Source: an uncultured Treponema sp. (GTDB lineage: Bacteria > Spirochaetota > Spirochaetia > Treponematales > Treponemataceae). From it: a stretch of DNA of 64,000 bases. Under the pieces are notes generated by a model. The model did not search any database, had not been told where the DNA came from, and saw nothing but the letters and a program-made list of their open reading frames with translations. The position numbers and the translations under genes are program-made. Positions 1 through 64,000 of this stretch are shown here, piece after piece. The first letter of the stretch is position 1. Every line of letters begins with the position of its first letter. The stretch is taken from the NCBI GenBank assembly GCA_947166355.1, contig CAMVDX010000004.1, positions 62,001 through 126,000 of the forward strand, given 5' to 3'.

Positions 1-1
1 A

Positions 2-1246
2 ATGGCAAAGAAGAATTCAATTAAACTTTTTGAAGATAAACTTGTCCGCTCTGTTTGGGATGAAGAAAAAGAAGAATGGTATTTTTCTATAGTAGATGTT
101 ATTGAAATCCTAACTGACAGCAGCGATCCAAAACAATACATAAAAAAAATGCGCTCTCGTGATGAAGAACTGAATTCCAACTGGGGTACAATTTGTACCC
201 CCCTTCAAATGATTGGAAAAGATGGAAAAAGACGTGAAATTCAGGCTGCAAATACACAAGGTCTTTTCCGCATAATACAGTCAATTCCTTCAAAAAAAGC
301 GGAGCCATTTAAGCAGTGGCTCGCCAAAGTTGGAGCGGAACGCCTTGATCAATTGCAAGACCCGGAACTTTCAATAAAACAGGGCTTGGAAGATTACCGC
401 AGGCTTGGCTATTCTGACGACTGGATTAACCAGCGTTTAAAGTCTATCGAAATAAGAAAAGACCTTACAGACCAGTGGAAAGGACACAATGTAGAAGATG
501 GCGTTCAATATGCGGCCCTCACAGATATAATTTATCAGGCATGGGCTGACAAAACTGCAAAAGAATACAAGAAGTTCAAAGGTCTAAAAAAAGAAAATCT
601 CCGTGACAACATGACAAATGAAGAGCTTGTCTTGAACATGCTTGCAGAACTTTCCGCAACAAGCATCACAAAGACAAAAAATCCCCAGACTTTGGAAGAA
701 AATGCCAAGTGCGCTCACGAAGGCGGAACTGTTGCGGCTGTAGCCCGCCGAGAGCTTGAAAGCAAAACAGGCAGAAGCATCGTTTCGCCTCTTAATGCAA
801 GAGATTATTTTGAAGCACAGATAGAATCAAAAAAAGAGCAGTTTTATCTGCCTGTAAGAAATTTTATTTTGGGAACAGGACTTTCCTTTGGATTCAGCAA
901 CGAAAAGCTTCGGATTCCCTATAAGGATTCATATTTTGTAATCGACCAGCTTTATTATCACATTCCATCAAGAAGGAATGTTCTTTTAAGGATTTTGCGA
1001 AAAAATCTGACGCAAAAGGAAAAAGAAGAGTTTAAAGAGCAGATACAATTCTTTAATGCAAAAGATAAGCGTGAAGAAGAAAATAACGCAGTTGGGCTTC
1101 TTTTTATAATCGGTGAAAAGCAGGTAAGCATTGAATATGTTATTCCAGACGGAAATGAACAATCTGTAGAAAAATTAGGTTTGCCGACTTCAAAAGAGTT
1201 TGATTCATTTTTACAGAAAAGCCTTGCAGATTTAAGGATGAATTGA
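2..1246 (+). CDS. DinD/BRO-N family protein with YhcG-like nuclease tail
   Basis: A 414-residue protein. The first ~110 residues look like the BRO-N/KilA-type DNA-binding domain (FSIVDVIEIL, NTQGLFRIIQSIP), followed by a DinD-type middle (GYSDDWINQRLKSIEIRK; ENAKCAHEGG) known from DNA-damage-inducible protein D. Residues ~285-400 resemble the C-terminal PD-(D/E)XK fold of YhcG/DUF1016 (GTGLSFGF, YFVIDQLYYH, VGLLFIIGEK, SIEYVIP). The first acidic residue is kept, but the usual ExK position reads RILR, so the nuclease site looks degenerate. DinD-like genes often sit inside type I restriction loci, and an hsdS follows 2 kb downstream. The ATG is at base 2, so the RBS and possibly some N-terminal codons lie outside the window. 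Base composition is less AT-rich than the next genes. The family call is firm; the tail is inference. Confidence 0.8.
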   Translation: MAKKNSIKLFEDKLVRSVWDEEKEEWYFSIVDVIEILTDSSDPKQYIKKMRSRDEELNSNWGTICTPLQMIGKDGKRREIQAANTQGLFRIIQSIPSKKAEPFKQWLAKVGAERLDQLQDPELSIKQGLEDYRRLGYSDDWINQRLKSIEIRKDLTDQWKGHNVEDGVQYAALTDIIYQAWADKTAKEYKKFKGLKKENLRDNMTNEELVLNMLAELSATSITKTKNPQTLEENAKCAHEGGTVAAVARRELESKTGRSIVSPLNARDYFEAQIESKKEQFYLPVRNFILGTGLSFGFSNEKLRIPYKDSYFVIDQLYYHIPSRRNVLLRILRKNLTQKEKEEFKEQIQFFNAKDKREEENNAVGLLFIIGEKQVSIEYVIPDGNEQSVEKLGLPTSKEFDSFLQKSLADLRMN

Positions 1247-1281
1247 AAAATTTAAAACTTATATGAAGAAAGGAGACTTAA

Positions 1282-2895
1282 ATGAGAATAAAATCAATAA
1301 AAATAAAAGATTTTAAACGATTTACGGATTTAACGATTCAAAACATTCCTCAAACAGCAAAACTTGTTGTTCTTGTCGGACCGAATGGGTGCGGAAAAAC
1401 GTCTCTTTTTGAAGCCTTTAATCAATGGTATAGATATAGAGGTTGGAGATGGGGATATAATGACAGTTTATATTTTATAAAACGACAATTCGATGATTTG
1501 TCAATGGAACACAATCCGTGGTCTGATATACAAATTGAATTCAATGATTTTGATGAGAATGCTGAACAATCACAGATAAAAGGAAAATTTTATTTTCGAA
1601 GTGCATTTCGCAACGATCCAGATTTTTCAGTAACAAATTTATCTGGGATGAAAAATCCTACAGAATATGTGGTAGAAAATCTAATGAATACAGATGCAAA
1701 AGTTTCAGAAGACTACCAGCGACTAATTTCAAAGACGATGGCAGGAGTGTATTCGAAAGAGTTTGATGAACTTAATGTAAAAGCTTTACGTGAAAAAATA
1801 ATCGGTAAAATCCAACAATCTTTAATCTCAATTTTTCCAGATTTGCAATTACTAGATATTGGAGATCCACTTGAAGATGGAACTTTCTATTTCAAAAAGG
1901 GAATAATAGAAAAATACCATTATAAGAATCTTTCAGCAGGTGAAAAATCTGCGTTTGATTTAATTTTAGACTTAATTATAAAACAAGAATATTATCCAGA
2001 TTCGATTTTCTGTATCGACGAACCTGAAAGTCATATGCATACAAGTTTACAAGAAAAAGTTCTGGAAGAGCTGTATAAAAATGTACCTGATAATTCACAA
2101 TTATGGATAGCTACTCATTCTATAGGTATGTTAAAAAAGGCTCGAGAATTAAATGAAAAATCTCCAGATAGTGTTGTTTTTCTAGATTTTGAGGGAAAAG
2201 ATTTTGATTCAACAGTTGTTATTGAGCCTTCAGAAATTAACAAACCCATCTGGAATAAGTTTTTAGAGTTGGCATTTGATGATTTTGCAGGATTAATTGC
2301 TCCAAGAACTATTGTTTTTTGTGAAGGTGCACAACACAAAGGCAGAAATCAAAACTTCGATCAAGAAGTATACTCAAAAATCTTTCATAATGAAAAGCCT
2401 GATGTAGCTTTTGTTTCGATAGGTTCTTGCTCCGAAATTGAAGACCCAAATAATATTAGTATGCGAATTGTTAAAGAAGTTCTTAATAATTCAAAAATTA
2501 TCAAACTGGTTGATAGAGATGATAAAAGTGACGAGCAAGTAAATGAATGCAACAGAAGAGGAATAAGAGTTCTAGGAAGAAGACATCTCGAATGCTATCT
2601 TTTTGATGACGAAATGATACGGAAATTATGTAAGACAAAAGGCATGTCCGAAAGGGAAGCAGAATGTTTAGAAATGAAAAGCAAAGCAATGCAAGACAGT
2701 ATCAGCCGTGGTAACCCATCTGATGATGTAAAGTCTGCAAGTGGCGAAATTTATATTAATCTCAAAAAAATTTTGCAGTTAACTAGATGTGGAAATGATG
2801 CGCATTCATTTTTAAGAGATACAATGGCTCCATTACTTACTTCAGATATGCCGTTGTATACAGAAATAAAACAATCTATTTTTGGAGAACAATAA
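1282..2895 (+). CDS. OLD-like AAA ATPase with C-terminal TOPRIM/DUF4435-like region
   Basis: A 537-residue ABC-type ATPase. Walker A is GPNGCGKTS near residue 33, the signature-like LSAGEKSAFDLI is near 215, Walker B is FCIDEPESHMH near 243, and the switch motif is WIATHS near 275. After residue ~345 comes a TOPRIM-like region: IVFCEGAQ supplies the first acidic residue and IIKLVDRDD the second acidic cluster, then HLECYLF, as in OLD-family endonucleases and DUF4435 proteins. Such proteins are mostly anti-phage nucleases or ATPase sensors. The start is supported by AAGGAGA 7 bases upstream. The stop overlaps the next start (TAATG), so the two genes are probably translationally coupled. Composition is very AT-rich, unlike the preceding gene. 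Substrate unknown. Confidence 0.8.
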   Translation: MRIKSIKIKDFKRFTDLTIQNIPQTAKLVVLVGPNGCGKTSLFEAFNQWYRYRGWRWGYNDSLYFIKRQFDDLSMEHNPWSDIQIEFNDFDENAEQSQIKGKFYFRSAFRNDPDFSVTNLSGMKNPTEYVVENLMNTDAKVSEDYQRLISKTMAGVYSKEFDELNVKALREKIIGKIQQSLISIFPDLQLLDIGDPLEDGTFYFKKGIIEKYHYKNLSAGEKSAFDLILDLIIKQEYYPDSIFCIDEPESHMHTSLQEKVLEELYKNVPDNSQLWIATHSIGMLKKARELNEKSPDSVVFLDFEGKDFDSTVVIEPSEINKPIWNKFLELAFDDFAGLIAPRTIVFCEGAQHKGRNQNFDQEVYSKIFHNEKPDVAFVSIGSCSEIEDPNNISMRIVKEVLNNSKIIKLVDRDDKSDEQVNECNRRGIRVLGRRHLECYLFDDEMIRKLCKTKGMSEREAECLEMKSKAMQDSISRGNPSDDVKSASGEIYINLKKILQLTRCGNDAHSFLRDTMAPLLTSDMPLYTEIKQSIFGEQ

Positions 2896-3311
2896 TGACT
2901 AATCAAATTATGTTTTGGGCAACTGTTTTAAGCCCGATTGTGGGTGTAGTAGCGATAATAGTCGCTCTTGCAATAGCACATCAATCCTCAAAAGATACAA
3001 AAAAGCAGATTTCTGGAATCTATGACTTACTTGATGTTTTTATAGCCGCACAGAATCCACAAATGACAGAGACAAAACGCCAGTTAGAGCAGCAGTTAGC
3101 ACAATTGTCACGACAGATAAAAGAAGCAGAAATAGATTTAGAAACTGTTCATTATCCATTTTATGGCAGGGGTGCACGAATAGATGATATTGAAGCAGAC
3201 ATGGAAAATCAAAAAAGAAGAGAATATTTGCAAAGCCTATTGAGTGCGAAGAATGAACTTGAGAATAAATTGAACTCAATTAATATGTATTTGTCAAAGG
3301 CTGGAAAATAA
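2895..3311 (+). CDS. small membrane-anchored coiled-coil protein
   Basis: 138 residues that I do not recognise as a named family. Residues ~8-28 form one hydrophobic helix (VLSPIVGVVAIIVALAIA), a likely N-terminal membrane anchor. The remainder is charged and heptad-like (QLEQQLAQLSRQIKEAE; NELENKLNSINMYL), predicting a cytoplasmic coiled coil. It overlaps the stop of the OLD-like ATPase by one base and is probably co-translated with it, which suggests a membrane partner of that ATPase. The following hsdS starts 1 base after its stop. Function is inferred from context only. Confidence 0.65.
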   Translation: MTNQIMFWATVLSPIVGVVAIIVALAIAHQSSKDTKKQISGIYDLLDVFIAAQNPQMTETKRQLEQQLAQLSRQIKEAEIDLETVHYPFYGRGARIDDIEADMENQKRREYLQSLLSAKNELENKLNSINMYLSKAGK

Positions 3312-3312
3312 T

Positions 3313-4581
3313 ATGGAAATGAAAAAATATAAGTTGGGGGAGATTGCTGATTATGTTGGTAGTGGGATGACGCCATTAAGAAGTAATGAATTATATTGGA
3401 AATCAAACGATATACCATGGCTAAAGACCGAACAACTAGGCGAGTACAAAATTTTTGACACAAAAGAATACATTTCAAATCTTGCACTTAAAGAGTGTAA
3501 TTTAAAAGTTTATCCCAAAAACACCTTGTCAATTGCGATGTATGGAGAAGGTAAAACACGAGGAAATGTATCCATTTTAGCTAAAGAAATGACAACAAAT
3601 CAGGCTTGTTGTAACTTAATCGTAAATAAAACAATCGCTGATTATAAGTTCGTATTTTATTACTTAAAAAATAGTTATAATGTATTACGTTCTTTATCTT
3701 CTGGAATACGTAAAAACTTAAATTCTGAAGATATTAAAAATTTTGAGATTTCTCTTCCTCCTCTCGAATCCCAGCAAAAAATCGCCGCCGTCCTTTCCAC
3801 CCTCGATGACAAAATCGCATTGAACCGCCGCATGAACGCAAAGCTGGAGCAAATGGCAAAACGGCTCTATGACCACTGGTTTGTGCAGTTTGACTTTCCT
3901 AATGCAGCCGGCAAGCCATACAAATCTTCCGGCGGAAAAATGGATTATAACGAAGTTCTTAAACGGGAGATACCGGTCGGATGGGAAGTAACTTCATTAA
4001 AAGAATGTATTAATCATATAAATACTGGACTTAATCCTCGAGATAACTTTGTACTAGGAAACGGAAATATAAAATATGTAACTGTAAAAAATTTAACAGA
4101 ATCAGGAATGATTGACTTTTCAAACTGCGATTTAATTGATGAAGAAGCACGATCTATGGTTCATAATCGTTCTGATATAAAAACCGGTGATATTCTGTTT
4201 GCAAGTATTTGTCCGCTTGGGCGCTGCTATCTTATAAATGAAGAGCCAAAAGATTGGGATATAAATGAATCTGTTTTTACTATTAGACCAAATTATAAGA
4301 ATATGTCCTCTCAATTTTTATACAACATTTTACGAGATGAATACTATGTAAGAAAAATGACCCAGAAAGCAACGGGAAGTATCTTTAAAGGTATTCGAGT
4401 TGATGATTTGGAAAAAATGGAGATTGTTCTACCTTCAAAAGAAATCATAGATTCATTTACTGTAAAGATAACACCATTATTGAATCAGCAAGCTAAATTA
4501 CAACGAGAATCAATGAAACTTAGCGAAATGAGGGATAAATTATTACCACTGCTTATGAATGGTCAAGCTGAGGTGAAATAA
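3313..4581 (+). CDS. hsdS: type I restriction-modification specificity subunit HsdS
   Basis: 422 residues with the classical layout: a target recognition domain (~1-150), a conserved spacer helix (LPPLESQQKIAAVLSTLDDKI and following), a second recognition domain beginning near IPVGWEVTSLKE (~220-385) and a second helix ending in MRDKLLPLLMNGQAEV. HsdS gives DNA sequence specificity to the HsdM2S methylase and the HsdR complex. Neither hsdM nor hsdR lies in the window; they may be upstream of base 1. The conserved spacer (about 3760-3960) is clearly richer in GC than the AT-rich recognition domains, the usual mark of recognition-domain exchange. The start is 1 base after the preceding stop. 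Confidence 0.9.
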   Translation: MEMKKYKLGEIADYVGSGMTPLRSNELYWKSNDIPWLKTEQLGEYKIFDTKEYISNLALKECNLKVYPKNTLSIAMYGEGKTRGNVSILAKEMTTNQACCNLIVNKTIADYKFVFYYLKNSYNVLRSLSSGIRKNLNSEDIKNFEISLPPLESQQKIAAVLSTLDDKIALNRRMNAKLEQMAKRLYDHWFVQFDFPNAAGKPYKSSGGKMDYNEVLKREIPVGWEVTSLKECINHINTGLNPRDNFVLGNGNIKYVTVKNLTESGMIDFSNCDLIDEEARSMVHNRSDIKTGDILFASICPLGRCYLINEEPKDWDINESVFTIRPNYKNMSSQFLYNILRDEYYVRKMTQKATGSIFKGIRVDDLEKMEIVLPSKEIIDSFTVKITPLLNQQAKLQRESMKLSEMRDKLLPLLMNGQAEVK

Positions 4582-4651
4582 TGAAATGAACAATTAATAT
4601 GTTAATTTAAATCTACAAAATATAAAAAATCAATTATAAAAGGAGAAAAAA

Positions 4652-5674
4652 ATGCAAGTTGTATTAGATACAAATATTATTCTTAAATCACCTAGAATGG
4701 ATAATGATTTATTTAAAGCTTTGTATAGATATCTTGAAACTACAGGTTCATCATTAAAGCTCTCAACTATTGTAAAAAAAGAAATTGAAGCAGGTTATAA
4801 AAAGAGACTAAAGAAACAAAATCGTGAATATTTACTTTCAAGTAAGTATTTGAATGGTTTAACGATGTCAGAAGTGCCAATAATACAATTAGATTATGAT
4901 ACTGAAACAAAACTTTTTATGGACAACGTAAATAAAATTTATTCAAGATTTAGTTCAAACTATTTAATTGATTATACAAATGAAATGTGTGCTGAAAGTG
5001 TAAGAAGAGCCTTAGAAAAAATTAAACCATGTAGTGAAGAAAAAGAAGAAATACGAGATACTATTATATGGCTTTCAACTTTAGAATTAGCAAAAACAAA
5101 CGGAGATAAAAAAGTTATCTTTATAAGTGAAAATATAAAAGAATTTGCACAAGATAATAAACTTCACCCAACACTAATACAAGATGCAAAAGACAATGGA
5201 GTTGAAATCTTATATTACACAAGCTTATCAGATTTTATTCAAACATATGCAAAGAATATTAATGAATTAAATGATGAAGCTATAGACAATATAGAAGAAA
5301 CTGCAGGTATAAGAGAAGAACTTGAAAAATTTATTAATATACAATTTTCACCCATATTTGCACGACATATGTCAAGAAGATGTTCAGATTATATTGATGA
5401 TGTTGATATAAATATTGATAATATAGATTTAAATAGAGACTATTATTATGTAATTGATGGAGATGATGAAACTTGTTCTATTATTGCTTCTTATTCTGGC
5501 GAAGTTGACTCTAGTGCTATCGTATATAAACAGGACTATGATTATGATGGAGAAATTACAATTGAGCGAAAAAAATTTACAAATCATAATACAGTCAATT
5601 TCGAAGTTGTATATAGATTAACAGAAAATTTTGAATATTATAATCATGATATTTTGAATTCAGATTATAATTAA
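4652..5674 (+). CDS. PIN-domain (DUF4935-like) ribonuclease-type protein
   Basis: 340 residues. The N-terminal ~190 residues form a PIN-type domain: VVLDTNII carries the first acidic residue, STIVKKEIEAGY a second, EIRDTIIWLSTLELA the third and VIFISENIKEFA the fourth conserved strand. The layout matches DUF4935-class PIN proteins rather than short VapC toxins. The C-terminal ~150 residues are acidic and unassigned. PIN domains are metal-dependent RNases used in toxin and defence modules. A good RBS (AAAAGGAG) precedes the ATG. The stop is followed within 13 bases by a broken KAP NTPase gene that has its own RBS, making this the first of four nuclease-KAP pairs in the island. Confidence 0.75.
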   Translation: MQVVLDTNIILKSPRMDNDLFKALYRYLETTGSSLKLSTIVKKEIEAGYKKRLKKQNREYLLSSKYLNGLTMSEVPIIQLDYDTETKLFMDNVNKIYSRFSSNYLIDYTNEMCAESVRRALEKIKPCSEEKEEIRDTIIWLSTLELAKTNGDKKVIFISENIKEFAQDNKLHPTLIQDAKDNGVEILYYTSLSDFIQTYAKNINELNDEAIDNIEETAGIREELEKFINIQFSPIFARHMSRRCSDYIDDVDINIDNIDLNRDYYYVIDGDDETCSIIASYSGEVDSSAIVYKQDYDYDGEITIERKKFTNHNTVNFEVVYRLTENFEYYNHDILNSDYN

Positions 5675-5686
5675 TGAGGTTATTTT

Positions 5687-5950
5687 TTGAAAGATTTTCT
5701 TTCCCGCCAGCCATATCTTGATCTTCTCAAAACAATAATTGTGCATCAGAAAGAAAATCAAAGTGGTTATTCTTTAGCAATTGATGGTGGATAGAGGTCT
5801 GGAAAGATATGGATTTTGCAGAAATTTGAAAACTACATGTGCGAAATTCTACTTCCAGATATTTTAGAAAAGTCCTCAGATATGATGTTAAATATTGAAA
5901 AGAAGGAAAGTGAAATTATATGTGAAAATACAAAGCTTATTGATTTGTGA
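5687..5950 (+). pseudogene. KAP P-loop NTPase remnant (KAP copy A)
   Basis: Starting from TTG with GAGG 7 bases upstream, the frame reads a close copy of the intact KAP genes at 10793 and 16105 for about 50 codons (DFLSRQPYLDLLKTII; YSLAIDGG). A TAG at 5792-5794 then falls in the Walker A region, where the intact copies encode the W of GEWGSGKT. Homology continues for a few codons after the stop (RSGKIWILQKFE) and then ceases, and the frame closes at 5948-5950. About 430 C-terminal codons are missing. It directly follows the PIN gene. This is a degraded copy, not an active gene. Confidence 0.85.
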
Positions 5951-5989
5951 GATAGATGGTTAGCTTTGCTTATGAATGGACTGATAGGT

Positions 5990-7120
5990 ATGAAATTAAT
6001 GAATGATAGTAAAAAGTTATTTATTCTTTTTAGTGTTGATGTAATTGATTCAACAGCAATGAAAGCTCGTATGGCAAATAAATCCGATGGTTGGTTACCT
6101 TTATTCAAAAGGTTTTATACAGCTTTTCCCAAAATGCTATTTGCTAAATCCAATAGTTTTATGCTTTGGAAATATGTAGGTGATGAAATATTATTTTATG
6201 TTGAAATAAATGAAATTGAAACTGTTTCTACATACGTAAAATATTTTAAGAAAACTTTAGAGGAATGGAATAATAGAATATATGAAAATAAAGAAAAAAT
6301 AAATTATGAAGAAGCATATACCTATTTAAAAGGATGTGTTTGGATAGCTCAAACACCTAAAATTGATAAGGAATTACATATGGACTATGATCTACAAGCT
6401 AAGGGAAGCAAAGTTTTAATTGACTTTGTTGGACCGTCTGTAGATTGCGGTTTTAGAATTGCAAAGTTTGCTAGTAAAGCACATCTTATGATATCGGTTG
6501 ATATATTATGCTTATGTTATAACGATAGTGACTTAGACTTTTATTATTTAACATCTGAGAAATTGAAAGGGGTTTATAATGAAAAAGTTGAATATCCTTT
6601 ATTTTTTATATTAACTGAGCAAGCTGAAATTCAAGATAAGCAGTTAAGAACAAGATTAGGACTTCAGAATATTTCAACCTATCTTATTGAATTCTATAAG
6701 CAATTTGATTCTAAAGATGACAAAAATATTGTAAATCGAATTGATTCAAAATATTTTACATACTTCCAATTTGGATTTGAATATTTAAAAGCAACAAATA
6801 ATAATTTCAATTTATTAATACCTGAAATTAATGATGAAATCGAAGAGGAAGATGAGGAAGAACGTGAAAATCATATTAATGAAATGAAAGAATGGTTCTT
6901 GAATCGATATGAAGATCCTGCTGAAAGTTGTCCATATGAAACAAAAGAAGGTGGATATTTTTATCTTCATGGTGGTCCATATAATGCTGAAGAAGAATTA
7001 TCAACAGAGTTTGGTGGAAGGTATTCCGATGATGAAATACAAAAAGCTGCTGAAGAACTGGAAAATGAACATAGTGTTTATGATTGGGAAATGATTGATA
7101 GTCCTTATGGAGATGATTAG
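5990..7120 (+). CDS. class III nucleotide cyclase-like protein (Pycsar-like candidate)
   Basis: About 376 residues from the chosen ATG. The first ~200 residues carry class III cyclase landmarks: LFSVDVIDSTAMKAR (first metal-binding Asp), KYVGDEILFY (second Asp) and GPSVDCGFRIAKFA, equivalent to the G-x-x-VN-x-AxR region of adenylate/guanylate cyclases. There is no membrane or receiver domain. The C-terminal ~130 residues are acidic and unassigned. Stand-alone cyclases of this kind beside an effector make the Pycsar anti-phage systems; here the partner 2 bases downstream encodes DUF3800. The open frame extends upstream to a TTG at 5966, but the domain begins just after ATG 5990/5999, so I prefer 5990; no strong RBS decides it. 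Activity and base specificity are not readable from sequence. Confidence 0.65.
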   Translation: MKLMNDSKKLFILFSVDVIDSTAMKARMANKSDGWLPLFKRFYTAFPKMLFAKSNSFMLWKYVGDEILFYVEINEIETVSTYVKYFKKTLEEWNNRIYENKEKINYEEAYTYLKGCVWIAQTPKIDKELHMDYDLQAKGSKVLIDFVGPSVDCGFRIAKFASKAHLMISVDILCLCYNDSDLDFYYLTSEKLKGVYNEKVEYPLFFILTEQAEIQDKQLRTRLGLQNISTYLIEFYKQFDSKDDKNIVNRIDSKYFTYFQFGFEYLKATNNNFNLLIPEINDEIEEEDEEERENHINEMKEWFLNRYEDPAESCPYETKEGGYFYLHGGPYNAEEELSTEFGGRYSDDEIQKAAEELENEHSVYDWEMIDSPYGDD

Positions 7121-7122
7121 CA

Positions 7123-8316
7123 ATGAACAGAGTATATGCATTTATCGATGAATCAGGAGCTTTCGGAGGAGATACAAAAAATCCATCTGTTTCAAAATAT
7201 TTTATTGTTACAGCTATAATTTTTAAGAAAGAAGATCTAGAAAACGCCAAAATATCTACTGAGGAAATTCGTAAAGAAAATTTTTTTTCGAGTGAAATGA
7301 AATCTAGTGGAATTGGAGGTAACTCTAAAAGACGCTTAAAAATACTAGGTGAACTAAATGCAATTCCATATAAATATTTTTCACTAGTTGTGGATAAAGA
7401 AAAATTAACCTCTTATCGTTTCCCTGGATTAAAATATAAGAAATCATTTTATAAGTTCTTGAATAATATTATTTATTGTGAATTAAGAAAAACTTTTCCA
7501 TTAATCGATATAACTGCTGATAGCACAGGTTCGACAGGTTTTTCAGAAAGCTTCTTAAAATATATGAAAACAAAAATTGATCCAGGTAATTTATTTGAAG
7601 ATCAAAATATATATTTACATGATAGTAAAACTGACATTTTAATACAGATTGCTGATATTGTATCTGGAACTCTTTCATATATTTATGATGAACGTAAACA
7701 AGATAGTCAGAAAAAGAACTATGAAGATTTATTGGAATCGCACAAATTAAAAGTCGAGTTTTACCCTAAGGATTATAGAGACTTTAATATCTATGAATCT
7801 GCACTTGCAACGGAATATGAACCAGACATAGCAGAGATTTGTTTTCATTCTGCAAAGGAGTTCTTAAATTTATATGAATCCTCTTCTGATGATGATGTAA
7901 AGATTCAAATAGAAGTAGTCGAGTATTTATTATTTCGCTTTATTAATAATAATCAAAGAAATTATATTTCGACAAAAGAAATAATTGATTTTTTGAATAG
8001 CATAGGATATGAAGAAATATCAAAATACTATTTCAGAACAAAGATAATCGGCAAATTACGAGATTTCGGTGTTATTATTGCAAGTTCTTCTAAAGGTTAC
8101 AAAATTCCGACTTGCAAACAAGATTTATTAGATTTTGTAGAGCACAATAATTCTATTATTTTACCTATGGTTTATCGACTTAAGAAATGTTGTGATAAAA
8201 TCTATATCGGGACGATGAAAGAAACTGATTTATTGGAATCACCAAAGTATAATAAACTAAAACAAATTTGTAATATTCTTGATTTAGAAAATAAATATAT
8301 GGATTCTTTTGAATAA
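7123..8316 (+). CDS. DUF3800 family protein with C-terminal extension
   Basis: 397 residues. The N-terminal half has the DUF3800 pattern: AFIDESGAF at the start, ITADSTGSTGF in the middle and SKTDILIQIADIVSGTL, a family with an RNase H-like fold seen in mobile and defence loci. Residues ~255-330 look like a winged-helix segment (YISTKEIIDFLNSIGYEE; FRTKIIGKLRDFGV). It begins 2 bases after the cyclase stop, so the two are surely one transcript; it may be the effector of that cyclase. Twelve bases after its stop begins a truncated KAP gene, the same order as in the other nuclease-KAP pairs. Nuclease activity is inferred from the fold. Confidence 0.7.
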   Translation: MNRVYAFIDESGAFGGDTKNPSVSKYFIVTAIIFKKEDLENAKISTEEIRKENFFSSEMKSSGIGGNSKRRLKILGELNAIPYKYFSLVVDKEKLTSYRFPGLKYKKSFYKFLNNIIYCELRKTFPLIDITADSTGSTGFSESFLKYMKTKIDPGNLFEDQNIYLHDSKTDILIQIADIVSGTLSYIYDERKQDSQKKNYEDLLESHKLKVEFYPKDYRDFNIYESALATEYEPDIAEICFHSAKEFLNLYESSSDDDVKIQIEVVEYLLFRFINNNQRNYISTKEIIDFLNSIGYEEISKYYFRTKIIGKLRDFGVIIASSSKGYKIPTCKQDLLDFVEHNNSIILPMVYRLKKCCDKIYIGTMKETDLLESPKYNKLKQICNILDLENKYMDSFE

Positions 8317-8328
8317 TAGGTGTCTAGC

Positions 8329-8427
8329 ATGAGTTATTATCTTTCCCGCCAGCCATATATCGACCTTCTCAAATCAATAATTGCAAATCAGCGCGATAAT
8401 CTAAAGCATATTTTTTGCCATTGCTAA
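8329..8427 (+). pseudogene. KAP P-loop NTPase 5' fragment (KAP copy B)
   Basis: An ATG opens a 32-codon frame whose first ~25 codons repeat the N-terminus of the intact KAP genes (YYLSRQPYIDLLKSIIANQ) and which then stops. At DNA level it matches the 5' ends of the copies at 5687, 10793 and 16105, including CTTTCCCGCCAG. No P-loop remains. It follows the DUF3800 gene by 12 bases. The break with the downstream KAP-2 gene suggests a deletion or recombination junction near 8400. Confidence 0.8.
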
Positions 8428-8454
8428 TTTATGGACAAGTGGAGGTAAAGTAAA

Positions 8455-9852
8455 ATGGAATTCTATGATTTGACTCCTACAAACGAAAATGTTTATCAGA
8501 CTTTTATTGATGATAAAATAGGGCGCAATCCTAAAGTATTCAAATTTATTTCGCTTATAAATAGGATCAATTCCTCTTGTTCTATATCATTGGATGGTTC
8601 ATGGGGAAGCGGAAAAACAATATTTGTTAAGCAAGTAAAAATGGTTCTAGATGCCTTAAACCAATATAAGGCAAAAAGTGATTTTACGAATCAACAAGAA
8701 GAGGCTGTTAAAACTGTATTTACTAGACTTACGGATAAAAATACTTCTATAGATTCTATAAAGCCTCATGTTTGTGTTTATTATGATGCATGGGAAAATG
8801 ACAACGATACAGATCCATTGATATCGCTTGTGCACGGTATTGTGAAAGATTTTTCATGTGGCTACAAATTTGAGCATGCACCGGATTTAGGAAAAGTTGC
8901 GGCTTCTCTTGCTATGGGATTTGCATCAGCAATAACAAATGTAGATGTTCACCAAATATTTGATGATTGTCACTTTACAAATGATTTAGAAGAATTTGAG
9001 AAAACAAAAGCGTTAGATCAGACAATTTCTGAAATGTTAGGCTCATTGCTGCCAGAACATGGTGATAGGCTTATTATATTTATAGATGAATTGGATAGAT
9101 GTAAACCGACATTTGCTGTTAAGCTTTTAGAAAGAGTTAAACATTATTTTACTAATGAGAAGATAACATTTGTTTTCTCGACAAATGTAAAAGAATTGTC
9201 TAATACAATAAAGAATCTGTACGGTTCAAATTTCAATTCGGACAGATATTTAGACAAATTCTTTGATTTAAGACTTTCATTGCCACCAATTGATATCAGT
9301 GAATATTTATCTAAATTAGGATATTGGGAAGAAAATGTAATTTTAAAAAAGATATTTAACGATTATTCATTTTCAATGCGTGAAATATGCAGATTTCTTA
9401 AAATATATGAACTTGCTAAACCTTCAGATTTTGCAGTAAATTCTGTTCCATACTCACAAGAGTGTAATTATGGCTTTAAAATTCTTGAATATTGCGTTTT
9501 ACCTCTCCTTATTGCATTACAAATTACGGATTCACAAAAACTGAGTGATTTTATTAATGGCAGGAATTCAAAACCATTAATCGATTTATTGGGGAATATT
9601 CATTATCCTTATCTTGATATATTAAACATTAATTCAATGCCTATTTACAAAGAAAAAGGTGAAGTATGCCAGAAAGATGTAATCAACTGTTTGTACGAAA
9701 AGATATATAATCCTAATTTTTCAATTGATATGAGTAAATATGGAAATAATTTGAATGTTATAGAATTTCAGCCACTGCTGGTAAAAATAATTCATGATAG
9801 TTTTTCATTAATCTCAGAGTTTAATATAGCGCAAGATAAAACAAGGAAATAA
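8455..9852 (+). CDS. KAP family P-loop NTPase (divergent, KAP-2)
   Basis: 465 residues. Walker A is DGSWGSGKT near residue 45, then YYDAWENDNDTDPL, a conserved KAP motif, and Walker B IIFIDELDRCKPTFAVKLLERVKHYF near 205. It is clearly a different lineage from the two near-duplicate KAP genes at 10793 and 16105 and lacks their LSRQPYLDLL start. KAP NTPases include F-plasmid PifA (phage T7 exclusion) and QatA of the Qatuor defence system, and some associate with membranes; residues ~145-165 here are only mildly hydrophobic. The start is supported by GGAGG 10 bases upstream. An HNH gene follows after 2 bases, so the pair is probably co-expressed. Confidence 0.85.
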   Translation: MEFYDLTPTNENVYQTFIDDKIGRNPKVFKFISLINRINSSCSISLDGSWGSGKTIFVKQVKMVLDALNQYKAKSDFTNQQEEAVKTVFTRLTDKNTSIDSIKPHVCVYYDAWENDNDTDPLISLVHGIVKDFSCGYKFEHAPDLGKVAASLAMGFASAITNVDVHQIFDDCHFTNDLEEFEKTKALDQTISEMLGSLLPEHGDRLIIFIDELDRCKPTFAVKLLERVKHYFTNEKITFVFSTNVKELSNTIKNLYGSNFNSDRYLDKFFDLRLSLPPIDISEYLSKLGYWEENVILKKIFNDYSFSMREICRFLKIYELAKPSDFAVNSVPYSQECNYGFKILEYCVLPLLIALQITDSQKLSDFINGRNSKPLIDLLGNIHYPYLDILNINSMPIYKEKGEVCQKDVINCLYEKIYNPNFSIDMSKYGNNLNVIEFQPLLVKIIHDSFSLISEFNIAQDKTRK

Positions 9853-9854
9853 AA

Positions 9855-10796
9855 ATGTCCAAGATACATTGTATTATTTGTCATTCTGATAATGTAGATT
9901 CATCTGATGAACATGTAATTCCTGAAGCTTTGGGTGGAACATATCATATTTATAATGTATGTAAATCTTGTAATTCAAAAATAGGTACTGCAGTAGATAT
10001 AAAACTAGTGGATCATATTTTGATGAAAATTTGCCGTGAGAACAATAACTTGACAGGAAAAACCGGTAAATTGCCTTCTTTTTTGTGTGAACAAATAGTA
10101 CATCCAAAGACTGATGAAAATACAAAAATGAAATTTTATTATGATGAAGAGCAGAATTTAAAATTAAAATTTATAACAAGCGAACAAAGCAATCTCAAAG
10201 ACGATGGAACAGGAACATTTTCAATAATGGTAGATGATTCGGAAAGAAACAAACTGGATGAAATTATAAATAAAAAAAGAGTAAAACTGGAAAAAAAAGG
10301 GCTTCATCTTAATATCTCTGAACCTAAAAGTCATTCTCAAAAAGGCATAGAGGTTCAAGGGAGTCTTTCAGTTGATTTAGAAAAGTTTAAAATTGGTCTA
10401 CTGAAAATTGCATATGAATCTTTATGTGATTTATGTCCTGATTATGAAAAAGACGCAGATGCTAAAGAAATAGCAAGTATTTTAAAAAATGCTCAATATG
10501 ATAAAGTTATAAAGTATGCAAATATTGGATGTGGTTTTGAGAATATTGAAATCTTCGATACCTTAAGAGTACTTCAAATTGATACTAAGAATAAACATTT
10601 AATTTATTATATTTTCTTAGAACAATCAGGGTTATATTGTTTCATATCGTTATTTGAAACGATTTTTTTAGGCATTAAAATGTCTGAAATTAACTACATT
10701 GGCAAATATTGTGTTTATGCTATTACAAATGACTATAAAAATAAAAAATGTAATAAATATAGATTTTCGCCACAAAACGGACTTGAATTATTATGA
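9855..10796 (+). CDS. HNH endonuclease-type protein
   Basis: 313 residues. The N-terminus has CIICHSDNVDSSDEHVIPEALGG followed by VCKSCNSKIGTAVD: two CxxC zinc pairs around the EHVIPxxLGG catalytic segment of HNH nucleases common in phage-defence loci. The rest (~60-313) has no family I can name. It starts 2 bases after KAP-2 and its stop overlaps the next KAP gene (ATGA), placing it between two different KAP NTPases in one transcript. DNA cleavage is predicted from the motif. Confidence 0.75.
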   Translation: MSKIHCIICHSDNVDSSDEHVIPEALGGTYHIYNVCKSCNSKIGTAVDIKLVDHILMKICRENNNLTGKTGKLPSFLCEQIVHPKTDENTKMKFYYDEEQNLKLKFITSEQSNLKDDGTGTFSIMVDDSERNKLDEIINKKRVKLEKKGLHLNISEPKSHSQKGIEVQGSLSVDLEKFKIGLLKIAYESLCDLCPDYEKDADAKEIASILKNAQYDKVIKYANIGCGFENIEIFDTLRVLQIDTKNKHLIYYIFLEQSGLYCFISLFETIFLGIKMSEINYIGKYCVYAITNDYKNKKCNKYRFSPQNGLELL

Positions 10797-12223
10797 AAGA
10801 TTACCTTTCCCGCCAACCATATCTCGATCTTCTCAAATCAATAATTGAAAATCAAAAAGACAATCCGATTGGCTATTCTTTTGCGATTGACGGTGAATGG
10901 GGTTCTGGAAAGACCTGGATTTTGCAAGAGCTTGAAAAGCAGCTTTTAGAAGAGAATGATAATAAATATTTAATCTTCCATTACAATGCCTGGGAGAATG
11001 ATTTCTATGATGAACCTTTAGTTGCTATTCTTTCAGTGATGATTGAGAAACTGAATCAAGTTACATCTCAAAAATCTATTTATGAAGCTGCTATAGATGA
11101 ATTATTAAAACAAGCTTCTGCTGATTTACTTACTTTAATTTCTGGAATTGTAAAGGAAGTTACCAAAATTGATGCAGAGAAAATTATAAAACGCAAAAAA
11201 GGATTTTTCCGTAGAATTAAAGAAAATACAAAACTATCTACAAAAAATATTAATACATTAGTTCCATTGCAGCATACTTTACAGGAAGTCCATAATAATC
11301 TTAAAAGGCTTTCTGAAAAGTTCCATATAATCCTTGTAGTTGACGAATTAGACCGCTGCCTGCCTGAATATGCAATAAAAGTTTTAGAAAGACTTCATCA
11401 TATTTGTAATAAAATGCCGGTAATTCAGATATTGGCAATAAACAAAGGACACTTGGCAGACAACATATCAAGTGTTTTTGGAAAAAAGTTTTATAATTCC
11501 CCATATTCAGTTGAGCTGACTAATCAATTTGCTGAATCATATTTACAAAAATTTGTTGATGCAATAATCCCTTTGCCTAATGGGCATCCAGATTCAAAAT
11601 TAGAAATACTTAATGGGTTAGAAGAAAAATATAATCCATATATTCGACCAGATAATATAGGACGCCCTTTTATAAATCTCGATGAACCTTTTGTTGCGGA
11701 TTGTATTTCTTCGATAATGAATGGAGTAGATAGAAGGCTCCAAGAAAAGATTTTTAAGCAAGTGGCCTTGTGTCACGAATTAACGATACAAAGTGGCATT
11801 GCAATTGAAGAAGAAAGAATTACTTACGCATTCTTAATTTATGAACTATTGTCTTGTATTACAAAATATGTATTACATTCTAATACAATGTTCTTTGTCC
11901 GAGAAGCAGCTACAAAACAAAGTTTTATTCTATCGTTATACCAAGTTGATGGAATGTCAAAAACTGTATATGAGACGGAACATAGTTCAATAATTTCAAA
12001 TATAGAAGCATTCTTCAGTGTTCCTAAAATCCAAAATCAGGCAGGTCAATTCATTGATACTGTTTTTATAAGAGATACAAAATCCTATTTAATGGCTTTT
12101 TTTATAGATAAACTAAAATTCCCTTATTGGACTTTTGAAAGTGCTGTATGGGGATGGATTGAAGAAGACAAAGTATTTCTTAAGAAATATGATGAAATTA
12201 TGAATATGCTTGTAAAAAAATAA
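10793..12223 (+). CDS. KAP family P-loop NTPase (KAP copy C, intact)
   Basis: 476 residues. The N-terminal signature is YLSRQPYLDLLKSII, Walker A is DGEWGSGKTWIL near residue 38, the KAP motif is FHYNAWENDFYDEPL near 70, and Walker B is IILVVDELDRCLPEYAIKVLERLHH near 183. Its first ~390 residues are close to the copy at 16105, with almost identical stretches around both nucleotide motifs; the C-terminal ~90 residues differ, possibly the specificity part. It overlaps the HNH gene by 4 bases, so translation is coupled. RhuM follows 18 bases later. KAP NTPases are known in phage exclusion, but the role here is inferred from context. Confidence 0.85.
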   Translation: MKDYLSRQPYLDLLKSIIENQKDNPIGYSFAIDGEWGSGKTWILQELEKQLLEENDNKYLIFHYNAWENDFYDEPLVAILSVMIEKLNQVTSQKSIYEAAIDELLKQASADLLTLISGIVKEVTKIDAEKIIKRKKGFFRRIKENTKLSTKNINTLVPLQHTLQEVHNNLKRLSEKFHIILVVDELDRCLPEYAIKVLERLHHICNKMPVIQILAINKGHLADNISSVFGKKFYNSPYSVELTNQFAESYLQKFVDAIIPLPNGHPDSKLEILNGLEEKYNPYIRPDNIGRPFINLDEPFVADCISSIMNGVDRRLQEKIFKQVALCHELTIQSGIAIEEERITYAFLIYELLSCITKYVLHSNTMFFVREAATKQSFILSLYQVDGMSKTVYETEHSSIISNIEAFFSVPKIQNQAGQFIDTVFIRDTKSYLMAFFIDKLKFPYWTFESAVWGWIEEDKVFLKKYDEIMNMLVKK

Positions 12224-12241
12224 TTTTGGAGAATAAAACAG

Positions 12242-13249
12242 ATGGCTGAAACAAATAATATAGTTTTTTATCAAACAGAAAATGCAGATGTCGTTGTGAA
12301 TGTCGTTTACAAAGATGAAACTTTCTGGCTTTCTCAGAAAGCAATGGCAGCCGTGTTTGATGTAAATCCACAGGCAATTACAAAGCATTTATCAAATATT
12401 TATGAAGAGCAGGAACTTGTGAAAGACTCAACTTGTTCCATTTTGGAACAAGTTCAAAAAGAAGGAAATCGTAATGTAAAGCGTTCTGTTGAGTTTTATA
12501 ATCTTGATGCAATAATCGCTGTAGGCTATCGTGTAAACTCAAAAAAGGCTACGAAATTCCGTCAGTGGGCTACGAAAACGCTGCGTGAATACATAACAAA
12601 AGGCTTTGTGTTAAACGAAAAGCTTTTGAAAAACGGTAAGCAATTCGGGCAAGACTATTTTGATGAGTTGCTCGAAAAAATCCGAGAGATTCGGGCAAGT
12701 GAAAGGCGTGCCTATCAGAAAATTACTGATATTTTTGAGCAGTGCAGTTGTGATTATGATAAAGATAGTGAAATAACCAAGAATTTTTATGCATTTGTCC
12801 AGAATAAACTTCATTTTGCGGTAAGTGGAAATACAGCTGCCGAAATTGTCTATAATCGTGCAGACTCTCAAAAAGAACATATGGGGCTTACAAGCTGGAA
12901 AAACTCTCCGAATGGAAAGATTTACAAAAGTGATGTAACAATTGCAAAGAATTATCTTAATGAAAAAGAAATCTCTCGTTTGAACAGGCTTGTAACAATG
13001 TTTATTGATTATGCGGAATTGCAGGCAGAAGACGGTAATCTGATGAAAATGCAGGACTGTGTTGATGCTGTGAATATGTTTTTACAGAATAACCGCCAGA
13101 AAGTTCTTGAATCAAAAGGAAAAATAAGCCATGAGCACGCAATTGAAAAAGCTCACCATGAGTATGAAATCTTTCGAGTAATTCAGGATAGGGAATACAT
13201 TTCGGAATTTGACAGACAAACTAAGAGAATTGAGGAAGATTCAAAATGA
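12242..13249 (+). CDS. virulence RhuM family protein
   Basis: 335 residues of the RhuM family (first named from a Salmonella pathogenicity island). The N-terminus is a BRO/KilA-like DNA-binding region (FWLSQKAMAAVFDVNPQAITKHLSNIY), then SVEFYNLDAIIAVGYRVNSKKATKFRQWAT, then a helical C-terminus with HFAVSGNTAAEIVYNRAD and a terminal SHEHAIEKAHHEYE segment. Biochemical function is unknown; such genes are common in restriction and toxin-antitoxin neighbourhoods. TTGGAG lies upstream. Its stop overlaps the start of a membrane protein (ATGA), suggesting the two act together. The codon composition is richer in GC than the flanking genes, hinting at separate acquisition. Confidence 0.85.
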   Translation: MAETNNIVFYQTENADVVVNVVYKDETFWLSQKAMAAVFDVNPQAITKHLSNIYEEQELVKDSTCSILEQVQKEGNRNVKRSVEFYNLDAIIAVGYRVNSKKATKFRQWATKTLREYITKGFVLNEKLLKNGKQFGQDYFDELLEKIREIRASERRAYQKITDIFEQCSCDYDKDSEITKNFYAFVQNKLHFAVSGNTAAEIVYNRADSQKEHMGLTSWKNSPNGKIYKSDVTIAKNYLNEKEISRLNRLVTMFIDYAELQAEDGNLMKMQDCVDAVNMFLQNNRQKVLESKGKISHEHAIEKAHHEYEIFRVIQDREYISEFDRQTKRIEEDSK

Positions 13250-13881
13250 AAATTTCAGATTTGACAGAACTAAAAATTATAAAGCATTACGATATTTTCA
13301 ATGAGCTTATATGTCTAATTCTTTTTTTAGACATATTCTTAAATTTTTATTACGGTGAAACAATTTTAACATACAAAAATTGGGATAGCATATTTTCAGT
13401 ATCGAATTTTGGCATAATGTTATGCTTTATTTTGGGATTTTACGTATATAGGCATTGTTTTTCTGTTTTTGGTTGTTCTTGTATATATAAGCTTCTCTTT
13501 TATCTAAATTATAAACGAGAGATAATACTTAATAATAAAAATATGACTTCTCAGAATGGTTATGAGAATGTTGAATATGCTAAACATCTTTCGTTTGATG
13601 AGAAAAATGAATTTTTAGAGAAGCGAATTAATTCATTTTTGAAAGCTAAAAGAAAGGTACTAAGAATTTCGACTGTATCTGTTGGTAACCTTATGCTATG
13701 CCTTACGGAACTGATATTACATCATAATATAAAAACTATTTATAAAAGTTTACCGATATTTTGGCATATTTTTATTACATTAATGATTTTGAGTTTTATT
13801 CTTAGATGTGTTTTTATTATTCATGAAGGCTACTTAATTTATTGGAACGATAAGATTTATTGCCATAAGCCAATGAAATAA
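13246..13881 (+). CDS. hypothetical multi-pass membrane protein
   Basis: 211 residues, no recognised family. Four hydrophobic segments are visible: ~18-38 (FNELICLILFLDIFLNFYY), ~52-72 (SVSNFGIMLCFILGFYVY), ~140-157 (STVSVGNLMLCLTELIL) and ~170-192 (IFWHIFITLMILSFILRCVF). A charged cytoplasmic-type loop (~85-135) separates the two pairs. It is translationally coupled to RhuM by a 4-base overlap. It could be a membrane effector or partner of RhuM; no motif supports a specific role. Confidence 0.6.
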   Translation: MKISDLTELKIIKHYDIFNELICLILFLDIFLNFYYGETILTYKNWDSIFSVSNFGIMLCFILGFYVYRHCFSVFGCSCIYKLLFYLNYKREIILNNKNMTSQNGYENVEYAKHLSFDEKNEFLEKRINSFLKAKRKVLRISTVSVGNLMLCLTELILHHNIKTIYKSLPIFWHIFITLMILSFILRCVFIIHEGYLIYWNDKIYCHKPMK

Positions 13882-13936
13882 TGATAAAACTGTGGAAGAA
13901 TTGCATATTAATTATTACGCTTTTCTTCTAAGTTTC

Positions 13937-13965
13937 TTGACAATTTGTAAATCTGCTCATATATT
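13937..13965 (+). promoter_or_regulatory. sigma-70 promoter of higBA
   Basis: TTGACA at 13937-13942, a 17-base spacer and TATATT at 13960-13965, a near-consensus promoter 20 bases before the HigB ATG. It lies after the membrane protein gene and gives the toxin-antitoxin pair its own transcription. Confidence 0.75.
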
Positions 13966-13983
13966 ATAACCATATAGGTTATA
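13965..13983. promoter_or_regulatory. palindromic operator of higBA
   Basis: TATAACC-ATATA-GGTTATA is a perfect 7-base inverted repeat with a 5-base centre. It abuts the -10 box and ends 1 base before the HigB start codon. This is where HigA-type antitoxins bind to repress their own promoter, so autoregulation is inferred. Confidence 0.7.
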
Positions 13984-13984
13984 C

Positions 13985-14293
13985 ATGGAAGTCATTTTTA
14001 AAAATGAACATTTGGAAGTATTGTATACATCTGGAAAATCCTCTAAATATAAAAAAGTTCCTGCACAAGTTGTAAGAAAATTTCCTATGGCTGTAAGGAT
14101 TTTGCAGCAGCTTAAAGTAATTCAGGATATATGGAGATATCCCGGATATAATTTTGAAAAATTAGAAGGAACAAATCAGTATTCCATGCGAATGGACAGA
14201 ACATGGCGGCTGATTATGGAAATTGATTGGACTAATGAAGAGAAAACTGTCGGAATCATTGGTCTTGAAGATTTATCACATCACTATCAGTGA
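13985..14293 (+). CDS. higB: HigB-type toxin (RelE superfamily)
   Basis: 102 residues, normal for the HigB/RelE group of ribosome-dependent mRNA interferases. Visible features: YKKVPAQVVRKFPMAVRILQQL (helical N-terminal part), the core strands YSMRMDRTWRLIMEIDW and the terminal GIIGLEDLSHHY, typical of HigB. The RBS is weak. Toxin-first order, as in higBA, and its TGA overlaps a possible GTG start of the antitoxin frame. A strong promoter and palindrome precede it. Confidence 0.85.
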   Translation: MEVIFKNEHLEVLYTSGKSSKYKKVPAQVVRKFPMAVRILQQLKVIQDIWRYPGYNFEKLEGTNQYSMRMDRTWRLIMEIDWTNEEKTVGIIGLEDLSHHYQ

Positions 14294-14307
14294 TTAAGGT
14301 GCATAGT

Positions 14308-15423
14308 ATGAACGCAAAAGAGTTAAAACCATTTTACAATGTCGGTCCGGGAGATTTTATTTTAGATTTTTTAGATTCATTTGGATGGACTCAAAATGAT
14401 TTGGCTGAGGTAACAGGTTTCAGCTTAAAGACTGTAAATCTTCTCATTAACAATAAACAGGGAATTACTCCGGAAACAGCCGTAACGCTTGAAAAGGTTT
14501 TTGGTTCACCTGCCGATTTCTGGATAGAAGTTGATGCAAAATACCAGATTCGTAGACGAGAAGAGCAGGATTCTGAAAAGAATGAACTGACTGCTAGAAA
14601 GGCAATGCTCAGAAAATATATGCCTGTTGCAGAAATGAAAAAGAAAGGCTGGTTCTTGTATGATATAAACACTCTGGATGGAATAGAAAAAGAATGCCTT
14701 CGTATATTCAATCAAAAAACAATTCCAGAAGAGGATTATAATCAGAACTATAAGTTTTGTGCGCGCCAGACAAAGTTTGATTATGATTATACAAAGTGGT
14801 ACAGCAAAACTTGGTTTGAATTTGCAAAATTAAATGCTGCATCCTTTGAATTACCCAAATACGACAAAAAGAAATTAGAATCGATTGCAGCTCATCTTTA
14901 TGATTACACAACGAAAGAAAATGGCGTTTCGGAGCTTATTGATGATTTACTTTCCTGCGGTGTTGGGTTCTTTGTTTTGAGCCATTTGCAGAAAACATAT
15001 CTTGATGGTGCTGCTTTTATATGCAAAAATAATCCTTTTGTTGTTTACACTTGTCGTTATGACAGAATTGATAACTTCTGGTTTGTTGTTGCTCATGAAA
15101 TCGCTCATGTTTTGAATCATTATGATTTCTTGAATGAACCATTCTTAGATAATCTTGATGAAAAGGCAGAAAACGAGCGAGAAAAACAAGCGGATTTTTG
15201 TGCCGGAAGGTATTTGAATCAAGATAAAGTTATCGAAGTCGGACAGCAATATGGAAAATACTTAAATGCTTCAAGACTAAATCTTATAAGCGAGCAATCG
15301 CAAGTTTCCGTACCTGTTGCTCTTGGAATGTTGCAGCATTTCGGTTTATTGGACTGGCGTCAATTTGCAAAATATAAAGAACATGTGAAGGACTTGATTC
15401 CGAGTGAATTAGTTAGAGGATAA
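14308..15423 (+). CDS. HigA-type antitoxin fused to an ImmA/IrrE metallopeptidase domain
   Basis: About 371 residues. Residues ~15-85 are an XRE helix-turn-helix (WTQNDLAEVTGFSLKTVNLLINNKQGITPETAVTLE; GSPADFWI is typical of HigA). The C-terminal half is a COG2856/ImmA-like zinc peptidase with FVVAHEIAHVLNHY (HExxH-type) and a downstream EREKQADFCAGRYL motif supplying the third ligand. The fusion is far longer than a plain HigA (~100 residues) and suggests antitoxin control by proteolysis. I chose ATG 14308 because AAGG lies 8 bases upstream; an in-frame GTG at 14290 overlapping the higB stop is the alternative. A PD-(D/E)XK gene follows after 2 bases. Confidence 0.8.
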   Translation: MNAKELKPFYNVGPGDFILDFLDSFGWTQNDLAEVTGFSLKTVNLLINNKQGITPETAVTLEKVFGSPADFWIEVDAKYQIRRREEQDSEKNELTARKAMLRKYMPVAEMKKKGWFLYDINTLDGIEKECLRIFNQKTIPEEDYNQNYKFCARQTKFDYDYTKWYSKTWFEFAKLNAASFELPKYDKKKLESIAAHLYDYTTKENGVSELIDDLLSCGVGFFVLSHLQKTYLDGAAFICKNNPFVVYTCRYDRIDNFWFVVAHEIAHVLNHYDFLNEPFLDNLDEKAENEREKQADFCAGRYLNQDKVIEVGQQYGKYLNASRLNLISEQSQVSVPVALGMLQHFGLLDWRQFAKYKEHVKDLIPSELVRG

Positions 15424-15425
15424 AA

Positions 15426-16103
15426 ATGACTAATACAGAAAAAGGGACGTTTTATGAAAAAGGAATAGAATTTTTAATTCGCCAAAATCCCAAACTTTAT
15501 TTTGATAATACAAAAATAGAATGGAATGCAAAAATAAAAGGAAATTCTGGTGTTGAACATCAAATTGATATTTTATTAACAACTGGGGAAGAATTGACAT
15601 TAATAGAATGCAAGAATCATAAAAGAACCATAGGTTATGATGTTGTTGCCAAAATGGATTCAATACTAAATGATATTAATAATTCAAAAGGTATAATTTA
15701 TAGCATGTCAGGTTTTAGTTCAGGGGCAGAAAAATATGCTGTTTCTAAACCAATAAAATTAATATCAATGAATGAAAAAGAAATCATTTTTCAAGGTTGT
15801 ATATATGCTTTGAAAAAGTGTCTTCCTAATCTAGATGATCCTGTTCAAAAATATTTTGTAATAATGGAACAATTGGGTAATTCAACAACAGGTAAATATC
15901 AATTACAAAATTTTGGGAATTTTGGGTATGCGTTTGTAATTTATGAATCTATATCAGATGCAAAAAAATATTGTGATAATGGGTACAATATTTTTCCTCT
16001 TTCTTCTGAGCATTTAAGAATATTAAACAGTTTTGCAAAAATTAAAAACAAAATGTTATTGATATATACTAACGGTAATTTATATCCATTCGTAGGTCTA
16101 TAG
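15426..16103 (+). CDS. PD-(D/E)XK endonuclease-like protein (Mrr-like)
   Basis: 225 residues. GTFYEKGIEFLI at the N-terminus matches the leading helix of Mrr-type restriction endonucleases. The catalytic core is EHQIDILLTT (Asp) followed by LTLIECKNHKRTIGYDVVAKM (E-x-K), then SKGIIYSMSGFSSGAEKYA as in Mrr-cat domains. The C-terminal ~90 residues are unassigned. It likely cleaves DNA, perhaps modified DNA as Mrr does. It starts 2 bases after higA and ends 1 base before an intact KAP gene: the fourth nuclease-KAP pair. Confidence 0.8.
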   Translation: MTNTEKGTFYEKGIEFLIRQNPKLYFDNTKIEWNAKIKGNSGVEHQIDILLTTGEELTLIECKNHKRTIGYDVVAKMDSILNDINNSKGIIYSMSGFSSGAEKYAVSKPIKLISMNEKEIIFQGCIYALKKCLPNLDDPVQKYFVIMEQLGNSTTGKYQLQNFGNFGYAFVIYESISDAKKYCDNGYNIFPLSSEHLRILNSFAKIKNKMLLIYTNGNLYPFVGL

Positions 16104-16104
16104 A

Positions 16105-17532
16105 ATGCAAAAGAGACAAGATTATCTTTCCCGCCAGCTATATATAGACCTCCTCAAATCTATAATCGCAAATCAGCACGATAATCCATCTGGCTATTCT
16201 TTTGCGATTAATGGTGATTGGGGAAGTGGAAAAACATGGATATTAAATGAACTGGAAACACAACTTGATAATTCATATTTGATTTTCCACTACAATGCCT
16301 GGGAAAATGATTTTTATGATGAACCTTTAGTTGCTATTCTTTCAGTGATGATTGAGAAACTGAACAAAGTTACATCTCAAAAATCTATTTATGAGGCTGC
16401 TATTGATGAATTATTAAGACAGGCTTCTGCAGATTTACTTACTTTAGTTTCTGGAATTGTAAAGAAAGTTACAAAGATTGATGCTGAAGAAATTATAAAA
16501 CGCAAAAAAGGCTTCTTTAGAAGAATTAAAGAAAATACAAAACTATCTGCAAAAGATATTAATACATTAGTTCCATTGCAATATACTTTACAGGAAGTTC
16601 GTAATAATCTTAAGAAGCTTTCTGAGAAGTTCCATATAATTCTTATAGTTGATGAACTAGATCGTTGCCTGCCCGAATATGCAATAAACGTTTTAGAGAG
16701 GCTTCATCATATTTGTAATGAAATGCCTGTGATTCAGATTTTGGCAATAAATAAAAAAAGTCTTGCTGACAGTATTGCAAAAGTTTATGGAAAAGATTAT
16801 TCCCATAGTAATGGATCTGATACATGGACATCTATATTCTTTGAGACTTATCTTCAGAAATTTGTTGATATTATAATTCCTCTTCCAAATGGAAGAATTG
16901 ATACTAAAGTTGAAGTATTAAATGGTCTTGAAAAAGACTACATACCATATATTAGACCAAATAATGACGGACAGGAGCTAATAAAACTAGATGATGATTT
17001 TCTTGCATTCTTTATATCAAGTCTTATGAATGGGATTCCGAAACGTCTTCAAGAAAAGATTTTTAAGCAGGTTGCCTTGTGTCATAAACTTTCATTGCAA
17101 AGTGGAGTTCAATACAATGAAGAACAGATGACATATGCAATTTTGATATACGAAATTCTTTCATGTATCAGTAGATATGTTTATCATGCAAAAGATAGCT
17201 GTAAATTTATAAATAACAATGTTTATTACACACTAGATTTTTATAATGGACTTTCGCTTTCGGTTATTCCCGAAACATTTGAATATGCAACTTTTCAAAA
17301 GAATCTACAAAACTTTTTGAATTATCCGGTAAATCATTATGAAGATGTAGAGGGACGTCATCGTTATGCTTTTGAGATCTTTGATACAAAATCTTATCTT
17401 CTTGCTTTTTTTACAAAACAAGAAGTAGAGGCCTATGATCCTCTTCAAAATGGTTTATGGCGTTGGATTGCAGAAGACAAAGCATTCCTTAAAAAGTATG
17501 ATGAAATAATGGATATGCTTATTAGGAAATAA
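16105..17532 (+). CDS. KAP family P-loop NTPase (KAP copy D, intact)
   Basis: 475 residues. It begins YLSRQLYIDLLKSIIANQ, then Walker A NGDWGSGKTWIL, FHYNAWENDFYDEPL and Walker B IILIVDELDRCLPEYAINVLERLHH. It is a close paralogue of copy C (10793) up to about residue 390, with DNA identity highest around 16300-16750, and diverges in the last ~90 residues. It begins 1 base after the PD-(D/E)XK stop. The short intact copy of the same 5' sequence also occurs at 5687 and 8329. This gene is the last of the island; a GC-rich repeat block follows. Confidence 0.85.
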   Translation: MQKRQDYLSRQLYIDLLKSIIANQHDNPSGYSFAINGDWGSGKTWILNELETQLDNSYLIFHYNAWENDFYDEPLVAILSVMIEKLNKVTSQKSIYEAAIDELLRQASADLLTLVSGIVKKVTKIDAEEIIKRKKGFFRRIKENTKLSAKDINTLVPLQYTLQEVRNNLKKLSEKFHIILIVDELDRCLPEYAINVLERLHHICNEMPVIQILAINKKSLADSIAKVYGKDYSHSNGSDTWTSIFFETYLQKFVDIIIPLPNGRIDTKVEVLNGLEKDYIPYIRPNNDGQELIKLDDDFLAFFISSLMNGIPKRLQEKIFKQVALCHKLSLQSGVQYNEEQMTYAILIYEILSCISRYVYHAKDSCKFINNNVYYTLDFYNGLSLSVIPETFEYATFQKNLQNFLNYPVNHYEDVEGRHRYAFEIFDTKSYLLAFFTKQEVEAYDPLQNGLWRWIAEDKAFLKKYDEIMDMLIRK

Positions 17533-17563
17533 TATTTCAGTCAATTAGGCTATTAAAAGAAAA

Positions 17564-17815
17564 CTAACATGAGATTTTCTCTTGTGTTAGCGATGTGCAA
17601 GGCGCCGAAGGCGGCCCACGCAAGCGACCGAACGAAGTGAGGGAGTGCGGAGGGTGGAGCGAAGCGGAACCTAGGGAGCGACGGCTGCAAGCCGGCAAAA
17701 TGCTCCAGTGGAGCATTTTGAGCGAGTCTCCGAGCAGCTGTGCTGCGAAGGCTGGAACGTAGCGACCGACGGGGCCGAAGGACACGGCGGGAACACCCAA
17801 ATCATCAAATCCTTC
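17564..17815. repeat. GC-rich intergenic block with nested inverted repeats
   Basis: About 250 bases, sharply richer in GC than the AT-rich island before it. It opens with an imperfect inverted repeat (CTAACA...TGTTAG, 17564-17590), contains short GAACGAAGTGAG / GAGCGAAGCGGA units, a CGGCTGCAAGCCG hairpin near 17681, and a perfect 11-base inverted repeat AAAATGCTCCA-G-TGGAGCATTTT at 17697-17719. No long open frame with coding character. It marks the boundary between the island and core metabolism; it may end transcription from the KAP gene or be a dispersed repeat. Confidence 0.6.
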
Positions 17816-17882
17816 AACACCATCTCAATTTTACTCCCACTGTAAAACTTTAATAATATTTCATTTTTTTAGTAAAACTGTA

Positions 17883-17911
17883 TTGTATAAAGCGGCACTT
17901 TTCTATATTAT
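17883..17911 (+). promoter_or_regulatory. sigma-70 promoter of the 2-oxoacid:ferredoxin oxidoreductase operon
   Basis: TTGTAT at 17883-17888, 17-base spacer, TATTAT at 17906-17911. It gives a ~65-base leader before the first gene, with no clear terminator hairpin. The stretch 17816-17882 shows nothing else. Confidence 0.55.
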
Positions 17912-17983
17912 ATCAACATATATCATTATTATAAGAGTATGGTCGGCGGACTTTGGGACGGCGGCTGTTCAAAGGTGAGGTAT

Positions 17984-18196
17984 ATGGCTAAAGGACGACC
18001 TTTAATCAACAAGGAACGCTGTAAGGGCTGTGGTCTTTGTATCCGCGTTTGCCCTAAGAAGATTCTTGAAATGTCTAAAGAAACCAATGGTCAGGGAGTT
18101 TCTTTCCCTGTTTGTATTGATGAGGCAAGCTGTATTGCCTGCAGTATGTGTGCAACTATGTGCCCGGACTGCGTAATTGAAATTGAGGCTGAATAA
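17984..18196 (+). CDS. 2-oxoacid:ferredoxin oxidoreductase, ferredoxin-like delta subunit
   Basis: 70 residues with two 4Fe-4S binding motifs, CKGCGLCIRVCP and CIACSMCATMCP. This subunit passes electrons from the thiamine-diphosphate site to ferredoxin. An open frame continues upstream to 17939, but ATG 17984 has AGGTGAGG 3 bases before it and the protein starts at the normal place (MAKGRPLINKERC). Its TAA overlaps the next start (TAATG). First gene of a four-gene operon. Confidence 0.9.
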   Translation: MAKGRPLINKERCKGCGLCIRVCPKKILEMSKETNGQGVSFPVCIDEASCIACSMCATMCPDCVIEIEAE

Positions 18197-19254
18197 TGGC
18201 AGAAAAAGTTTTGATGAAAGGAAACGAAGCAATTGCCGAGGCTGCGGTTCGTGCCGGCTGTCGTTTCTACTTTGCATATCCAATCACACCGCAGAATGAA
18301 ATTCCGGCTTATATGGCAAAACGTCTTCCAGAAGTAGGGGGAACCTTCCTTCAGGCAGAATCTGAGTTAGCTGCCATTAACATGGTAATGGGTGCCAGCG
18401 CTGCAGGTTCCCGCTGTATGACTTCTTCTTCTTCTCCTGGAATCTCTTTGAAACAGGAAGGAATTTCTTATATCTCCGGAGCTCAGCTCCCTGCCGTTGT
18501 TGTAAACATGATGCGTGGTGGTCCTGGTCTTGGTAATATTTCCGGTGCTCAGGGTGACTACTTTCAGGCAACCCGCGGTGGTGGAAACGGTGACTACCAT
18601 GTGGTAGTTATTGCGCCTGGTACTGTTCAGGAAATGGCTGACTGTACTCTCAAGGCTTTTGAGATTGCCGACAAGTATCGCGTTATGTGTATGATTCTTG
18701 GTGACGGATACCTTGGACAGATGTCTGAGCCTTGTGTTCTTCCTGACTTTGTAAAAGATTTCCCTGCAAAGCCTTGGGCTCTCACAGGTAAAACTCCGGA
18801 CCGCAAGCAGAACAAAATTATGTCGTTAAAGCTTTCCGGAATTGACGGCGAGCTCAACGCTCACACAAAGGCTCTTTTTGAAAACTATCAGAAGATTCAG
18901 GACAACGAAACAATGTCTGAAAGTTTTATGTGTGATGATGCTGATTACATTCTTACCGGTTACGGAACTTGTGCCCGTGTCTGCAAGAAGGCTGTAAAGA
19001 TGCTTCGCGAGCAGGGTATTAAGGCTGGTCTTTTCCGTCCTATTACTCTCTGGCCATTCCCTGCAAAAGAGCTTGAAGCTGCCTGCAAGAATGCAAAAAA
19101 GATTTTGACTGTAGAAATGTCTATGGGTCAGATGGTTCAGGACGTTAAGCTTAACTGCGGACGTAGCGTAAAGGATGTTGATTTCTACGGCGAGCCTGGT
19201 GGAATCATTCCTTCAGTTGATGCTGTTATTGAGAAGGTAAAGAGCTATGAGTAA
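18196..19254 (+). CDS. vorB: 2-oxoacid:ferredoxin oxidoreductase alpha subunit (VorB/KorA type)
   Basis: 352 residues, the usual length of this class. KGNEAIAEAAVRAGCRFYF, AYPITPQNEIPAYMA and TSSSSPGISLKQEGISY are hallmarks of the pyrimidine-binding alpha subunit, which with the beta subunit oxidises a 2-oxoacid to acyl-CoA while reducing ferredoxin. The N-terminus resembles proteins labelled 2-ketoisovalerate oxidoreductase VorB, but the same family is also annotated as 2-oxoglutarate oxidoreductase KorA; the substrate cannot be decided here. It overlaps the beta gene by 8 bases. Confidence 0.85.
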   Translation: MAEKVLMKGNEAIAEAAVRAGCRFYFAYPITPQNEIPAYMAKRLPEVGGTFLQAESELAAINMVMGASAAGSRCMTSSSSPGISLKQEGISYISGAQLPAVVVNMMRGGPGLGNISGAQGDYFQATRGGGNGDYHVVVIAPGTVQEMADCTLKAFEIADKYRVMCMILGDGYLGQMSEPCVLPDFVKDFPAKPWALTGKTPDRKQNKIMSLKLSGIDGELNAHTKALFENYQKIQDNETMSESFMCDDADYILTGYGTCARVCKKAVKMLREQGIKAGLFRPITLWPFPAKELEAACKNAKKILTVEMSMGQMVQDVKLNCGRSVKDVDFYGEPGGIIPSVDAVIEKVKSYE

Positions 19255-20035
19255 GAAATATGAATTTCCAAAATCAATGAATGATGTTCCTACACACTAC
19301 TGTGGTGGCTGTGGTCACGGAATCGTTCACAAGTTGATTGCACAGGTTATTGATGAAATGAATATACAGAGCGACGTACTTTTAGTTGCTCCTGTTGGTT
19401 GTGCAGTTTATGCCTATAACTATATTAATGTTGATTCCTGCGAAGCCGCTCATGGTCGTGCTCCTGCAGTTGCAACTGGTATGAAGCGCGTTCATCCGGA
19501 TAAGCTTGTTATCAGCTATCAGGGTGATGGTGACTTGCTTGCCATTGGTACCGGTGAAACTGTTCACGCAGCAAACCGCGGTGAGAACATCACTGTAATC
19601 TTTATCAACAATGCAATTTATGGAATGACTGGTGGTCAGATGGCTCCAACTTCTCTTGTTGGTCAGGTTACAAAGACAACTCCTTTCGGCCGTAATGCTG
19701 ATGAAGTTGGATATCCTATCCGTGCCTGCGAGCTTTTGAATACTCTTGTTGAACCAAAGTATATTGAGCGCTGTGCTGTTTATGATGTTCCACACATCAA
19801 TAAAACAAAGGCCGCTATTAAAAAGGCTTTGACATATCAGAAGGAAGGAAAGGGCTACAGCTTTGTAGAAGTTCTTTCTATGTGTCCTACAAACTGGGGT
19901 GTTGCTCCAACTGTTGCCGCAGACTGGGTAAAGGATCAGATGGAGCCTTATTATCCTCTGGGAGTTTTCCGCGATGTTCCTGGTGGAGTTACTCCGGAAG
20001 CCGCAACTCCTAAAGCCGGCGTTGTTACAAAGTAA
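19247..20035 (+). CDS. 2-oxoacid:ferredoxin oxidoreductase beta subunit (thiamine diphosphate-binding)
   Basis: 262 residues. HYCGGCGHGIVHKLI at the N-terminus and YQGDGDLLAIGTGETVHAANR followed by NNAIYGMTGGQMAPTS form the thiamine diphosphate and Mg binding site (GDGD...N). The short beta subunit lacks a cluster domain, which fits a separate delta subunit. Start ATG lies inside the end of the alpha gene, so the subunits are translated together. The gamma gene follows 20 bases later. Confidence 0.9.
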   Translation: MSKKYEFPKSMNDVPTHYCGGCGHGIVHKLIAQVIDEMNIQSDVLLVAPVGCAVYAYNYINVDSCEAAHGRAPAVATGMKRVHPDKLVISYQGDGDLLAIGTGETVHAANRGENITVIFINNAIYGMTGGQMAPTSLVGQVTKTTPFGRNADEVGYPIRACELLNTLVEPKYIERCAVYDVPHINKTKAAIKKALTYQKEGKGYSFVEVLSMCPTNWGVAPTVAADWVKDQMEPYYPLGVFRDVPGGVTPEAATPKAGVVTK

Positions 20036-20055
20036 GGTAGGGGAGGATTTTTGAA

Positions 20056-20607
20056 ATGACAACAGAAATTATTTTTGCCGGATTTGGTGGTCAGGGTGTT
20101 ATCCTTGCAGGAAAAATCCTTACACTTGCCGGAATGAGCGAAGACAAATACGTTTCTCACATTCCTTCATACGGTGCTGAGATGCGCGGTGGTACTGCCA
20201 ACTGTTCTGTAATCGTAAGTGATGAAGAAGTTGCTTCACCGGTTATCGAAAAGCCGGATGTAGTAGTTGCTTTAAACAAGCCTTCTATGACTAAGTTTGA
20301 AAAGTGGCTTAAGCCGGGCGGACTTTTGATTTACAATTCTTCTTTGATTGATATTGAGCCGACCCGTAAGGATATCAGAACGCTTGCTTTACCTGCTAAC
20401 GATATGGCCGCAGAGACTAACAACGCCCGTGGTGCAAACATGGTTGTACTCGGTTGTCTTGCAAAGGTTTGCCCTGGCATGATTAGCGGAGTTAAGCCTT
20501 TTGAGTACGCTTTGGATGAAGCAATTTCTGCCCGCAACAAGAAGTTCAATCCGATAAATATTGCTACAATCGAAGCGGCATACAACAAGGATTACGATAT
20601 AAAATAG
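20056..20607 (+). CDS. 2-oxoacid:ferredoxin oxidoreductase gamma subunit
   Basis: 183 residues. FAGFGGQGVILAGKILTLAG at the N-terminus and SYGAEMRGGTANCSVIVSDEEVASP are diagnostic of the gamma subunit of pyruvate/2-oxoacid ferredoxin oxidoreductases. GGGGAGG lies upstream of the ATG. It completes the delta-alpha-beta-gamma set. Palindromic repeats follow the stop and probably weaken read-through into the XRE-cupin gene. Confidence 0.9.
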   Translation: MTTEIIFAGFGGQGVILAGKILTLAGMSEDKYVSHIPSYGAEMRGGTANCSVIVSDEEVASPVIEKPDVVVALNKPSMTKFEKWLKPGGLLIYNSSLIDIEPTRKDIRTLALPANDMAAETNNARGANMVVLGCLAKVCPGMISGVKPFEYALDEAISARNKKFNPINIATIEAAYNKDYDIK

Positions 20608-20660
20608 ATGCTGAAACAAGTTCAGCATGACGTGTCACCCTGAACTTGTTTCAGGGTCTC
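20608..20660. repeat. dispersed palindromic repeat, CTGAAACAAGTTCAG family
   Basis: Two back-to-back palindromes (ATGCTGAAACAAGTTCAGCAT and CCCTGAACTTGTTTCAGGG). The same unit recurs near 21385, 41150, 51001 and 54790, and inside carB near 43430. Each forms a hairpin in RNA; this pair separates the gamma-subunit gene from the regulator. Confidence 0.8.
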
Positions 20661-20676
20661 ATATAAAGGAAATACT

Positions 20677-21252
20677 ATGAGTGAAAAAAATAAAATTGGT
20701 GCAAAAGTTAAACTGGTTCGCGAAAACCGCAAGCTTTCTATCGAAGATGTTTCTGAGCGCACAAATCTTTCTGCCGCTCAGATTCAGAGCATTGAAGACG
20801 GTTCGCTTGTTCCAAACCTCACACCGCTTATTAAGATTGCCCGCGTACTTGGTGTTCGCCTTGGTACCTTCATGGATGACGATGAAAACCTGGGACCGGT
20901 TGTAACACGTGCTGCCGATAAGAAGGAAGTAACCCGCTTCAGCGACCGCGGAAACGCAGTTAATTCTGATTTGGACTTCTATACCCTGGCTCAGAACAAA
21001 GCCGGCCGCCACATGGATCCTTTCATCATTGATATCTTCCCATCTTCTGAAGAAGAAATCAAAACTTCAACACACGAAGGCGAAGAGTTCATATATGTTC
21101 TCGAAGGTGAAGTAGAAATCATCTATGGCAAGGACAAGTACGAGCTTAAACAGGGCGATTCAATTTATTATGAATCGATTGTTGCGCACCATGTTCATTC
21201 TCATGGAGAGAGCAAGGCTAAGATTCTTGCGGTTGTATACACTCCTGCCTAA
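20677..21252 (+). CDS. XRE family transcriptional regulator with cupin domain
   Basis: 191 residues. Residues ~8-65 form an XRE helix-turn-helix (VKLVRENRKLSIEDVSERTNLSAAQIQSIEDG), and ~115-185 a cupin_2 barrel (HEGEEFIYVLEGEVEIIYG; LKQGDSIYYESIVAHHVHSHGE). Such proteins usually sense a small metabolite and control a neighbouring catabolic operon; the adjacent 2-oxoacid oxidoreductase operon is the obvious candidate. AAAGGAAA precedes the ATG. Confidence 0.85.
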   Translation: MSEKNKIGAKVKLVRENRKLSIEDVSERTNLSAAQIQSIEDGSLVPNLTPLIKIARVLGVRLGTFMDDDENLGPVVTRAADKKEVTRFSDRGNAVNSDLDFYTLAQNKAGRHMDPFIIDIFPSSEEEIKTSTHEGEEFIYVLEGEVEIIYGKDKYELKQGDSIYYESIVAHHVHSHGESKAKILAVVYTPA

Positions 21253-21269
21253 AATCGAAGAACCGTTAA

Positions 21270-21298
21270 AAAAAAGGCTGCGACAGCGGGCTTTTTTA
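21270..21298 (+). terminator. intrinsic terminator after the XRE-cupin gene
   Basis: A run of A, then GGCTGCGACAGCGGGC with stem GCTG/CAGC, then six T. It lies 18 bases after the stop. Confidence 0.5.
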
Positions 21299-21344
21299 GG
21301 TTCATCGAAAGATTGGCTCGGTGCGAGACTATGCGAGAACCGGC

Positions 21345-21449
21345 GTGATGGATTGCTTCGCTACGCTCCTCGCAATGACGACTGCACTGTCATGCTGAAC
21401 TTGTTTCAGCATCTATAAAAGAGACCCCGAAACAAGTTCGGGGTGACAG
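21345..21449. repeat. cluster of dispersed palindromic repeats
   Basis: It contains a GGATTGCTTCGCTACGCTCC / TCGCAATGAC unit (also near 52300) followed by ATGCTGAACTTGTTTCAGCAT and CCCCGAAACAAGTTCGGGG palindromes. No gene is seen from 21253 to 21458. Confidence 0.8.
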
Positions 21450-21458
21450 TTAATTTAT

Positions 21459-21656
21459 ATGGATGACAAAGAATACTACAGCCTGATGAACCGTTCATCT
21501 TCATGGGCACTTCAGCAGGCTCTTAAAAAGAAATCTTCCACTAAAAAAACTCCGTCTGCGCAAAGCGCTGTAGACGGAGTTAATTCGTATTCTACACTCG
21601 AAGCCCGCCAGGGCAGGGCAGATGCCGAAATGCTGCTGGAAAAAAAATCTGACTAG
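21459..21656 (+). CDS. possible small hypothetical protein (weak)
   Basis: 65 codons, lysine- and serine-rich (YYSLMNRSSSWALQQALKKK), no family. There is no clear RBS, and the frame contains the strong hairpin at 21548-21581 that reads best as a minus-strand terminator of the kinase/solute-binding operon. It may be chance. Confidence 0.25.
   Translation: MDDKEYYSLMNRSSSWALQQALKKKSSTKKTPSAQSAVDGVNSYSTLEARQGRADAEMLLEKKSD
21541..21581 (-). terminator. intrinsic terminator of the minus-strand sensory operon
   Basis: AACTCCGTCT / AGACGGAGTT is a perfect 10-base stem (21548-21557 with 21572-21581) with inner GCGC-AAA-GCGC. On the minus strand it is followed by seven T. It lies ~90 bases beyond the stop of the solute-binding gene. 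Confidence 0.8.
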
Positions 21657-21671
21657 ACGGCATTTTCTTTT

Positions 21672-22943
21672 CTACTTGAAGCTGCCGTAATTATCAGCTG
21701 CCTGCTCAACAGTCATGTTTCCAATCAAAACCTGCTGAACGGCAGTGCGCATCTGGGCAATCGCACTGTCAATAAGTCCCAGCTCTCCAAGATAGATTGG
21801 GGTAGACTTACTCAGCGGGGCAAAAACTTCGTCAAAGGAATAATCTTTTGAAACAGTAATAAGACGCTTGATTTTTGCAAGATTGTTGAGTTCCTCTGTT
21901 CTTACAAGAAAACGCATGAATTCATCCGCCATATCAAGATTTTTAGAATTTTTGTTTACGGAAAATCCTACAGAAACATTGTTTACAAAATAACTGTTCT
22001 GATCCGTGGCCGGAAAAATGCGGAAGCTGTATTTAAAAGGATTATTTACAAAAGCCTGTGACTGAGCTTCCCTTTTTAAGGTTCCCGAAACTATGTCTGT
22101 GTCACAGAGCATTATTGGAATGTTTCCTTTAAAAAAAGTCATGATTACTGCATTGTATTTATCTTTAAGGGTACGGCACTGGTCAAGATCAATAAGTCCC
22201 TCTTCCATAAAGCTTTTTGCCCATTCAAGTGCTGGCTTTAAGTATTGTCCGGCCACAGGGGTAAGCTGATTGAGCATTGCAACAGCATCAGGATTATTCT
22301 CAAGAGATTTACAGAAATAAGAATAAATCAGAGGAAGCCCCATAAAATTGTCAGCATAAACCATAATCGGACTTTTGTACCCGGCGGCTTTCAGCTTGTT
22401 GCAGCAATCTACAAGTTCTGTATAGCTTTCTGGAATTCTAAGTCCTTCTTTTTTGAAAATATCTTCGTTTACCATCATTCCGTATGAGCCGGAAAGAACT
22501 GGAACCATGGGAGTTCTGCCGTCTGAAGTGTGCTCAATAAGCTCACTTCTGATTGTGGAAAGATTAAAGCCCAGCTCTTTTTCATCAGACATATCCTGGG
22601 CAGAGGCGAAAAGTTCCTTGTACTCAGGTCTGTCCAGCATCCATTGAAAGGTCATGTAAATATCGGGAGCAGATTCTCCTGCCAGTGCCGATTTTATTGT
22701 AGAATTGTAGCTGTCCAGAAATGAAAAGCTTAACTCAACATCCGGGTAAAATTCATTAAAACGGTCAAACTCTGCTTCCAGTGCCTCAAAATTTTTGTAG
22801 TTTCCTGCAATGTTTATCTGGCACTTTGTTTCTGTGGCAAGGCGGGGCTTAAAGGCTTTTTCTGCGGTCATTTTTTTATTGCAGGAAAAAAAGAGAGCTG
22901 TAAACAATGATAATGCTAAAATAGGAAGTGTTGTCTTTTTCAT
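21672..22943 (-). CDS. ABC-type solute-binding lipoprotein
   Basis: 423 residues of the family 1 extracellular solute-binding type (sugar binding). The signal peptide ends at lipobox LFFSC (Cys ~21), so it should be a lipoprotein. The body has SAPDIYMTFQWMLD, VPVLSGSYGMMVNEDIFKKEGLRIPESYTEL and ADEFMRFLV, typical of this fold. No permease genes are nearby. Its ATG directly follows the TAA of the hybrid kinase gene with no gap, so it more likely feeds a ligand to that kinase than to a transporter. Confidence 0.85.
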   Translation of the reverse strand: MKKTTLPILALSLFTALFFSCNKKMTAEKAFKPRLATETKCQINIAGNYKNFEALEAEFDRFNEFYPDVELSFSFLDSYNSTIKSALAGESAPDIYMTFQWMLDRPEYKELFASAQDMSDEKELGFNLSTIRSELIEHTSDGRTPMVPVLSGSYGMMVNEDIFKKEGLRIPESYTELVDCCNKLKAAGYKSPIMVYADNFMGLPLIYSYFCKSLENNPDAVAMLNQLTPVAGQYLKPALEWAKSFMEEGLIDLDQCRTLKDKYNAVIMTFFKGNIPIMLCDTDIVSGTLKREAQSQAFVNNPFKYSFRIFPATDQNSYFVNNVSVGFSVNKNSKNLDMADEFMRFLVRTEELNNLAKIKRLITVSKDYSFDEVFAPLSKSTPIYLGELGLIDSAIAQMRTAVQQVLIGNMTVEQAADNYGSFK

Positions 22944-25529
22944 TTATTCATCCTTATAAAAATCAGGCTTGGACTCGTGTATTTTCTTGAGCTCTTTGAT
23001 TACCTGCTTTATGTCAATTGGCTTTGCAATGTGGCCGTTCATTCCGGCTTCAAGACATTCTGCCACATTTTCGGAAAAGGCATCGGCTGTCATTGCAATA
23101 ATCGGGATTCCGGCAGCATAAGGATTTTCAAGCTGGCGGATCTGGCGGGTTGCATCCAGACCGTTCAGCTGAGGCATCTGAATATCCATAAATACAGCAT
23201 CATACTGACTTGGCCCGATGTTGCGGAGCTTTTCTACAGCAACCTTTCCGTTTTCGGCACGGTCGCTGTTAATGCCGTACATCTCAAGCAAGGTATGAAT
23301 TATTTCCCAGTTTACGTCCATGTCTTCTGCAACAAGTACATTCATTCCGGCAAGCTCTGAATTATTTTCCTCCTGGTCAGCTGCATCTTTTTCTATTCCA
23401 AGAACCTCAGAAATCTTTTTGAAAAGGGAAGAACGGAAGAGGGGCTTGCTTATAAAGCCGCTCACACCTGCATTTCTTGCATCATCTTCAATTTGAGTCC
23501 AGTCGTAGGCAGAAACAAGAAGAATGGGTATGTCTTTTCCTGCAATTTCGTGAATTTTTTTTGTGAGTTCAAGGCCCGAAATTCCAGGCATTTTCCAGTC
23601 TAGAATGATTACATCATAAAGCCTGCCTTTCTCTTTTTTTTCACTTATTTTGGCAAGGGCTGTATTTCCAGAATCAGCAAGCTCTGCCCTTGCTCCAAGT
23701 GCTGTAAGGGTATCGCTGGCAGTTTCAAGCAGAACTTGGTCATCATCAACCACAAGAACGTCAAGAGGCGGCAGGTTCATTTCTTCTTCCGTCCTGTCGC
23801 TTATGCTTAATTCCAGAATTACGGTAAATGTCGTTCCTTTACCTTCCGTGCTCTGACATTCAATTGTACCGCCCATAAGGTCGACCATTCTTTTTGTGAT
23901 GGCAAGGCCCAGTCCTGTTCCCTGAATTTTATTGATGCGGCTGTCGGTCTGTCGGGTAAAAGGCGAATACATTTCCTTCATATATTCTGCCGACATTCCC
24001 ATTCCTGTATCTTCCACCTTATAGAAAAGCTTTATAAAGCCTGGCCTTTGGCTTTCCTCTTCCCACATATCTACATAAACGCTGTTTCCTTCGGGCGTAT
24101 ACTTTAGGGCATTGGAAAGAATGTTTATGAAAATCTGATTGATTCTAAGCTGGTCGGCATAAAGATACTCATGCTTAATGTTTTTACTGCGGAAGCGGAA
24201 ATCTATGTTTTTCTCGCGAACCATTGTCTGGGAAAGGTTTACAAGATTTTCTGCTGAATCTACAATTGAAAATGTTACAGGCGAAAGATTAAGCTTGCCG
24301 CTTTCAACCTTAGATATGTCAAGAATATCATTGATAAGGGTCAAAAGATGATTGCTGGCAAGGCGGATTTTCTTGAGGTTGTCTGTAACGGAAAATGGAT
24401 CCCTTGCGTTTTTTTCTGCAATCGTCGTAAGGCCGATAATTGCGTTCATAGGAGTACGGATATCGTGAGACATTGTAGAAAGGAAGTCTGTCTTGGCCTT
24501 GCTTGCAGATTCCGCTGCGGCCGCTGCAATTGTAAGCTTGACATTGAACCTCATAAAGACAATCAAATCAATTATCAGAAGCAGAAGCAGCCCGAAAGCA
24601 ATTACGCTGATTAGAATCCAGTCTATCTCATTTTCTTCAAAATATTTTGTAGGGATATAAGAAATGATTGACCAGTCAGACGCAGAATTTACAGGCACGT
24701 GAACAATAAGGCAGTCTTCTCCCTTTGAATTTTTCATTTTAAAGCTTCCGACTGTATGAACCCTGCTTTTTAACTCTTCAATCCTGCTGAAATCTGCTGG
24801 ATTATAGGATTTATAAAATTCAAAAAAGTTGGAGTTTTTAAATGACTTTCCTTTTATGATATAGTTACCGTCGGAATCAATCATGGATATCTGTGCATTT
24901 TCAAAGCGTTCTGTAGGAAAAGACCATTTTCCAGAAATGTTTTCAAGGGGAACAACCCTCATCAAAAGGGCTTTTTTTAAGGAGCCGGCGGAATCTGTAA
25001 GATTAACTACATCACAGAAGGCAATGGATTGAACTCCGTTCATAGGATTTGTATAAGAGCGGGTAACATGCACGGCATCAAAATTATCTGTATACAAATA
25101 TGTGCGGTGCTCCGGCTGCAGTTCTGAACTTATATTTTTCAGGGAAGAAAGAATATCTATATTCTGATAGGAAACAGTATTGTCGACCGGGTTGTCGGAT
25201 CTGGCTCTGTTGGAAAGGCCTGTAAGGCTGTCCAGATAAATTACATGGGAAGAATTTGTCTTTACTACCTGAACCTGCGTTAAGTAGTCAATTGCTTCAT
25301 TCATGGTAAGCCGGTTGGGACTTATGTATCTTGCCCAGGAATTACAAAGACGCTGCTCACCTTCAAGATAATAAGTAGTTACACGCTCAAGCCCAATGCT
25401 CATGTTTACAAAATTTTCAGTATTTGCCGCAGACTGAATTTTTCCCTGCTGCCTTACATAAAGGGAAACAAAAACCATTATAAAGAAAATAATCAGGATA
25501 TTTGCTATGAATATTGGAACTTTTCTCAT
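22944..25529 (-). CDS. hybrid sensor histidine kinase with two receiver domains
   Basis: 861 residues. Membrane helix ~7-27, extracytoplasmic sensor ~28-305, second helix ~308-330, HisKA with KTDFLSTMSHDIRTPMNAII (His ~355), HATPase with QIFINILSNALKYT, VEDTGMGMS and GTGLGLAI, then receiver 1 (VLVVDDDQ; ILDWKMPG) at ~600-720 and receiver 2 (VLVAEDMDVNW; VFMDIQMPQLNG) at ~735-855. All phosphotransfer residues are present. The separate HPt protein encoded just upstream supplies the next relay step. The linked solute-binding lipoprotein probably acts as its ligand sensor. Confidence 0.92.
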   Translation of the reverse strand: MRKVPIFIANILIIFFIMVFVSLYVRQQGKIQSAANTENFVNMSIGLERVTTYYLEGEQRLCNSWARYISPNRLTMNEAIDYLTQVQVVKTNSSHVIYLDSLTGLSNRARSDNPVDNTVSYQNIDILSSLKNISSELQPEHRTYLYTDNFDAVHVTRSYTNPMNGVQSIAFCDVVNLTDSAGSLKKALLMRVVPLENISGKWSFPTERFENAQISMIDSDGNYIIKGKSFKNSNFFEFYKSYNPADFSRIEELKSRVHTVGSFKMKNSKGEDCLIVHVPVNSASDWSIISYIPTKYFEENEIDWILISVIAFGLLLLLIIDLIVFMRFNVKLTIAAAAAESASKAKTDFLSTMSHDIRTPMNAIIGLTTIAEKNARDPFSVTDNLKKIRLASNHLLTLINDILDISKVESGKLNLSPVTFSIVDSAENLVNLSQTMVREKNIDFRFRSKNIKHEYLYADQLRINQIFINILSNALKYTPEGNSVYVDMWEEESQRPGFIKLFYKVEDTGMGMSAEYMKEMYSPFTRQTDSRINKIQGTGLGLAITKRMVDLMGGTIECQSTEGKGTTFTVILELSISDRTEEEMNLPPLDVLVVDDDQVLLETASDTLTALGARAELADSGNTALAKISEKKEKGRLYDVIILDWKMPGISGLELTKKIHEIAGKDIPILLVSAYDWTQIEDDARNAGVSGFISKPLFRSSLFKKISEVLGIEKDAADQEENNSELAGMNVLVAEDMDVNWEIIHTLLEMYGINSDRAENGKVAVEKLRNIGPSQYDAVFMDIQMPQLNGLDATRQIRQLENPYAAGIPIIAMTADAFSENVAECLEAGMNGHIAKPIDIKQVIKELKKIHESKPDFYKDE

Positions 25530-25556
25530 TATAACTCCAGCATGAAAGATTACCCC

Positions 25557-25892
25557 TTACAGGGCGAGAAGTTTTTTCTGCAACGTCATAATCTGACTGT
25601 AAAGGCCTGTGCAGTCTGTATCGGTTTTTGAGCGAAGCATTTCTGTAAGCTGGCAGATTAAATCATAAAGGGGAGTAAGGCTCAGGTTTCCTATTACGCC
25701 TTTAAGTGAGTGGCAGAGTTCAAAAGCCCTGTCAAAATCCTTTGCTTCCAGGGCAGGGCCCAGCAGCTGAAAATTCTGATTTGTCAGGCCCAAGTTTACC
25801 ATTTTAAGGTAAAAATCTTCCTTGTTCAGGCAGCGGGCTAGTCCTTCCTCCACATTTGCTCCTGCAGCTTTAAGGGATTCTATAGTCATCAT
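25557..25892 (-). CDS. HPt phosphotransfer protein
   Basis: 111 residues. FELCHSLKGVIGNLSLTPL contains the phosphorylatable His in the H-S-L-K-G-x-x-x-N context of HPt domains. There is no other domain. It lies between the EAL protein and the hybrid kinase in one minus-strand operon and probably shuttles phosphate from the kinase receivers to the receiver of the EAL protein. Confidence 0.88.
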   Translation of the reverse strand: MMTIESLKAAGANVEEGLARCLNKEDFYLKMVNLGLTNQNFQLLGPALEAKDFDRAFELCHSLKGVIGNLSLTPLYDLICQLTEMLRSKTDTDCTGLYSQIMTLQKKLLAL

Positions 25893-25912
25893 AAATCTTC
25901 TCCGTGATTGTT

Positions 25913-27574
25913 TTATGCCTTGTATTTTTCAAACTCTTCCGGCGGCAGGGGCTTAGAAAAATAATAGCCCTGAATTATGTCGCAGCCGGCTTCCTTCAAT
26001 AGCCTGCATTCTTCCTCAGTTTCCACGCCTTCTGCAATTACAGGAACTCCAAGAGTCTGGGCGATTTTCAATACCAGATTTACCAGCTCCATTTCCTTAT
26101 TGCCCGGCTGAATATTGCGGATAAAGGCCTTGTCCATTTTAAGGGCGTCTATCGGCATGGATGTGAGCATGTTAAGGGAAGAGTAGCCAGAGCCAAAATC
26201 ATCCATTTCTATTTTGTGGCCAAGGGAGCGGAGCTTTTCTACAACCTCAATAATATGTTTTGAATCTGAAGTGTAGGCAGACTCCGTAATTTCCAGCATG
26301 TAGTCCTTTGCTTCCAGTCCGTTTTCCTTTACAATCTTTGTGATAAAGTCGGTCATGTCGGGAGCGGCTATGTCTACGCGGGAAACATTTACGGAAACAG
26401 GAATAGTCATTCCAAGCTCTTTTTTCCAGAGGGCAATCTGTTTTGCAGACTCTTCCCAGACGTAGCGGTCAAGCTTGGTAACAAGGCCGTTTTCTTCAAA
26501 AAGAGGAATAAAAAGATCAGGACGCACAAAGCCAAGCTCCGGGTGAATCCAGCGGACAAGGGCTTCTGCAGAACATAGTCTTGGGGTGTCGCCTGTGATG
26601 TTGAACTTTGGCTGGTACTGAACCTTAAACTGCCTGTTTTCAATGGCGGCTTCAAAATCTTCCAGCAGATGGGCGTTGAAAACTTCGCGCTCTGCCATCT
26701 GATTGTCATAAATGCAGATTTCTTCTCCGGCCTTATTGCGGATAGAATTGCAGGCCTGAATGGCATGATCAAAGCGGAGCAGGAGTGGAAGTGACTTATC
26801 CGTATCCGTATAAACTCCAAGGCGCAGTCTTGTCTCCGAAGCCTTGAGCAGGGAAGAAAGCTTTTCGTTTATTTTTTCAATAAAGATTTTATAGTCATCA
26901 ATATGAGGAATATATGCAAAGAAGGTGTCTGCATCCTTGCGGCCTGCAATACCGCCTGTTTTTAAAAGCGTACTGCGGATTCCGTCTGCCATTGCCGAAA
27001 GTATCTGGTCTCCAAACATGCGTCCTTTCAGCTCATTTAAAAGATGAAAGCGGGTAAAGTTAATTACTACTGCATCCATTTTCTGCAAGGGATAACGCTG
27101 GTCAAACTGTGAAGCGTATTCAAAGAAAAAATCCTGGCTGTAGAGCAGGGTAAGCTTATCAAACTCTGTTGCATGAATGATTTTTGCATTCTCAAAAAGC
27201 TCAATGGAATGACGTACCCGGGCAAGAATAACCTCCGGTCTGTCATAAGGCTTTGTGAGGAAGTCTGCAGCCCCAAGCTTAAGGCTTTCAATTTCTGATG
27301 ATTTTTCTGACGTAAGGACAATTACTGGAATTTCTGTAATCAGGCCTTCTTCATTCATAGCCTTTAAAAGTTCATTGCCGTCCATAACAGGCATAAGCAA
27401 GTCAAGCAACACCAGAGAAATTGAAATGCCCTCAGAATGTATTTTTTCTAAAGCTTCTTTTCCATTTTCTGCGTAAATAACTTTGTATTCAGACTGAATA
27501 ATATTACCAAGAATTTCGCGGTTAATTGCTTCATCATCTACAATAAGAATAGTTCTTTCAAATAAATCTTCCAT
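25913..27574 (-). CDS. response regulator with degenerate GGDEF and EAL domains (c-di-GMP phosphodiesterase)
   Basis: 553 residues. Receiver ~8-125 (ILIVDDEAINRE; LVLLDLLMPVMDG; Asp present). A GGDEF-like domain ~130-290 has lost its active site (GRKDADTFFAYI in place of GGDEF). EAL domain ~305-550 is complete: AEALVRW, VNVSR, EITESAY, MDDFGSGYSSL, LKMDKAFI, IAEGVET and IQGYYFSKPL. It should therefore degrade cyclic di-GMP in response to phosphorylation. First gene of the minus operon EAL - HPt - kinase - solute-binding protein, giving a complete membrane-to-c-di-GMP relay. Confidence 0.92.
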   Translation of the reverse strand: MEDLFERTILIVDDEAINREILGNIIQSEYKVIYAENGKEALEKIHSEGISISLVLLDLLMPVMDGNELLKAMNEEGLITEIPVIVLTSEKSSEIESLKLGAADFLTKPYDRPEVILARVRHSIELFENAKIIHATEFDKLTLLYSQDFFFEYASQFDQRYPLQKMDAVVINFTRFHLLNELKGRMFGDQILSAMADGIRSTLLKTGGIAGRKDADTFFAYIPHIDDYKIFIEKINEKLSSLLKASETRLRLGVYTDTDKSLPLLLRFDHAIQACNSIRNKAGEEICIYDNQMAEREVFNAHLLEDFEAAIENRQFKVQYQPKFNITGDTPRLCSAEALVRWIHPELGFVRPDLFIPLFEENGLVTKLDRYVWEESAKQIALWKKELGMTIPVSVNVSRVDIAAPDMTDFITKIVKENGLEAKDYMLEITESAYTSDSKHIIEVVEKLRSLGHKIEMDDFGSGYSSLNMLTSMPIDALKMDKAFIRNIQPGNKEMELVNLVLKIAQTLGVPVIAEGVETEEECRLLKEAGCDIIQGYYFSKPLPPEEFEKYKA

Positions 27575-27740
27575 ATATTACATTATATATCGATTCGGTT
27601 CAGTTTGCGATATTTTTTTTTAATAATAAATCTTTTCAATAAAATTATTAATGTAAATAAAATTATTTGTTATTTTTACTTGTTTTTTCATACTTTTAGA
27701 TTTAAAATAAAATTTATAATTGCTTATTGGAATTCAAGAT

Positions 27741-28865
27741 ATGAGAAACAAGAGATTTATTCAAATTTTTCTCAGCTTAACCATCCTTGCCTTTGTGCTT
27801 GTAATGTCAGGCTGTTCATCTGAAGCATTAAAAAAACGTAACAACAAAAATCAAAATAACAATGTATCTTCTCATAATACTCACTCGCAAGACGGTTTTA
27901 ATGATTCAAGTGTTATAAAAGAAAAAGTCCTTGATGTTTATAACCCTAAAAATCGTGAATATAATTTTTATTTTACCTATAAAATAGTCCATGCCTGGTG
28001 GGATGCAGTAGCTCTTGGCATGGAAGATGCAGTCCGCCAGTACGAAGAAAAGGGAATTCATATAACCTATGACTACCGGGCTCCGGATGAAATGTCAGCC
28101 TACGATCAGGTTCAGCGAATCAAAAGAGCAGCAGCCCTCAATGAATATGATGTAATTGGTGTTGATGTTGCAGATATAGATATTGTTACCCCGGTTATAA
28201 ATCAAATTATTTCTGAGGGACATAAGGTTATGACTTTTTCAAGCTCTGATTCCGGAAAAGAAAATGGTTGTAACAGAATTGCCTATGTAGGAAATACCCA
28301 CAACTACAAAGATGGTCAGGATCTTGCAGAAGCTCTTTGTTCTTATTTGAAATATAATGGACAGGTTGCAATGCTCGTTGGTAATGTGGGGGCTCCTTGT
28401 CATGAAGAGCGTGCAAGTGGAGCAAAAACCGTTTTTGATAAATATGAAGGAATAAATCTTATTGATGTAAAATATGATGAAGACAGCGATGTAAATGCCT
28501 ATAATCTTACAAAAGAATTTCTGGAAAAATATCCGGACCTGGATGGAATCATCTGCTGCAATATGAGTAATCCGGTAGGGGCAGGACGAGCTGTTGAGGA
28601 AGCGGGAAAAGCAGGCAAGGTAATTATTGTCGGAATGGATCATGATGAGCGGGCAATAAAATATCTTCGCGATGGAATTATTTATGCCCTTGCAATTCAG
28701 GACTGTTATTCAATTGGTTTTGATACAATTACCACTGCAGTAAAAATTGCTGATGGTATAAGCCCGGGAAGTTTATATCCTGAAAAAACAGAAGAAATAA
28801 CAACTGTCTTTTATCAAAAGGATGCGGCTCTTCTGCTACATTCACTTTATGGTGTAATGGAATAG
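27741..28865 (+). CDS. periplasmic-binding-protein-like lipoprotein (type 1, sugar-binding fold)
   Basis: About 374 residues from ATG 27741; the frame extends to a TTG at 27720, but the signal peptide starts at 27741 (MRNKRFIQIFLSLTIL) and ends at lipobox VMSGC. The mature part has the ribose/galactose-binding fold: FTYKIVHAWWDAVALGMEDAV, DVIGVDVADIDIVTPVINQI, GNVGAPCHEERASGAKTVF and CCNMSNPVGAGRAVEEAG. No transporter follows; instead a GGDEF membrane protein begins 11 bases later, so it is probably the sensor input of that cyclase. The 27575-27740 gap is AT-rich and must hold divergent promoters; I do not assign boxes. Confidence 0.85.
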   Translation: MRNKRFIQIFLSLTILAFVLVMSGCSSEALKKRNNKNQNNNVSSHNTHSQDGFNDSSVIKEKVLDVYNPKNREYNFYFTYKIVHAWWDAVALGMEDAVRQYEEKGIHITYDYRAPDEMSAYDQVQRIKRAAALNEYDVIGVDVADIDIVTPVINQIISEGHKVMTFSSSDSGKENGCNRIAYVGNTHNYKDGQDLAEALCSYLKYNGQVAMLVGNVGAPCHEERASGAKTVFDKYEGINLIDVKYDEDSDVNAYNLTKEFLEKYPDLDGIICCNMSNPVGAGRAVEEAGKAGKVIIVGMDHDERAIKYLRDGIIYALAIQDCYSIGFDTITTAVKIADGISPGSLYPEKTEEITTVFYQKDAALLLHSLYGVME

Positions 28866-28876
28866 GTGGTGCTGAA

Positions 28877-31210
28877 ATGAAAAAGTTCACAAAACGTATT
28901 TTTCATATAATTATCGCTTCAGGCATGACATTTCTAACTATTCTTTTATTAATCATGACATTAAGAACTGCTGATACAACACAAGAAGTTACAGATAATG
29001 CGGTAGATAAGATCAGTCATTTTTATATAGAGGAAATTGCAAAAAACCGGGCTTCTCTTATCTCAAATGAACTGGATAAAAAATATAATTATGTTAATAA
29101 TGCTCTTGATATAATTTCACAAAAGGATCTTGAATCTCCTAAAGCGCTCAGAAACTATCTGGGTAATATGAGAAAGCTTTACAACATGGATACCTTTGCA
29201 CTCGTTGATGAAAATGGACTTGTTTATACTTCTCATTCTACTTGTTCTGGAAAAACACGCTATCCATTTCTGGCAGAAACCATTACTAAACCGATTTATT
29301 CAACTGTTTTAAATTATGGCGGTGAAAAGCAGCTTTTTCTTGCAGTTCCTGTATCCGGCGTATATTTTAATAATTCGAAAATTACCGCCTGTTTTGTAGA
29401 GATTAATATTAATCAGATGATGAGATCTATGGCCTATCGTTATGAAAATATGGAGACCTATTTTAATCTTTATTACAAAAACGGAGAAAGTCTTACAAAT
29501 ACAGATTTTGGAAAACTTCCGGCAGGTCTTAATCTTCTTACAGTAATTTCTGACAGTGAAAAAGATTCCAAAAAAGTAAAAAAGATTATAAATGATTTTG
29601 CCTCTGGAGGCAGTGGTCTTATAGATGTAAACTATGGAAAGGAAGAAGCACACCTCTTTTATATTCCTGTAAAAAATACAGGCTGGGTTATGACTACACT
29701 TGTTTATGAAACTGTTATTAATGAGCAGGTAAGCACAAGTATTGCATCCCTAATGCATCATACAAGAATTCATATATTCTTTACCTTTGGTTTAATTGTA
29801 TTACTTTTTATCGGATTAATTTTGATTATCCGAAATGCTTCTCATTTTAAGCTTGAGCAGGAAAAAATTATCAGTCAAAGAACTCAGCAGGCCTATGAGA
29901 AACTTAATAAAGAAACAAATGCAATGCAGATTATTCACTCAGTTCTTAATTCTGGTCCTTGGAGAATTGAGTTTGACGAAAAGGGACAAATTCTAAAATG
30001 TGACTGGTCAGATACTTTCCGTAAACTTCTTGGTTTTAATTTAGAAGAGGAATTTCCAAATACACTGGAAGCCTGGTCAGACAGACTTCATAAGAGTGAT
30101 AAGGATGCAGTTTTAAAAGCCTTCTGGGATACTGTAAATGATACAAGCGGTAATACTGTTTATGATGTTGAATACCGCCTTTTAACAAAGAACAGCGGAT
30201 TTAAATGGTATCATGCAGCAGGAAATATTATTCGTAGTGCCGATGGTAAGCCACAAACTTATGTTGGACTCTTTACCGATATTGACGAAAATAAGAGAAA
30301 TGAAATCAATCTTATGGAGCAGTTCAATATTGTAAATGCTCTCAGCCGTGATTATGCAAATATTCTTACAATCAATCTTACAACAAGAACTGTAAAACCT
30401 ATTAAGCTTGGCGGTTATATTCCTGAATCCTTTATGGAAAATTATTCTGCAGATTCTTCTTACGATACCTTCTTTACAGAATATATTGAACATCGTGTTT
30501 ATACAGAAGACAAAGCCTTTATGAATGAAGCAATTGCACTTGATACAATTATACAAAAGCTGAATGAATCGGATGAATATTCTTCCAGCTATCGTATTGA
30601 AGAAAATGGAGAACTTCATTTTTATGAGTTTAAATATATGAAACTCAATACAGATACGATAATTGTCGGTATTATGAATATTGATAAAATCGTAAATGAT
30701 GCAAAGGAAAAAGAAAAGCTTATTGTACTTTCTGAGACTGACCAGATGACCGGTCTTTTGAACCGTATGAGCGGAGAATTAAAGGTAGAAGAAAGCCTTA
30801 AGAATGGTAAGGGAGGTTTATTTATACTTCTTGATGTTGATCGTTTTAAGAGCATTAATGATACCTTAGGACATGGAGTAGGAGATCAGGTTATTATAAA
30901 AGTTGCGGGCTGTCTCAAGACTGCCTTCCGTGAAAATGATATTGTTTTCCGTTTAGGAGGAGATGAATTTTCTGCGTATGCGGCTGAGGTTCATGACAAA
31001 AAAATTGCAACAGAAATTATTAACCGTTTTATTGATAATCTTAAAACTATTGTGATTTCAGAACTTGGGGATAAACCTGTAACTGCAAGTATTGGTGCCA
31101 CAATAATTAAAGCTGGTGAACCGGCTGATTTTGGTGATAATTATAAACTTATTGATAGTGCAGTTTATGAAAGCAAAAAAGTAAAAGGTTCATATGTAAC
31201 ATTTAAATAA
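28877..31210 (+). CDS. membrane Cache-PAS-GGDEF diguanylate cyclase
   Basis: 777 residues. Helix ~8-30, extracytoplasmic Cache-type sensor ~35-290 (LYNMDTFALVDENGLVYTSH; LFYIPVKNTGWVM), second helix ~298-318, a PAS domain ~340-470 with PAC motif (YVGLFTDIDENKRN) and a C-terminal GGDEF domain ~605-775. The active site RLGGDEF is intact, with DVDRFKSINDTLGHGVGDQV upstream, so it should make cyclic di-GMP. Likely driven by the lipoprotein encoded just before. It opposes the EAL operon next door. Confidence 0.92.
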   Translation: MKKFTKRIFHIIIASGMTFLTILLLIMTLRTADTTQEVTDNAVDKISHFYIEEIAKNRASLISNELDKKYNYVNNALDIISQKDLESPKALRNYLGNMRKLYNMDTFALVDENGLVYTSHSTCSGKTRYPFLAETITKPIYSTVLNYGGEKQLFLAVPVSGVYFNNSKITACFVEININQMMRSMAYRYENMETYFNLYYKNGESLTNTDFGKLPAGLNLLTVISDSEKDSKKVKKIINDFASGGSGLIDVNYGKEEAHLFYIPVKNTGWVMTTLVYETVINEQVSTSIASLMHHTRIHIFFTFGLIVLLFIGLILIIRNASHFKLEQEKIISQRTQQAYEKLNKETNAMQIIHSVLNSGPWRIEFDEKGQILKCDWSDTFRKLLGFNLEEEFPNTLEAWSDRLHKSDKDAVLKAFWDTVNDTSGNTVYDVEYRLLTKNSGFKWYHAAGNIIRSADGKPQTYVGLFTDIDENKRNEINLMEQFNIVNALSRDYANILTINLTTRTVKPIKLGGYIPESFMENYSADSSYDTFFTEYIEHRVYTEDKAFMNEAIALDTIIQKLNESDEYSSSYRIEENGELHFYEFKYMKLNTDTIIVGIMNIDKIVNDAKEKEKLIVLSETDQMTGLLNRMSGELKVEESLKNGKGGLFILLDVDRFKSINDTLGHGVGDQVIIKVAGCLKTAFRENDIVFRLGGDEFSAYAAEVHDKKIATEIINRFIDNLKTIVISELGDKPVTASIGATIIKAGEPADFGDNYKLIDSAVYESKKVKGSYVTFK

Positions 31211-31253
31211 TTATTAAGTTTTAGTTTTACTTATAATAAATTATTATAAATTA

Positions 31254-31282
31254 TTGACATAAAAAGAGATTTTTAATACTAT
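31254..31282 (+). promoter_or_regulatory. sigma-70 promoter of gltB operon
   Basis: TTGACA at 31254-31259, 17-base spacer, TACTAT at 31277-31282. The expected RNA start near 31289 puts the regulatory hairpin at the very 5' end of the transcript. Confidence 0.8.
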
Positions 31283-31292
31283 TTATATTAAC

Positions 31293-31308
31293 ACGACAAA
31301 GAGGTCGT
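31293..31308 (+). promoter_or_regulatory. ANTAR-type antiterminator hairpin, gltB leader
   Basis: Stem ACGAC/GTCGT closes the hexaloop AAAGAG (31298-31303), with A at loop position 1 and G at position 4, the signature of ANTAR-binding loops. The 3' arm GTCGT is also part of the 5' arm of the terminator at 31302, so the two structures exclude each other. Confidence 0.7.
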
Positions 31309-31356
31309 AGATAATGTTTCATTTTTATAATGAAATTTTGTCTACGACCTTTTTTG
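31302..31356 (+). terminator. leader terminator 1 of gltB
   Basis: AGGTCGTAGA (31302-31311) pairs with TCTACGACCT (31341-31350), with an inner TTTCAT/ATGAAA stem, followed by six T. It lies ~100 bases before the gltB start and would stop transcription unless the ANTAR hairpin forms. Confidence 0.85.
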
Positions 31357-31384
31357 TTTTTAAATAATCTGAAAGTCGACGAAG

Positions 31385-31425
31385 AAGCCGCAGGTATAGG
31401 ATAACTCTATGTCTGTGGCTTTTTT
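31385..31425 (+). terminator. leader terminator 2 of gltB
   Basis: AAGCCGCAG (31385-31393) pairs with CTGTGGCTT (31413-31421), followed by a T run. Just before it CGAC-GAAGAA-GCCG (31377-31390) could form a weak hexaloop hairpin (one A-C mismatch, G at loop position 1) overlapping the stem, as for terminator 1. Confidence 0.65.
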
Positions 31426-31451
31426 GTTTTTTTGACTTAAAAGGAAATTAA

Positions 31452-34400
31452 ATGAAAACACTCTATGAACCGGTTTTTGAACATGACAACTGTGGAATTG
31501 GTGCAGTTGTTAATATTGATGGAACTAAATCTTATAAAATTGTAGATAATGCTTTAAGTATAGTTGAAAAACTTGAACACAGGGCAGGTAAAGATGCAAG
31601 TGGTGAAACAGGGGACGGTGTTGGAATTCTTTTGCAGATTAGTCATGATTTTTTTAGTAAAGCAGCAAAATCTGGAGAAATAATTTTACAAAATGGAGCA
31701 GTCTGTCCTGAATTAAAACGAATTTTTGAAGATAACTCTGAAGAAAAGCAGGGGGGTAGTTCTAACGAACGAAATTATGGTATAGGTCAGTTTTTCTTTC
31801 CTGGTAAAGCAGAAGAAACTTCTTCAATTACAACTGAACTTGAAAAGGTAAGATTTGAAGCATGTTGTAAAGCTGAAAAATTAAAGTTTCTTGGATGGCG
31901 TAAAGTTCCTGTTAATGCTGAAGTTCTTGGTAAAAAAGCGCGGGATTGCATGCCTGAAATCTGGCAGGCTTTTATAGAACGGCCTTCTGATTGTGAAAAA
32001 GGAATTGATTTTGACAGAAGACTTTATATTTTACGACGTGAATTTGAAAAGGAAAAAGCTTCTCCAACATACATTTGTTCTTTAAGCAGCCGTACAATTG
32101 TTTATAAGGGAATGTTTCTGGTTCATGAGCTCCGTACTTTCTATAAAGATTTACAATCGCCGGAATATAAATCCTCTCTTGCAATTGTTCATTCTCGTTT
32201 TTCTACTAATACTCAGCCAAGCTGGAAACGAGCGCATCCAAACAGATTTATTGCACATAACGGTGAAATTAATACAATCCGTGGAAATGTTGACCGTATG
32301 CTTGCCAGAGAAGAAACAGTAAGTTCTAACAAACTAAGTAAGTCTGAACTTACAAAAGTTCTTCCGGCAGTTGATACAACCGGTTCAGATTCTGCAATGC
32401 TTGATAATACTCTTGAATTTTTAATGATGAATGGAGTTCCTCTTCCACTGGCAGTTATGATGTGTATTCCAGAACCGTGGAAGCATGATGATAATATGTC
32501 TGCACTCAAGAAGGATTTTTATCATTACTGGGCAACTATGATGGAAAGCTGGGATGGACCTGCCGCAATTCTCTTTAGCGATGGAGACCTCCTGGGGGCA
32601 ACTCTTGACCGAAATGGTTTGAGACCTAGCCGCTATTATATCACAAAAGATAATATGCTGATTTTAAGCAGTGAAGTTGGTGTACTTGATATTCCTGAAG
32701 AAAATATCAAAACAAAATCAAGACTTCAGCCTGGTCGTATTCTTCTTGTTGATACTGTTCAGAAAAAAATAATTAGTGATGAAGAATGTAAAAATATATA
32801 TTCAAAGCTTTATCCGTACGGAGAATGGCTTGATATGAATCTTGTTCATCTTGCTGATTTAAAAATACCAAATAAAAAGATTTCTGTTCATACATTACAA
32901 GAACGCAATATTTTATATCGTGCTTTTGGCTGGAATTATGAAGATGTAAATGAAATGATTCTTCCAATGGCAAAAAATGGAGTGGAGCCTACTGCAAGTA
33001 TGGGGGTTGATACACCTCTTGCAGTAATGAGTGAAAAACATCCAAGTCTTTTCAGTTATTTTAAGCAGCTTTTTGCTCAGGTTACAAATCCACCTATTGA
33101 CAGTCTGCGCGAAAAAATTGTAACTGATACAACTGTTTATGTAGGAACTGATGGTAACCTTTTGCAGCCGACTGCACAGAACTGCAGGGTACTGGAAATT
33201 AATAATCCAATTTTGACAGGAACTGACCTTATTAAAATCGCAGCACTTAATCAGCCGGGTCTTAGAGCTAAAACACTTTCTACATTATATGAATTGTCAT
33301 ACGGATTAGAAACTACTGACATTGTTTCTGATAATAAAAATGATTTTGCGTCATCAAAATCGAATACATGTGACAACTTGAAAGCTGCATTGGATAATTT
33401 GTTTGCACAGATTGATGCTGCGTACTCGGAAGGTTGTAACATCATAATTCTGAGTGACCGTGGAGTAGATCAAAATCATGCTGCTATTCCTGCTATTCTT
33501 GCAACTTCAGCAGTTGAACAATATCTTATTCGAACAAAAAAACGTACTGCAGTTTCGATTATTCTTGAGACTGCTGAGGTTCGGGATGTTCATCAGGCAG
33601 CTATGTGTCTTAGTTATGGTGCACGGGCAATTAATCCTTATCTTGCACATGAAGCAATTGCAGAATTAATTGATCAAAAAATCTTAGATAAGGATTACCA
33701 TACAGCAATTGATGATTACAACAAAGCAATAATAAACGGTATTGTAAAAATTGCGGCAAAAATGGGAATCAGTACAATTCAATCTTATCAGTCAGCACAA
33801 ATCTTTGAAGCTGTTGGAATTGCTAATGATGTTATTGAAAAATATTTTACAAATACAGTTAGCCGAGTAGGTGGTATTGGTCTAAAAGAAATTGAAGAGG
33901 ATGTAAAATATCATCATGCACAGGGTTTTGATCCTGCAAGTCTTACTGTAAATCAGCATCTTGATTCTGTTGGAAAACATAAGTTCCGCCGCGGTCCGCA
34001 GGCAGAAAGTCATCTTTATAATCCGGAAACAATTGTTGCTTTACAACAGGCAACATGTAATGGTGATTATGCACGCTTTAAAGAATATACAGCGTTAGTT
34101 GATTCTAACGAACATCCACATACATTAAGAGCCATGCTTGATTTTAATTTTGAAAAGCCAGAAAATGGCATTCCGATTGATGAAGTTGAACCTGTTGAAA
34201 AAATTGTTCAGCGTTTTAAAACCGGAGCAATGTCTTATGGTTCAATAAGTGAAGAGGCTCACAAATGCATGGCTGTTGCAATGAATCATCTTCATGGAAA
34301 ATCTAATTCTGGAGAAGGCGGTGAAAAACCAGAACGACTGGGAACTGAATATAATTCTGCAATCAAACAGGTTGCAAGCGGACGTTTTGGAGTTACAGAA

Positions 34401-36197
34401 GAATATCTTTTGAGTGCACGGGAAATCCAGATTAAAATGGCACAGGGAGCAAAACCTGGAGAAGGTGGGCACTTACCTGGTAAAAAAGTTTATCCTTGGA
34501 TTGCAAAAACAAGATATGCAACACCTGGCGTTGCTTTAATTTCACCTCCACCACATCATGACATTTATTCCATAGAAGATTTGGCACAGCTTATTTATGA
34601 TTTAAAAAATGCAAACCGTAATGCAAGAATAAGTGTAAAACTTGTTAGTGAAGCAGGAGTTGGTACAATTGCAGCTGGTGTTGCAAAAGCGGGTGCTCAG
34701 GTAATTTTGATTTCTGGTCATGATGGTGGAACTGGTGCTGCTCCAATTTCTTCAATTCATCATGCAGGACTTCCTTGGGAGCTTGGTCTGGCAGAAACAC
34801 ACCAGACTTTAATTCAAAATGGTCTTCGCGGAAGGGTAGTTATTGAAACTGACGGTAAGCTTATGAGTGGACGAGATGTTGTAATTGCTGCTTTACTTGG
34901 AGCAGAAGAATTCGGTTTTGCAACTGCACCACTTATTTCTATGGGCTGTTCAATGATGCGTGTCTGCCAGTTAGATACCTGCCCGTTTGGTGTTGCAACT
35001 CAGAATGAAAAACTTCGTGCTAATTTTCCGGGAAAACCTGAATATGTTGAAAACTTCATGAAGTTTATTGCACAAGAGATGCGTGAAATTATGTCAAAGC
35101 TCGGAGTTCATACAGTTGATGAACTTTGTGGGCGTACTGATTTACTTAAACTTAAAACTACACAGGGCTTTAAGCGTGCCGCTCTTGTAGATATGAGCCG
35201 AGTTCTTGCAAATGGTATAGCTAATAGCGATAAGCAGTTAGCTATTAGCGACTGGAAGAAAGACCGTTCTACTTTTAATTTCAACTTAGATAAAACTATA
35301 GATGAAAGAAGCCTTTTACCATGGTTAGAGTCACACAGAATCGAAACGACTAACGACATTTCCAACAAAAATCCGTGTGATAATCCGTGTGACAAAATAT
35401 CAATTCAGTCCACTGACCGTACTGTGGGAACAATTCTTGGTTCTGAAATCCAGAAGCAGTTTGGCAACTCTCTCGCAGACGATACATTCACTATTAATTT
35501 TGAAGGTGGTGCAGGCCAGAGCTTTGGAGCCTTTATTCCAAAGGGACTTACTCTGCGTCTTACAGGTGATGCAAACGATTCTTTTGGTAAGGGATTGAGC
35601 GGTGGAAAGCTTGTAATTAAAAAGCCTCTTACATTTGAAGGGGAATCTGATAGTAATATCATTGTAGGCAATGTTGCTCTTTTTGGAGCGACAAGTGGAA
35701 GTGCATTTATAAATGGTGTTGCAGGAGAACGCTTCTGTGTTCGTAATTCTGGAGCTGTAGTTGTTGCAGAAGGTTGTGGAGATCATGGTCTTGAGTATAT
35801 GACAGGTGGAATTGCAGTAATTCTTGGAAATACTGGAAAAAATCTATGTGCCGGAATGAGCGGAGGAATTGCTTACGTTTTAGATAAAGAGCATGATTTA
35901 TACAAACGAATGAATCACGAACTTGTAAAAATGTATTCCCTTGATGATGAAACAACGACACTTCAAAATATTTCTGATGAAGAACAACTGAAAAAGCTTA
36001 TAGAACAGCATATTTCTGAAACAAATAGTGAATGTGGAAAAGAAATTCTTGCAGACTGGGAACACTATAAATATTGCTTCAAAAAAATTATTCCAAATGA
36101 TTATCTTAAAGTAATGAAAGAAATTTCTACAGAAGAAAAAAATGGCATTGAACATGAAACAGCAGTTTTAAATGCATTCAAAAAGATTTCAGCATAG
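31452..36197 (+). CDS. gltB: glutamate synthase large subunit
   Basis: 1581 residues, slightly longer than the usual ~1500. The Ntn-type glutaminase Cys is in HDNCGIGAVVNIDG (Cys 14, after a short removable leader). The FMN/synthase domain includes GEGGEKPERLGTEYNSAIKQ and HDGGTGAAPISSIHHAGLPWE, the 3Fe-4S cluster is CSMMRVCQLDTCPFG, and the C-terminal GXGXG beta-helix has GGAGQSFGAF and GEGGH-like repeats. It converts glutamine and 2-oxoglutarate to two glutamates with GltD. Part of the extra length comes from an in-frame palindromic insert at 35216-35252 and a polar stretch after it. Transcribed with gltD (11 bases) and purF behind a terminator-bearing leader. Confidence 0.96.
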   Translation: MKTLYEPVFEHDNCGIGAVVNIDGTKSYKIVDNALSIVEKLEHRAGKDASGETGDGVGILLQISHDFFSKAAKSGEIILQNGAVCPELKRIFEDNSEEKQGGSSNERNYGIGQFFFPGKAEETSSITTELEKVRFEACCKAEKLKFLGWRKVPVNAEVLGKKARDCMPEIWQAFIERPSDCEKGIDFDRRLYILRREFEKEKASPTYICSLSSRTIVYKGMFLVHELRTFYKDLQSPEYKSSLAIVHSRFSTNTQPSWKRAHPNRFIAHNGEINTIRGNVDRMLAREETVSSNKLSKSELTKVLPAVDTTGSDSAMLDNTLEFLMMNGVPLPLAVMMCIPEPWKHDDNMSALKKDFYHYWATMMESWDGPAAILFSDGDLLGATLDRNGLRPSRYYITKDNMLILSSEVGVLDIPEENIKTKSRLQPGRILLVDTVQKKIISDEECKNIYSKLYPYGEWLDMNLVHLADLKIPNKKISVHTLQERNILYRAFGWNYEDVNEMILPMAKNGVEPTASMGVDTPLAVMSEKHPSLFSYFKQLFAQVTNPPIDSLREKIVTDTTVYVGTDGNLLQPTAQNCRVLEINNPILTGTDLIKIAALNQPGLRAKTLSTLYELSYGLETTDIVSDNKNDFASSKSNTCDNLKAALDNLFAQIDAAYSEGCNIIILSDRGVDQNHAAIPAILATSAVEQYLIRTKKRTAVSIILETAEVRDVHQAAMCLSYGARAINPYLAHEAIAELIDQKILDKDYHTAIDDYNKAIINGIVKIAAKMGISTIQSYQSAQIFEAVGIANDVIEKYFTNTVSRVGGIGLKEIEEDVKYHHAQGFDPASLTVNQHLDSVGKHKFRRGPQAESHLYNPETIVALQQATCNGDYARFKEYTALVDSNEHPHTLRAMLDFNFEKPENGIPIDEVEPVEKIVQRFKTGAMSYGSISEEAHKCMAVAMNHLHGKSNSGEGGEKPERLGTEYNSAIKQVASGRFGVTEEYLLSAREIQIKMAQGAKPGEGGHLPGKKVYPWIAKTRYATPGVALISPPPHHDIYSIEDLAQLIYDLKNANRNARISVKLVSEAGVGTIAAGVAKAGAQVILISGHDGGTGAAPISSIHHAGLPWELGLAETHQTLIQNGLRGRVVIETDGKLMSGRDVVIAALLGAEEFGFATAPLISMGCSMMRVCQLDTCPFGVATQNEKLRANFPGKPEYVENFMKFIAQEMREIMSKLGVHTVDELCGRTDLLKLKTTQGFKRAALVDMSRVLANGIANSDKQLAISDWKKDRSTFNFNLDKTIDERSLLPWLESHRIETTNDISNKNPCDNPCDKISIQSTDRTVGTILGSEIQKQFGNSLADDTFTINFEGGAGQSFGAFIPKGLTLRLTGDANDSFGKGLSGGKLVIKKPLTFEGESDSNIIVGNVALFGATSGSAFINGVAGERFCVRNSGAVVVAEGCGDHGLEYMTGGIAVILGNTGKNLCAGMSGGIAYVLDKEHDLYKRMNHELVKMYSLDDETTTLQNISDEEQLKKLIEQHISETNSECGKEILADWEHYKYCFKKIIPNDYLKVMKEISTEEKNGIEHETAVLNAFKKISA
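35216..35252. repeat. palindromic insert inside gltB
   Basis: GCTAATAGC (35220-35228) and GCTATTAGC (35241-35249) are perfect 9-base arms within a polar segment (GIANSDKQLAISDW) between the synthase and C-terminal domains. It reads in frame and looks like a repeat element tolerated in a linker. Confidence 0.6.
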
Positions 36198-36208
36198 GGG
36201 ATTATATT

Positions 36209-37792
36209 ATGGCAAAACCGACAGGATTCATGGATTATAAAAGAAAAGAAAACGGTAATATACCTCCACTTGAGCGTATAAAAAACTTTAAGGAGTTTCA
36301 TCCAAAACTTGATGAACAGGAACGTCGCAAGCAGGCTACCCGCTGTATGAATTGTGGTGTGCCAATGTGCGGCTCCGCAATCAAACTTAAAGGTATGGTT
36401 ACAGGATGTCCTCTTCATAATTATATTCCTGAATGGAATGATGCATTATATAACGGTCAGTTTGATATGGCTGCCTGGAGACTCTTAAAGACTTCGAGTT
36501 TTCCAGAGTTTACAGGCCGTGTATGTCCTGCACTTTGTGAAAAGGCATGTAACTGTGGAAGTCCGGTTGTAAAAGAAGGTTCCGTTACTGTTCATGATAA
36601 TGAATTGTTTATTATCGAAAAAGCATTTGAAACTGGATATATGAAACCTGAAATTCCTGCTAACAGGAGTGGAAAAAAAGTTGCGGTTATTGGAGCCGGT
36701 CCAAGTGGACTTGCTGCAGCAGACTGGCTTAATCGGCGTGGCCATAGCGTCACAGTTTATGAACGCGAAGATAAGGCCGGCGGACTTTTGATGTATGGTA
36801 TTCCTAACATGAAGCTTGATAAAAAAATTGTCGAACGTCGTATTGAATTAATGAAAGCAGAAGGTGTGGAATTTGTGTTTAATGCAGATGTCGGAAAAAG
36901 TTATGCTGCTTCTCAAATAATTCAGGATTATGATGCAATTGCTTTATGTTGTGGTGCAAAAAAGGCAAGAACACTTTCCGCTGCTGGAATTGAAAAAATA
37001 AAAACAGAAAACAAAGGAGCTGCCGGTGGAATAATGTTTGCTGTTGATTTTTTGACTGCCGTTACAAAAAGTGTTGTTGCTACAAATGATGCTCTTGAAC
37101 ATATTGGAATTGAGCCGGCAAATGAACAGATAAATCAAATGCTTTCTCAAAATTTTGGAATTGAAGTTGAAGGGAAAAATGTAATAATTGTTGGCGGTGG
37201 TGATACCGGAAATGATTGTTGTGGTTCTGCAATTCGTCTTTCTTGTAAATCTGTTACGCAGATTGAAATGATGCCTTGTCCGCCGTTGGAACGTACCGAA
37301 AGTAATCCATGGCCTGAATGGCCTAAAATCCTGAAAGTAGATTACGGTGCAGAAGAAAGTAATGCTAAATTCGGAAATGATCCCCGCATATATGAAACAA
37401 CTGTAAAAGAAGTAATCAGCGAAGACGGACATATTAAAGCAGTAAAAACAATAGAAGTTGAGTTCAAAACAATTGATGGAAAACGTCAGCTTGTTGAACG
37501 TGGGGGTACTGAAAAAACGCTTCCTTGTGATTTACTTCTTGTTGCGGCTGGCTTCACAGGCTGTGAAGAATATACCGCACAAGCTTTTGGAACAGATTTA
37601 GGTCCTCGAGGCACTGTCGCTTCTATGGGTAAAGAAACTCCTGAACTTGCCAGTTCTAATGGTTATGCGACGTCTGTTTATAAAGTGTTTACTGCCGGTG
37701 ATATGCACCGTGGACAGTCGCTTGTTGTCTGGGCAATTGCAGAAGGCCGTGAATGCGCAAAACAAATTGATTCATTTTTACTGGAGAAATAA
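36209..37792 (+). CDS. gltD: glutamate synthase small subunit
   Basis: 527 residues. The N-terminal part holds the two Fe-S cysteine groups (CMNCGVPMCGS; CPALCEKACNCG). Then come the FAD-binding VAVIGAGPSGLAAADWLNRRGHSVTVYE and the NADPH-binding VIIVGGGDTGNDCCGSAIR. It supplies electrons from NAD(P)H to GltB. Longer than the ~470-490 usual, with extra residues around the second nucleotide site. Starts 11 bases after gltB; purF follows after 3 bases. Confidence 0.95.
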   Translation: MAKPTGFMDYKRKENGNIPPLERIKNFKEFHPKLDEQERRKQATRCMNCGVPMCGSAIKLKGMVTGCPLHNYIPEWNDALYNGQFDMAAWRLLKTSSFPEFTGRVCPALCEKACNCGSPVVKEGSVTVHDNELFIIEKAFETGYMKPEIPANRSGKKVAVIGAGPSGLAAADWLNRRGHSVTVYEREDKAGGLLMYGIPNMKLDKKIVERRIELMKAEGVEFVFNADVGKSYAASQIIQDYDAIALCCGAKKARTLSAAGIEKIKTENKGAAGGIMFAVDFLTAVTKSVVATNDALEHIGIEPANEQINQMLSQNFGIEVEGKNVIIVGGGDTGNDCCGSAIRLSCKSVTQIEMMPCPPLERTESNPWPEWPKILKVDYGAEESNAKFGNDPRIYETTVKEVISEDGHIKAVKTIEVEFKTIDGKRQLVERGGTEKTLPCDLLLVAAGFTGCEEYTAQAFGTDLGPRGTVASMGKETPELASSNGYATSVYKVFTAGDMHRGQSLVVWAIAEGRECAKQIDSFLLEK

Positions 37793-37795
37793 GAA

Positions 37796-39286
37796 ATGGG
37801 CTTGCATGATGAATGTGGAGTTGTTGGTATATATGGAGCAGATAATGCAGCAAGTCTGACTTATTTTGCATTAACAAGTCTTCAGCACAGAGGGCAGGAA
37901 AGTGCTGGAATCGCGGTAAGTAATGGAGAAAAAATTAATCTTCATAAAGGCATTGGACTAGTCGGAGATGTATTTAAACAAAATCATTTCGAATCATTGA
38001 AAGGTTGTATTTCTATAGGACACGTACGTTATGCCACCGCAGGTGGACGAACAATTGAAAATGCCCAGCCTTTTTTAAATACTTTCAAGCTTGGTTCGAT
38101 TGCCCTTGCACATAACGGACAGCTTGTAAATCATTCTGAATTACGTGCAATGCTGGAAGATTCTGGCAGTACATTTTCCAGTTCAAGTGATACTGAAGTT
38201 ATTCTTAAACTTATAGTTAGAAAATATGTTGAAAATGGCGGAAAGCTAGGTCATCCACGTCCTGACAGATTGTCATCAGAGTCTGATTCTCAGATTAAAT
38301 ATGATTTTAATTATGACAGTGATTTATTTATCAATGCGGTAATTCAGGCCGTAAAAGAAATTAAAGGATCATTTGCATTATGTATTATTACAGAGAATAT
38401 GCTTATTGCTGTAAGAGACCCAAATGGTATAAGACCTCTTTGTATTGGAGAAATTTTTAATTCCCAAAGAGGAGAGAATCAAAAATCAGGTTCATATATC
38501 ATTACTTCAGAATCCTGTGCAATTGATGCCGTTAACGGAAAATTTATAAGAGATATTAATCCTGGTGAAGTTTTAATAATAAATCAAAAAGGAATTAAAA
38601 GTATACTAACTAACGATAGTTCGGATAAAATAAAAAAAGATAAACAAACCTGTATTTTTGAATATGTTTATTTTGCACGTCCAGATTCTATAATCGATGG
38701 TATTCCAGTTCAACAAGCGCGTTATAAAATGGGAGAAGTTCTTGCCCTTGAAAGTAAAGTTGAGGCTGATGTAGTAATAGGAGTTCCAGATAGTGGTATA
38801 GGCGCCGCAATGGGATATGCAAGAAAATCTAATATTCCATATGTTACTGGAATTGTAAAAAATAAATATATCGGACGTACATTTATTGCACCTACTCAGG
38901 CTGAACGAGAAGCCATGGTTTTTGTTAAACTAAATGCCATAAAAAGCGATCTTGAAGGTAAAAGGGTAGTTGTAATTGATGATTCAATAGTACGAGGAAC
39001 TACCAGCCGACGTCTTGTAGAAATTCTGCGTAAAGCAGGAGCAAAAGAAGTTCATTTTAGAGTAAGTTCACCACCTGTAAAATTTCCTTGTTATCTTGGA
39101 ATTGATACTCCTAGTAAAGCTGAATTAATTTCAAGTACACATGAATTAGAAGAGATTCGCTCTGAAATTGGTGCAGATTCCCTGGCATTTATTTCTCTCG
39201 AAGGAATGATTTCAGCTCTTTCAGCCTGTAGTAATGGAGATACAGGTTTTTGTAAAGGCTGTTTTTGTGGATTATATCCTGTGTAA
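37796..39286 (+). CDS. purF: amidophosphoribosyltransferase
   Basis: 496 residues. The catalytic Cys of the glutaminase is in HDECGVVGIYG (Cys 7, short propeptide as in Bacillus-type PurF). LQHRGQESAGIAV and the PRPP-binding VVVIDDSIVRGTTSRRLVE are canonical. Cysteines in CIFEYVYFARPDS, FPCYLGID and FCKGCFCGLYPV suggest the Fe-S-containing type. It catalyses the first step of purine synthesis with glutamine. Its place as third gene of a gltBD operon links purine nitrogen demand to the same leader. Confidence 0.95.
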   Translation: MGLHDECGVVGIYGADNAASLTYFALTSLQHRGQESAGIAVSNGEKINLHKGIGLVGDVFKQNHFESLKGCISIGHVRYATAGGRTIENAQPFLNTFKLGSIALAHNGQLVNHSELRAMLEDSGSTFSSSSDTEVILKLIVRKYVENGGKLGHPRPDRLSSESDSQIKYDFNYDSDLFINAVIQAVKEIKGSFALCIITENMLIAVRDPNGIRPLCIGEIFNSQRGENQKSGSYIITSESCAIDAVNGKFIRDINPGEVLIINQKGIKSILTNDSSDKIKKDKQTCIFEYVYFARPDSIIDGIPVQQARYKMGEVLALESKVEADVVIGVPDSGIGAAMGYARKSNIPYVTGIVKNKYIGRTFIAPTQAEREAMVFVKLNAIKSDLEGKRVVVIDDSIVRGTTSRRLVEILRKAGAKEVHFRVSSPPVKFPCYLGIDTPSKAELISSTHELEEIRSEIGADSLAFISLEGMISALSACSNGDTGFCKGCFCGLYPV

Positions 39287-39319
39287 TTTATTTTAAATTA
39301 TTTACTTTTTATGGTCTTT

Positions 39320-39886
39320 TTATCCATACATTCTGATAATTTCTTCTGCCAGAGTAATTCTTTTTAGACCGCGGTTCATTGCTTCTTTTTCAAGATAGTG
39401 ATGAGCTTCGGCCTCTGACATTTTTAACTGCTGCATCAAAAGCATCTTTGCACGATTTACCTGTTTAATTTCTTCCATTTTTACTTTTAGTTTTATTGTC
39501 TGACTGGAAAGAATCTGAACTCTGTATTGGACTGCGATTGCAATTTTCATCATATTGTAAAAGTAAAAAGGTTCAAAAGGTTTTGTAATTGTTAGTATTC
39601 CATAACCTTCTACACGATAAGATATTTCATCAAAATGTTCATTAGGAACCAAGAGTAGAATTGTCGAATATGAATCAGCAACATTTATTGCAAAATCTGT
39701 ATCGTAGCCATCACCTGAGTCAGCAATAATTATATTGAAGGTTCGCTCTGTTACTAACCGTCGGGCTTCATTAAAATCACTTGTCGTCGTAAGATCAAAA
39801 AGTGGTTGTACGAGGAAAGCGGAGATTTGAGAAATTATTTTATTATCGCGCGATACTAAAAGAACGCTGTGACTTTCTGCTTCCAT
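39320..39886 (-). CDS. ANTAR-domain response regulator (RNA-binding antiterminator)
   Basis: 188 residues. The N-terminal ~120 residues are a receiver-like domain (SVLLVSRDNKIISQISAFL; FNIIIADSGDGYD; ILTITKPFEPF). An Asp lies near the phospho-acceptor position, but the usual acidic pair and the Thr/Ser strand are not recognisable, so phosphorylation is doubtful. A helical linker leads to a clear ANTAR domain (~125-188: KMEEIKQVNRAKMLLMQQLKMSEAEAHHYLEKEAMNRG, TLAEEIIRMYG). ANTAR proteins such as NasR, AmiR and EutV bind hexaloop RNA hairpins to prevent termination. Last gene of the carB-asnB-carB-pyrG-glnA operon, which itself has such a leader. No cognate kinase is nearby. Confidence 0.92.
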   Translation of the reverse strand: MEAESHSVLLVSRDNKIISQISAFLVQPLFDLTTTSDFNEARRLVTERTFNIIIADSGDGYDTDFAINVADSYSTILLLVPNEHFDEISYRVEGYGILTITKPFEPFYFYNMMKIAIAVQYRVQILSSQTIKLKVKMEEIKQVNRAKMLLMQQLKMSEAEAHHYLEKEAMNRGLKRITLAEEIIRMYG

Positions 39887-39914
39887 TTTTTACACCTGTC
39901 TAATGTCGCAATAA

Positions 39915-41126
39915 CTAGTTTATTAGTTCTCCAAAAACCTTTTTTACAAAACTGCTGTTTTGTGCAAGCCTTTTAGCTTCTGATAAAGATTTTGGCAGTG
40001 CCTTTAATTCGCATTTTTTTGCGACTTCTTCATCGAATAAGTTTTCTTCTGTAACAGCAGGCGGTTCAATTTGATTTTTAATTCCTTCGATTGCAGCATT
40101 AATAAGAAGGGTAAAAGCAAGATAAGGATTACAAAGCGGGTCTGGAGAACGCAGTTCAAGTCTTTTTGTTCCTTTCGTTGAAGGAACTCGAATCAGAGTT
40201 GAGCGATTTTCTTTTCCCCAGGATATATATTCAGGAGCTTTGCTTGCCCCTAAACGGTTATATGAGTTTTCGACGGGATTTAGAAAATATGTAATTTCTT
40301 CTATATGTGACAGAATTCCACCAAGAATATACTTTAAGAGACTTTGTGAATTATCTTCAGTTGTTACCATATTGTTATTTCGATATGAAATATTTATATG
40401 CATTCCGTTACCTGCCTGACCTGCGATCGGCTTTGGAGAAAAATCTGCATATAGTCCATTACTTGCTGCCTTAGTATTAACAATCCATTTAAAGGTTGCA
40501 ACATTATCTGCGGCAGTAAGAGCATCTGAATAATGAAAATCAATTTCATTCTGACCTGGACCTTCTTCATGATGACTTGCTTCTGGACTAATTCCCATCT
40601 GTTCAAGAGTAAAACAAATTTCACGACGGATGTTCTCTCCATGATCTTCGGGAGCAATGTCCATATAACCAGCTTTATCAAAAGTTTCTGTTGTTGGTTC
40701 ACCGTTTTCGTTGAGCTTAAATAAATAAAACTCAACTTCAGTTCCAATCATCATTTCAATACCGCATTCATCTTTTAATTTTTTGCAGGCATTTTGTAAA
40801 ATAGTTCTACTGTCTTTTAGATACGGAGTTCCGTCAGAATTGAAAATATTACAGAACATTCGTACTACCTTTCCAGTAGCAGGACGCCATGGAATAATAG
40901 CAAGAGTTGAAGGATCCGGTAAAAGATAAAGCTCTGACTTCTGTGGGCCTTCAAATCCATCTATAGCAGAAGCATCAAACGGAATTCCGTGTTCGAAGGC
41001 ACGTTCCAGTTCTGTAGGCATAATTGAAATATTTTTTTGCTTGCCTTTTAAATCAAAAAAAGCAAGTCTTATGAATTTTACATCTTCTTCTTCAATAAAT
41101 TCTAATACTTCGCTTCGTGTATACAT
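39915..41126 (-). CDS. glnA: glutamine synthetase type I (short form)
   Basis: 403 residues, shorter than the usual ~440-470. Catalytic motifs: GTEVEFYLF, EEGPGQNEIDFHYSDALTAADN, PKPIAGQAGNGMHINIS, NRSTLIRVPSTKGTKRLELRSPDP. The adenylylation-site tyrosine loop of the beta type is not seen, so control by adenylylation is unlikely; this fits the alpha group. It makes glutamine from glutamate and ammonia. RBS GAGGG precedes the ATG. It lies between pyrG and the ANTAR gene. A second, type III, enzyme is encoded at 52668. Confidence 0.94.
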   Translation of the reverse strand: MYTRSEVLEFIEEEDVKFIRLAFFDLKGKQKNISIMPTELERAFEHGIPFDASAIDGFEGPQKSELYLLPDPSTLAIIPWRPATGKVVRMFCNIFNSDGTPYLKDSRTILQNACKKLKDECGIEMMIGTEVEFYLFKLNENGEPTTETFDKAGYMDIAPEDHGENIRREICFTLEQMGISPEASHHEEGPGQNEIDFHYSDALTAADNVATFKWIVNTKAASNGLYADFSPKPIAGQAGNGMHINISYRNNNMVTTEDNSQSLLKYILGGILSHIEEITYFLNPVENSYNRLGASKAPEYISWGKENRSTLIRVPSTKGTKRLELRSPDPLCNPYLAFTLLINAAIEGIKNQIEPPAVTEENLFDEEVAKKCELKALPKSLSEAKRLAQNSSFVKKVFGELIN

Positions 41127-41149
41127 ATTTCCCTCTTTAATATTCCGTC

Positions 41150-41206
41150 ACCTGAACTTATTTCAGAGTCTCACAAAGAGATGCTGAAACAAGTTCACCA
41201 TGACAA
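41150..41206. repeat. dispersed palindromic repeat between pyrG and glnA
   Basis: CCTGAACTTATTTCAG followed by ATGCTGAAACAAGTTCACCAT, degenerate members of the CTGAAACAAGTTCAG family. It lies inside the operon and could attenuate or process the message. Confidence 0.7.
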
Positions 41207-41220
41207 TAATTGATTATAAC

Positions 41221-43000
<1,780 letters not shown>

Positions 43001-44653
43001 TTACAAACTATGATTAATATCAACCAAACTTACATTGTCCAACGTATAAGAACTTGCTAGACAGTCAGCCAGTGCATTTGCTGTATCTAAAGCTGTAAGA
43101 CAATCAATATCACGTTCAACAGCAAGTCGTCTAAGTTTTACACTTTCTGCGACAGGATCACGTCCTTTTGCAGAAGTAGAAATTATATATACTACTTTTC
43201 CGCTTTCAAGCAGTGTCATTACATTATTATTATAATCTTCATGAACTTTTGCGATATGAGTAACAGGCATTCCACTTCGTTCAATTGTTATTGCGTTTCC
43301 TGTTGTTGCGTATAATTTAAATCCAAGATTATAAAATTTTCTCGCTAATGCAGGAAGCTCAGGTAAATCTGTTTGACGTACAGAAAATAGAACACCAAAA
43401 TTCTCGTCATGTTGAACTTGATTTTGCATCTCTTCTGACTGAGATTCCGAAACGAGTTCGGAATGATGGTTATTTGGCTTTATCATCTTCCAGCCAGCCG
43501 CACTCATTCCTTTGAATAAAGCTTCTTCCCGAGTAGATGCAATTCCAAGCACTTCTCCAGTACTTTTCATTTCAGGGCCAAGGTGAGTGTCAACATCCAT
43601 TAATTTTTCAAAACTAAAAACGGGAACTTTTACCGCGTAATATGATGGTTTTCGGTATAATCCGGTTCCGTATCCCATATCTTTAATTTTTTCGTTAAGC
43701 ATTGCACGTGTTGCAAGCTCAATCATAGGAACCTTACTTACTTTACTAAGATAAGGAACAGTACGGCTCGAACGAGGATTTGCTTCAATAATATATAGAT
43801 CATTTTCATAAATGAGATATTGAATATTTACAAGTCCTTTCGTTCCAAGTGCAAGTGCAAGATCAGTTGATTGTTTTACAATTTTTTCTTCGATATCTTT
43901 ATCAAAATTTCCTGGGTATACTGCAATTGAGTCACCCGAATGAATACCTGTACGTTCAATATGTTCCATAATTCCTGGAATTAAAACTGATTCACCATCA
44001 CAAATGCAGTCAACTTCAAGCTCACGGCCTTCCATGTATTTATCGATTAGAACAGGATTTTCAATTCCTCCACGAAGAATTATTTTCATATATTCTTTAA
44101 CATCAGCACTGTTTCGGGCAATAATCATATTCTGACCACCAAGTACATAACTTGGACGCATTAAAACCGGATAGCTGATTTTTTCGGCAGTTTCAAGAGC
44201 TTCAACTTCTGTAAAAACAGTTAGACCTCGAGGTCTTTTAATGCTAAGTTTATCGCACAACTGTTCAAATCTTTCACGGTCTTCTGCAAGGTCAATTGCA
44301 TCAGCACTTGTGCCAAGAATTCTTATTCCTTTGCTATCGAGAAATTTTGCAAGTTTAATTGCTGTTCCTCCTCCAAATGCAACTACAACTCCAAGAGGTT
44401 TTTCAACCTTTAATACATTCATCACATCATTTGGAGTCAGAGGTTCAAAATACAAACGGTCAGCCGTATCAAAATCTGTGGAAACAGTTTCGGGATTATT
44501 ATTTATAATCGCAACTTCATAGCCCAGTTTTTTTAAAGCATGCACGCATTGTACACTTGCATAATCAAACTCAATTCCCTGACCAATTCTGATTGGACCT
44601 GAGCCTAAAACAACAATCTTTTTGTTTGAAGCAGTATCTTCATCAATAGGCAT
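43001..44653 (-). CDS. carB: carbamoyl-phosphate synthase large subunit, C-terminal half
   Basis: About 550 residues, equal to the carbamoyl-phosphate synthetic domain plus the MGS-like allosteric domain of ordinary ~1070-residue CarB. Motifs: VVLGSGPIRIGQGIEFDYASVQC, YVLGGQNMIIA, LYIIEANPRSSRTVPYLSK, then LYATTGNAITIERSGMPV of the allosteric domain. The frame is open to 44722, but the cluster of three ATGs at 44653-44661 with CGGAG before it is the credible start; it overlaps the asnB stop by 11 bases. A polar insert (SELVSESQSEEMQNQVQHDE), from a dispersed palindrome, interrupts the linker to the allosteric domain. With the half at 46413 it should reconstitute the enzyme. Confidence 0.92.
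   Translation of the reverse strand: MPIDEDTASNKKIVVLGSGPIRIGQGIEFDYASVQCVHALKKLGYEVAIINNNPETVSTDFDTADRLYFEPLTPNDVMNVLKVEKPLGVVVAFGGGTAIKLAKFLDSKGIRILGTSADAIDLAEDRERFEQLCDKLSIKRPRGLTVFTEVEALETAEKISYPVLMRPSYVLGGQNMIIARNSADVKEYMKIILRGGIENPVLIDKYMEGRELEVDCICDGESVLIPGIMEHIERTGIHSGDSIAVYPGNFDKDIEEKIVKQSTDLALALGTKGLVNIQYLIYENDLYIIEANPRSSRTVPYLSKVSKVPMIELATRAMLNEKIKDMGYGTGLYRKPSYYAVKVPVFSFEKLMDVDTHLGPEMKSTGEVLGIASTREEALFKGMSAAGWKMIKPNNHHSELVSESQSEEMQNQVQHDENFGVLFSVRQTDLPELPALARKFYNLGFKLYATTGNAITIERSGMPVTHIAKVHEDYNNNVMTLLESGKVVYIISTSAKGRDPVAESVKLRRLAVERDIDCLTALDTANALADCLASSYTLDNVSLVDINHSL
43401..43470. repeat. dispersed palindromic repeat inserted in frame in carB
   Basis: ATGTTGAACTTGATTTTGCAT and ATTCCGAAACGAGTTCGGAAT match the intergenic repeat pairs at 20608, 21385 and 51001. 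Here they are translated (HHSELVSESQ...) without breaking the frame. Confidence 0.8.
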
Positions 44654-46397
44654 CATCATGAACTCCGGCAATTGCTCTTCCACTCGGCTCATCCATGTTT
44701 TTCCAGGCAGCATCCCATTCAAGCGCTTTTGCTGTTGAACAGGCTACACCGGCTTCATGAGGTACTGCTTTTGCTGCACTGTCACTTGGGAAGAGGCGAC
44801 TGTATATTTCGCGGTAATAGTATTCCTCTTTTGTTTTTGGAGGATTAACAGGGAAGCGGCTTTCTCTTCTTGCAAATTCTGCATCACTTACTTTTTCTTC
44901 TGTAATCTTTTTAAGAGTATCAATCCAGTTATAACCAACACCGTCAGAGAACTGTTCTTTCTGTCTCCATGCAATATCTTCTGGCAGCAGATCTTCAAAG
45001 GCTTTTCTCAAAATCCATTTTTCAATGCGCTGTTTCCCATCAGAAAGCCGAATGCTCATTTTATCTGATGGATTAAGTCCCATTGCGATATCAATAAAAT
45101 CTTTATCAAGGAAAGGAACACGACCTTCTACACCCCATGCCATTAAAGACTTATTTGCACGAAGACAATCATAAAGATGAAGCTTACTCATTTTTCTTAC
45201 AAGCTCTTCATGAAATTCCTGCGCATCTGGTGCTTTATGGAAATAAAGATAACCACCAAACAGTTCATCACTTCCTTCGCCGCTTAAAACCATTTTTATT
45301 CCCATAGATTTTATAACTCTTGCAAGAAGATACATCGGAGTAGAAGCGCGTACAGTTGTTATATCATAAGTTTCTATATGATAAATTACGTCTGGAAGAG
45401 CATCGAGAGCTTCCTGAATTGTAAAATGAACTTCGTGATGAACGGTACCGATATAATCGGCAGCTTTTTTAGCTGCAACAAGGTCTGGAGAACCTTCTAG
45501 TCCTACTGCAAAAGAATGGAGCTGAGGCCACCATGCAGATTCCTTACTGTCTGTTTCAATACGCTTTTTACTATATTTTTGAGTAACAGCTGCAATTATC
45601 GAAGAATCAAGACCACCGCTAAGTAATACACCATAAGGCACATCACTCATAAGCTGGGCTTTTACTGCACTTTCAAGTCCATTTCTAACTTTTTCAATAA
45701 CACTAGGATTGATTATTTCACCTTTTTCATTTGTAGCACGGGGAGCAGCTTTCACAGAAGTATAATCTTCCCATTCGCGTTTATACCATCGGGTAATTTT
45801 TTTATCACGACTCCATAAATAACTTCCGTTTGGAAATTCTTCAAGAGTAACACATTCACCTTCAAGTGCCTTTAATTCACTTGCGACATAATAGCGGTCT
45901 TCTTTATCCCAGCCTTGATATAATGGAATAACTCCAATTTCATCACGGGCAATAAGATATGTATCATTTTCGCTATCATAAAGTGCAAACGCAAAAATAC
46001 CGGAAAGTTCTTCTATCATTTTTGTAAAGTCACCAGATTCACGGTATTTTTTATAAAGTGGGATAATAACTTCGCAATCGCTTCCTGTGCGGAACTTGTA
46101 AGTTTCTGCTAACTTTGCGCGTATTTCTTTATGATTATAAATTTCACCATTTGCAGCAAGAATGATTTTTTCATCATCACTAACTAACGGTTGTTTGCCT
46201 GATAAAGGGTCTACAATCGAAAGACGTTCATGACTTAGAATTGCATTATTTCCTGTGTAAACTCCGCTCCAATCCGGACCTCTATGTCGAATTCTTTTAC
46301 TCATTTCCAAAACCTGTGCACGAAGTTCTTCTTTTAAGCCTTCTGCAATCGGCTGACTTCCACTGTTTAAATCAAAAGCTCCTACAAATCCACACAT
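44643..46397 (-). CDS. asnB: asparagine synthase (glutamine-hydrolysing)
   Basis: 584 residues. Catalytic Cys 2 in MCGFVGAF, then RHRGPDWSGV, LSHERLSIVDPLSGKQPL and NGEIYNHKEIR of the glutaminase; the synthetase domain has the P-loop PYGVLLSGGLDSSIIAAV and LSGEGSDELFGGYLYF. It makes asparagine from aspartate with glutamine and ATP. It is inserted between the two halves of carB, overlapping the start of the second half and 15 bases after the first, so all three are translated from one message. Confidence 0.95.
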   Translation of the reverse strand: MCGFVGAFDLNSGSQPIAEGLKEELRAQVLEMSKRIRHRGPDWSGVYTGNNAILSHERLSIVDPLSGKQPLVSDDEKIILAANGEIYNHKEIRAKLAETYKFRTGSDCEVIIPLYKKYRESGDFTKMIEELSGIFAFALYDSENDTYLIARDEIGVIPLYQGWDKEDRYYVASELKALEGECVTLEEFPNGSYLWSRDKKITRWYKREWEDYTSVKAAPRATNEKGEIINPSVIEKVRNGLESAVKAQLMSDVPYGVLLSGGLDSSIIAAVTQKYSKKRIETDSKESAWWPQLHSFAVGLEGSPDLVAAKKAADYIGTVHHEVHFTIQEALDALPDVIYHIETYDITTVRASTPMYLLARVIKSMGIKMVLSGEGSDELFGGYLYFHKAPDAQEFHEELVRKMSKLHLYDCLRANKSLMAWGVEGRVPFLDKDFIDIAMGLNPSDKMSIRLSDGKQRIEKWILRKAFEDLLPEDIAWRQKEQFSDGVGYNWIDTLKKITEEKVSDAEFARRESRFPVNPPKTKEEYYYREIYSRLFPSDSAAKAVPHEAGVACSTAKALEWDAAWKNMDEPSGRAIAGVHDDAY

Positions 46398-46412
46398 TTC
46401 TCATATCCTCCT

Positions 46413-47987
46413 TTATCTCTTTTCATTTATAAAATATTCAGCTTCATTTAAGCCGCTTGCTGTAGAATAAAAATATGGAGTTTCTGCTTCAAACTCTCCG
46501 GCGCAGGTATCAACCATTTTGAACGAACGCGGAGGGTAGAGCAGAGAATCTGATAATTGTTTCTGATGCTCTTTTTCCATATTTACAATATTCATTAATT
46601 TCCACAAAAACCATTCATCAATTTTTGTAATATTATGAATTTCTTCAACGGACATTAATCCTCTTTTTAATGCCTGATAAATTGCAAAAATTCTTTGATC
46701 GGTGCATTGGCTGACTCTCTCACGGATTTTAGAATCAGACTCTTTTTCAAAGGCAGGGAGATTTAAATCTTTTACACCGATTTCTGCACCACGGGCTGCT
46801 TTTAAAATTGCTTCTTCAAAATTCTGACCTATTGCCATAACTTCGCCTGTCGCCTTCATCTGAGTTCCAAGATTTCGTGCAGCATATACAAATTTATCAA
46901 ATGGAAATTTCGGCATTTTTACAACTACATAATCAAGTACAGGTTCAAAGCACGCTTTAGTTTTCTTAGTTACAAAGTTTGGAATTTCGTCCAGGGTAAA
47001 ACCTACTGCAATAAGCGCAGCTACTTTTGCAATCGGATATCCTGTTGCTTTACTTGCCAGGGCTGACGAGCGTGATACTCGGGGATTTACCTCAATCACC
47101 GCATATTCAAAACTATCCGGATTCAGGGCAAACTGACAGTTACAGCCGCCTTCTATTTCAAGGGCGGAAATTATGTTGAGGGCTGCAGAGCGCAGCATCT
47201 GATATTCTTTATCTGCAAGGGTAACTGTTGGTGCAATTACAATTGAATCTCCGGTATGAACTCCAACCGGGTCAAAGTTTTCCATTGAACATACTGTAAT
47301 AACGTTTCCTGTGCTGTCACGTATTACTTCAAATTCGATTTCTTTCCAGCCGCTAATACATTTTTCTACAAGTATCTGGTGAATAGGCGAGCGGTGAAGT
47401 CCGTTATGTGCAATCTCATCAAGTTCGCGTTCATTTTTTACAATTCCGCCTCCTGTACCGCCGAGTGTAAATGCGGGACGAATAATTGCAGGAAAACCTA
47501 TTTCATTGTGAACAAAATCTGCGGCGTCTTCGTAAGTTGTAACTACCTTTGATGGAATACAAGGTTCGCCGATTGCTTCCATTGTGTCTTTGAACATTTG
47601 CCTGTCTTCAGCTTTATCAATTGTTGCAGGACGGGCACCCAAAAGCTGAACATTATGGCTCGCAAGAAAGCCGGATTTTGCCAGTTCCATACTAAGTGTA
47701 AGACCAGTCTGACCGCCCAAAGTTGAAAGCAGGCTGTCTGGTTTTTCTTTTTCGATTATTCTTTCGAGAGTTCTCAGAGTAAGCGGTTCAAGGTAGATTT
47801 CATCTGCCATATAATGGTCTGTCATCAAAGTTGCCGGATTTGAGTTTACAAGACAAACTTCAAGTCCAAGAGACTTAAGTGCCTTGCAGGCCTGGTTTCC
47901 GGCATAGTCAAATTCTGCCGCCTGCCCGATTATAATTGGACCAGAACCGATTACCATTACTTTGTGGATTTTACTATTTAATGGCAT
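46413..47987 (-). CDS. carB: carbamoyl-phosphate synthase large subunit, N-terminal half
   Basis: 524 residues covering the carboxyphosphate domain ([69 protein letters not shown]) and a shortened oligomerisation domain. The end reads [21 protein letters not shown], which in one-piece CarB lies ~20-30 residues before the second ATP-grasp domain, so the break falls exactly in the linker. The helical segment between [10 protein letters not shown] and [12 protein letters not shown] looks ~35 residues shorter than in E. coli. Split carB genes are known in Aquifex and Methanocaldococcus. First gene of the operon; AAGGAGT precedes the ATG. Confidence 0.93.
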
Positions 47988-48025
47988 GAAAGTTTTACAC
48001 TCCTTGAAAAACTACACAGTTAAAT

Positions 48026-48060
48026 AAAAAGGCGACACCATCCCTAAAGATAGTGTCGCC
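48026..48060 (-). terminator. leader terminator of the carB operon
   Basis: Minus-strand GGCGACACTA pairs with TGGTGTCGCC (one wobble), then TTTTT. It lies ~40 bases before the carB(N) start, so it must be bypassed for operon expression. Confidence 0.85.
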
Positions 48061-48066
48061 TTTGAC
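48055..48066 (-). promoter_or_regulatory. ANTAR-type hairpin, carB leader (short stem)
   Basis: Minus strand GTC-AAAGGC-GAC: a hexaloop with A1 and G4 on a 3-base stem. The 3' arm GAC lies in the 5' arm of the terminator. The stem is shorter than in the other leaders, but the loop is identical to that of carA. Confidence 0.5.
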
Positions 48067-48073
48067 TTCTTCT

Positions 48074-48102
48074 AATATATCGTAAATCATTATTTATGTG
48101 AA
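48074..48102 (-). promoter_or_regulatory. sigma-70 promoter of the carB-asnB-carB-pyrG-glnA-ANTAR operon
   Basis: Minus strand TTCACA (48102-48097), 17-base spacer, TATATT (48079-48074). The RNA would start ~7 bases later, immediately before the hairpin. From 48103 to 48382 I see no gene: short frames only, and nothing recognisable. Confidence 0.7.
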
Positions 48103-48382
48103 GTAGTTACGGAATGTAAAAGACCTTGATTTATCGAATATTGATCGAATCAGAGTTAAAATGGACTCCTCGAGTGTTCCGCTTGATATCTTTATTTTGC
48201 AGGATGGTTTTTATATGGGAATAAAAAGAATATCTTCAAAACCATAAACTACAGTATGAATGCTGATGGTATTAAGAAAATTTACAAAAAAACTACTGAT
48301 TAATGGTGGAGAAAGTAATCTTCAAAGACCTGGAGACGCAGCTTATGAATTAAAACCCGGTGAGGGGGCGATAAATAAATTT

Positions 48383-49699
48383 TTAAGCCTTTGCGTTTTT
48401 TATATTTTCAATAAACCTGTCGAACAAAAAGTTTGTATCGTGAGGGCCGCCACAGGCTTCCGGGTGGAACTGCACGCTGAATGCCGGAATATCTGTGTAG
48501 GTGATACCTTCTACTGTTCCGTCGTTTACGTTGAAAAAAGACATTTTTGCGTAAGGTGGTAGTGAAGTATTTTCTACTGCGTAGCCATGATTTTGACTTG
48601 TAATGTAAACGCGGCCGGTTTCTGTATCTTTGCATGGATGGTTTCCGCCGCGATGGCCATATTTAAGTTTGCTTGTTTTACAGCCGCGGGCAAGGGCTAA
48701 CATCTGGTGACCAAGACAGATTCCAAAGATTGGGATAGGACGAGTAATTACGGTGGTTGAGCTGCCCCCGGTGGTTGAGCTTGTCGAAACCACCTGCTTG
48801 TTGTATTCACACAATTTTTTTATTTCTTCGATAACCTCTGTGTTTTCCGCAGGATCGCCAGGTCCGTTACTAAGCATAATTCCGTCCGGTTGCATTTTGA
48901 TTACTTCTTCTGCAGTTGTATTATATGGAATAACGGTAACCTTGCAGCCGCGTTTTTCGAGCTCGCGTTGAATGTTGAGCTTTGCGCCAAAGTCAAAGAG
49001 AATGATGTGATGTGCGGGGGCGTTGCGGGGGTGGCGCAGGTATGAAATCTCCGTCTGCGAATTACATGAGTGCACCTGCGCCTGAAGTTTTGCTTCGCAA
49101 AACTTCGTAGGCTTTGTAGTGGAATTATTACCCCCGCTAGAGAGGGTAGCGTAAGCCACCGCAGGCGAAGCCGAGGAGGCTGGAGCGCAGGGAGAGGCTT
49201 CTCCCTCCTTCATATTTACCAGCTTTACGGCATCGGTGATTTTGTAGTCTTTGATTTTTGCCAGTAGCTCTTGTGAGCGAAGGTTTTCTGCGTTTTTGCC
49301 GCTGACAATCATTCCGTTCATAACGCCTGATTCACGTAAGCGCTTTGTGAGTGCACGGGTGTCTATGCCGCAAATGCCGATAATCCCCTGTGATTTTAGA
49401 AAGTCGTTTAGCTGGCCTGAGCAACGGAAGTTTGAAGGCTGGTCACAGAGTTCGCGGACGATGTATCCGCGTACCCAGGATTTTTTGCTTTCGTAGTCCA
49501 CCGGAATATCACCATAGTTACCGATTAGTGGAAAGGTTTGTGTAACTATCTGGCCATAATAGCTTGGGTCGGTGAGGGTTTCGAGGTAGCCGGTCATGCC
49601 TGTTGTAAAAACTGTTTCGCCGATTGTAGAGCCTGTTGCGCCAATTGATTTTCCTTCGAATATTGTACCGTCTGCCAGAATAAGATATGCAGTTTGCAT
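48383..49699 (-). CDS. carA: carbamoyl-phosphate synthase small subunit
   Basis: 438 residues against the usual ~360-380. The N-terminus AYLILADGTIFEGKSIGATGSTIGETVFTTGMTGY is canonical, and the glutaminase has SNGPGDPAENTEVIEEIK, IFGICLGHQMLALA (nucleophile Cys) and VQFHPEACGGPHDT. The excess length comes from two in-frame inserts: ~60 residues of low-complexity sequence between the N-terminal domain and HHIILFDFGAK (49012-49205), and ~12 Ser/Thr residues before PIPIFGICLG (48751-48797). Both come from repeat-like DNA and sit in loops. It supplies ammonia to the split CarB. It has its own leader and is not in the carB operon. Confidence 0.93.
   Translation of the reverse strand: MQTAYLILADGTIFEGKSIGATGSTIGETVFTTGMTGYLETLTDPSYYGQIVTQTFPLIGNYGDIPVDYESKKSWVRGYIVRELCDQPSNFRCSGQLNDFLKSQGIIGICGIDTRALTKRLRESGVMNGMIVSGKNAENLRSQELLAKIKDYKITDAVKLVNMKEGEASPCAPASSASPAVAYATLSSGGNNSTTKPTKFCEAKLQAQVHSCNSQTEISYLRHPRNAPAHHIILFDFGAKLNIQRELEKRGCKVTVIPYNTTAEEVIKMQPDGIMLSNGPGDPAENTEVIEEIKKLCEYNKQVVSTSSTTGGSSTTVITRPIPIFGICLGHQMLALARGCKTSKLKYGHRGGNHPCKDTETGRVYITSQNHGYAVENTSLPPYAKMSFFNVNDGTVEGITYTDIPAFSVQFHPEACGGPHDTNFLFDRFIENIKNAKA
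48751..48797. repeat. GGTGGTTGAGCTTGTCGAAACC repeat inside carA
   Basis: A one-and-a-half copy of a hairpin-forming unit (GGTGGTTGAGC twice, then GAAACCACC). It is translated as a Ser/Thr-rich loop without a frameshift. Confidence 0.7.
49012..49205. repeat. GC-rich repeat-derived insert inside carA
   Basis: About 190 bases, far richer in GC than the flanks, with internal inverted pieces such as GAAGTTTTGC-TTC-GCAAAACTTC near 49082-49104. It encodes a low-complexity Ala/Ser/Thr linker absent from ordinary CarA. Confidence 0.65.
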
Positions 49700-49755
49700 T
49701 TAATAACTTCCTATATAAGTTATGCTGACGCAGCTATAGTGCTGTCAGTATGAAC

Positions 49756-49812
49756 AAAAAAAAGACGCTCATTCCATCTGGGGACAATAATTCCTCAAAT
49801 CAAATGAACGCC
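49756..49812 (-). terminator. leader terminator of carA
   Basis: Minus-strand GGCGTTCATT pairs with AATGAGCGTC (two wobbles), followed by at least eight T. It lies ~60 bases before the carA start. Confidence 0.8.
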
Positions 49813-49819
49813 TTTGTTC
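49806..49819 (-). promoter_or_regulatory. ANTAR-type antiterminator hairpin, carA leader
   Basis: Minus strand GAAC-AAAGGC-GTTC. The stem extends past an A-A mismatch by three more A-T pairs. The hexaloop has A1 and G4. GTTC is shared with the terminator 5' arm. Confidence 0.7.
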
Positions 49820-49825
49820 TTTTAA

Positions 49826-49854
49826 GTTATACAGCGTATGAAAAATATCGTCAA
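49826..49854 (-). promoter_or_regulatory. sigma-70 promoter of carA
   Basis: Minus strand TTGACG (49854-49849), 17-base spacer, TATAAC (49831-49826). It is divergent from, and 31 bases away from, the dapF promoter. Confidence 0.8.
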
Positions 49855-49885
49855 TAGTTATTAGTAGTATTTATTAGAACTACTA

Positions 49886-49914
49886 TTGACATTTAACAAT
49901 AATAAAGTTAAAAC
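49886..49914 (+). promoter_or_regulatory. sigma-70 promoter of dapF
   Basis: TTGACA at 49886-49891; the -10 is weaker (TAAAAC, 49909-49914, 17-base spacer). RNA would begin at about 49920, at the hairpin. Confidence 0.6.
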
Positions 49915-49920
49915 AAACTA

Positions 49921-49936
49921 ACGGCAAAGAGGTCGT
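49921..49936 (+). promoter_or_regulatory. ANTAR-type antiterminator hairpin, dapF leader
   Basis: ACGGC-AAAGAG-GTCGT: five base pairs including one G-U, hexaloop AAAGAG as in gltB. The 3' arm is shared with the terminator. Confidence 0.7.
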
Positions 49937-49982
49937 AGATATAAATCTCCTCAAGGGATTTATGTCTACGACCTCTTTTTTT
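49929..49982 (+). terminator. leader terminator of dapF
   Basis: GAGGTCGTAGA (49929-49939) pairs perfectly with TCTACGACCTC (49965-49975), with inner ATAAATC/GATTTAT, then seven T. Confidence 0.88.
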
Positions 49983-49983
49983 A

Positions 49984-50014
49984 TTGCAGATTGATAATTG
50001 TTATCAATCTGCAA
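49984..50014. promoter_or_regulatory. perfect 14-base palindrome, Fur-box-like, in the dapF leader
   Basis: TTGCAGATTGATAA-TTG-TTATCAATCTGCAA. The core TGATAAT-T-GTTATCA differs by one base from the 7-1-7 Fur consensus TGATAATNATTATCA. It may be a metal-regulator site or simply an RNA hairpin; it lies downstream of the terminator, which is unusual for an operator. Confidence 0.45.
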
Positions 50015-50075
50015 AACGGCTGAGTCAAGGCTTTAAGCGAAGCGTGTCTTGACCAGACGTATTTGGAGGCATTAA

Positions 50076-50990
50076 TTGAAGTTTACAAAAATGCATGGCT
50101 GTGGAAATGATTACATTTATTTTGACTGTACTAAGGAAAATTTTCCAGGAGGCGCAGAAGGTGAACGACAGGCAGCAATAAAGCTTTCTGACCGTCATTT
50201 TGGAATTGGTGGAGATGGAATCATCCTGATTAAAAAAAGTAGTAGGGCTGATTTTGAAATGGTCATGTACAATGCAGATGGAAGCCGGAGTCAAATGTGT
50301 GGTAATGGTGTCCGCTGTGTGGGTAAGCTTGTATATGATGCAGACTACACTAAAGGGCGTGAATTTACAGTAGAGTCAATGGGAGCTGTTAAGGTTTTGA
50401 CTGTAATTGAAGGAGAGCGGGGGGACAAAATCACTAAACTTTCTGTAGATATGGGAAAGCCGATTCTGGAAGCAAAAAAGATTCCGGTTAATACAGAATT
50501 ATTTAATTCTTCTATAAAGACGTTGGTTAAGCCGGTCGAAACCATCGCAGATTCTTATGTAATTCAGCATCCGCTGATAATTAATGGTGTTGAATATAAA
50601 ACTACCTGTGTTTCAATGGGAAACCCTCATGCAGTTGTTTTTATAGATAAAAAGCCGGCTGATTTTCCTGTATGCGAGATAGGACCGTTTTTTGAAAATA
50701 ATGGATTCTTTCCGGAACGTACAAACACAGAGTTTGCATACGTAGAAGACCGCCGCACAATCTGGATGCGGGTTTGGGAGCGTGGAACCGGAGAAACTCT
50801 TGCCTGCGGTACAGGAACTTGTGCAACAGTTGTTGCTGCAATTCTAAACGACTTTGTTGATGCGGGGGAGAAAATCACCGTGCACCTGCTGGGCGGGGAT
50901 CTGGAGATTGTTTGGAGTGGCCGTAAAGAAGACAGCGTCTTTATGACCGGTCCGGCTGAGACGGTGTTCACTGGAAATGTCGAATTATAA
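50076..50990 (+). CDS. dapF: diaminopimelate epimerase
   Basis: 304 residues. The two catalytic cysteines are in SQMCGNGVRC and TLACGTGTCATVVA; KMHGCGNDYIYFD at the N-terminus is diagnostic. It converts LL- to meso-diaminopimelate for lysine and peptidoglycan. The start codon is TTG, supported by GGAGG 6 bases upstream and by alignment of the first motif. It lies upstream of dapL with an 84-base gap containing a palindromic repeat. Expression is gated by a terminator leader. Confidence 0.95.
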   Translation: MKFTKMHGCGNDYIYFDCTKENFPGGAEGERQAAIKLSDRHFGIGGDGIILIKKSSRADFEMVMYNADGSRSQMCGNGVRCVGKLVYDADYTKGREFTVESMGAVKVLTVIEGERGDKITKLSVDMGKPILEAKKIPVNTELFNSSIKTLVKPVETIADSYVIQHPLIINGVEYKTTCVSMGNPHAVVFIDKKPADFPVCEIGPFFENNGFFPERTNTEFAYVEDRRTIWMRVWERGTGETLACGTGTCATVVAAILNDFVDAGEKITVHLLGGDLEIVWSGRKEDSVFMTGPAETVFTGNVEL

Positions 50991-51000
50991 AAAATTAACT

Positions 51001-51056
51001 TCATGCTGAACTAGTTTCAGCATTTAAAAATAAATCCCGAAACTAGTTCGGAATAA
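51001..51056. repeat. dispersed palindromic repeat between dapF and dapL
   Basis: ATGCTGAACTAGTTTCAGCAT and CCGAAACTAGTTCGG, the same two-palindrome arrangement as at 20608 and 21385, with the central bases changed on both sides so that pairing is kept. Confidence 0.8.
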
Positions 51057-51074
51057 CTTAAATCTGGAGGAAAC

Positions 51075-52283
51075 ATGAATATCAATAAAAACTTTTTAGA
51101 CCTGGAAGCAAGCTACCTTTTTTCGACGGTAAATAAAAAGACTCGCGAATATGCAGCGGCTCATCCACAGGCAGATATCATTAAACTTTCAATTGGTGAT
51201 GTAACAAAACCTCTTTGTCCTGCTGTAATCGAAGCAATGCATAAGGCTGTAGATGAAATGGCTGATGAGAAAACCTTCCGTGGCTATCCACCTGAACAGG
51301 GATATGATTTTGTACGAGAAAAGATTCTCGAATGGGATTATAAAAAACGCGGAATAGATCTTAAACTTGATGAGATTTTTCTTTCAGATGGTGCTAAATC
51401 TGACTGTGGAAACATAGGAGATATTTTTTCAACTGATAATACTGTGGCAATCTGTGATCCTGTTTATCCGGTATATGTAGATACAAATATAATGAATGGC
51501 CGAAAAAATAAAATTATCATTTTACCATGCAGTGCTGAAACAGATTTTTTGCCAGAAGTCCCTGTGGCAGGAGATACAGTTCCAGATATCATCTATTTGT
51601 GTTTTCCTAATAATCCGACAGGTACTGTTGCTTCAAGGGATTATCTTAAACGATGGGTAGATTATGCAAATGCAAATCACAGTCTTATTCTTTTTGATTC
51701 AGCTTACGAAGCATTTATAACTGATGATAAATATCCGAAATCAATTTATGAAATTGAGGGAGCAAAATCTTGTGCTATTGAACTTCGTTCCTTCTCTAAA
51801 ACAGCAGGCTTTACTGGTTTACGCTGTGGTTATACTGTAGTTCCACATGATTTAGTTTTTGATGGAACAGAGTTAAATTCATTATGGTTCCGCAGGCAGT
51901 CTACGAAATTTAACGGAGTTTCGTATATTACACAAAGGGCAGCTGAAGCAGTTTACTCAGAGGCTGGTCAGAAACAAATCCTTGAAAATCTTTCGTTTTA
52001 TCGTGAAAATGCAAAAATAATTTTTGAAGGTGTCACTTCTGCAGGATTCAAGGCCTTCGGAGGTCTGTATTCACCTTATGTATGGCTTAAAATTCCAAAT
52101 GGATTTACAAGCTGGAGTTTTTTTGATGAACTGCTTGAAAAATGTAATGTTGTAGGAACTCCGGGAAGTGGTTTTGGCAATATGGGTGAAGGTTACCTTC
52201 GATTAACAGGGTTTGGAAGCCGTGAAAAAACGATTGAAGCTGTAGAAAGAATTAAACAATATAGTGTTAGCTTAATTAAATGA
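51075..52283 (+). CDS. dapL: LL-diaminopimelate aminotransferase
   Basis: 402 residues, the family length. [41 protein letters not shown] and the PLP-lysine motif [18 protein letters not shown] are characteristic of DapL. It makes LL-diaminopimelate directly from tetrahydrodipicolinate with glutamate, bypassing the succinylated or acetylated route; this pathway is known from spirochaetes, chlamydiae and plants. TGGAGGAAAC precedes the ATG. Operon partner of dapF. Confidence 0.95.
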
Positions 52284-52295
52284 TTCGAATTGATT

Positions 52296-52425
52296 TAATG
52301 GATTGCTTCGCCTTCGGCTCGCAATGACATACTACTATTCCGAGTTATTGCGAGGAGCGAAGCGATGTGGCAATCTACAATGTCATTGCGAGGAGCAAAG
52401 CGACGTGGCAATCTGTAATATTTTT
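52296..52425. repeat. dispersed repeats of the ATTGCGAGGAGCGAAGCGA family
   Basis: Three units in alternate orientation (GGATTGCTTCG...CTCGCAATGAC; TTGCGAGGAGCGAAGCGATG; TTGCGAGGAGCAAAGCGACG) with GTGGCAATCT tails. Also present near 21350. It forms large hairpins and probably ends dapL transcription. Confidence 0.85.
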
Positions 52426-52460
52426 CAATTTCAAATCTAAAAAAAATTATCAAATTCTTA

Positions 52461-52489
52461 TTGACATTTTTTTTTAAGAATTGTATAAG
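52461..52489 (+). promoter_or_regulatory. sigma-70 promoter of glnN
   Basis: TTGACA at 52461-52466, 17-base T-rich spacer, TATAAG at 52484-52489. RNA would start near 52496, just before the first hairpin. Confidence 0.8.
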
Positions 52490-52501
52490 TAAAATAACAA
52501 A

Positions 52502-52515
52502 CGACAATGAGGTCG
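52502..52515 (+). promoter_or_regulatory. ANTAR-type antiterminator hairpin 1, glnN leader
   Basis: CGAC-AATGAG-GTCG. Hexaloop with A1 and G4; the 3' arm is shared with terminator 1. Confidence 0.7.
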
Positions 52516-52543
52516 CAGAAATGGTATTTCTGCGACCTTTTTT
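52510..52543 (+). terminator. leader terminator 1 of glnN
   Basis: AGGTCGCAGAAAT (52510-52522) pairs perfectly with ATTTCTGCGACCT (52526-52538) with a 3-base loop, then a T run. Confidence 0.9.
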
Positions 52544-52592
52544 GTTTTTAAAATTTCCGACTGCCGTTGGCATGTTCGGAGAAACTAACAAT

Positions 52593-52606
52593 CGGCAAAG
52601 ACGCTG
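52593..52606 (+). promoter_or_regulatory. ANTAR-type antiterminator hairpin 2, glnN leader
   Basis: CGGC-AAAGAC-GCTG (one G-U pair). Hexaloop with A1 and G4; GCTG is shared with the second terminator stem. Together with hairpin 1 it makes a two-gate leader. Confidence 0.7.
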
Positions 52607-52651
52607 CGTTTTCATTTTGATGTACACAGAATGAAAGTGCAGCGTTTTTTT
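52601..52651 (+). terminator. leader terminator 2 of glnN
   Basis: ACGCTGC (52601-52607) pairs with GCAGCGT (52639-52645), with inner TTTTCATT/AATGAAA, then seven T. It ends only 17 bases before the glnN start codon. Confidence 0.88.
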
Positions 52652-52667
52652 ATATAGGAGAATAATA

Positions 52668-54773
52668 ATGGACGAAGTAACACCAATTTTTGGCGAAAAC
52701 GTTTTTAATGAAACAGTTATGAAGGCTCGGCTGCCAAAAGAAACATATAAGCAGCTGATGAAGACTATTGAAGGCGGAGAAAAGCTGGATGCATCTGTAG
52801 CAACAGTTGTTGCAAATGCAATGAAAGACTGGGCAGTAGAGAAGGGGGCAACTCATTACACTCACTGGTTCCAGCCTTTGACTGGTATTACTGCTGAAAA
52901 ACACGACAGCTTTATTACACCAGTTGACGGTGGAAAAGTTATCATGGAGTTTAGCGGTAAGGAGCTTGTTCAGGGTGAGCCAGATGCATCAAGTTTCCCA
53001 AGTGGAGGAATTCGTGCTACCTTTGAAGCCCGCGGTTACACTGCCTGGGATCCGACTTCTTATGCTTTTATTAAGGACGGAACTCTTTGTATTCCAACTG
53101 CCTTCTGTTCTTACACAGGTGAGGCACTTGATAAAAAAACTCCGCTCCTTCGTTCTATGCAGGCAATCAGTAAGCAGGCTGTTCGCGTTTTGAAAATGTT
53201 TGAAGGAAACGAAGCAGTAACTTCTGTAAAAACAACTGTAGGTCCTGAGCAGGAATACTTCCTTGTTGATAAGAGCGTTTATGACAAGCGTGAAGATTTG
53301 ATTTATACAGGCCGAACTTTGTTTGGAGCTAAAGCACCAAAAGGTCAGGAACTTGAAGATCACTATTTTGGTATGATTAAACCTCGCGTTCAAGAGTTCA
53401 TGAAGGATTTGAACCGCGAACTCTGGAAGCTTGGTATTCTTGCTAAAACTGAACATAACGAGGTTGCGCCTGCTCAGCACGAGCTTGCTCCAATCTTCTC
53501 TACAACTAACATGGCCTGTGACCACAACCAGCTTACAATGGAAATGATGCGCAAGGTTGCAGCCCGTCATGGTATGGTTTGTCTTTTGCACGAAAAACCA
53601 TTTGCCGGTGTAAACGGAAGTGGTAAACATAATAACTGGTCAATCAGTACTAACACCGGAAAGAACCTGCTTGACCCTGGTGCCACACCTGATCAGAATG
53701 CGCAGTTCCTCCTCTTCCTCTGCGCAATCATCAAGGCTGTGGACGAGTACCAGGATCTGCTGCGTATTTCTGTTGCTTCTGCTGGTAACGACCACCGTCT
53801 TGGAGCTAACGAGGCGCCTCCAGCAATCATCTCTATCTTCTTAGGTGATGAGCTTTCTGCAATTCTCGACTCAATCGAAAAGGGCGTTCCATACGGAAAG
53901 CATGAAAAAGAAAAAATGCAGATTGGTGTTACTGTTTTGCCAGACTTCAACAAGGATACAACAGACCGTAACAGAACCTCTCCATTTGCTTTCACAGGAA
54001 ACAAATTTGAGTTCCGTATGCTTGGTTCAAATGAATCGATTGCATGTGCTAACGTATTCCTGAACACTGTTGTAGCTGAAGAGCTCAGCCAGTTTGCAGA
54101 CATCCTCGAAAAATCAAGCAACTTCAAGAGCGACCTCCACGACTTGATTCTTAAGACAATCAAAGAGCACAAGAGAATCATCTTCAACGGAAACGGCTAT
54201 GATGATTCCTGGGTAAAAGAAGCTGAAAAGCGTGGCCTTAACAATCTTAAGTCTACACCAGAAGCTCTTCCACATATTCTCGATGAAAAGAATGTCAAAG
54301 TTTTCGAGAAGTTTGGAGTTTATAGTAAGGTTGAACTAACAAGCCGCTTTGAGATTCACAATGAAAACTACTCAAAAATTATAAACATTGAAGCTGAAAC
54401 TATGCTTGAGATGGCAAAGAAAGATATTCTTCCGGCTGCAAGTAAATATGCAAACAAGTTAGCTGAAACTATCGGTCTTAAAAAATCTGTTTGCAGTGAA
54501 TGTGATGCATCTTATGAAAACGACATGCTTAAAAAAGTAAGCTGCCTTACAAGCTGCATTTACAGCAAAACCGAAAAGCTTGAACAGGAAGTTACTGAAG
54601 CAAAGAAAACTACAGATAATGGAGATTCAAGTAAAACAGCATTCTTCTACCGAGAGCATGTATTTACTGCAATGAACGAACTTCGTGCTGCAGTGGATGA
54701 ACTTGAAACAATTACTCCAAAAGAGCTTTGGCCATTCCCAAGCTACGGTGATCTCTTGTTTAGCGTAAGATAG
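52668..54773 (+). CDS. glnN: glutamine synthetase type III
   Basis: 701 residues, the length of GSIII. Conserved stretches: [64 protein letters not shown] and [17 protein letters not shown]. It is a dodecameric ammonia-assimilating enzyme unrelated in control to type I, often used under nitrogen limitation. AGGAG precedes the ATG. Two terminators, each with its own ANTAR-type hairpin, precede it, the tightest gate in this window. Confidence 0.95.
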
Positions 54774-54778
54774 TCTGT

Positions 54779-54848
54779 AATCCTGAGCAAGGTAATCTGT
54801 CATCCTGAACAAGATGATTTGTCATCCTGAACTTGATTCAGGATCTAT
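54779..54848. repeat. tandem dispersed repeat, TGTCATCCTGAAC units
   Basis: Three imperfect units (AATCCTGAGCAAG, GTCATCCTGAACAAG, GTCATCCTGAACTTGATTCAGGAT) of the same palindrome family. It probably contributes to termination after glnN. Confidence 0.75.
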
Positions 54849-54884
54849 ATTGTAACGAAGAGAGTTTATTTAATTTGTGATTAT

Positions 54885-54941
54885 ACGGCGATGATGTCGG
54901 GCATTTGTGCACAATGTCTGATATCATCGCCGTTTTTTTTA
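54885..54941 (+). terminator. leader terminator of the amtB-PII gene
   Basis: ACGGCGATGAT (54885-54895) pairs with ATCATCGCCGT (54923-54933), with inner GCATT/AATGT pairing, then eight T. A competing hairpin CGGC-GATGAT-GTCG (54886-54899) has a hexaloop with G4 but G instead of A at position 1. I could not assign a convincing promoter upstream. Confidence 0.8.
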
Positions 54942-54974
54942 TTCATAAAACGAACTTACACAGGAGGTATACTT

Positions 54975-56663
54975 ATGAGTGAAGTTTGGAGCGTATGGTT
55001 CCTTATTGGTGCTGCACTTGTATTCTTTATGCAGTGCGGTTTTGCAATGGTTGAAACTGGTTTTACAAGAGCAAAGAATGCGGGAAACATCATTATGAAA
55101 AACCTGATGGATTTCTGTATCGGAACTCCAATGTTTATGTTGCTCGGATTCGGTTTGATGATGAGCGAAAATTATTTCTTTGGCTTGATAGGTAAGCCAA
55201 ACATGCAGTTATTTACAAACTTTGCAGAAGGAGACTGGTCTGCATTTGTATTCAACCTGGTTTTCTGTGCAACTGCTGCAACAATCGTTTCTGGTTCAAT
55301 GGCAGAAAGAACAAAGTTCTCTGCTTACTGTATTTACTCAGCTGTAATCAGTGCTGTAGTTTATCCAATTGAAGCAGGCTGGGTTTGGAACTCACAGGGC
55401 TGGCTCGTTCAGCTTGGATTTGTAGACTTTGCTGGTGGTGCTGCTATTCACTCAGTTGGTGGAACTGCCGCTCTCATTGGTGCAATTTTCCTTGGTCCAC
55501 GTATCGGAAAGTATGATTATGACAAGGATGGAAAGGTAACAAAGGTTCATGCTATTCCCGGTCACTCTTTGACACTTGGTGCACTCGGAACATTCATTCT
55601 GTGGTTCGGATGGTACGGATTTAACGGTGCTGCATGTACACAGCTTCTCGGAGTAGGCGGTCTTGCTGCAGTATTCACAACAACAACAATTGCTCCGGCA
55701 GTTGCAGCAGTTACAACAATGCTCTTTACATGGATTAAGAACGGTAAGCCTGATGTTTCCATGACACTCAACGCTTCGCTTGCAGGTCTTGTTGCAATTA
55801 CACCGACTTGTGCTACAGTTGATGCACTCGGAGCATCTATCATTGGTATTGTTTCAGGTATCATCGTAGTTGTTGTAGTAGAATTACTTGACCTTAAGCT
55901 CCATATTGATGACCCGGTTGGTGCCGTAGCAGTTCACCTTGCAAACGGTATCTGGGGTACATTAAGTGACGGTTTGTTCAATGTTGAAAGCGGTGTATTC
56001 TACGGTGGAGGATTCAAGCACCTTGGTGTTCAGTGTCTTGGAGAGTTCACAATTGTTGCATGGACAACAGTCTGTATGATTCTTACCTTTACATTGATTA
56101 AGAAGCTCCACGGTCTTAGAGCAAGCCGCGAAGAAGAAATTGTCGGACTTGATAAGCTCGAACACGGAATCGATTCAAGCTACGCAGGCTTTATCATGGC
56201 ACCACAGGTAATGACAGAAGGAGAAGCTGGACTAGGTGCATCATCTGCTATAAGTGGTTCTGTTTCAATTGAAAAGTCAGTACCAGTTGCAAAGGCAACT
56301 TCCCGCCCTGATGCTAAGTTCCACATGGTTACAATCATTACACGCCAGAGCAAGTTTGAAGATCTCAAGGCTGCCATGAACGACATCAACGTAACAGGTA
56401 TGACAGTTACAAACGTACTTGGTTGCGGCCAGCAGCATGGAAACGTTCAGAAGTATCGTGGTGTTGAAATGGATATGACTCTTCTGCCAAAGATTAAGGT
56501 TGATATCGTAGTCAGCGAAGTTCCGGTAGACCTTGTTGTAACAGCCGCTAAGGAAGTTCTTTACACAGGCCACATCGGTGATGGAAAGATTTTCGTATAC
56601 GATGTTGAAAATGTTGTAAAGGTTCGTACCGGTGAAGAAGGGTACGAAGCACTTCAAGACTAA
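54975..56663 (+). CDS. amtB: ammonium transporter fused to a C-terminal PII signal domain
   Basis: About 562 residues. Residues ~1-405 are an Amt/AmtB channel: ~11 membrane segments, FVDFAGGAAIHSVGG (Asp and first pore His) and GAVAVHLANGIWGTL (second pore His). After a ~40-residue linker, residues ~450-555 are a GlnB/GlnK PII domain (HMVTIITRQSKFEDLKAAMNDI; TVTNVLGCGQQHG; KYRGVEMDMTLLPKIKVDIVV). PII normally plugs AmtB as a separate protein; here it is tethered. The uridylylation Tyr51 position of the T-loop is Met, so no uridylylation there. The frame opens at 54891, inside the terminator; ATG 54975 with AGGAGG is the true start. Confidence 0.93.
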   Translation: MSEVWSVWFLIGAALVFFMQCGFAMVETGFTRAKNAGNIIMKNLMDFCIGTPMFMLLGFGLMMSENYFFGLIGKPNMQLFTNFAEGDWSAFVFNLVFCATAATIVSGSMAERTKFSAYCIYSAVISAVVYPIEAGWVWNSQGWLVQLGFVDFAGGAAIHSVGGTAALIGAIFLGPRIGKYDYDKDGKVTKVHAIPGHSLTLGALGTFILWFGWYGFNGAACTQLLGVGGLAAVFTTTTIAPAVAAVTTMLFTWIKNGKPDVSMTLNASLAGLVAITPTCATVDALGASIIGIVSGIIVVVVVELLDLKLHIDDPVGAVAVHLANGIWGTLSDGLFNVESGVFYGGGFKHLGVQCLGEFTIVAWTTVCMILTFTLIKKLHGLRASREEEIVGLDKLEHGIDSSYAGFIMAPQVMTEGEAGLGASSAISGSVSIEKSVPVAKATSRPDAKFHMVTIITRQSKFEDLKAAMNDINVTGMTVTNVLGCGQQHGNVQKYRGVEMDMTLLPKIKVDIVVSEVPVDLVVTAAKEVLYTGHIGDGKIFVYDVENVVKVRTGEEGYEALQD

Positions 56664-56672
56664 GGGGGAGAT

Positions 56673-56705
56673 AATATTCTGTTCACCAAGTGTGAACAGA
56701 ATATT
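56673..56705. terminator. perfect inverted repeat after amtB
   Basis: AATATTCTGTTCAC-CAAGT-GTGAACAGAATATT, 14 bases per arm, 10 bases after the stop. No strong T run follows, but it lies between converging genes. Confidence 0.65.
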
Positions 56706-56763
56706 TCGGTAAGCAAAAATCCGACAGTCTTTTTTCGACGTATTAATCTTTTTACAGGATTAG

Positions 56764-56804
56764 TAAAAAGGAAGGAGCTATTTCGTGTTATATGCGATAG
56801 CTCC
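56764..56804 (-). terminator. intrinsic terminator of the chemotaxis operon
   Basis: On the minus strand GGAGCTAT (56804-56797) pairs with ATAGCTCC (56781-56774), then TTCCTTTTT. It overlaps the last codons of the cyclase gene. Confidence 0.7.
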
Positions 56805-58556
56805 ATCCCAATGCTCTGGAGGCCGCATTATAAATTCATCACAACGGCTTACCATAAGCATTGCAGCCTTGTCACCTTCACATTCATCCAGAGCTTTTTG
56901 AAAATATTCCTTTGCAAGATTCCAGACACCTTTTTGATAAAGAGCAAAAGCCTTGTCATAGTACTCCCTATAATGAGGTGTAAAATCTTCAAGCTTAGTG
57001 TCTACAGCATAAATAGGAACAGGATGCTCTTTACCTTTTACTTTGACATTATCGAGATGTCGATAAATAAACTGTTCTTCTTTTATATCATTTTTTACAG
57101 CTTCACTTACAAGAATCATTGTACCATAAGTTTTTGTCAGTCCTTCAATACGACTTGCAAGATTAACATTATCACCAATAACTGAGTAATCAGTTTTATC
57201 AGCAGAACCAATAGAACCGACAATTACATCACCATAGTGAATTCCAATTCCAATATTAAACTTCATTCCTTCAGGAAGTATTAAATCTTCAAGTTCGATT
57301 GTTTTTAACGTCTCACGCATTTCCTGTGCTGCTTTTACAGCTCTGCGACAGTTATCCTCATAGCTTACAGGAGCTCCAAAAAGTGCCATAATTGCATCAC
57401 CCATAAACTTATCTACAGTTCCGCCATGTCTTTTTATAATCGTACACATTGCTGTAAAATATCTGTTTAAAAAAGCAACTACAGTTTCAGGCTTGTTACA
57501 TTCACTGATATTTGTAAAGGAACGGATATCACAAAACATAATTGCAACATCACGTTTTTCACCTATATCAAATTTTGATTCTGTTTCGGCACCATCAACC
57601 AGCTTATCAATTATCTGTTCAGGAACAAAACGGCTGAAAGCTTTGCGGATGTTACGCTCAAATTTAAGCTTTCCTTTCATTTTAATTGTGCTTTCCATAA
57701 TCCGCGTAACTTCTTTTACAGCAAATGAAAATAAATCAATCTGCTTTGTTGTAAAAGCACCTTCACGCACAATATGCACAGTTCCTAAAAGAATACCCGA
57801 TTCATATTTTAATGGAAATGTCTGATAAGCAGATAGGGGCAAGTCTTCTTTATGATATTCTTCAAGCGGAATAGCAGCTTCCAGCTTCTGAGGAACAAGG
57901 TTTATCATATTCTGGTTTGGAAACAGATTTTCAAAATCAGACATACATACCTGCAAAAAATCATTTGTTTCTGATTCCGTAAAATTTTCGCCGCTGATAT
58001 AAAAGCTTTCAAGTCCATCTTCAGTTTTTAAGAACATCGCCGCTGCAGGCAGTTCGCCGAGTTCTGCAAGCAAACTCAGAAAATCAACAGCAATATCTTT
58101 CAGCGAATCAATTCGGTCAATCATCGAATAAATCTTTTCGAGAATTCCAGTTTTAATAATGTCATTTTTTTCAGGTCGTGAAAGAGTTCCTTCTTTTTTA
58201 TTTATAAGCTTTTCCAGATCATCAAGAATTGTATTCTGATTAAAGTTAAAGAATAAGTCAGCACCGCAGTTCACCTTAAATTCATCATAAAACAAAAAAT
58301 CACTGGTAGCAAAAATTCCAACCGAAATAGTTTTAAAGCGAGCAATACTTTTTATAAAACGAACAAGTTCAATACAAGAAGGATTCATATTACGTGCATT
58401 TATTAAAACCGCATCAGGAAGCAGGTTATACAATGCAACAAGAAACTTAATACCGTTTCTTTCAAACGAAAGCTCAAAATCAGATTCCCTGGTGAGTTCC
58501 CTGAAAATAGACTGGATTGTTACCGAAGGTTCAAGAACTATAATGCGTTTACTCAT
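56778..58556 (-). CDS. class III adenylate/guanylate cyclase with receiver-like and GAF-like input domains
   Basis: 592 residues. The N-terminal ~120 residues resemble a receiver fold but lack a clear phosphorylation site (DAVLINARNM). A GAF-like region spans ~140-290. The cyclase domain spans ~330-510: IMFCDIRSFTNISE (first Asp), VDKFMGDAIMALFGAP (second Asp) and VIGDNVNLASRIEGLTKTYG. A C-terminal TPR-like pair of helices follows (YYDKAFALYQKGVWNLAKEYFQKAL). It should make a cyclic nucleotide. Overlaps the CheA-like gene by 8 bases and ends the operon. Confidence 0.9.
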   Translation of the reverse strand: MSKRIIVLEPSVTIQSIFRELTRESDFELSFERNGIKFLVALYNLLPDAVLINARNMNPSCIELVRFIKSIARFKTISVGIFATSDFLFYDEFKVNCGADLFFNFNQNTILDDLEKLINKKEGTLSRPEKNDIIKTGILEKIYSMIDRIDSLKDIAVDFLSLLAELGELPAAAMFLKTEDGLESFYISGENFTESETNDFLQVCMSDFENLFPNQNMINLVPQKLEAAIPLEEYHKEDLPLSAYQTFPLKYESGILLGTVHIVREGAFTTKQIDLFSFAVKEVTRIMESTIKMKGKLKFERNIRKAFSRFVPEQIIDKLVDGAETESKFDIGEKRDVAIMFCDIRSFTNISECNKPETVVAFLNRYFTAMCTIIKRHGGTVDKFMGDAIMALFGAPVSYEDNCRRAVKAAQEMRETLKTIELEDLILPEGMKFNIGIGIHYGDVIVGSIGSADKTDYSVIGDNVNLASRIEGLTKTYGTMILVSEAVKNDIKEEQFIYRHLDNVKVKGKEHPVPIYAVDTKLEDFTPHYREYYDKAFALYQKGVWNLAKEYFQKALDECEGDKAAMLMVSRCDEFIMRPPEHWDGAIAYNTK

Positions 58557-60255
58557 TTAAAAGCTCCTTGATTTTCTGAATAAGATTATCTCGTTTAAAA
58601 TCTGCCTTTGAAATAAAAATATCAGCTTTAGAAAGTGGAGAATTTGACAATGCGATTACAGGAACTTTTTCATAATTCTCTAAGCGTCTCACATTGTCTA
58701 AAAATAGTTCTCCATTCATTCTAGGCATTTTATCATCACAAATAATCAGGTCAAACTGATTACTTCTGATTTTTTCCATTGCATCAATTCCATCGAATGC
58801 TTCTTCAACATAAAATCCGTTACCCTCAAGTATTGTATGTTCAATAAGGCGGGTAGTTTCAGAATCATCAACGACTAAAGCATGATTAATATGCTTGCGG
58901 GTTGAAGCTTCAAATTTTTTAACATCATACCCACGCAGAGCACGGAACTTTTTTATAATCATAGGAAGATAAAGAATCGGAATCATATCATACTTTTCAT
59001 CAAAAGCAATACCTTTTAAAATCGGAAAGTTCTTAAAGCAATGAGGCATAGGCATTTTGATTACTGAAACAAATTTCTGCATTTCATCTACAATAATTCC
59101 AACCTTCTGAGACTGAAAGTTTACAAGAAGAATAGTATCCATTACAGGAATTTCTGAAACGGGAGTTCCGGGTAAAAGCGAAGAAAGAGAATAAACAGGA
59201 ATCTCTTCGCGGTTCTTTTCGTTTCCCATTTCATTTTCCTGAATGTAAACAACAAATTTCTGATTTTGTTTTTCAATATAATTTGCAGGACTTTCTGAAA
59301 TTACATCAATTACAAACTCTGAAGGAATAAGATATTTACGGTTATTAGCAAAAACAAAAAATCCATGAAAATCCTGATGTTTTGCAAGAAACGAATCTTC
59401 ATGAACAAAAGAGAGAATCTGTTCATGAGAGAGAAGAAGATTTGTCTGGAGATTCTGTGCATCTGCAGAAAGCTGCTTGTAGGTATCACGAATTAATTTT
59501 TTATTGTCTTCAAAAATTGCAGTTTTTAAGGTTTCTATCTGATTAATGATAATATAGGAACGTGCAATCATTTCCTGATGCTGATTAACGAGGTCAGATA
59601 TTTTTGAAGAATCAAGTGTTATTTTTTCGGGTACTTTTTCTTTGAGAGACTCTGACTCACGCTTTTCGTCTTCCAGTTTTTCTTTTTCAGTTTTCTGTGA
59701 CAGAAGAAGTGTTTTCTTAGGATTTTCAGAAAACAGGTTCTGAGCGTTGAAGATTTCGCCGGCTACAGCCTTATCAAGATATAAAAGGTAAGGGCGGATA
59801 TTAACTTCAAAAAGTTCACTCATTCGCCCCTGTTCAATCATGTCACACATTTCAGAAAGCTTGTCGGCCGTTTCATTAATTAAAACAAAGAGGTTATCTG
59901 AAAAAACGGTTTTGCCATCTATAATTGCCTTGTATAAATCTTCTGTGGCTTTATAAAGTCTGTATACCGGAGTAAAACCTAACAACAAAGAACTGTCACG
60001 GGTAATACTTAGAACGCGGAGAATTTCCTGAGTTATTTCGGGAGAGGTTTTAAGAGTTCTGGTAAGCCATCTTGTTTCGGCAAGATAATTCTTAATTACG
60101 TTTCCATTTTCAGAAGTTGTGGGAAGTTCATTAATTATGGCAATGATTTCCTGTTCCTGAATTTTTCCCTGAATCTGACGGTTTTGAGCCTGAGAGAATG
60201 CTTTACTTCTTATATCTGATTTTGAAACCTTTGATATTATCCCCAACTTACTCAT
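58549..60255 (-). CDS. CheA-like protein without kinase core (degenerate HPt-CheW-receiver)
   Basis: 568 residues. The N-terminal ~130 residues are helical like an HPt domain, but the His site is not seen (GFTPVYRLYKATEDLYKAI). A coiled middle (~180-290) contains no HATPase motifs. Residues ~295-440 are CheW-like (HGFFVFANNRKYLIPSEFVIDVI; VGIIVDEMQKFVSVIK). Residues ~450-565 form a receiver (HALVVDDSETTRLIEH; LIICDDKMPRMNG; Asp present). This resembles CheV extended with a dead HPt. It may couple receptors to a kinase encoded elsewhere. Coupled to cheR by an ATGA overlap. Confidence 0.85.
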   Translation of the reverse strand: MSKLGIISKVSKSDIRSKAFSQAQNRQIQGKIQEQEIIAIINELPTTSENGNVIKNYLAETRWLTRTLKTSPEITQEILRVLSITRDSSLLLGFTPVYRLYKATEDLYKAIIDGKTVFSDNLFVLINETADKLSEMCDMIEQGRMSELFEVNIRPYLLYLDKAVAGEIFNAQNLFSENPKKTLLLSQKTEKEKLEDEKRESESLKEKVPEKITLDSSKISDLVNQHQEMIARSYIIINQIETLKTAIFEDNKKLIRDTYKQLSADAQNLQTNLLLSHEQILSFVHEDSFLAKHQDFHGFFVFANNRKYLIPSEFVIDVISESPANYIEKQNQKFVVYIQENEMGNEKNREEIPVYSLSSLLPGTPVSEIPVMDTILLVNFQSQKVGIIVDEMQKFVSVIKMPMPHCFKNFPILKGIAFDEKYDMIPILYLPMIIKKFRALRGYDVKKFEASTRKHINHALVVDDSETTRLIEHTILEGNGFYVEEAFDGIDAMEKIRSNQFDLIICDDKMPRMNGELFLDNVRRLENYEKVPVIALSNSPLSKADIFISKADFKRDNLIQKIKELLNE

Positions 60256-61064
60256 CCTTTTTTATGAAAATAAAACACATTGCCGTCTGAAATTTTTTCC
60301 AGACCTTTTGGCAGAATTGAAGCATCAATTGTTGCAATCTCATTCATTGAAAGAAAAAGATAACCGCCAGGTGCAAGTGATTCATCTACAATTTTCTGAA
60401 GGATAATTTTACGCATTTCTACAGTAAAATATACAAATACATTTCTTATAAAAACCAGATGAATATTACGCGGAAAAATTGAATCATTTTTTGAAAGGTT
60501 CAACTGACGTCTGTCAATTTTTGAAGTAATTTCATGAGGCAGAGTAACTTCTTTATCATTATTCATATAAGGGGTAAGCAGAAAATGAAATTTTGAACCG
60601 TCAACTGCTTTTACAGAATTTGATTTATATTTGCCTGCCTCACATTTTGAAAGAACAGTTGTATTTATATCTGTTGCAGTACATTCAGTTTTTATTCCAA
60701 GAGAGGCAGCAAGAAGATAAAGGGAATATATTTCTTCTCCACTAGAAGCGGCTGCACTCCATATTCTAAGCGGATTTAATGCAAGTTTAGAATGAAGATC
60801 CGGCAGAATCTTAGATTTTAAAAGTAGAAACTGTGCTTCTTCCCGAAAAAAATAAGTTTCATTAACGGTTGCATTATTTAAAAGATTATCCATTTCCTCT
60901 TTATTCAGACAGACATAATTATAATAATCAAGACCGTTCAGTTTTATTTCTTTTTCACGCTTTTCTATATAATTCTTTATTCCGCTTTTATGACTTTCAC
61001 GAGGAATTATTCCGGTTCTTTTTGAGATGAGTGAAATAATGTCGGCTAATTCTTTATCTGTCAT
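60252..61064 (-). CDS. cheR: chemotaxis protein methyltransferase CheR
   Basis: 270 residues. The N-terminal helical domain is followed by NNATVNETYFFREEAQFLLL (typical CheR sequence NxTxFFR-like) and the SAM-binding LRIWSAAASSGEEIYSLYLL, then LVFIRNVFVYF and PGGYLFLSMNE. It methylates glutamates of the chemoreceptor encoded at the operon start. cheB lies 15 bases upstream. Confidence 0.95.
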   Translation of the reverse strand: MTDKELADIISLISKRTGIIPRESHKSGIKNYIEKREKEIKLNGLDYYNYVCLNKEEMDNLLNNATVNETYFFREEAQFLLLKSKILPDLHSKLALNPLRIWSAAASSGEEIYSLYLLAASLGIKTECTATDINTTVLSKCEAGKYKSNSVKAVDGSKFHFLLTPYMNNDKEVTLPHEITSKIDRRQLNLSKNDSIFPRNIHLVFIRNVFVYFTVEMRKIILQKIVDESLAPGGYLFLSMNEIATIDASILPKGLEKISDGNVFYFHKKG

Positions 61065-61079
61065 AACAAAATCCTCATC

Positions 61080-62120
61080 TTATCGGGTTAAATTAATAAC
61101 CGCTCTGGCAATATAGTCACGGGGAAGAACACGTGATGCAGCCTTGAGTTCAATTGCGGCCTGAGGCATTCCAAAAACAGTACAGGTTGTTTCATCTTCA
61201 CAGATTGTATAACCGCCTGCATCAATAATTTCCTTACAGCCTTCGGCACCATCCTGACCCATACCGGTAAGAAGCAGGGCAAGACATGATTTTTTATATA
61301 GCTTTGCAGCAGAGCGAAAAAGCTTGTTTACTGCCGGACGCAAAAAACGCTCCGGAGGTTCATCAGAAAGTTTGAGGACGGGAAGGTCATTTTTTACATA
61401 ATCAATTATCAGATGCTTTTCTGCAGGTGCCATATAGGCACGGCCAGGTTTTGCGATTTCTCCATCACGGGCAAGACTCATAGGAACATTTGGACAAACC
61501 TGATTAAACCATCTTACCATTTTTTCATCTGCTCCGACATCAATATGCTGAGTATATAAAACAGGAAGAGGGAAGTTATTTCCAAGCCCCGACAGTACAG
61601 CCTGAACCGCCGTAGGTCCGCCGGTTGAAGCTCCAATACATAAAATTTTAAATGAATTATCAAGTGAAAAAGTACATTCCTTTTCTAAGGCATCATAATC
61701 AATATTCTTTTTAGAATTTTTCCGTTCAGAACTGTTTTTGTTTTTTTCAATTGTTGAATGAATTCTAATTGTAAAATCCTTTAATACGACTTCATCAAAA
61801 GAAGAAAGAGAAGGTTTTTTTTCAAATGCCGCACCTGCTGCAAGGACCTCGGATTTTATACTTAAATCATCGGAATAAATTACTACAGGAACTCCGAGTT
61901 CTCCCACAAGAATTTTACATGCTTCAAGCCCGTTCATCTCAGGCATATCGTAATCACTTATTACGGCATCAATTTTATGAGCACGGCAAAAGTCAACAGC
62001 CTTGCGCCCGTTAGAAACCATACCGGCGATTTCGAAACCATTTTTGGTAAAGGCTCTTTCGAAGAGACCTCTTGTAATTGCAGAATCATCTACTATCAGC
62101 ACTTTCAACAGGTCGCTCAT
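61080..62120 (-). CDS. cheB: chemotaxis response regulator methylesterase CheB
   Basis: 346 residues. Receiver ~1-120 (KVLIVDDSAITRG; VISDYDMPEMNG) and methylesterase ~165-345 with the catalytic triad: Ser in CIGASTGGPTAV, His in YTQHIDVG, Asp in TGMGQDGAEG. The open frame begins at 62147, but ATG 62120 has GGAGG 7 bases upstream and overlaps the cheW stop as ATGA, so I take it as the start. It removes methyl groups added by CheR. Confidence 0.95.
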   Translation of the reverse strand: MSDLLKVLIVDDSAITRGLFERAFTKNGFEIAGMVSNGRKAVDFCRAHKIDAVISDYDMPEMNGLEACKILVGELGVPVVIYSDDLSIKSEVLAAGAAFEKKPSLSSFDEVVLKDFTIRIHSTIEKNKNSSERKNSKKNIDYDALEKECTFSLDNSFKILCIGASTGGPTAVQAVLSGLGNNFPLPVLYTQHIDVGADEKMVRWFNQVCPNVPMSLARDGEIAKPGRAYMAPAEKHLIIDYVKNDLPVLKLSDEPPERFLRPAVNKLFRSAAKLYKKSCLALLLTGMGQDGAEGCKEIIDAGGYTICEDETTCTVFGMPQAAIELKAASRVLPRDYIARAVINLTR

Positions 62121-62533
62121 ATTTCTTCCTCCATTAAATCCTGACAAAGTGCAGCTTCAATTGAATCTACATCAAAATATGGAATTATGCGTGTCTTATA
62201 TTTTATACCATCTGATAAAATATCTTCTTCCTCCGGTTCAAAAAAAAGCTCAATACCAGAAATATGGAGTGCAAACTGATCATCTTTCCGCCGGAAAACA
62301 AGAATTGCAGGTTCCGAGATCTCACAATTTTCTTCATGATTTAATTTTAGGAAATTTACAACAGTGTAGGGAACGCCTCGGCAGTTTACCATGCCTTCAA
62401 TGTAGTCGGGCACAAAAGGCAGCGGATGTATTTTTGCCGAATGCATAATTTCCTGAACATTCGTATTTTTAATTGCAAAGAGGCTTTTATGAATTGTAAA
62501 AATCAAATAACTTTCATTCGTCTCTGCTTGCAT
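62117..62533 (-). CDS. cheW: chemotaxis coupling protein CheW
   Basis: 138 residues. ESYLIFTIHKSLFAIKNTNVQEIM, IEGMVNCRGVPYTVVNFLKL and the C-terminal strand set fit CheW, which couples receptors to CheA. It overlaps the mcp gene by 20 bases and cheB by 4, so the three are tightly co-translated. Confidence 0.9.
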   Translation of the reverse strand: MQAETNESYLIFTIHKSLFAIKNTNVQEIMHSAKIHPLPFVPDYIEGMVNCRGVPYTVVNFLKLNHEENCEISEPAILVFRRKDDQFALHISGIELFFEPEEEDILSDGIKYKTRIIPYFDVDSIEAALCQDLMEEEI

Positions 62534-64000
62534 TGTTCAGTTCCTCAGAAATTTTGCGAACATTTTCGGATGCAAGTGAAATGTTATCTGTTGCAACTGT
62601 GAAATTTTCAACTCCGGCCGAAATCTCTTTTAGTGCAATCAGAATCTGTTCACTTGCACTTGCCTGCTGGCGTATAATTTCTGCAATATTATCTGCACTT
62701 GTTGCAGTAATTTCAGCAGAACTCTTAATGCTGGCAAATTTTGCTTCAAGACCTCTTGCACTTTCATAACCTGCGTTAATCTTTTCAGTTCCACTTTCAG
62801 AGGCTAAAATAAGTGAGTCAGAAGAATGCTGTATTTCGTTGATTTTTTCCTTAATTTCTCTTGTACCATCAATAATACCGTCTGAAAGACGTCTGATTTC
62901 ATTCGCAACAATGCGGAAGGATTTTCCAGCTTCTCCTGCAGTACTTGCTTCAAGCTCAGCATTAAAAGCAATAATCTTTGCCTGATCAGCAACATTATTG
63001 ATAAGACTTACAATATCCCAGATGCTTTCAATTTTTTCTGAAAGATTTTTGATTCCTTCGATAGTCTGCTGATTTGCGTCAAAAATTTCATGAAGCTGAG
63101 TAACATTCTTTTCTATCTGAGCAACACCTTCAGTAACATCAGATGAGGTCTGATTCGCTACACTTGAAACATCCTTGATTTTTGTAGAAATATTTTCTGA
63201 AAGGACATTTGAATCTTCCATTGTGGCAACAATTTCTTTTACGGCCGCAGAAGAATCCTGACTGGTAGCGGCAGTTTCCTTTGTGGCAACAACAAGATTT
63301 TGAGCTTCTTCAAAAAGCCTTTCACCAATCTTTCGTTCTTTAATCTGGATGTTACGCTCCATTTCCTGAGATTTTTTTAAGCGAGTTACAAAATCCTGAA
63401 ACTTTGCCGTAATAATTACAAAGGTTGAAATGATTATTACACTGATAATCATAATAATAAGAACAATATCAACACCTGTAGATCTGCCGGAATTATCAGG
63501 AGCAATTGCAATTAAATACCATTCATAACTAGGAAGATATCGTATAACGCCCCGCTCATAAGGACTGGCTTCAAATTGAATAAGATTTCCTTCAATTCCA
63601 GCTTCTTTTGCTTTTTTCATGAGGCTTTCAAAATTAATTTCATTTTCAAAAATTGAATCAATATGAACTTTATCTACAACAATCTGCTTATCAAGTGCAC
63701 CGGTAATTTCTTTTGTTTCATTAAAAAAGTACATTCCAATAGTTTCATCAAGGCTTTCATAACACTTATCTATAAAACTATCCAGTTCTATTCCAGTTCC
63801 ACAAAGGCCGATAGGTTTCATTTTTGAATCACGCACAACTGCATTCAGCCAGAGACAGGTCATATCAAGATCTGCATTATAATTTATATTGAAGTTATAA
63901 ACATCAGTTTCATAGAGAGTCATTTTATACCAGTAATCAGCAGGATTATCCGGATTAATAGTATATGAATATTCCATTCCATTATAAAACTCTTTATCAG
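62514..64000 (-). CDS. methyl-accepting chemotaxis protein (5' end outside window)
   Basis: At least 495 residues; the frame is open through the window edge at 64000 with no stop, so the visible ATG at 63977 is not the true start. Residues from the edge to ~160 are an extracytoplasmic Cache-type domain (ADYWYKMTLYETDVYNFNINY; WLNAVVRDSKMKPIGLCGTGIE), then a helix (DIVLIIMIISVIIISTFVIITA), and a signalling domain whose tip DQAKIIAFNAELEASTAGEAGKSFRIVA is close to the MCP hairpin consensus. It is an input receptor for the linked CheW/CheR/CheB. Confidence 0.92.
   Translation of the reverse strand, partial: DKEFYNGMEYSYTINPDNPADYWYKMTLYETDVYNFNINYNADLDMTCLWLNAVVRDSKMKPIGLCGTGIELDSFIDKCYESLDETIGMYFFNETKEITGALDKQIVVDKVHIDSIFENEINFESLMKKAKEAGIEGNLIQFEASPYERGVIRYLPSYEWYLIAIAPDNSGRSTGVDIVLIIMIISVIIISTFVIITAKFQDFVTRLKKSQEMERNIQIKERKIGERLFEEAQNLVVATKETAATSQDSSAAVKEIVATMEDSNVLSENISTKIKDVSSVANQTSSDVTEGVAQIEKNVTQLHEIFDANQQTIEGIKNLSEKIESIWDIVSLINNVADQAKIIAFNAELEASTAGEAGKSFRIVANEIRRLSDGIIDGTREIKEKINEIQHSSDSLILASESGTEKINAGYESARGLEAKFASIKSSAEITATSADNIAEIIRQQASASEQILIALKEISAGVENFTVATDNISLASENVRKISEELNNASRDE

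Follow-up and report, generated by a model that had tools for sequence, protein, structure and literature searches.

The RNA targets of ANTAR regulators are described as paired small hairpins, each with A as the first (A1) and G as the fourth letter (G4) of a six-base loop, of which the second overlaps a terminator (PMC3369931, PMC8934654). The A1/G4 hexaloop is presented as the signature of such targets, and ANTAR control of nitrogen genes is reported to be widespread (PMC3369931). EutV of Enterococcus faecalis is phosphorylated, as judged from BeF3 density at Asp54 (PMC8934654), and its eut leaders contain two hexaloops with linkers of 5-12 nt (PMC8934654, PMC3369931). EutV is reported to bind one hexaloop at a time, yet both are needed for antitermination; the same account suggests that a lone hexaloop is the smallest motif for binding, to be expected where the time limit set by the transcribing polymerase is absent (PMC8934654). 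AmiR of Pseudomonas aeruginosa is described as a non-phosphorylated pseudo-receiver joined to an ANTAR domain and controlled by AmiC (PMC3369936), and NitR of Clostridium saccharobutylicum as an ANTAR regulator through which GS/GOGAT is induced by antitermination under nitrogen limitation (PMC6316151).

We analysed a window of 64,000 nucleotides from an uncultured Treponema sp. whose genome (89% complete) groups with Treponema bryantii-like rumen treponemes, its nearest named relatives. The one ANTAR gene found in this genome lies at 39320..39886 on the minus strand of the window and encodes a protein of 188 aa, with a pseudo-receiver (residues ~6-120), a long helix and an ANTAR domain (residues 132-184); the plus strand over 39320-39886 is stop-rich. 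We consider it likely that this protein is a one-component antiterminator of the NitR/AmiR kind which controls a nitrogen regulon through targets with a single 5'-terminal hexaloop, and whose pseudo-receiver is set by a partner. The likeness to NitR is that of an ANTAR regulator of GS/GOGAT genes, and is taken from the published description of NitR.

The original prediction, made from the sequence alone, had read this open reading frame as an ANTAR regulator, and the Pfam ANTAR profile bears this out (55.3 bits, E 5.5e-15, residues 132-184; cut-off 27.3). The Pfam Response_reg profile gave 14 bits, below its cut-off of 30.2, and all NCBIfam matches to the protein were far under their cut-offs. 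The receiver-like fold that had been proposed for the N-terminal domain, with structure comparison as the check, was recovered in an AlphaFold2 model (mean pLDDT 92.1, pTM 0.72), which has a receiver of five strands followed by a long helix and an ANTAR bundle. Chains of Rv1626, EutV and AmiR make up its six best matches in the PDB. AmiR is among the best matches in sequence as well as in fold. When the ANTAR domain was aligned with EutV, 5 of the 11 RNA-contact residues were identical (K141, K147, E158, M170 and N171, including the Met plug M170), three were similar (R145, H162 and K175) and three were lost (I140, E166 and G173). His162 replaces the G4-stacking Tyr of EutV, as it does in AmiR.

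Directly upstream of the ANTAR gene lies glnA (39915..41126, minus strand), which encodes a type I-like glutamine synthetase with Pfam Gln-synt_N and Gln-synt_C domains (NCBIfam GlnA 383 bits, under the cut-off of 429). The same order, i.e. glnA followed directly by the ANTAR gene, was found at all 58 loci with a full-length relative (L002-L059, which include some genomes twice); at L060, which has one short partial ANTAR match, glnA was not found. Conversely, 23 of 24 same-genus genomes carry glnA copies of this type, 24 copies in all as one genome has two, and an ANTAR match adjoins 23 of the copies. The remaining copy (genome G013) ends 175 bases before the end of its contig, and the remainder reads as the start of an ANTAR gene of a second Treponema type (e.g. 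L053-L059). Genome G001 has two distinct glnA-ANTAR pairs (L040 and L059), as if the pair were inherited as a unit. The NitR gene of C. saccharobutylicum lies near glnA as well.

The wider neighbourhood is rich in nitrogen genes, as the original prediction had stated for glutamine enzymes. In addition to glnA, the window holds gltB, gltD, purF, pyrG, carA, dapF, an aminotransferase gene, a split carB with asnB, the type III glutamine synthetase gene glnN and a gene for an ammonium transporter that bears a fused PII domain at its C-terminus (54891-56663, plus strand). The carB gene, which codes for the large subunit of carbamoyl-phosphate synthetase, is divided into two genes that flank asnB (43001-47987, minus strand), the second of which overlaps the end of asnB; in some relatives both halves are present but asnB does not separate them. 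Two intergenic regions (54780-54855 and 41150-41200) contain short palindromes with the words TGAACTTG/TTCAG, resembling a dispersed repeat. No attenuator was found by our scan (see below) in the glnA leader of the window, which has a palindrome resembling the dispersed repeat instead.

This setting bears on a second explanation, close to what the original prediction had suggested, in which the pseudo-receiver itself binds glutamine, 2-oxoglutarate or the PII domain of the transporter fusion, rather than GlnA. The glutamine enzymes all around, the nearby PII domain and the possible attenuator of the transporter gene are consistent with such sensing. However, the constant direct neighbour of the ANTAR gene is glnA and not the transporter gene, and nothing links PII to the receiver, so that we regard direct sensing of this kind as unlikely, if the strongest of the alternatives.

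The antiterminator reading requires RNA targets, which the original prediction had not noted and which are the most informative part of the evidence on the protein's role. We scanned the window for a single A1/G4 hexaloop hairpin that shares its 3' half with the 5' arm of a terminator. The scan found five sites (gltB, carA, dapF and, twice, glnN), compared with a mean of 0.017 in 60 dinucleotide shuffles of the window. When other letters were allowed at loop positions 1 and 4, the 15 remaining combinations gave 4 sites in total, against 5 for A/G alone. The leaders share a common design, in which a sigma-70-like promoter is followed at once by a hexaloop hairpin overlapping the 5' arm of the terminator. 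The gltB attenuator (31292..31360, plus strand; ACGAC-AAAGAG-GTCGT) overlaps its terminator and scores 72.3 bits with our attenuator models. The carA attenuator (49755..49821, minus strand; GAAC-AAAGGC-GTTC) belongs to subtype 1 and scores 80.2 bits, being itself one of that model's 7 seeds. A further attenuator precedes dapF and the aminotransferase gene (49920..49984, plus strand; ACGGC-AAAGAG-GTCGT; 71 bits), and two stand in tandem before glnN (52500..52548, plus strand, CGAC-AATGAG-GTCG, 56.1 bits; and 52591..52655, plus strand, CGGC-AAAGAC-GCTG, 56 bits), no promoter of its own being recognised for the second.

Two less regular elements were also seen. The gltB leader contains a second, degenerate attenuator (31375..31431, plus strand; 33.3 bits), in which the terminator is kept but the hexaloop hairpin is lost, the loop having G in position 1 and the stem a length of 1. 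A possible attenuator of the ammonium transporter-PII gene (54885..54940, plus strand; CGGC-GATGAT-GTCG) was found by eye and missed by the model; its loop has G in place of A at position 1. The listed start of the transporter gene lies inside this element, and a later ATG near 54976 looks better. When the window and nine relatives were scanned for classical dual-hexaloop leaders, the one hit, which we attribute to chance, lay within gltD of the window and the relatives had none; Rfam gave no match in the window or in the loci of three relatives.

The attenuators of carA (minus strand) and dapF (plus strand) are divergent and ~100 bases apart from start to start (49755-49984), which places two promoters under nitrogen control in a single short intergenic region. 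The glnN attenuators are ~90 bases apart in the window, and the tandem arrangement recurs at L114, L116, L117, L118, L120 and L121; two stops in series before glnN may give sharper control. The genes from carA to glnA and the ANTAR gene form a same-strand run, with carA first and the ANTAR gene last. Because the ANTAR gene ends a run headed by an attenuator, it may be self-regulated through the carA attenuator, if the run is one transcript.

The leaders of relatives have the same design and fall into two subtypes. MAFFT aligned these out of register, and the subtypes were therefore modelled separately (R1 and R2); R1 missed the carA site. One scan hit (L028) was judged to be a chance hit and dropped before the seeds were made. 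In the 15 subtype 2 seeds every cell of the terminator helix is paired (100%), and double changes are seen at 10 of its 12 pairs; the pairing is lost when the partner strand is shifted. As seeds were picked for pairing, the wider match set counts for more. Over 114 model matches (antisense included, 106 distinct), in an alignment fitted to the helix, 96.6% of cells in the terminator helix are paired and 263 are doubly changed, compared with 65 in shuffles.

The hexaloop hairpin provides a separate test, because its 5' arm has no part in the modelled terminator. Removal of antisense and duplicate rows from the 114 matches left 93 distinct sense matches, among which the three inner pairs of the hairpin are kept in 90, 85 and 89, values that equal or exceed nearly all of 2000 shuffles; the fourth pair is borderline and the two outermost give no signal. 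When the 15 seeds are taken by themselves, this hairpin has no double change. The loop has A at position 1 in 88/93, A at position 2 in 90/93 and G at position 4 in 91/93, statistics that are partly circular since the model was trained on A1/G4 seeds. The leaders carry the feature by which ANTAR targets are described, i.e. a hexaloop with A1 and G4 overlapping a terminator, a likeness to EutV that extends from the protein fold to the RNA.

They differ from the EutV leaders in the number of hexaloops. A second A1/G4 hexaloop (stem of at least 4) was present 18-45 nt upstream in 0/93 matches and downstream in 2/93. Promoter placement fits this observation. An upstream promoter scoring at least 10/12 was found for 60/93 matches, compared with 4% of shuffled upstreams, and one scoring at least 9/12 for 70/93, compared with 28%. 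For those 70 the distance from the end of the -10 element to the loop is 10 to 26 nt, most often 16. If the start distance is the usual one, the RNA begins a few bases before the hairpin, and so there would be no room for a first hairpin. The Treponema system is therefore unlike that of EutV on two counts, EutV being phosphorylated and using two hexaloops, whereas here the receiver pocket is broken (see below) and none of the 93 matches has an upstream hexaloop.

We applied the attenuator model to 39 relatives with a threshold of E 0.01. Every one of the 16 genomes that carry this ANTAR type has between 2 and 10 matches, some of these being antisense, while 15 relatives from the order without ANTAR have 0; six genomes with only the second ANTAR type have 0, 1, 1, 2, 0 and 0, and two same-genus genomes without a detected ANTAR gene have 1 each. 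Downstream sequence was read for 78 matches, of which 67 precede homologues of the nitrogen genes of the window and two more precede asnA and a glutamate dehydrogenase gene, giving 69/78 before nitrogen genes and 9 before others. One match in the window's own genome that lies outside the cluster (C3, L152) is not before a nitrogen gene and looks false.

The association was also seen across 146 genomes of the genus Treponema at E 1e-4. Attenuators were found in 67/69 genomes with this ANTAR type (mean 4.0) and in 31/77 without it (Fisher's test, p 1.3e-14, a value that ignores the relatedness of the genomes). The latter group comprises genomes with the second ANTAR type only (24/57 with attenuators, mean 0.7) and genomes with no detected ANTAR (7/20, mean 0.8); of those 20, 12 are at least 90% complete, and two of these have a match, one being G013, where the contig ends within an apparent second-type gene. 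The second ANTAR type may share the attenuator target.

The attenuators outside genomes with this ANTAR type are what might be expected if the leaders were under other control, e.g. by a leader peptide or another RNA-binding protein, with the ANTAR protein acting on targets elsewhere. We find this improbable, as the A1/G4 hexaloop is the signature published for ANTAR targets (PMC3369931), the hairpin stands at the 5' end and overlaps the terminator, and the 15 order relatives without ANTAR have no matches at all.

The remaining question is how the protein receives its input. We aligned it with 12 canonical receivers, namely the best-scoring 12 of 39 receiver matches in the same genome, and compared six key positions of the receiver, all of which are kept in each of the 12 (6/6). 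The window protein has Ser12 and Arg13 at the acidic positions 1 and 2, Val80 at the Thr/Ser switch and Thr99 at the aromatic position, and retains Asp56 (the phospho-Asp) and Lys102, i.e. 2/6. Among 24 close relatives, including the window protein, the score is 2 in 21, 1 in two and 3 in one. Acidic position 1 is acidic in 0/24 and acidic position 2 in 1/24, the switch aromatic is present in 0/24, Thr is found at the switch position in 10/24, and position 102 is K in 12, N in 10 and S in 2. Asp56, by contrast, is present in 24/24 and also in 7 members of the second ANTAR type; Asn occurs at this position only in 2 Bacillota sequences. Asp14 is likewise invariant in the 24 relatives despite the lost pocket, in which Lys102 is replaced in half of them.

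The phosphorylation chemistry of this receiver is lost. The original prediction was right that the acidic pair and the switch Thr/Ser are unrecognisable, and the alignment that it had named as contrary evidence, with all phosphorylation residues present, was not seen. It overlooked the phosphoacceptor Asp56, and the strand TITKPF, which it called conserved, keeps its Lys in this protein but in only 12 of the 24 relatives. Aspartate-less receivers (ALR) are defined by a replaced phospho-Asp (PMC4395418), and the presence of Asp56 places these proteins outside that group. A receiver fold without phosphorylation chemistry, joined to an ANTAR domain, is the AmiR-type architecture, and the window protein shares it. 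The second Treponema ANTAR type is similar in following glnA and in its degenerate receiver (2 or 3 of the 6 positions in 7 members), but is only ~38% identical, and attenuators are rarer where it is the sole type.

Kinases were also considered. HisKA_2 is the kinase class usual for ANTAR response regulators, and a family search found none in the window's own genome (89% complete). No kinase gene adjoins the ANTAR gene, which agrees with the earlier claim that a partner kinase is missing; the nearest one identified is a HisKA hybrid kinase at 22944-25529, a stretch in which five open reading frames were scanned. Phosphorylation of Asp56 by an orphan kinase, leading to dimerisation and RNA binding as in EutV, would fit the invariant Asp56, the Lys102 kept here, the 39 receiver matches in the genome and the presence of at least one HisKA kinase in the window, but is disfavoured because the pocket is degenerate, with the metal-binding acidic pair gone, the aromatic residue missing and Lys lost in half of the relatives, and with neither a HisKA_2 kinase found in the genome nor any kinase next door it is very improbable.

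We therefore return to the one-component antiterminator. The ANTAR protein probably binds the leader hairpins, probably allows read-through when bound, and probably responds to nitrogen limitation. In the mechanism that we propose, RNA polymerase would start a short way before a small hairpin whose loop of six bases usually reads A-A-N-G-N-N. If the hairpin is unbound, its loop and 3' arm would pair with downstream RNA to form the terminator, stopping transcription before gltB, carA, dapF, glnN and other genes. An active ANTAR domain would grip and stabilise the hexaloop hairpin, which would block the terminator and allow the operon to be read. One hexaloop per attenuator would be enough, with no need for an upstream recruitment hairpin. 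Several observations sit less easily with antitermination by this protein: attenuators also occur in 24/57 second-type-only and 7/20 ANTAR-less genomes; three EutV RNA contacts are lost, with His162 in place of the G4-stacking Tyr; the invariance of Asp56 in 24 relatives would fit a residual role; and in the published EutV system a lone hexaloop gives no antitermination.

Activity would not be set by aspartate phosphorylation; the pseudo-receiver would instead answer to a partner, as AmiR does to AmiC. The best candidate is the glutamine synthetase encoded directly upstream, because glnA is the one constant neighbour. The choice of GlnA is the least certain part of the proposal, a tentative suggestion drawn from gene order and the AmiC-AmiR precedent. 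AmiR and the Treponema protein differ in this respect, AmiC being amide-binding, whereas the gene that always adjoins the Treponema one encodes a glutamine synthetase. The single hexaloop of the Treponema target is a further difference. It is conceivable, though doubtful, that GlnA in a glutamine-bound or feedback-inhibited state holds the pseudo-receiver and that its release opens a regulon of minimal attenuators, each with one hexaloop right at the start of its RNA, with GlnA as the sensor. If true, such a self-contained nitrogen circuit would amount to an ANTAR system that acts during transcription with one hairpin, where the published recruitment-hairpin model demands two.

ANTAR control of nitrogen genes is already known as a kind, since NitR has been reported for GS/GOGAT and such control is widespread. 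In the literature that we searched, no earlier report was found of the Treponema regulon or of attenuators with one 5'-terminal hexaloop, and it is this single 5'-terminal hexaloop that sets them apart from the paired hexaloops described for ANTAR targets. Why ANTAR targets have two hexaloops is described as an open question (PMC8934654), and it would become directly accessible to experiment with a natural, genus-wide set of attenuators that have one hexaloop, placed at the 5' end. Rumen treponemes would in addition gain a defined nitrogen regulon, and the system would be a clean one in which to study what the pseudo-receiver of an ANTAR protein senses.

Follow-up and report, generated by a model that had tools for sequence, protein, structure and literature searches.

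Nitrogen genes and leader units in the window

The window, a 64,000-nucleotide stretch of DNA from an uncultured Treponema whose near relatives are rumen strains and T. bryantii, carries a nitrogen cluster composed of gltB, an ORF labelled gltD, a purF-like gene, an ANTAR gene, glnA, carA, dapF, an aminotransferase gene, glnN and a gene for an ammonium transporter with a fused P-II domain (Table 1). A strong promoter precedes the glnN leader, which contains two units, each formed by a 4-bp hairpin whose hexaloop has A at position 1 and G at position 4 (A1 and G4), and whose 3' strand doubles as the 5' strand of an intrinsic terminator. Judging by the promoter consensus, transcription of glnN would start at approximately 52495-52497.

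Table 1. Positions of genes and leader elements in the window
Feature	Positions	Strand	Basis or remark
gltB unit 1: CGAC-AAAGAG-GTCG and terminator	31293-31356	+	sequence, covariance model
gltB unit 2: diverged hexaloop GAAGAA and terminator	31376-31427	+	folding, covariance model
gltB	31452-36197		member of nitrogen cluster
ORF taken as gltD (putative)	36209-37792		label only
ANTAR protein, 188 aa, proposed regulator	39320-39886	-	Pfam, similarity, residues
glnA, type I glutamine synthetase, directly upstream of ANTAR gene	39915-41126	-	sequence, Pfam
carA single unit: GAAC-AAAGGC-GTTC	49753-49821	-	sequence, relatives
dapF single unit (aminotransferase gene downstream): CGGC-AAAGAG-GTCG	49921-49980	+	sequence, relatives, covariance model
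glnN promoter: TTGACA (52461-52466), 17-nt spacer, TATAAG (52484-52489)	52461-52489	+	sequence, conserved in relatives
glnN hexaloop hairpin 1 (antiterminator 1): CGAC (52502-52505), loop AATGAG (52506-52511), GTCG (52512-52515)	52502-52515	+	direct reading of sequence, folding, conservation, covariation
glnN terminator 1 with U tract: stem ~52509-52539, T run reaching 52543	52509-52543	+	scan, folding, covariation, covariance model
glnN hexaloop hairpin 2 (antiterminator 2): CGGC (52593-52596), loop AAAGAC (52597-52602), GCTG (52603-52606)	52593-52606	+	direct reading of sequence, conservation, covariation
glnN terminator 2 with U tract: stem ~52600-52646, T run 52645-52651; TGATGTACACAG in apical loop	52600-52651	+	scan, folding, covariance model
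glnN ribosome-binding site AGGAG	52656-52660		
glnN, type III glutamine synthetase (ATG at 52668)	52668-54773	+	Pfam GSIII_N, Gln-synt_C
amt/P-II fusion leader unit: variant loop CGGC-GATGAT-GTCG and terminator	54886-54942	+	terminator scan
Ammonium transporter fused to P-II domain	54975-56663		attenuator-like leader of its own

A sequence-only reading of this DNA had described the glnN leader as two successive hexaloop/terminator units, and direct reading, an independent terminator scan that recovers both terminators, and a covariance model all agree with that description. The covariance model, which was trained without the second units of glnN and gltB from the window, recovers glnN unit 2 at 52592-52651 (E 2e-5) and likewise finds gltB unit 2 (E 5e-5). 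Compared with shuffled sequences, unit 1 folds with an energy of -22.8 kcal/mol (z -7.2) and unit 2 with -27.5 kcal/mol (z -6.4). The hexaloop hairpins by themselves are weak (-4.1 kcal/mol for hairpin 1 and -3.5 kcal/mol for hairpin 2), which fits antiterminators that can outcompete their terminators only with the help of a protein.

Two terminators had also been proposed for gltB, the second accompanied by only a weak GAAGAA hairpin. The sequence bears this out, since the second hairpin (CGAC-GAAGAA-GCCG) contains an A.C mismatch and has G at loop position 1. Many relatives carry two gltB units (for example L154, L156, L158 and L160-L163), and their second loops are normal (for example AATGAA, AAAGAG and AATGGG). 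The most fitting reading of the weak gltB hairpin in the window is therefore a second gate that has diverged, with A1 changed to G. The amt loop in the window also has G at position 1; amt leaders of relatives carry units with A1 and G4, and one of them (L024) has two in series.

The divergent leaders of carA and dapF contain a single hexaloop/terminator unit apiece, with no second hexaloop hairpin in front of it, and one unit is likewise found for dapF and, in the scanned relatives, for carA (17 matches, one of them spurious). Genes for carbamoyl phosphate and diaminopimelate would thereby enter the nitrogen regulon. Outside the cluster, the covariance model yields only weak terminator-like matches in this genome; the regulon may exceed the genes named here because the model leaves out the carA type. 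For a second type III glutamine synthetase gene in the same genome (L213, G000:C5:55666-56550), the part of the upstream region that was read contains no hexaloop unit.

Several other elements were observed around the glnN leader. A hairpin-like segment, CCGACTGCCGTTGGCATGTTCGG, lies between the two gates (52553-52585) and is present too in the close relatives L016, L018, L095 and L097. The apical part of terminator 2 (52616-52630) carries a conserved motif of two alternating classes, a TGTACA type and a GGAGGACGCTCC type, one or the other of which occurs in approximately two thirds of the unit 2 hairpins of the window and its relatives and in no typical unit 1. A repeated ATTGCGAGGAGC(G/A)AAGCGA.GTGGCAATCT at 52300-52420, in the gap that separates the glnN promoter from the aminotransferase gene, resembles an interspersed repeat.

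Conservation and covariation of the glnN units

A strict automatic test assigned both units to 34, one unit to 10 and no unit to 2 of 46 distinct Treponema glnN leaders; the figure of 34 is a lower bound, because a second unit can be made out by eye in several of the single-unit leaders. The same test applied to 460 dinucleotide shuffles returned four single units and no doubles. When Treponema leaders are instead anchored on the promoter, the first loop (CAANG) is in place in 46 of 48, and the first stem is paired in 44 of those 46, the exceptions (L034 and L035) carrying an A.C mismatch. The loops AATGAG, AAAGAG, AAAGGC and AAAGAC all bear the ANTAR signature of A1 and G4.

Spacing from the promoter is also preserved. 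The arrangement of TTGACA, a spacer of 17-18 nt and TATAA is kept in relatives, and the distance from the -10 box to the hexaloop stem is 10-13 nt in 41 of 43 leaders. Unit 1 was missed by the scan in the two outliers, which look normal when anchored on the promoter. The two loops lie between 47 and 158 nt apart.

Among 70 distinct units, the shared strand pairs with both its antiterminator partner and its terminator partner at three loop-proximal positions, and substitutions are coordinated across all three strands in triples such as A-T-A, G-C-G and G-T-A (for example, ATA replaced by GCG). Covariation exceeds that of all shuffles for the hexaloop stem and for the terminator, with units that were selected partly on pairing. 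The three-way pairing partly reflects this selection, because matches were accepted only if they had three antiterminator pairs plus an overlapping terminator. Taken with conservation in relatives and with spacing, the three-way covariation supports the presence of two successive gates in the glnN leader.

The ANTAR protein and its co-occurrence with the units

The sole ANTAR protein found in this genome is the one encoded within the nitrogen cluster, and its gene adjoins glnA in all 30 Treponema loci examined. The ANTAR domain scores 55.3 bits against Pfam, the protein is similar to AmiR (1qo0) and EutV (6wsh), and the ANTAR signature of three Ala, one Ala/Ser and one aromatic residue is kept (A146, A161, Y164, A169 at the Ala/Ser position, and A180). 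Among 23 recovered receiver domain sequences, Asp56 is kept in 21 and Lys102 in 9, and the acidic pair is largely lost. The receiver thus looks like a pseudo-receiver, and going by these residues its phosphorylation is doubtful.

AmiR-AmiC and NasT-NasS work through partner proteins, and by analogy such a mechanism is more likely for the Treponema protein. Because the receiver is degenerate, GlnA acting on the ANTAR protein is a plausible candidate for the sensor route. NitR of Clostridium saccharobutylicum, which reportedly is encoded downstream of glnA, is said to have been proposed as an antiterminator for glutamine and glutamate synthesis genes; the Treponema cluster resembles that case in having an ANTAR gene beside glnA.

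Units and ANTAR proteins tend to be found, or to be missing, together. Ten Treponema genomes of at least 94% completeness (G126, G112, G097, G081, G111, G087, G116, G066, G045 and G089) lack an ANTAR protein and have glnN leaders without a unit. Two further ANTAR-less genomes, G003 and G092, checked by protein search, also have leaders without the unit, and G084 has both the unit and the protein. Unit-like glnN leaders occur in G118 and G145, two MAGs of 92% completeness in which the ANTAR gene was not found, exceptions that incompleteness may explain. In G059, the ANTAR protein is present and the leader was read as lacking a unit. The association between the unit pattern and ANTAR is modest (Fisher p 0.007; 0.05 among more complete genomes), partly because the pattern also matches coding sequence. 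Five pattern matches in the ANTAR-less genomes G066, G087 and G089 were rejected as units: four lie inside open frames of more than 120 codons, and none of the five has a unit terminator behind it.

Proposed serial single-hexaloop gates in the control of glnN

Most likely, the cluster forms a nitrogen regulon governed by ANTAR antitermination, the principle of which is known, with protein binding, the nitrogen signal and termination predicted from sequence. More specifically, we think it likely that the glnN leader is a two-stage transcription attenuator in which each gate has a single hexaloop and both are controlled by the one ANTAR protein of the regulon. By default, RNA polymerase would halt at terminator 1, and polymerases that leak through would halt at terminator 2. 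Under nitrogen shortage, the glnA-adjacent ANTAR protein (NitR-like and probably a dimer) would bind hexaloop 1 at the extreme 5' end of the transcript and thereby keep the strand GTCG from terminator 1. Hexaloop 2 and terminator 2 would open independently in the same way, such that glnN is made only when both gates are passed. No P1 recruitment hairpin would be involved at either gate. The same protein would also drive gltB through two gates, dapF and carA through one each, and probably amt through one with a variant loop.

In the described class of ANTAR targets, two hexaloops, P1 and P2, precede each terminator (PMC3369931, PMC8934654). EutV requires P1 in vivo, a 20-nt extension of the linker abolishes its antitermination, and the protein has been proposed to pass from P1 to P2 (PMC8934654). 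In the revised definition of Walshe et al., the minimal ANTAR site is one hexaloop; they considered single sites to be usable where transcribing polymerase imposes no time limit, and asked for bioinformatic work on single-hexaloop motifs (PMC8934654). The Treponema leaders share with the EutV, NasR and AmiR target RNAs (PMC3369931, PMC8934654) an A1/G4 hexaloop hairpin with its 3' strand overlapping an intrinsic terminator, nitrogen genes downstream, and an ANTAR protein in the genome. They differ in having one hexaloop per terminator rather than P1 plus P2, in placing the hairpin at the start of the transcript, immediately after the promoter, in arranging two units serially on glnN and gltB, and in occurring in Treponema. 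No A1 and G4 hairpin that could serve as P1 was found upstream of glnN unit 1, where the predicted start, only a few bases 5' of the stem, leaves no room for one. The promoter-to-stem spacing is similarly short in the carA and dapF leaders, and no P1 hairpin was found upstream of their units. This use of one hexaloop per terminator is more unusual than the double gating, and given the need of EutV for P1 in vivo, single-hexaloop gates would require different kinetics.

Each glnN transcript nevertheless has two hexaloops, and the proposed movement of EutV from P1 to P2 (PMC8934654) allows the leader to be read as a split dual motif, in which the ANTAR dimer is first captured by hexaloop 1 and then transferred to hexaloop 2, with terminator 1 as an extra checkpoint. 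We regard this as unlikely: the distance between the loops is too variable for a system like EutV, which does not tolerate a 20-nt extension (PMC8934654), hexaloop 1 already overlaps a terminator of its own, and the carA and dapF leaders contain just one hexaloop.

It is quite improbable that the two gates receive different inputs, with unit 1 responding to the ANTAR protein and unit 2 to another factor that reads the loop class or the apical motif of the terminator. AAWGAG does prevail among unit 1 loops and AAAGRC among unit 2 loops, and the conserved TGTACA or GGAGGACGCTCC apical motif of unit 2 terminators is absent from unit 1. However, loop positions 5 and 6 double as terminator strand and can drift along with it, the single gate of carA has the unit 2 loop class and that of dapF the unit 1 class, and the genome contains only one ANTAR protein. 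Strong terminators alone would lower expression, but it is highly improbable that the hairpins are a by-product of duplicated terminators that fix a low constant level, given that the hexaloop 5' strand, dispensable for termination, is conserved and covaries, that the loops keep A1, A2 and G4, and that the ten well-assembled ANTAR-less genomes have no units.

For a two-stage attenuator under one ANTAR protein, the data fit a logical AND in which two protein units must both be bound, the likely unit being an ANTAR dimer on each hexaloop. The sequence-only reading had suggested that serial gates sharpen the response. In a simple model of independent gates, each with basal read-through p0 and activated read-through p1, this holds only weakly: the effective Hill slope would rise from 1.0 to about 1.2, and the main effect would be to square the on/off ratio (for example, from 9-fold to 81-fold). 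Because the modelled ratio is squared while the slope barely increases, a tight off-state with lower leak is the more likely benefit. By the same model, a tight off-state would be in keeping with double gates on the GS-GOGAT genes, which consume ATP and reductant.

Other systems offer partial parallels. Desulfotomaculum acetoxidans carries at least 13 ANTAR elements in six transcription units (PMC3369931), and has in common with the Treponema cluster a nitrogen regulon in which attenuators outnumber transcription units and glutamate and glutamine synthesis genes are included. Its elements were found with a dual-hairpin model (PMC3369931), and such a model is expected to miss single-hexaloop units. 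Tandem riboswitches and tandem attenuators (PMC9481103, PMC3641672) likewise place serial control elements in one leader; the glnN leader differs in that its proposed ligand is a protein, apparently one for both gates. No Rfam family matches the window at the gathering threshold, and a relaxed threshold gave no credible match either, the best weak one being the trpB motif at 31.7 bits against a cut-off of 59. No report of Treponema ANTAR leaders was found among the openly accessible papers searched.

The evidence tilts towards a widespread class of P1-less, single-hexaloop ANTAR antiterminators, formed by a hairpin at the 5' end, that run nitrogen assimilation in Treponema and Clostridia and are stacked on GS-GOGAT genes. 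If this is true, ANTAR antitermination during transcription does not always depend on P1, and published searches with dual-hairpin models would be expected to have overlooked the class. The double gates of glnN and gltB and the single gates of carA and dapF are natural single-hexaloop switches and thus offer a direct test of the need for P1. Clostridial glnN leaders (L046, L063, L066, L067, L070, L075 and L088) also have P1-less, promoter-proximal terminators with a single hexaloop, and a leader from Lachnospiraceae (L064) has a double unit. In 11 clostridial loci, L063, L064 and L088 among them, the flanks fetched around glnN (up to 5 kb) also contain ANTAR genes related to the one in the window.
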